Source: Deltaproteobacteria bacterium
GTDB lineage: Bacteria > Desulfobacterota > DSM-4660 > Desulfatiglandales > Desulfatiglandaceae
DNA length: 10,813 nt
Direction: 5' to 3'
NCBI GenBank assembly: GCA_021159825.1
Contig: JAGHDR010000058.1
Coordinates: 1-10,813, forward strand
Under the pieces are notes generated by a model that saw nothing but the letters and a program-made list of their open reading frames with translations, had not been told where the DNA came from and did not search any database. The stretch's first letter is position 1. Every line of letters starts with the position of its first letter. The translations under genes and the position numbers were made by a program. Positions 1 to 10,813 of the stretch are shown here, one piece after another.

Positions 1-23
1 GCATACTAACGCGGCAGAGCCGC

Positions 24-46
24 AGTTGTCAGTTGTCAGTTGTCAG
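24..46 (+). repeat. Heptad array, left arm of copy 1 (AGTTGTC x3)
   Basis: Three perfect tandem 7-bp units, AGTTGTC, followed by AG. They are the reverse complement of the CTGACAA units at 154-184, so the two arrays form inverted arms around the short reading frame. Confidence 0.9.
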
Positions 47-60
47 CACTGAAGGTTATT

Positions 61-171
61 TTGAAATTTGAGGATTTGGAAATATGGAAGAGGTCTCCAC
101 GATTATGCACAGATTTGTACAAACACTTTCAGGATATTATGGGCATGCTTTTACTGACAACTGATAACTGA
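61..171 (+). pseudogene. Truncated four-helix-bundle (23S rRNA IVS / S23-type) protein remnant, copy 1
   Basis: A 36-codon frame starts at TTG five bases after GAAGG and begins LKFEDLEIWKRSPRLCTDLY. The pattern F-x-D-L-x-(V/I)-W-(K/Q) followed by an amphipathic helix with LY-K is the recognisable first helix of the four-helix-bundle proteins encoded in 23S rRNA intervening sequences and related loci (normally about 115-130 residues). After about 26 residues the match stops and the frame runs into the heptad array, ending in LLTTDN-stop. The remaining three helices are missing, so this is a remnant with an intact start rather than a working gene. The second copy (9326-9436) breaks at the same point, so the deletion preceded duplication. 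The two peptides differ at four residues. Confidence 0.65.
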
Positions 172-184
172 CAACTGACAACTG
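154..184 (+). repeat. Heptad array, right arm of copy 1 (CTGACAA x4)
   Basis: Four tandem 7-bp units (CTGACAA, CTGATAA, CTGACAA, CTGACAA) and a partial CTG. One unit carries a C-to-T change. Complementary to the left arm at 24-46. Confidence 0.9.
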
Positions 185-260
185 GTACCACATAGCGATT
201 TTCTTGTTTTTTGCGACAGAAAACCACGTTCCTAAGGTACTAAAAGGGATCAAATGACCC

Positions 261-1037
261 ATGTTATCTTTGAACATTTCCCTTCCGCAAGTGCAAACAT
301 TCCTCTTGATTTTCTTGAGAGTCGGCGCCATTTTGCTGACCGCGCCGATCTTTAACAGCCGTAATATCCCCGTTTTGTTTAAGGTCGGACTTTGTTTCGC
401 CGTCAGTCTCATTCTGTTCCCTATTTTGAATCTACAAAATTTGCCTGTTCGATTTGAGCTCATACCCCTGGTTATAGGTGTCATCAGCGAAGTCCTTATC
501 GGGGTCATTATCGGTCTTTCCGTTAGAATGTTGTTTGTGGGGATACAGCTGGCGGGGCAGTTGGTGGGCTTTCAGATGGGTTTGGCCATGGCCAACATCA
601 TCGATCCTGCCACAAGCGAGCAGGTCCCTCTTCTTGCCCAGTTAAATAACCTCATTGCTTTGCTGGTTTTTTTGGCCATAAATGCTCACTACTGGTTTTT
701 GCGGGCCCTGGTCGAAAGCTTCCGGTTGGTACCCCCCTTTGAATTTCAATTCACCCATTCCCTGATGGAGCAGTTAATGATTCTTGCCGGTAATATATTT
801 GTTATCGCCGTCAAGGTAGGGGCGCCCCTCATCGTGGTGCTGTTTTTAATGAGCGTCGCATTTGGGCTGGCGGCACGGACCGTTCCGCAAATGAATATCT
901 TTTTTGTGGCAATGCCCCTGAAAATCCTTGTCGGTCTGATGTTTTTTGTTTTTGCCCTCCCGTATATGACGTCGTTTTTCGAGGCCATATTCAGTGGAGT
1001 GGGGAATGATATACTAAAGCTTCTAAATGCCATGTAA
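261..1037 (+). CDS. fliR: Flagellar biosynthetic protein FliR (export gate)
   Basis: FliR is an inner-membrane component of the flagellar type III export gate; with FliP and FliQ it forms the entry portal for rod, hook and filament subunits. The 258-residue product has the family's usual length. It opens with the typical segment LPQVQTFLLIFLRVGAILLTAPIF, followed by several long hydrophobic stretches separated by short charged loops. The conserved-looking QLVGFQMGLAMANIIDP segment lies near the middle, and the protein ends in a final hydrophobic helix. The ATG at 261 is preceded by AAAGGGAT (243-250). A nearby ATG at 254 is in another frame. Repeat element copy 1 lies directly upstream, and flhB follows after 146 bp, the standard gene order. 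fliP and fliQ are not in the window and may lie upstream. Identity is secure. Confidence 0.95.
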   Translation: MLSLNISLPQVQTFLLIFLRVGAILLTAPIFNSRNIPVLFKVGLCFAVSLILFPILNLQNLPVRFELIPLVIGVISEVLIGVIIGLSVRMLFVGIQLAGQLVGFQMGLAMANIIDPATSEQVPLLAQLNNLIALLVFLAINAHYWFLRALVESFRLVPPFEFQFTHSLMEQLMILAGNIFVIAVKVGAPLIVVLFLMSVAFGLAARTVPQMNIFFVAMPLKILVGLMFFVFALPYMTSFFEAIFSGVGNDILKLLNAM

Positions 1038-1183
1038 CCCCCATGCTCTGCGGGCACAACATTCATTTTTACTTCAATATTTTGGGGAGCGAAGCGACAT
1101 CATTATTCGATGTTCGACGTTGGACGTTCGATGTTGGAAGTTCATTTTCATATATGGCTATAGGATCATGATAGAGGATTGTC
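1038..1183. other. fliR-flhB intergenic gap
   Basis: No gene fits here. The gap holds the mini-palindrome GCGAAGC (1089-1095), a five-unit heptad array (1108-1142) and the flhB ribosome site AGAGGA (1173-1178). A 10-mer, TCTGCGGGCA (1047-1056), recurs in the flhB-flhA gap at 2407-2416. I see no convincing terminator or promoter. Confidence 0.6.
1108..1142 (+). repeat. Degenerate heptad array CGAYGTT x5
   Basis: Five consecutive 7-bp units: CGATGTT, CGACGTT, GGACGTT, CGATGTT, GGAAGTT. The period is exactly seven, but the sequence differs from the CTGACAA arrays. As in the mini-elements, a short GC-containing palindrome sits just upstream (1089-1095). Tandem heptanucleotides of this kind resemble the STRR repeats described in cyanobacterial genomes. 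Confidence 0.75.
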
Positions 1184-2257
1184 GTGGCTGAAAAGGGTGA
1201 CCAGGAGAGGACTGAAAAACCGACGGGCAAGAAGCTCTCCAAGGCAAGGGAGGAGGGACAGGTTGCAAAGAGTCAGGAGATCTCCACCGCCTTCATACTA
1301 TTCGGGGCCTTAGGCGTATTTCTCTTTGCGGGGCCATGGATGTTTTGGGCGCTTTCCGACTTTATGCACGGCATTTTTCAAAATCTTGGGACCTTGCATA
1401 TGGAGGGGATTTCGGCCAGGGCGTTTTTGTTTGAGGTGTTGCAACAGGTAGGCCTTATCCTCATGCCTCTACTTTTGGTTCTGTTGATTTTGGGAATTGC
1501 CGCCAACCTCCTTCAGGTGGGGTTCTTGTTCACCTTAAAACCATTTACCCCGAAGTTATCGAAATTTAACCCCATTACGGGGATGAAAAAATTCGTCTCC
1601 CTGAAAGCTCTGGTCGAGCTTCTCAAATCACTTTTTAAGGTTAGTTTCATCGGCGGCATCTCATGGCTGGTCCTGCGGGGAGAACTGGATGCGATCCCGT
1701 CGCTCATGGAGATGAGTGTGGGGCAGATCCTGACCTATATGGGCACCGTCTCCTTGAAGATGTTTTTTTATGTCGGTCTGGGAATGCTTGTCCTGGCTGC
1801 CATAGATTTCACTTACCAGCGCTGGCAACATACCAAAGATCTGATGATGAGCAAACAGGAAGTGAAAGATGAGGCCAAGCAGGCTGAGGGAGATCCGCAG
1901 ATCAAGGGCAAGATCAGGCAGGCTCAAAGGGAAATGGCCATGAGAAGAATGATGGAATCCGTGCCTGATGCGGATGTTATCATCACCAATCCGACCACTT
2001 TGGCCATTGCCGTAAAATATGATGCCAAACAGATGTTTGCCCCCCAGGTCGTAGCGAAGGGGGCCAAGTTGATGGCGGAAAGGATTAAGGATATTGCCAG
2101 GGACAACGATGTGCCCATTGTGGAGAACAAACCCCTGGCCCGGACCCTTTTCAAGTCCATGGAGGTTGGCGACCTTGTCCCGCCTGATCTCTATAAGGCA
2201 GTGGCCGAAGTCCTGGCATATGTCTATAAGCTGAAGGGACAGCGGAACGGCGCATAG
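1184..2257 (+). CDS. flhB: Flagellar export switch protein FlhB (variant NPTT site)
   Basis: FlhB is the substrate-specificity switch of the flagellar export apparatus; its cytoplasmic domain normally autocleaves within NPTH to allow the change from hook to filament export. The 357-residue product has the hallmark N-terminus (EKGDQERTEKPTGKKLSKAR), four hydrophobic segments within about residues 35-215, the linker MSKQEVKDEAKQAEGDP and the C-terminal domain ending VAEVLAYVYKLKG. At residues 269-272, the position of NPTH in Salmonella FlhB, this protein reads NPTT: the Asn-Pro scissile bond is kept but the histidine is Thr. GTG at 1184 is chosen because AGAGGA (1173-1178) precedes it and it gives the full family N-terminus. 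Identity is secure; the cleavage rate is open. Confidence 0.95.
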   Translation: MAEKGDQERTEKPTGKKLSKAREEGQVAKSQEISTAFILFGALGVFLFAGPWMFWALSDFMHGIFQNLGTLHMEGISARAFLFEVLQQVGLILMPLLLVLLILGIAANLLQVGFLFTLKPFTPKLSKFNPITGMKKFVSLKALVELLKSLFKVSFIGGISWLVLRGELDAIPSLMEMSVGQILTYMGTVSLKMFFYVGLGMLVLAAIDFTYQRWQHTKDLMMSKQEVKDEAKQAEGDPQIKGKIRQAQREMAMRRMMESVPDADVIITNPTTLAIAVKYDAKQMFAPQVVAKGAKLMAERIKDIARDNDVPIVENKPLARTLFKSMEVGDLVPPDLYKAVAEVLAYVYKLKGQRNGA

Positions 2258-2303
2258 TTCAATTTTTGACACCCATCGTCAAATTGTAGAGCCCTTACCT
2301 GGT

Positions 2304-2324
2304 TTCCAATTTCCAATTTCAAGT
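2304..2324 (+). repeat. Short heptad array TTCCAAT x3 (last unit degenerate)
   Basis: Units TTCCAAT, TTCCAAT and TTCAAGT in perfect 7-bp register. It is short, so weak alone. It gains weight because the flhG-fliA gap carries related units in the opposite orientation (TTCAAAT/TTCAACT as reverse complements). Confidence 0.5.
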
Positions 2325-2379
2325 TACAACACCTGTTCCTGCCTGTAAATATCCAATACATTCAAGGGCCTGGTACCTA

Positions 2380-2407
2380 AAATTCGGTGTTTCACCTGCG
2401 AATTTTT
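2380..2407 (+). terminator. Possible weak intrinsic terminator or attenuator hairpin
   Basis: AAATTCG (2380-2386) pairs perfectly with CGAATTT (2399-2405). The stem extends inward through GTG/CAC around a TTT loop, with a three-base bulge on the 3' side. The 3' arm runs into a five-T tract (2403-2407). The stem is AT-rich at its base, so efficiency would be low. It could equally be an mRNA processing or stability hairpin. Confidence 0.3.
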
Positions 2408-2477
2408 CTGCGGGCATGGAAAATGCATACGTTCACATCATAGAAGAAACGGATAACCCTAACGAGACTGGAGAGAT

Positions 2478-4580
2478 ATGGAGCTGACAGGCCAAACCGA
2501 TCATTCAATAGGAATCCCCTTTCTCACCGAGAACAGCGAGATTGTGGCGGCTCTGGGTGTTGTAGGCATCCTGATCCTGATGGTCATGCCTTTGCCCCCC
2601 TTTATGCTGGATCTGCTCTTGTCGTTTAATATCACATTTGCCCTGACGATTCTTTTAGTGGGCACTTATCTTATGAAGCCGTTGGATTTTTCGTCCTTTC
2701 CCACCGTACTTTTGATTGCCACATTGTTCAGGTTATCTCTTAATATTGCTTCAACACGGATCATCCTGTTGCATGGAAGCGAGGGTCCCGCGGCTGCCGG
2801 AAGTGTGATCAAAGCCTTTGGGGGCTTTGTTGTGGGAGGGAATTATGTGGTTGGGGCCATCGTTTTCATCGTTCTTGTGATTATAAATCTCCTGGTTATT
2901 ACAAAAGGTTCCGGAAGAATCGGTGAGGTGGCCGCCCGTTTTACCTTAGATGCCATGCCCGGAAAACAGATGAGTATCGATGCGGATCTTAACGCGGGAC
3001 TCATAGGAGAAGAAGAGGCAAAGGCAAGGCGGAAAGAGATTTCCCGTGAAGCGGATTTTTACGGGGCCATGGACGGGGCCGGCAAATTCGTCAAGGGAGA
3101 TGCCGTAGCCGGTGTGATCATCACCTTGATCAACATCGTGGGGGGGCTTGCCATCGGGGTCTTGCAGAACGGTATGAATATCGCCGATGCCGCACAGACC
3201 TACACCCTGCTAACGGTCGGCGACGGTCTTGTTACCCAGATCCCCGCCCTGATGATATCAACCGCCGCCGGTATCGTGGTCAGCAGGGCGGGGTCTAGGT
3301 CAACCATGGGCAGAGAAATATTGTCTCAGATTTTGCGGCAGCCGAAAGCCCTGGGTATTGCCTCCGTGGTTCTCTTCGGATTTGGTCTGGTTCCCGGACT
3401 TCCGGCGGTGCCCTTTATTTTGTTGTCGATGATTGCCGGGGGCGTGGCGTACACTGTGACCCAGTCAAGAAAGGCCGAGCAGGAAAGGGTTGAAGAGAGG
3501 GAGATGATTGAAGAGAAGGCCGGACCGCAAGAAGCCCTGGAATCGATCCCCCCCGTCGATATCCTGGCCCTGGAGGTTGGGTACGGCCTTATTCCCATGG
3601 TGGATGCTGAACAGGCCGGTGATCTCTTAGAAAGGATCAAGTCTTTCAGGCTTCAGATCGCCAAGGAGATCGGGATTGTTGTTGCCCCTATTCATATACA
3701 GGATAATATGAAGCTGAAGCCCGGCGGATATTCCATTCTGCTCAAAGGGAATGAAGTGGCCGGGGGTGAGTTGATGATGAACCACTATCTGGCAATGGAT
3801 CCCGGCAATGCGGATGGAAAGATCGGTGGTGTTCCCACAAAGGAGCCTACCTATGGACTGCCGGCCTTTTGGATTAAGGAGGGGGCGAGAGAAAACGCTT
3901 TGGCCAAGGGATATACCGTTGTTGACCTCTCCACTGTTTTGATAACCCACCTGTCCGATGTGATCAGGCGGCATGCCCATGAATTATTGGGAAGGCAGGA
4001 GGTTCAGCAACTTATGGATAATCTGAAAACTTCCTATCCAAAAGTGGTGGAGGAACTGATACCCAATCTGCTCCCCCTTGGCGCCGTCGGGAAGGTCCTT
4101 CAAAATCTTCTGATAGAACAGATTCCCATCAGAGATATGTTGACCATCCTGGAGACATTGGCCGATTGGGCCCCGATGATAAAGGACGCTGATACGCTCA
4201 CCGAGTATGTCCGGCAGGCCCTTGCCAGGACCATTACCAAACTCTATCAAAGCCCTGAGGGGAATATTCCGGTCATAACCCTGGACCAGAACATTGAAAA
4301 AACCGTGGCTCAGGCGGTTCAGCACACAGAACAGGGTGACTTTCTCCCAATTGAGCCAGGCGTAGCCCAGAAGATAATGAAAAAAGTAACCCAGAATCTG
4401 GAAAAATTTTCAAAGCTCAACCAGCAGCCGGTTGTTTTGTGTTCACCGCTGATCAGGTCGCATTTTAAGAAACTTGCCGACCGGTTTATTCCTGATTTGG
4501 TTGTGTTGTCATATAATGAGATTGCAAATAATATACAAGTTCACTCTATAGGAACGGTGGTGTTGGACGATGCAAATTAA
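2478..4580 (+). CDS. flhA: Flagellar biosynthesis protein FlhA (export gate)
   Basis: FlhA forms the nonameric ring of the flagellar type III export gate; it uses the proton motive force and docks chaperone-substrate complexes on its cytoplasmic domain. The 700-residue length is normal. The N-terminal half carries about eight hydrophobic segments. Between them is the FHIPEP-family signature RFTLDAMPGKQMSIDADLNAG (starting at R154), followed by AKARRKEISREADFYGAMDGAGKFVKGDA. A charged linker around residues 330-355 leads to the soluble C-terminal domain, with RRHAHELLGRQEV and the terminal SIGTVVLDDAN. The ATG at 2478 follows GGAGAG with unusually short spacing (2 bases), but no better in-frame start exists. 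Its last 11 bases overlap flhF, implying translational coupling. Identity is secure. Confidence 0.97.
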   Translation: MELTGQTDHSIGIPFLTENSEIVAALGVVGILILMVMPLPPFMLDLLLSFNITFALTILLVGTYLMKPLDFSSFPTVLLIATLFRLSLNIASTRIILLHGSEGPAAAGSVIKAFGGFVVGGNYVVGAIVFIVLVIINLLVITKGSGRIGEVAARFTLDAMPGKQMSIDADLNAGLIGEEEAKARRKEISREADFYGAMDGAGKFVKGDAVAGVIITLINIVGGLAIGVLQNGMNIADAAQTYTLLTVGDGLVTQIPALMISTAAGIVVSRAGSRSTMGREILSQILRQPKALGIASVVLFGFGLVPGLPAVPFILLSMIAGGVAYTVTQSRKAEQERVEEREMIEEKAGPQEALESIPPVDILALEVGYGLIPMVDAEQAGDLLERIKSFRLQIAKEIGIVVAPIHIQDNMKLKPGGYSILLKGNEVAGGELMMNHYLAMDPGNADGKIGGVPTKEPTYGLPAFWIKEGARENALAKGYTVVDLSTVLITHLSDVIRRHAHELLGRQEVQQLMDNLKTSYPKVVEELIPNLLPLGAVGKVLQNLLIEQIPIRDMLTILETLADWAPMIKDADTLTEYVRQALARTITKLYQSPEGNIPVITLDQNIEKTVAQAVQHTEQGDFLPIEPGVAQKIMKKVTQNLEKFSKLNQQPVVLCSPLIRSHFKKLADRFIPDLVVLSYNEIANNIQVHSIGTVVLDDAN

Positions 4581-5817
4581 AAGATTTCGAGCACAGGATA
4601 TGACTGAGGCCTTGAGGTTGGTCAAGAAGGAGTTCGGTTACCAGGCAGTCATCCTTTCCGCTAAGGAGATGAAGAATGGTGCAGGGATGCTTGGATTCTT
4701 GAAAGGGCCGTGTGTGGAAGTAACTGCGGCGACTGACACCGGCTATCTCAACGAGAAAAATGAAAATACTTCTGCCGGAAAGCGGCGGCGTCATAAGGGT
4801 GTGGCTGCGGGACCGGTTTCTATGGGTCGAAGAGATTGGCGGAGACCCATTTCTTTGATTAAAGAAGAAGTCGGCGTTTCAAGAAACAGGGCCGGCCTGA
4901 CGAAGACGAGAAATGTTTTCCCTCAACAGAGGGATGTTGAAATGAGTCTCTTCGATCTTTCTCAGGAAATGCAGAACCAGGGTGTGAAAGAAGTCATCGC
5001 ATTGGATTTGATCAAAGAACTCGATGCCGCTGTATCCTCAAACAAGCTTTTTAGCCCTGAAGCGATCAGGCAGAGCCTGATCGAAAATCTTGAAAAAATG
5101 GGCGTAGCGACAAGATCCGTAAGAATAGAACGTGGAAAACAAAAAGTGATTGCCTTGATAGGCCCTACCGGGGTCGGAAAAACGACCACTATCGCGAAAT
5201 TAGCCGCCATTGGCGGTCTTGCCAGGAAAAGGAAGATCGGATTGGTTACCTTGGATGACAAGCGAATCGGGGCCATTGCTCAACTCGAAGTTTACGCCAG
5301 GATTCTGAATATTCAGATGGAAGTCGCTTCAAGCAAAGAAGCGGTTGTGGAATCCCTCCAAAAATTAAAAAGGAAAGATATTGTTCTGATTGATACACCC
5401 GGGATAAGCTACAGGGATACACGTCAGCTGGGTGATCTGAAAGATCTTCTCGATAATGTCGGACCTGTAGAGATTCATCTTCTCTTGAGCGCCGTCACAA
5501 AGGAAAAGGATTTCAATCGCATTTTAGACAGGTTCAGCGTAATCCCTATTGATAGCCTGATATTTACAAAACTGGATGAAAGCAGTGAATACGGGGATCT
5601 CCTTAATCAGTTAATCCGGACAAAAATACCTGTTTCATATTTTACAAGTGGTCCACAAGTCCCGGAAGACATAGAAGTTGCAACTTTGGAGAAATTGGTG
5701 GATCGGATATGGGTCCGAAAAAAAGGCGCCGGACGTGTATCCGTAAGATCGGAAGCATCGAGGAGCAGACAAACACAGCGTGAATACGGCCCCTATTTGA
5801 GACGATCATATGCTTGA
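4570..5817 (+). CDS. flhF: Flagellar SRP-type GTPase FlhF with altered G motifs
   Basis: FlhF is a membrane-recruited SRP-family GTPase that fixes where and how many flagella are built. The 415-residue product has the FlhF-specific start (MQIKRFRAQDMTEALRLVKK), a basic variable linker (about residues 65-130), a helical N domain and a G domain. The P-loop is GPTGVGKTTTIAKLAA from residue 198, and G4 is TKLDE at 333-337. Two signature motifs deviate. The stretch usually reading TDTYRIGA is LDDKRIGA (228-235), and the usual DTAGR is DTPGI (275-279). The Lys and Thr of the P-loop and the G4 Asp are intact, so nucleotide binding is likely, but hydrolysis or dimer activation may differ. The start overlaps the end of flhA by 11 bp; flhG follows after 58 bp. 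No frameshift is seen. Confidence 0.93.
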   Translation: MQIKRFRAQDMTEALRLVKKEFGYQAVILSAKEMKNGAGMLGFLKGPCVEVTAATDTGYLNEKNENTSAGKRRRHKGVAAGPVSMGRRDWRRPISLIKEEVGVSRNRAGLTKTRNVFPQQRDVEMSLFDLSQEMQNQGVKEVIALDLIKELDAAVSSNKLFSPEAIRQSLIENLEKMGVATRSVRIERGKQKVIALIGPTGVGKTTTIAKLAAIGGLARKRKIGLVTLDDKRIGAIAQLEVYARILNIQMEVASSKEAVVESLQKLKRKDIVLIDTPGISYRDTRQLGDLKDLLDNVGPVEIHLLLSAVTKEKDFNRILDRFSVIPIDSLIFTKLDESSEYGDLLNQLIRTKIPVSYFTSGPQVPEDIEVATLEKLVDRIWVRKKGAGRVSVRSEASRSRQTQREYGPYLRRSYA

Positions 5818-5875
5818 TCGCCGAACCGCTATACACCGGTATTAACGGACTCAAAAAAACGGAGAGATACGAGCA

Positions 5876-6790
5876 GTGAATCATAAAGCCCCACCGAGAA
5901 AGGTCATTAGTCTGACCCGGAGAATAGCAGGCAAGAAGGCTGCTACGGAAAAGAGAAAAAGGAAAATCCGCAAATCCCATACGCGTGTCATCGCCGTAAC
6001 CAGCGGCAAGGGAGGCGTGGGTAAAAGTAACATTGTTGCCAATCTTGGATTTGTTCTTAGCCGGTCGGGGAAAAAAGTCTTGATTCTTGATGCGGATTTA
6101 GGGTTGGGGAATCTGGATGTGTTGTTAGGGCTGACGCCGAAATATAATTTATCCCATGCCATTACAGGCTCAAAAACCATCTCGGAAATCGTGATAGAAG
6201 GTCCGGGAAATGTCAAGATCCTGCCCGCTCCTTCGGGTATCCAAGAACTCAGCAATTTGACGGATGAACAAGAAACGCGAATGTTCACGGCCCTTGATTT
6301 ACTCATTGATTCCGTTGATCTCTTCTTGATCGACACGGGGGCCGGGATTTCGTCAAATGTGATGCATTTTAACAGCAGTGCTCCGGAGATTATGGTTGTT
6401 GCTTCTCCGGAACCCACGTCCATTACGGATGCATACGCCTTAATGAAAGTCCTCTCTCTCGATTATTCAAGAAAGCACTTTAAACTGGTGGTAAATCTGG
6501 CCAGGAGTTCCAGGGAAGCCTTCGAGGTTTACAAACGATTAGCGTTGGTCGCCGATAGATTCCTGGATATAAAAATCGAATATATGGGACATGTGTTGAT
6601 CGATGAAAATATCAAAAAGGGCGTAAGGCTTCAAAAGGTGGTGAGCGAAATCCACCCTGACGCCAAGGCAAGCAGATGTTTTGCCGCCCTTGCAAAAAAG
6701 ATATTTGAATCGCGGCCCTCTGATGTTCCGGAGGGAGATACGAATTTTTTCTGGAGGAAGCTTGTCCGTAATGGAACAAGGTACGAGTAA
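5876..6790 (+). CDS. flhG: MinD-like ATPase FlhG (FleN/YlxH), flagellar number regulator
   Basis: FlhG is a MinD/ParA-family ATPase that works with FlhF to limit flagellar number and, in polar flagellates, restrains the flagellar master regulator. The 304-residue product has the deviant Walker A SGKGGVGKS (residues 43-51), the LDADLGLGNLD segment (switch I region, about 76-86), LIDTGAG (switch II) and a C-terminal amphipathic region suited to membrane binding. The N-terminal 38 residues are very basic (RKRKIRKSH) and show no recognisable DQAxxLR-type FlhF-activating motif. GTG at 5876 follows GGAGAG (5861-5866) at normal spacing. fliA follows after 47 bp containing a heptad array. Family assignment is secure. 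The choice between the names FlhG and FleN is by convention. Confidence 0.93.
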   Translation: MNHKAPPRKVISLTRRIAGKKAATEKRKRKIRKSHTRVIAVTSGKGGVGKSNIVANLGFVLSRSGKKVLILDADLGLGNLDVLLGLTPKYNLSHAITGSKTISEIVIEGPGNVKILPAPSGIQELSNLTDEQETRMFTALDLLIDSVDLFLIDTGAGISSNVMHFNSSAPEIMVVASPEPTSITDAYALMKVLSLDYSRKHFKLVVNLARSSREAFEVYKRLALVADRFLDIKIEYMGHVLIDENIKKGVRLQKVVSEIHPDAKASRCFAALAKKIFESRPSDVPEGDTNFFWRKLVRNGTRYE

Positions 6791-6791
6791 A

Positions 6792-6819
6792 GTTTGAAAT
6801 TTGAAAGTTGAAATTTGGG
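6792..6819 (+). repeat. Degenerate heptad array RTTTGAA x4 in flhG-fliA gap
   Basis: Units GTTTGAA, ATTTGAA, AGTTGAA and ATTTGGG in 7-bp register, starting two bases after the flhG stop. They are close to the reverse complement of the units at 2304-2324. The array occupies most of the 47-bp gap and leaves fliA with a poorly placed ribosome site (GGGGTGG, 6817-6823, 14 bases from the ATG). Confidence 0.6.
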
Positions 6820-6837
6820 GTGGAATAGCTGTTTACT

Positions 6838-7596
6838 ATGGAACCGGCAAAAAGGGAAATTGAGCAGGGGTGGAAGGCGAACTTCGATTTAAGGGATGAG
6901 CTGATAACCGAATACCTCCCCTATGTTAAAAGCATAGCCCATCGGATGGCGGTTCACCTCCCCCCCAGCGTAGAGGCGGATGACCTCTTTAATGCAGGCG
7001 TCATAGGCTTGATGAATGCCATAGAACGTTACGATGCCACCAGAGAGAATAAGTTTATTACCTATGCGTTGTTTAGGATCAGGGGGGCCATGTTGAGTGA
7101 GTTGCGATCCCGGGACTATCTCTCCAGATCCAATAGAAGCAAAATTCGTGAATTGGAAAAGGCATATCAAGACCTGAATCTGAAGTTAGGCCGGGATGCG
7201 GAAGATGATGAGGTCGCTGAGAAACTGGGCATAAACCTGAACGAATTTAACGATATTCGCAGGATGTCTACCATGTCTTTTGTCAGTTTCGAGGAAATTG
7301 GATCTTTGTCAAACGAGGAAAAAGACGGTCTCATGCACCTTTTGGTGGATGGCAACAGCGATGATCCGCTGAGCCTGGTAGGGTTGAAAGAGATGAGAAA
7401 CGCCATTGCCGGTTCCATCGATCAATTGAAGGAAAAAGAAAGAATGGTGGTGTCATTATACTACTGGGATGAATTGACGATGAAAGAGATTGGTAAGGTT
7501 TTGGATATAACGGAATCAAGGGTGTCCCAAATTCATTCCCAGGCCCTTATTCATCTGAGAGGCCGATTGAAAAAAGACGGCGTGACAATGAATTGA
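6838..7596 (+). CDS. fliA: Flagellar sigma factor FliA (sigma-28 / SigD)
   Basis: FliA directs RNA polymerase to late flagellar and chemotaxis promoters once the anti-sigma factor FlgM is exported. The 252-residue length is typical. Region 2 begins near residue 22 (YLPYVKSIAHRMAVHLPPSV), includes the core-binding DLFNAGVIGLMNAIERYD and ends with FRIRGAMLSELRSRDYLSR. Region 3 lies at about 110-150. Region 4 carries the helix-turn-helix LTMKEIGKVLDITESRVSQIH near the C-terminus. ATG at 6838 is the only plausible start, since an in-frame TAG lies at 6826-6828. The Shine-Dalgarno is weak and distant, suggesting low translation or coupling to flhG. No flgM-like gene is in the window. No chemotaxis genes separate flhG from fliA, unlike in Bacillus. 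Confidence 0.95.
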   Translation: MEPAKREIEQGWKANFDLRDELITEYLPYVKSIAHRMAVHLPPSVEADDLFNAGVIGLMNAIERYDATRENKFITYALFRIRGAMLSELRSRDYLSRSNRSKIRELEKAYQDLNLKLGRDAEDDEVAEKLGINLNEFNDIRRMSTMSFVSFEEIGSLSNEEKDGLMHLLVDGNSDDPLSLVGLKEMRNAIAGSIDQLKEKERMVVSLYYWDELTMKEIGKVLDITESRVSQIHSQALIHLRGRLKKDGVTMN

Positions 7597-7658
7597 CGGT
7601 CCCGTCGGAAAAGACGATGTTCCAAACCGGGATCGAGCAGTTATGAGAGGCGGGTGTT

Positions 7659-7928
7659 ATGAACGACGCCATGAATATTCAGAAAGTGTTTTTCCCCATA
7701 TCGTCTACACAGGGGGTTCGTCGTCTTGAGAAGGAGCATCCCGATTCAAAAAAAAGAAGCTTTGACAGGGATCTCGAGGAAGAAAAAGACGGCGGGAAGA
7801 ATGAGAAACAGGAAGCGCCCCTCGAAATGGTGAAAGCGAGTGATAAGAGGGCGGATCCTGACGTCGACGTCAAGAAACACAATAGCTCCGGCGCAACGGT
7901 GGGAACTTTGGTTGACATTCGAGCGTAG
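7659..7928 (+). CDS. Small hydrophilic protein of unknown function in fliA operon
   Basis: I do not recognise a family for this 89-residue protein. It has no hydrophobic segment or signal peptide. Its middle (about residues 23-72) is highly charged and rich in Lys, Glu and Asp, as expected of a disordered protein. It ends VGTLVDIRA, and the last residues look more ordered than the rest. It is judged real because GAGAGG (7645-7650) sits 8 bases before the ATG at 7659, it lies 62 bp after fliA and 18 bp before the next gene, and the same frame stays open with no overlap. Its place between fliA and the TM/HTH gene suggests a flagellar accessory role, but that is inference from context only. Confidence 0.7.
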   Translation: MNDAMNIQKVFFPISSTQGVRRLEKEHPDSKKRSFDRDLEEEKDGGKNEKQEAPLEMVKASDKRADPDVDVKKHNSSGATVGTLVDIRA

Positions 7929-7946
7929 TTTGGAGGGAAATGGTAA

Positions 7947-8333
7947 ATGACATCCTTAATGGCAGGACAATTGGAAATAGCGACGGATGCAGTCTCCATC
8001 TGTTTTTTTGGTATTACAGCGCTATTATTGGTTATCATGACAATTAAATATGGTCGAAGTTCCCGGAAACAGGCGATTACGGCAAACATCGGTGGGTTTA
8101 ATGAAGAACTTGTTCACGAGATAAGGCAATCTGAAAAAAGAAATAAAAATGATCGTATTTCTGATGAGCGGAAACCCGGCCCATATGGAAATGTGGAGAA
8201 GTTGGCTGATTTGGGCCTGAGTGCGGGAGAGATCGCTAAGAAGGTAAGTATCCCCAGGAGCGAAATTGAACTCATCTTAAGACTGAAAAAATTCGATCTT
8301 AAATCCCGCATGAAGAATGGAGACGTGGGATAG
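7947..8333 (+). CDS. Single-TM protein with C-terminal HTH-like domain (DUF2802/SwrB-like)
   Basis: A 128-residue protein with one membrane segment near the N-terminus (about residues 14-34, VSICFFGITALLLVIMTI). A charged linker follows, then a C-terminal helix-turn-helix-like block at 83-114 whose core is LGLSAGEIAKKVSIPRSEIE. This architecture resembles the DUF2802-type proteins often found near flagellar genes, and it recalls Bacillus SwrB, which lies directly after sigD and promotes assembly of the export apparatus. Here too the gene follows the flagellar sigma factor, one small gene away. Strong GGAGGG (7932-7937) supports the ATG at 7947; an ATG at 7940 is out of frame. Membrane anchoring argues against a classical DNA-binding regulator. 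The family name is from memory of the pattern and should be treated as likely, not proven. Confidence 0.75.
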   Translation: MTSLMAGQLEIATDAVSICFFGITALLLVIMTIKYGRSSRKQAITANIGGFNEELVHEIRQSEKRNKNDRISDERKPGPYGNVEKLADLGLSAGEIAKKVSIPRSEIELILRLKKFDLKSRMKNGDVG

Positions 8334-8526
8334 GGAAAAAATTGCCGACAGCAAGGGAGAAGGACGGCGAGATATGCGGCGATCATCAACAGGAAGAACC
8401 TTTTTTACCCAGTATTGATGCGTAAATATTCCGATGACTTTTGGCATATATTTTGCGTGTTAATCCTTATCATGGGCAATGTTCAAGTCTGAAATCAAAC
8501 TGCACAGCCCTTTGGAGGTTTAAAAA
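8334..8526. other. Promoter-bearing gap before flgF
   Basis: No gene fits. This 193-bp gap, the second longest in the window's interior without a heptad array, carries the sigma-54 promoter (8442-8457) and the flgF ribosome site GGAGGT (8514-8519). Bases 8345-8440 would be the place for an upstream activator site, but I could not define one. No clear terminator for the upstream genes is visible. Confidence 0.6.
8442..8457 (+). promoter_or_regulatory. Sigma-54 (RpoN) promoter for flgF
   Basis: TGGCATATATTTTGCG matches the -24/-12 consensus TGGCAC-N5-TTGC. The invariant GG is at 8443-8444 and the invariant GC at 8455-8456, with exactly 10 bases between them as required. The only core deviation is T for C at the sixth base. 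Predicted transcription would start near 8468, about 59 bp before the flgF ATG. Sigma-54 control of rod and hook genes is usual in polarly flagellated Proteobacteria, via an enhancer-binding activator not seen here. Confidence 0.8.
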
Positions 8527-9267
8527 ATGAGCCTGACCCAAGCGATGTACGCAGCCTCTGCCGGCGCATATAAAAATCAACAGCGGTTGGATGTTCTGGC
8601 CAATAATCTCGCTAACATCAATACCCCGGGCTTCAAACAGGACAAACTGGTCTTCCGTGTGCCTGTCGGCGCTGAAAAGGAGGGGAATTCACAAACCGAT
8701 TACCTTCAAGGCCCTTCCGCTGCGATGGCACGTGGCGGCTGGACTGACTTTTCACAGGGTATTTTGAGATGTACGGACAATCCTCTGGACTTGGCGTTGG
8801 ATGGCACGGGTTTCTTCTGTGTCCGAACACCGGAGGGAACGCGTTACACGAGAAATGGAAGTTTTACAATCAATGGGGATGGTGTTCTGGCCACCAGGGA
8901 CGGGCACCCGGTTTTGGGTAAAGGGGGCGAAATTAAAATCGACGGGCGCAATGTCAGTGTTGACGAGGAGGGCAAGGTTTCTGTCGATGGAAGTGAAGTG
9001 GGGACGTTGAAGGTTGTCTCGGTTTTACAACCCGAATCCTTGAAGAAGATGGGCAATACCCTCTTTGCTTCCGCCGGGGCTGATGAAAAGGAGGCCGAAG
9101 GATTCAAAATAAGGGAGGGATATATCGAAACATCTAATGTAAACGCCATAAGAGCCATGACGGAAATGATAGATATATCCAGATCCTATGAATCGTATCA
9201 GAAAACCATACAGTTTCTCAACGACGCCACCAAAAAATCTATCAACGAGGTTGGAAGGTTGGCTTAA
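8527..9267 (+). CDS. flgF: Flagellar basal-body rod protein FlgF
   Basis: FlgF is a proximal rod subunit exported through the type III gate and assembled in the periplasm. The 246-residue product has the rod/hook-family N-terminal motif LANNLANINTPGFK (residues 24-37). The central flgE/F/G-type domain includes DLALDGTGFFCVRTPEGTR and the TRNGSFTINGDG stretch. The C-terminal coiled-coil region (about 200-246) reads MIDISRSYESYQKTIQFLND and ends INEVGRLA. It has no cleavable signal, as expected for type III substrates. FlgF fits better than FlgG, which typically begins MIRALWTAASGM. GGAGGT lies 7 bases before the ATG, and a sigma-54 promoter lies upstream. The usual partner flgG does not follow; instead a repeat element begins exactly at the stop codon, then fliG. 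Confidence 0.9.
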   Translation: MSLTQAMYAASAGAYKNQQRLDVLANNLANINTPGFKQDKLVFRVPVGAEKEGNSQTDYLQGPSAAMARGGWTDFSQGILRCTDNPLDLALDGTGFFCVRTPEGTRYTRNGSFTINGDGVLATRDGHPVLGKGGEIKIDGRNVSVDEEGKVSVDGSEVGTLKVVSVLQPESLKKMGNTLFASAGADEKEAEGFKIREGYIETSNVNAIRAMTEMIDISRSYESYQKTIQFLNDATKKSINEVGRLA

Positions 9268-9281
9268 CGCGGCAGAGCCGC

Positions 9282-9311
9282 AGTTGTCAGTTATCAGTTA
9301 TCAGTTATCAG
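9282..9311 (+). repeat. Heptad array, left arm of copy 2 (AGTTGTC + AGTTATC x3)
   Basis: Four 7-bp units followed by AG. Three share the same G-to-A change relative to copy 1, which points to spread of one variant by unit duplication. Confidence 0.9.
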
Positions 9312-9325
9312 CACTGGAGGTTATT

Positions 9326-9436
9326 TTGAAATTTGAGGATTTGGAAGTATGGAAGAAGTCTTCACGATTATGCGCAGATTTGTACAAACACTTTCAAGAT
9401 ATTATGGGTATGCTTTTACTGACAACTGACAACTGA
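9326..9436 (+). pseudogene. Truncated four-helix-bundle protein remnant, copy 2
   Basis: A 36-codon frame beginning LKFEDLEVWKKSSRLCADLY, with TTG start and a better Shine-Dalgarno than copy 1 (GGAGG, 5 bases upstream). It matches helix 1 of the S23/IVS four-helix-bundle family even more closely (DLEVWKK, ADLYK) and then reads into the heptads to end LLTTDN-stop, the same junction as copy 1. Between the copies there are four replacement changes and three silent changes, giving no sign of strong purifying selection. It may still be translated as a short peptide. Confidence 0.65.
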
Positions 9437-9466
9437 CAACTGACAACTGACAACTGACAACTGACA
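9419..9466 (+). repeat. Heptad array, right arm of copy 2 (CTGACAA x6)
   Basis: Six perfect CTGACAA units and a partial CTGACA. Copy 1 has four, so unit number varies between copies, as expected from replication slippage. Confidence 0.92.
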
Positions 9467-9561
9467 CCCTATAACGACTTTCTTGTTTTTTGTGATAGAA
9501 AACCAGGTGATAAGGGCCTAAAACCTTTAACCCTGTGAAATGGATATGGAATAGATAGCCT

Positions 9562-10545
9562 ATGGACCCCAAAAACTTACCCGGCTCTATTAAAGTTGCC
9601 ATCCTCATTCAATCTGCGGGAAAAGTGGCATCAACAAAGATTCTCAGCATGATGAATGAAGAGGAAAGACGAGTGATAGAAAATCATCTCGCACAAATGG
9701 GAGAGATATCACCGGATGTGGTGGAAAAAGTCTCTCAAGAGTTTATCCGAATGTCAGGAGAAACCGAACCTCGCCGGATTGGAGGTCCTCCCCCGTCCCA
9801 GGAAACGAAAACGAGTGAAGTGCGCTCCGGTAGTTCAAATAATACTACAGCCCCGGATTTAGAGAGCCTCACGTCGTTACCGGCGGATCGCCTCTTTGAA
9901 TTGATTAAAGATGAACATCCACAAACCGTTGCCGTTATTTTAATACATGTCAAACCGGAGGTGGCAGGTGATGTATTGGCCAATCTGTCTGACGAAATGA
10001 AGGCGGATGTGGGGCTTAGGATTGCCACATTAGATAAGGTTGGAATGGGGATGATCCAGGAGATATCCAAGATTTTTGACGAGGCCCTGGAAGATAGTAA
10101 AGACTCTGTGAGTGCTGTGGCAGGCGGCCCGGGCTTGACGGCGGAAATATTGAATCTGATGGATGGCATGTCCAGCCAGATCATATTGGAGGCAATTGAG
10201 GAAGATAATGTAGACCTGGCGGCAACTATAAAACAGAAGATGTTCACTTTTGAAGACGTTGTATTGATCGACAACCAAGGCTTGCAAAAGGTGTTGAGAA
10301 AGGTGGAGTCTCGGGAATTGGCAATCGCTTTGAAGGCGGCTTCCAACGATGTAAAAGAGAAGATCTTTTCAAACATGTCTGAACGGGCGGCGGAGATGCT
10401 GAAAGAAGAGCTTGAGATCTTAGGCGCTGTCAGGATGAAAGATGTTGAAGATGCTCAATATTTGATCACGAGGACCATTCAGGAGATGGCGGATCAGGGA
10501 GAAATAATAATCGCCGGTCGTGGAGGGGAGCAGCTCATTGTATAA
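9562..10545 (+). CDS. fliG: Flagellar motor switch protein FliG with unusual N-domain/linker
   Basis: FliG is the rotor protein that binds the MS ring (FliF), FliM and the stator. The 327-residue product has the EHPQ motif (118-121), a Gly-Gly middle-to-C linker (GGPGLTAEILNLMD), the MFTF motif (227-230) and all torque-helix charges: K258, R275, E282, E283 and R291, aligned to E. coli K264, R281, D288, D289 and R297. The N-terminus starts normally (LPGSIKVAILIQSAG). However, residues 65-100 are a Pro/Ser/Thr/Gly-rich stretch (GGPPPSQETKTSEVRSGSS) where other FliGs have helices of the FliF-binding domain. ATG at 9562 has only a weak Shine-Dalgarno, and upstream in-frame codons meet a TAG. fliF is not upstream; repeat element copy 2 is. 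Confidence 0.93.
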   Translation: MDPKNLPGSIKVAILIQSAGKVASTKILSMMNEEERRVIENHLAQMGEISPDVVEKVSQEFIRMSGETEPRRIGGPPPSQETKTSEVRSGSSNNTTAPDLESLTSLPADRLFELIKDEHPQTVAVILIHVKPEVAGDVLANLSDEMKADVGLRIATLDKVGMGMIQEISKIFDEALEDSKDSVSAVAGGPGLTAEILNLMDGMSSQIILEAIEEDNVDLAATIKQKMFTFEDVVLIDNQGLQKVLRKVESRELAIALKAASNDVKEKIFSNMSERAAEMLKEELEILGAVRMKDVEDAQYLITRTIQEMADQGEIIIAGRGGEQLIV

Positions 10546-10813
10546 GATTATTAAAAACGATGAAGCGGTAAAGAAAGATCGATTCATGTCTCATCTTTTC
10601 CAGGAGATAGACGTTTGCGGATCTCCAAAGATCCAGGGCGAAGCGGAAAAGGGAGAGGGCTTCGTGCCTGTTGACATCCATGGAAATAATAGCTTTTTGC
10701 CTGATTCCGAAAAAGCATCCCCTGAGAATGAAACCCCTTTCGAGGAGCTTAAAAAAAGCGCTTATGCCGAGGGGTTCACGAAAGGGGAAGAGGCGGGAAC
10801 GGAATCTGAAAGA
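10538..10813 (+). CDS. fliH: Flagellar assembly protein FliH, N-terminal part (cut by window end)
   Basis: FliH binds and restrains the export ATPase FliI and links it to the C-ring. The 92 codons visible are open to the last base. They begin LYKIIKNDEAVKKD (Met in vivo), continue through an acidic, poorly ordered region, and reach AYAEGFTKGEEAGTESER, the Gly-x3-Gly helical repeat typical of FliH. The start is placed at TTG 10538 because GGAGGGGAG (10522-10530) lies 7 bases before it and the frame overlaps the end of fliG by 8 bp, implying translational coupling. A later in-frame ATG at 10586 lacks such a site. Order fliG-fliH matches the usual operon. The rest of the gene lies beyond the window. 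Confidence 0.85.
   Translation, partial: MYKIIKNDEAVKKDRFMSHLFQEIDVCGSPKIQGEAEKGEGFVPVDIHGNNSFLPDSEKASPENETPFEELKKSAYAEGFTKGEEAGTESER

Follow-up and report, generated by a model that had tools for sequence, protein, structure and literature searches.

Two mini-elements in a flagellar gene cluster

The window analysed here, a 10,813-nt stretch of contig JAGHDR010000058.1 from a bacterium of the Desulfatiglandaceae, carries two mini-elements within a flagellar gene cluster (Table 1). The first-pass annotation had placed a palindrome, inverted heptad arms, a TTG start, 36 codons and an A/T-rich tail in each copy, and all of these parts were located. The two copies are 83% identical over positions 7-245, and in copy 1 the final codons of the S23 remnant run into the right arm. 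The heptads had also been read as the ends of the element: the arms are indeed inverted, but the outermost ends are formed by the CTAA/hairpin and the T-rich tail, which leaves the arms subterminal, inside the outermost position expected of MITE inverted repeats. A period-7 scan of the window detected the four arms of both copies and two other arrays, compared with 0 arrays in 50 mononucleotide shuffles; the array in the fliR/flhB gap is possibly a decayed arm of another family. At E values of up to 0.1 the window gave no Rfam match, and the copies do not lie inside 23S rRNA. A search of the source genome with flgG of genome G001 recovered only a 59-nt flgF end, so that the flgF-element-fliG join fits rearrangement and misassembly alike.

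Table 1 Features of the two mini-elements and other heptad arrays in the window
Feature	Positions	Strand	Basis
Copy 1: CTAA-bounded mini-element with beheaded S23 remnant, type A deletion	6..243	+	
Copy 1 left CTAA	6..9	+	
Copy 1 hairpin GCGGC-AGA-GCCGC	11..23	.	
Copy 1 left heptad arm (CAGTTGT)n	23..46	+	
Copy 1 S23 remnant: TTG start at 61, 36 codons, TGA at 169-171	61..171	+	
Copy 1 right heptad arm, inverted	153..184	-	
Copy 1 T-rich tail of outer unit; CTAA at end (240-243)	199..243	+	
Heptad array, GTTCGAY type, fliR/flhB gap	1106..1142	.	period-7 scan
Heptad array, degenerate, from stop codon of MinD-like (flhG-position) gene	6790..6817	.	period-7 scan
Copy 2: equivalent mini-element, begins at flgF stop codon	9264..9521	+	
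Copy 2 left boundary: TTAA where copy 1 has CTAA (6-9)	9264..9267		
Copy 2 hairpin GCGGC-AGA-GCCGC	9269..9281	.	
Copy 2 left heptad arm	9281..9311	+	
Copy 2 S23 remnant: TTG at 9326, 36 codons, TGA at 9434-9436	9326..9436	+	
Copy 2 right heptad arm, inverted, 7 units	9418..9466	-	
Copy 2 T-rich tail; terminal CTAA (9518-9521)	9480..9521	+	

The full-length parent and its deletion derivatives

The source genome contains a single PF05635 (S23/IVP) match, which lies in the atpB/atpE gap (L013), scores 116.8 bits against a cut-off of 33.8 and is flanked by the same inverted heptad arms. The arm score of this parent (L031/L013) is 26, and its own partner arm ranks first among 66 loci. In a relative, a full-length S23 gene (L090) sits within a CTAA-bounded unit resembling that of the window. 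These two loci are the full-length genes with shared flanks that the first-pass annotation had predicted. The TTGTCAG/CTGACAA flanks that it had named surround the parent in the source genome; the repeat differs among most S23 elements, and this pair is therefore one member of many.

Compared with the full-length copy, both window copies miss an identical internal stretch (parent 136^404), so the loss at one point that had been noticed in both copies traces to one shared internal deletion. The same deletion is present at 12 loci of the source genome, namely the window's two and ten others, plus some at contig ends; element matches at E<=0.001 number 83 in this genome, many of them arm-only, which supplies the further copies that had been looked for. 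The deletion types defined against the parent keep the arms. The existence of the parent, together with the amplification of one deletion to at least 12 places in the source genome, supports the earlier proposal that a deleted parent was mobilised in the manner of a MITE. The remnant is assigned to S23 because of its DNA identity to the element of the intact gene: 91% over 116 nt for copy 1 and 94% over 122 nt for copy 2. Profile support is weak, with the 36-aa remnant of copy 2 matching PF05635 at E=0.086 (13.5 bits), that of copy 1 giving no match, and both matching NF008912 at E 5.9e-06 and 1.2e-06, far under its cut-off; membership of the S23/IVS family is unambiguous for the parent and weakly supported for the remnant by itself. 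By these comparisons, the window copies are MITE-like deletion derivatives that lie inside a second unit, one bounded by CTAA.

Arms and insertion sites of S23 genes

Inverted arms were found at 152 of 183 scored S23 loci (150 of 181 distinct loci, two being second copies of the same locus) from many bacterial and archaeal groups. The threshold, an arm score >=15, was passed by 117 of 143 loci and by 35 of 40 further loci, with 31 of the 183 below it, compared with 0 of 269 shifted windows, all drawn from the 143 loci. The elements sit between genes, S23 mostly running in the same direction as these, and the distance between the arms (median 394 nt in 117 loci) leaves room for S23 only. Eight of 12 plasmid loci reached 15; L305 scored 11, and L309, L310 and L311 scored 12, 8 and 10, part of their right arm being cut off in the test because it lies inside an annotated gene. 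Avd (PF22296) was tried as a negative control family and rejected, since most of the 46 matches listed for it fall on S23 places. One S23 query was run against phage records and matched none of them.

Among the 152 armed loci, 117 have a repeat unit of 7 nt and 26 one of 8 nt, while in the other 9 the best period among lags 4-10 takes neither value; lag-7 identity is 0.58 versus about 0.25, and the arms are about five units long. The two arms of one locus have matching repeats, and the repeats of separate loci usually differ. Within-locus arm match sums exceeded the permuted values in three calculations (1419 vs 671±27, 1603 vs 820±29 and 811 vs 434±18), and in sample 1 the best match of a left flank was its own right flank in only 31 of 66 loci and among the top three in 50 of 66, the first figure being held down partly by related loci that share arms. 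The repeats tend to a core NNAG(T/G)NN (1.49 bits vs 1.02±0.03 in 30 column-permuted nulls), and arms and proteins co-diverge (Mantel r 0.31; maximum of 2,000 permutations 0.086). Similar arms occur beside unrelated neighbours. Several cassettes are old and retained with the same neighbours, so that current activity is not implied. dN/dS values were <=0.3 in 12 of 14 unsaturated pairs (0.95 and 0.56 in the other two), which indicates that S23 is under purifying selection in the majority of these pairs. The solved S23 relatives 2gsc and 2rld, recognised by profile match, each have five chains per entry.

The comparison of occupied with empty sites that the first-pass annotation had proposed could be made both for the window type, whose empty site at fliE/fliF reads TTTAG, and for S23 cassettes. 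Cassette boundaries were compared at 9 sites and were base-precise at 2, both on cyanobacterial plasmids. At these two sites, precise empty alleles reveal 5-8-nt duplications around the armed segment, GTAATWAA (7/8) and TTCTA, and the arms lie at, or a few nt from, the insertion boundaries. At six further sites (L308, L304, L300, L311, L013 compared with G003, and L104 compared with G028) the relative has no cassette but differs by roughly 10 to 180 nt, and the gap at L307 is occupied by a different repeat. No relative was found for L302, and L306 was left out, having distant relatives only. Taken with the empty alleles and 5-8-nt duplications, the inverted arms resemble the ends of a transposon in which S23 is the sole gene.

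Proposed mobility of S23 elements and relation to known systems

We consider it probable that the window holds two MITE-like derivatives of a mobile element in which a single S23 gene is flanked by inverted arrays of its own short repeat. S23 has no known catalytic site, and our leading inference on movement is that S23 may read its own repeats. In the proposed mechanism, S23 would bind its own arms, perhaps with one unit per subunit and reading the AG core, would pair the two ends, and would recruit or act as a recombinase. Insertion at gene boundaries would place S23 under expression from the host operon, and gene-less derivatives that keep the arms would be mobilised in trans. Within this genus, the outer CTAA-bounded unit would also have taken in the type A derivative, the two then spreading together.

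It may be, on the other hand, that the window copies move as units bounded by CTAA, whether or not S23 takes part. Some IS5-family elements use YTAR targets, and we give just short of an even chance to the reading in which the copies descend from an IS, as a MITE that targets CTAA/YTAR and took up an S23 remnant, with a transposase encoded elsewhere and no part for S23 and heptads in movement. CTAA or a near form does stand at both unit ends (the scan itself required YTAR ends), where it may belong to the unit or have arisen by duplication; units without the remnant are present in the relatives G004 and G002; orientation is unbiased among the 31 units that have two called neighbours (++ 13, -- 9, +- 5, -+ 4); and the fliE/fliF empty site also fits. 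However, the left and right ends, judged by eye, are not inverted repeats of each other, the parent and a type A copy (L010) both lack the outer unit, the source genome's S23-derived units lean sense (++ 6/8, -- 0), and eight of the nine G004 units listed retain an AGTTTTA/GGTTTTA-like repeat, while the ninth has a short one. A Y1/HUH transposase (IS200/IS605, REP/RAYT type) was not supported as mobiliser of the outer unit, as 0 of 30 Y1_Tnp loci (5 from the source genome and 25 from relatives; the genus has 39 matches) had its ends.

Nor does the S23 element seem likely to spread at the RNA level in the way of a 23S intervening sequence (IVS), with arms pairing in the transcript, RNase III cleaving the stem and an RNA intermediate spreading. 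The co-directionality of S23 with both neighbours at 86 of 108 loci (both opposite at 2) suits such a route but can also be explained by selection for expression, and the precedents are 23S IVSs, whose ends are complementary and which RNase III cuts out (PMC4990558), and the homologous Avd, which serves a retroelement (PMC10053308). G.U pairs are not in excess among the arm mismatches (195 G.U-compatible vs 225 A.C), the target duplications fit DNA insertion, and 12 of 26 low-scoring loci in samples 1 and 2, whose rRNA context was checked, gave no Rfam family match. We find it highly improbable that regulatory or hot-spot arrays were there first and that S23 genes merely land in them by recombination. 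Heptad-type arrays do occur without S23, in the source genome and in the window, similar repeats persist in L317, an allele of the L304 site that lacks S23, and a regulatory role has been ascribed to such arrays (PMC4679880, PMC2700814, PMC4692102); yet the empty alleles at L309 and L310 have no such repeats at the insertion point, and left and right arms match mutually and co-diverge with the gene.

The S23 elements can be set beside several known systems. Like the IVS of 23S rRNA, a suspected mobile element whose function and origin are described as unclear (PMC4990558), the present elements hold an S23-family gene flanked by complementary ends; they differ in lying between protein genes, in having arms of tandem short repeats and, in two cases, in having empty sites and target duplications. 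The intergenic heptamers TAACTGA (MacGregor 2015), the Geobacter sites (2009) and the G-rich repeats of Xanthomonas and Nostoc (2015), treated as regulatory or of unknown origin (PMC4679880, PMC2700814, PMC4692102), share unit length and position with the arms, which in the window read CAACTGA/TAACTGA, and the reverse complement of Geobacter class 3 MTYCTGA, TCAGRAK, covers the TCAGAAG arm type. The passages considered neither link these repeats to S23 nor show them as element ends; intergenic repeats and S23 are described separately there. As in bacterial MITEs, the derivatives are short and non-autonomous, come from a longer element by internal deletion, and show inverted arms and empty sites, whereas the parent holds S23 only and no transposase-encoding relative was found. 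S23 genes are known in cas loci (PMC3936711), and ours occupy Cmr2/S23/Cmr3 and cas6/S23/cas4 positions (arm scores 17 and 27), PCC 7002 having no S23 at Cmr2/Cmr3; here they are interpreted as inserted cassettes. The DGR accessory protein Avd is homologous to PF05635 proteins (PMC10053308).

More tentatively, with somewhat less than even confidence, S23 may be the mobiliser of an unrecognised superfamily of minimal transposable elements, each consisting of one gene for a four-helix bundle of ~110 residues with about five tandem 7- or 8-nt repeats per end, inserted at gene boundaries in operons. Each lineage would have rewritten its repeats with the protein co-evolving, one unit serving each subunit of a pentamer, and 23S IVSs and many intergenic heptamer arrays would be branches or remains. 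If IVSs and heptamer arrays are parts of one mobile element, both puzzles would be resolved jointly. Many annotated four-helix-bundle proteins would then gain a role, and S23 genes in CRISPR operons would be insertions rather than accessory genes. The family would represent a kind of transposable element that lacks any recognisable transposase, whose protein and end repeats co-diverge and which is open to laboratory testing.

Composite elements of the window, their intact parent and deletion derivatives

Both window copies of the composite element show one order: CTAA or TTAA, a GCGGC-AGA-GCCGC hairpin, CAGTTGT/CAGTTAT heptads, an open reading frame of 36 codons with a TTG start, inverted heptads, a T-rich tail and CTAA. 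The TTG is preceded by GAAGG in copy 1 and GGAGG in copy 2. Folding of copy 2 as single-stranded DNA pairs the two arms (z -2.8; equally stable folds in 2 of 200 shuffles). The neighbouring genes are flagellar (NCBIfam): fliR, flhB, flhA, flhF, a MinD-like gene at the usual flhG place, a FliA/WhiG sigma factor gene, flgF and fliG. A period-7 scan detected six arrays in the window; 50 mononucleotide shuffles yielded none. Two of these arrays, unlike the copy heptads in sequence, and a short TTTCCAA pair, all in other intergenic gaps of the cluster, may be decayed arms from further S23 families.

Features of the window and arm-keeping deletions of the parent element
Feature	Position	Description	Basis or loci
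Composite element copy 1	window 6-243	direct copy; left end CTAA	
Composite element copy 2	window 9264-9521	direct copy; left end TTAA	
Array, GTTCGAY type	window 1106-1142	sequence unlike copy heptads	period-7 scan
TTTCCAA pair	window 2303-2322	short pair	by eye
Array, GTTTGAA/ATTTGAA type	window 6790-6817	sequence unlike copy heptads	period-7 scan
Deletion type B	parent 47^334-336	arm-keeping	L018, L020, L272; L255 matches on 3' part only
Deletion type C	parent 64^398-402	arm-keeping	L023; L257, L258, L263, L266 of G001; L019 matches on left part only
Deletion type D	parent 89^390	arm-keeping	L060 of G020

The first-pass annotation predicted further copies and a full-length gene between the same heptad arms, and both were found in the organism's own genome (a 76% complete assembly of 2.15 Mb in 420 contigs). 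A search with window 1-300 had 83 matches there at E ≤ 0.001, many of them to arms only. PF05635 had exactly one match, a 129-aa frame without stops; the full-length armed gene lies in the atpB|atpE gap (parent L013, also numbered L031; neighbours named by reading their translations). The predicted common truncation point also held: both copies and 10 more own loci (L001-L012, twelve in all) lack parent positions 137-403. The same type A join was seen in L017, which is cut by a contig end, and by eye in L015 and L016; among relatives it occurs in G001 (L038; L052/L273, which are one place) and G017 (L039).

The relative G033 has a complete composite (L090), in which arms on both sides of an intact S23 gene are themselves enclosed by the CTAA hairpin on the left and the T-rich tail with CTAA on the right. 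That the armed segment can stand alone is shown by the type A copy L010 and by the parent, both of which are without the outer unit; G004 and G002 carry the CTAA-bounded outer unit without S23. The L010 copy (1485-1680) occupies the middle of a palindrome, GTTCACAGGGTGCA / TGCACCCTGTGAAC. The 23S IVSs are described as replacing hairpin loops, and hairpin insertion may thus be a habit common to them and the type A element.

Our scan for outer units demanded YTAR-like ends, so exceptions are not countable by it; among own copies, left ends deviate in L004 (TTAA) and L011 (TTAC). Of 31 units whose neighbours were both called, 13 were oriented ++, 9 --, 5 +- and 4 -+ (own genome: ++ 6, +- 1, -+ 1; G004: ++ 4, -- 6, +- 2, -+ 2; G001: ++ 3, -- 3, +- 2, -+ 1). 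None of 30 Y1 transposase loci checked carried the outer-unit ends. The comparison of occupied with empty sites proposed at first pass yielded a clean empty site for the window type at fliE|fliF, where G001 reads CCGGTTTAGGATGG and G000 reads CCGGTCTAA[element]CTAAGATGG. Copy 2 starts at the flgF stop codon and joins flgF to fliG (window 9264-9562), whereas G001 has flgF-flgG and fliF-fliG; a search of the own assembly did not find flgG. The repeat may have mediated a rearrangement that gave the flgF-element-fliG order, or the assembly or contig may be chimeric.

Inverted arms around S23 genes

Of 61 genomes (the own one and 60 relatives), 51 had PF05635 matches, at up to 24 places each. Arms were scored by inverted complementarity between the flanks of each match, spanning roughly 200 nt on the 5' side and 240 nt on the 3' side; sample 3 includes a few AT-rich arms that make weak cases. 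Sample 1 comprised 68 of the 75 best PF05635 rows (7 were left out before their flanks were known), less L102 and L105 with short flanks. Its 66 loci had a mean score of 21.5 within loci versus 10.0 across loci, and a within-locus sum of 1419 versus 671 ± 27 (maximum 806) in 10,000 permutations; 53 exceeded the cross-locus 95th percentile, and the own right flank ranked first in 31 and in the top three in 50. Sample 2, the best 80 of 543 matches to one Desulfobacterota S23 query, spanning many phyla and archaea (L172, L176 and L220 dropped), gave 20.8 versus 10.5; the 95th percentile was exceeded by 52 of its 77 loci. Sample 3, 40 new places in rank order without fragments or frames with several stops, gave 20.3 versus 10.6, and 33 of 40 exceeded that percentile. 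A score of at least 15 was reached by 117 of 143 loci in samples 1 and 2, which are biased to strong S23 matches, and by 35 of 40 in sample 3, versus 0 of 269 control windows shifted 750 nt within sample 1 and 2 loci. Allowing for duplicates (L155 = L074, L396 = L191), 150 of 181 distinct loci are armed.

The best period (lags 4-10) was 7 in 117 of the 152 armed loci, 8 in 26 (about one sixth, including L066, L069, L078 and L104) and other in 9; the repeat is apparently 9 nt in L153 and 6 nt in L186 and L409. When the armed loci of samples 1 and 2 (117) were pooled, identity reached 0.58 (lag 7) and 0.53 (lag 14), compared with 0.32 (lag 8) and 0.25-0.28 (remaining lags between 2 and 15); on the coding strand, their left arms contain 11.5% C and 31% G. 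Phase-aligned arms, of median length 5.1 times 7 nt, have NNAG(T/G)NN in common (1.49 bits with 10 restarts, versus 1.02 ± 0.03 in 30 column-permuted nulls with 4 restarts). The arms lie a median of 394 nt apart (361-480 nt in 80% of loci), leaving room for S23 only.

Arms and protein diverge together. Arm 6-mer sharing was at most 0.03 below 45% S23 identity, 0.34 at 65-80% and 0.46 above 80%, and the Mantel r was 0.31 against a highest value of 0.086 in 2,000 permutations (117 armed loci, duplicate pair included). In locus groups picked by arm similarity, no neighbouring reading frames were shared at E 1e-6 among L066, L069, L078, L103, L104, L107, L110 and L112, between L031 and L090, or between L161, L168, L179, L195 and L067/L071/L074/L075. 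Similar arms amid unrelated neighbours are as expected of mobile units. Some insertions are old, since L067/L071/L074/L075, L083/L086/L116 and L085/L087 keep the same neighbours across genera. Of 14 unsaturated pairs, some having dS values above 1, 12 had an S23 dN/dS of at most 0.3 and the other two 0.56 and 0.95, with three further pairs saturated; by these ratios S23 is mostly under purifying selection. With the longest frame taken on either side as the neighbour, S23 and its two neighbours are co-directional in 86 of 108 loci, and both neighbours are opposite in 2. Among Pedobacter-type cassettes with similar arms (L223, L199, L233), a gene upstream in two has its homologue downstream in the third.

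Empty sites of S23 cassettes

A plasmid search with one S23 query had matches in 36 records, of which 30 are cyanobacterial. Comparing occupied with empty sites revealed base-precise duplications at two sites. In Trichormus variabilis ATCC 29413 plasmid C (L309), compared with 97-98% identical plasmids of Nostoc linckia NIES-25 and Tolypothrix PCC 7712, AAAAAGTAATTAACAAAT becomes AAAAAGTAATAAA[heptads-S23-heptads]GTAATTAACAAAT, an 8-nt duplication with one mismatch. Comparison of Nostoc ATCC 53789 (L310) with two Nostoc plasmids shows a TTCTA duplication flanking the armed segment. At both sites the duplication overlaps the stop codon of the upstream gene. At L300, L304, L308 and L311, relatives lack the cassette and also differ in roughly 10 to 42 spacer bases; L013 versus G003 and L104 versus G028 are empty, yet not base-precise. 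Upstream of the L310 cassette (700-970, compared with L319-L321), sister plasmids vary in gene-less repeat stretches of both orientations, which resemble gene-free arms, either mobile or deleted.

The repeat arrays could instead be pre-existing regulatory or hot-spot sequences in which S23 genes merely land by recombination. At the L304 site, where L318 also has S23, the S23-less plasmid L317 holds some 150 different bases that include similar GGGAACT-type repeats; this allele slightly raised our estimate for such landing, which we still consider improbable; the empty alleles have no such repeats at the L309 and L310 insertion points. 23S_rRNA_IVP has been reported in cas loci (PMC3936711), and this link looks like insertion, since Picosynechococcus PCC 7003 has Cmr2|S23|Cmr3 (L308) and PCC 7002 is without S23 at that place (L315). 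Within plasmid stretches about 99% identical, the cas6|cas4 gap of Anabaena sp. 90 (L307) is occupied by an S23 cassette; Dolichospermum (L433) has an inverted repeat of another kind there, GTAGGTTGGGTT...AACCCAACCTAC.

Earlier reports and a proposed mechanism

TAACTGA heptamers have been described from Beggiatoaceae, Cyanobacteria and Bacteroidetes (PMC4679880) in a report that offers no mechanism and in whose main text 'helix bundle', 'S23' and 'intervening' each occur 0 times. Heptanucleotide sites of Geobacter were interpreted as regulator binding sites (PMC2700814), and heptamers of Xanthomonas and Nostoc were generally not found with mobile elements (PMC4692102). On the protein side, an IVS of Coxiella (PMC4990558) and homology of PF05635 to Avd (PMC10053308) have been reported. 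None of the literature matches listed, from a search with most subscription journals and all preprints outside its scope, linked such repeats to S23.

Two solved S23 relatives (2gsc, 2rld) have five chains per entry. Across 38 aligned S23 sequences, W10, Q35, R38, N46, G50, S69 and E72 are invariant, and S42 and E49 nearly so. Because the arms match without G.U excess, we favour a DNA-level process keeping the ends alike over selection for an RNA stem. At the level of sequence, these loci are single-gene cassettes with short-repeat ends and precise empty alleles at two sites, inserted mostly in sense between genes, with co-diverging ends and protein and amplified gene-less derivatives. S23 would bind the repeats through the AG core and lineage-specific bases, pair both ends, and then cut or recruit a host enzyme.
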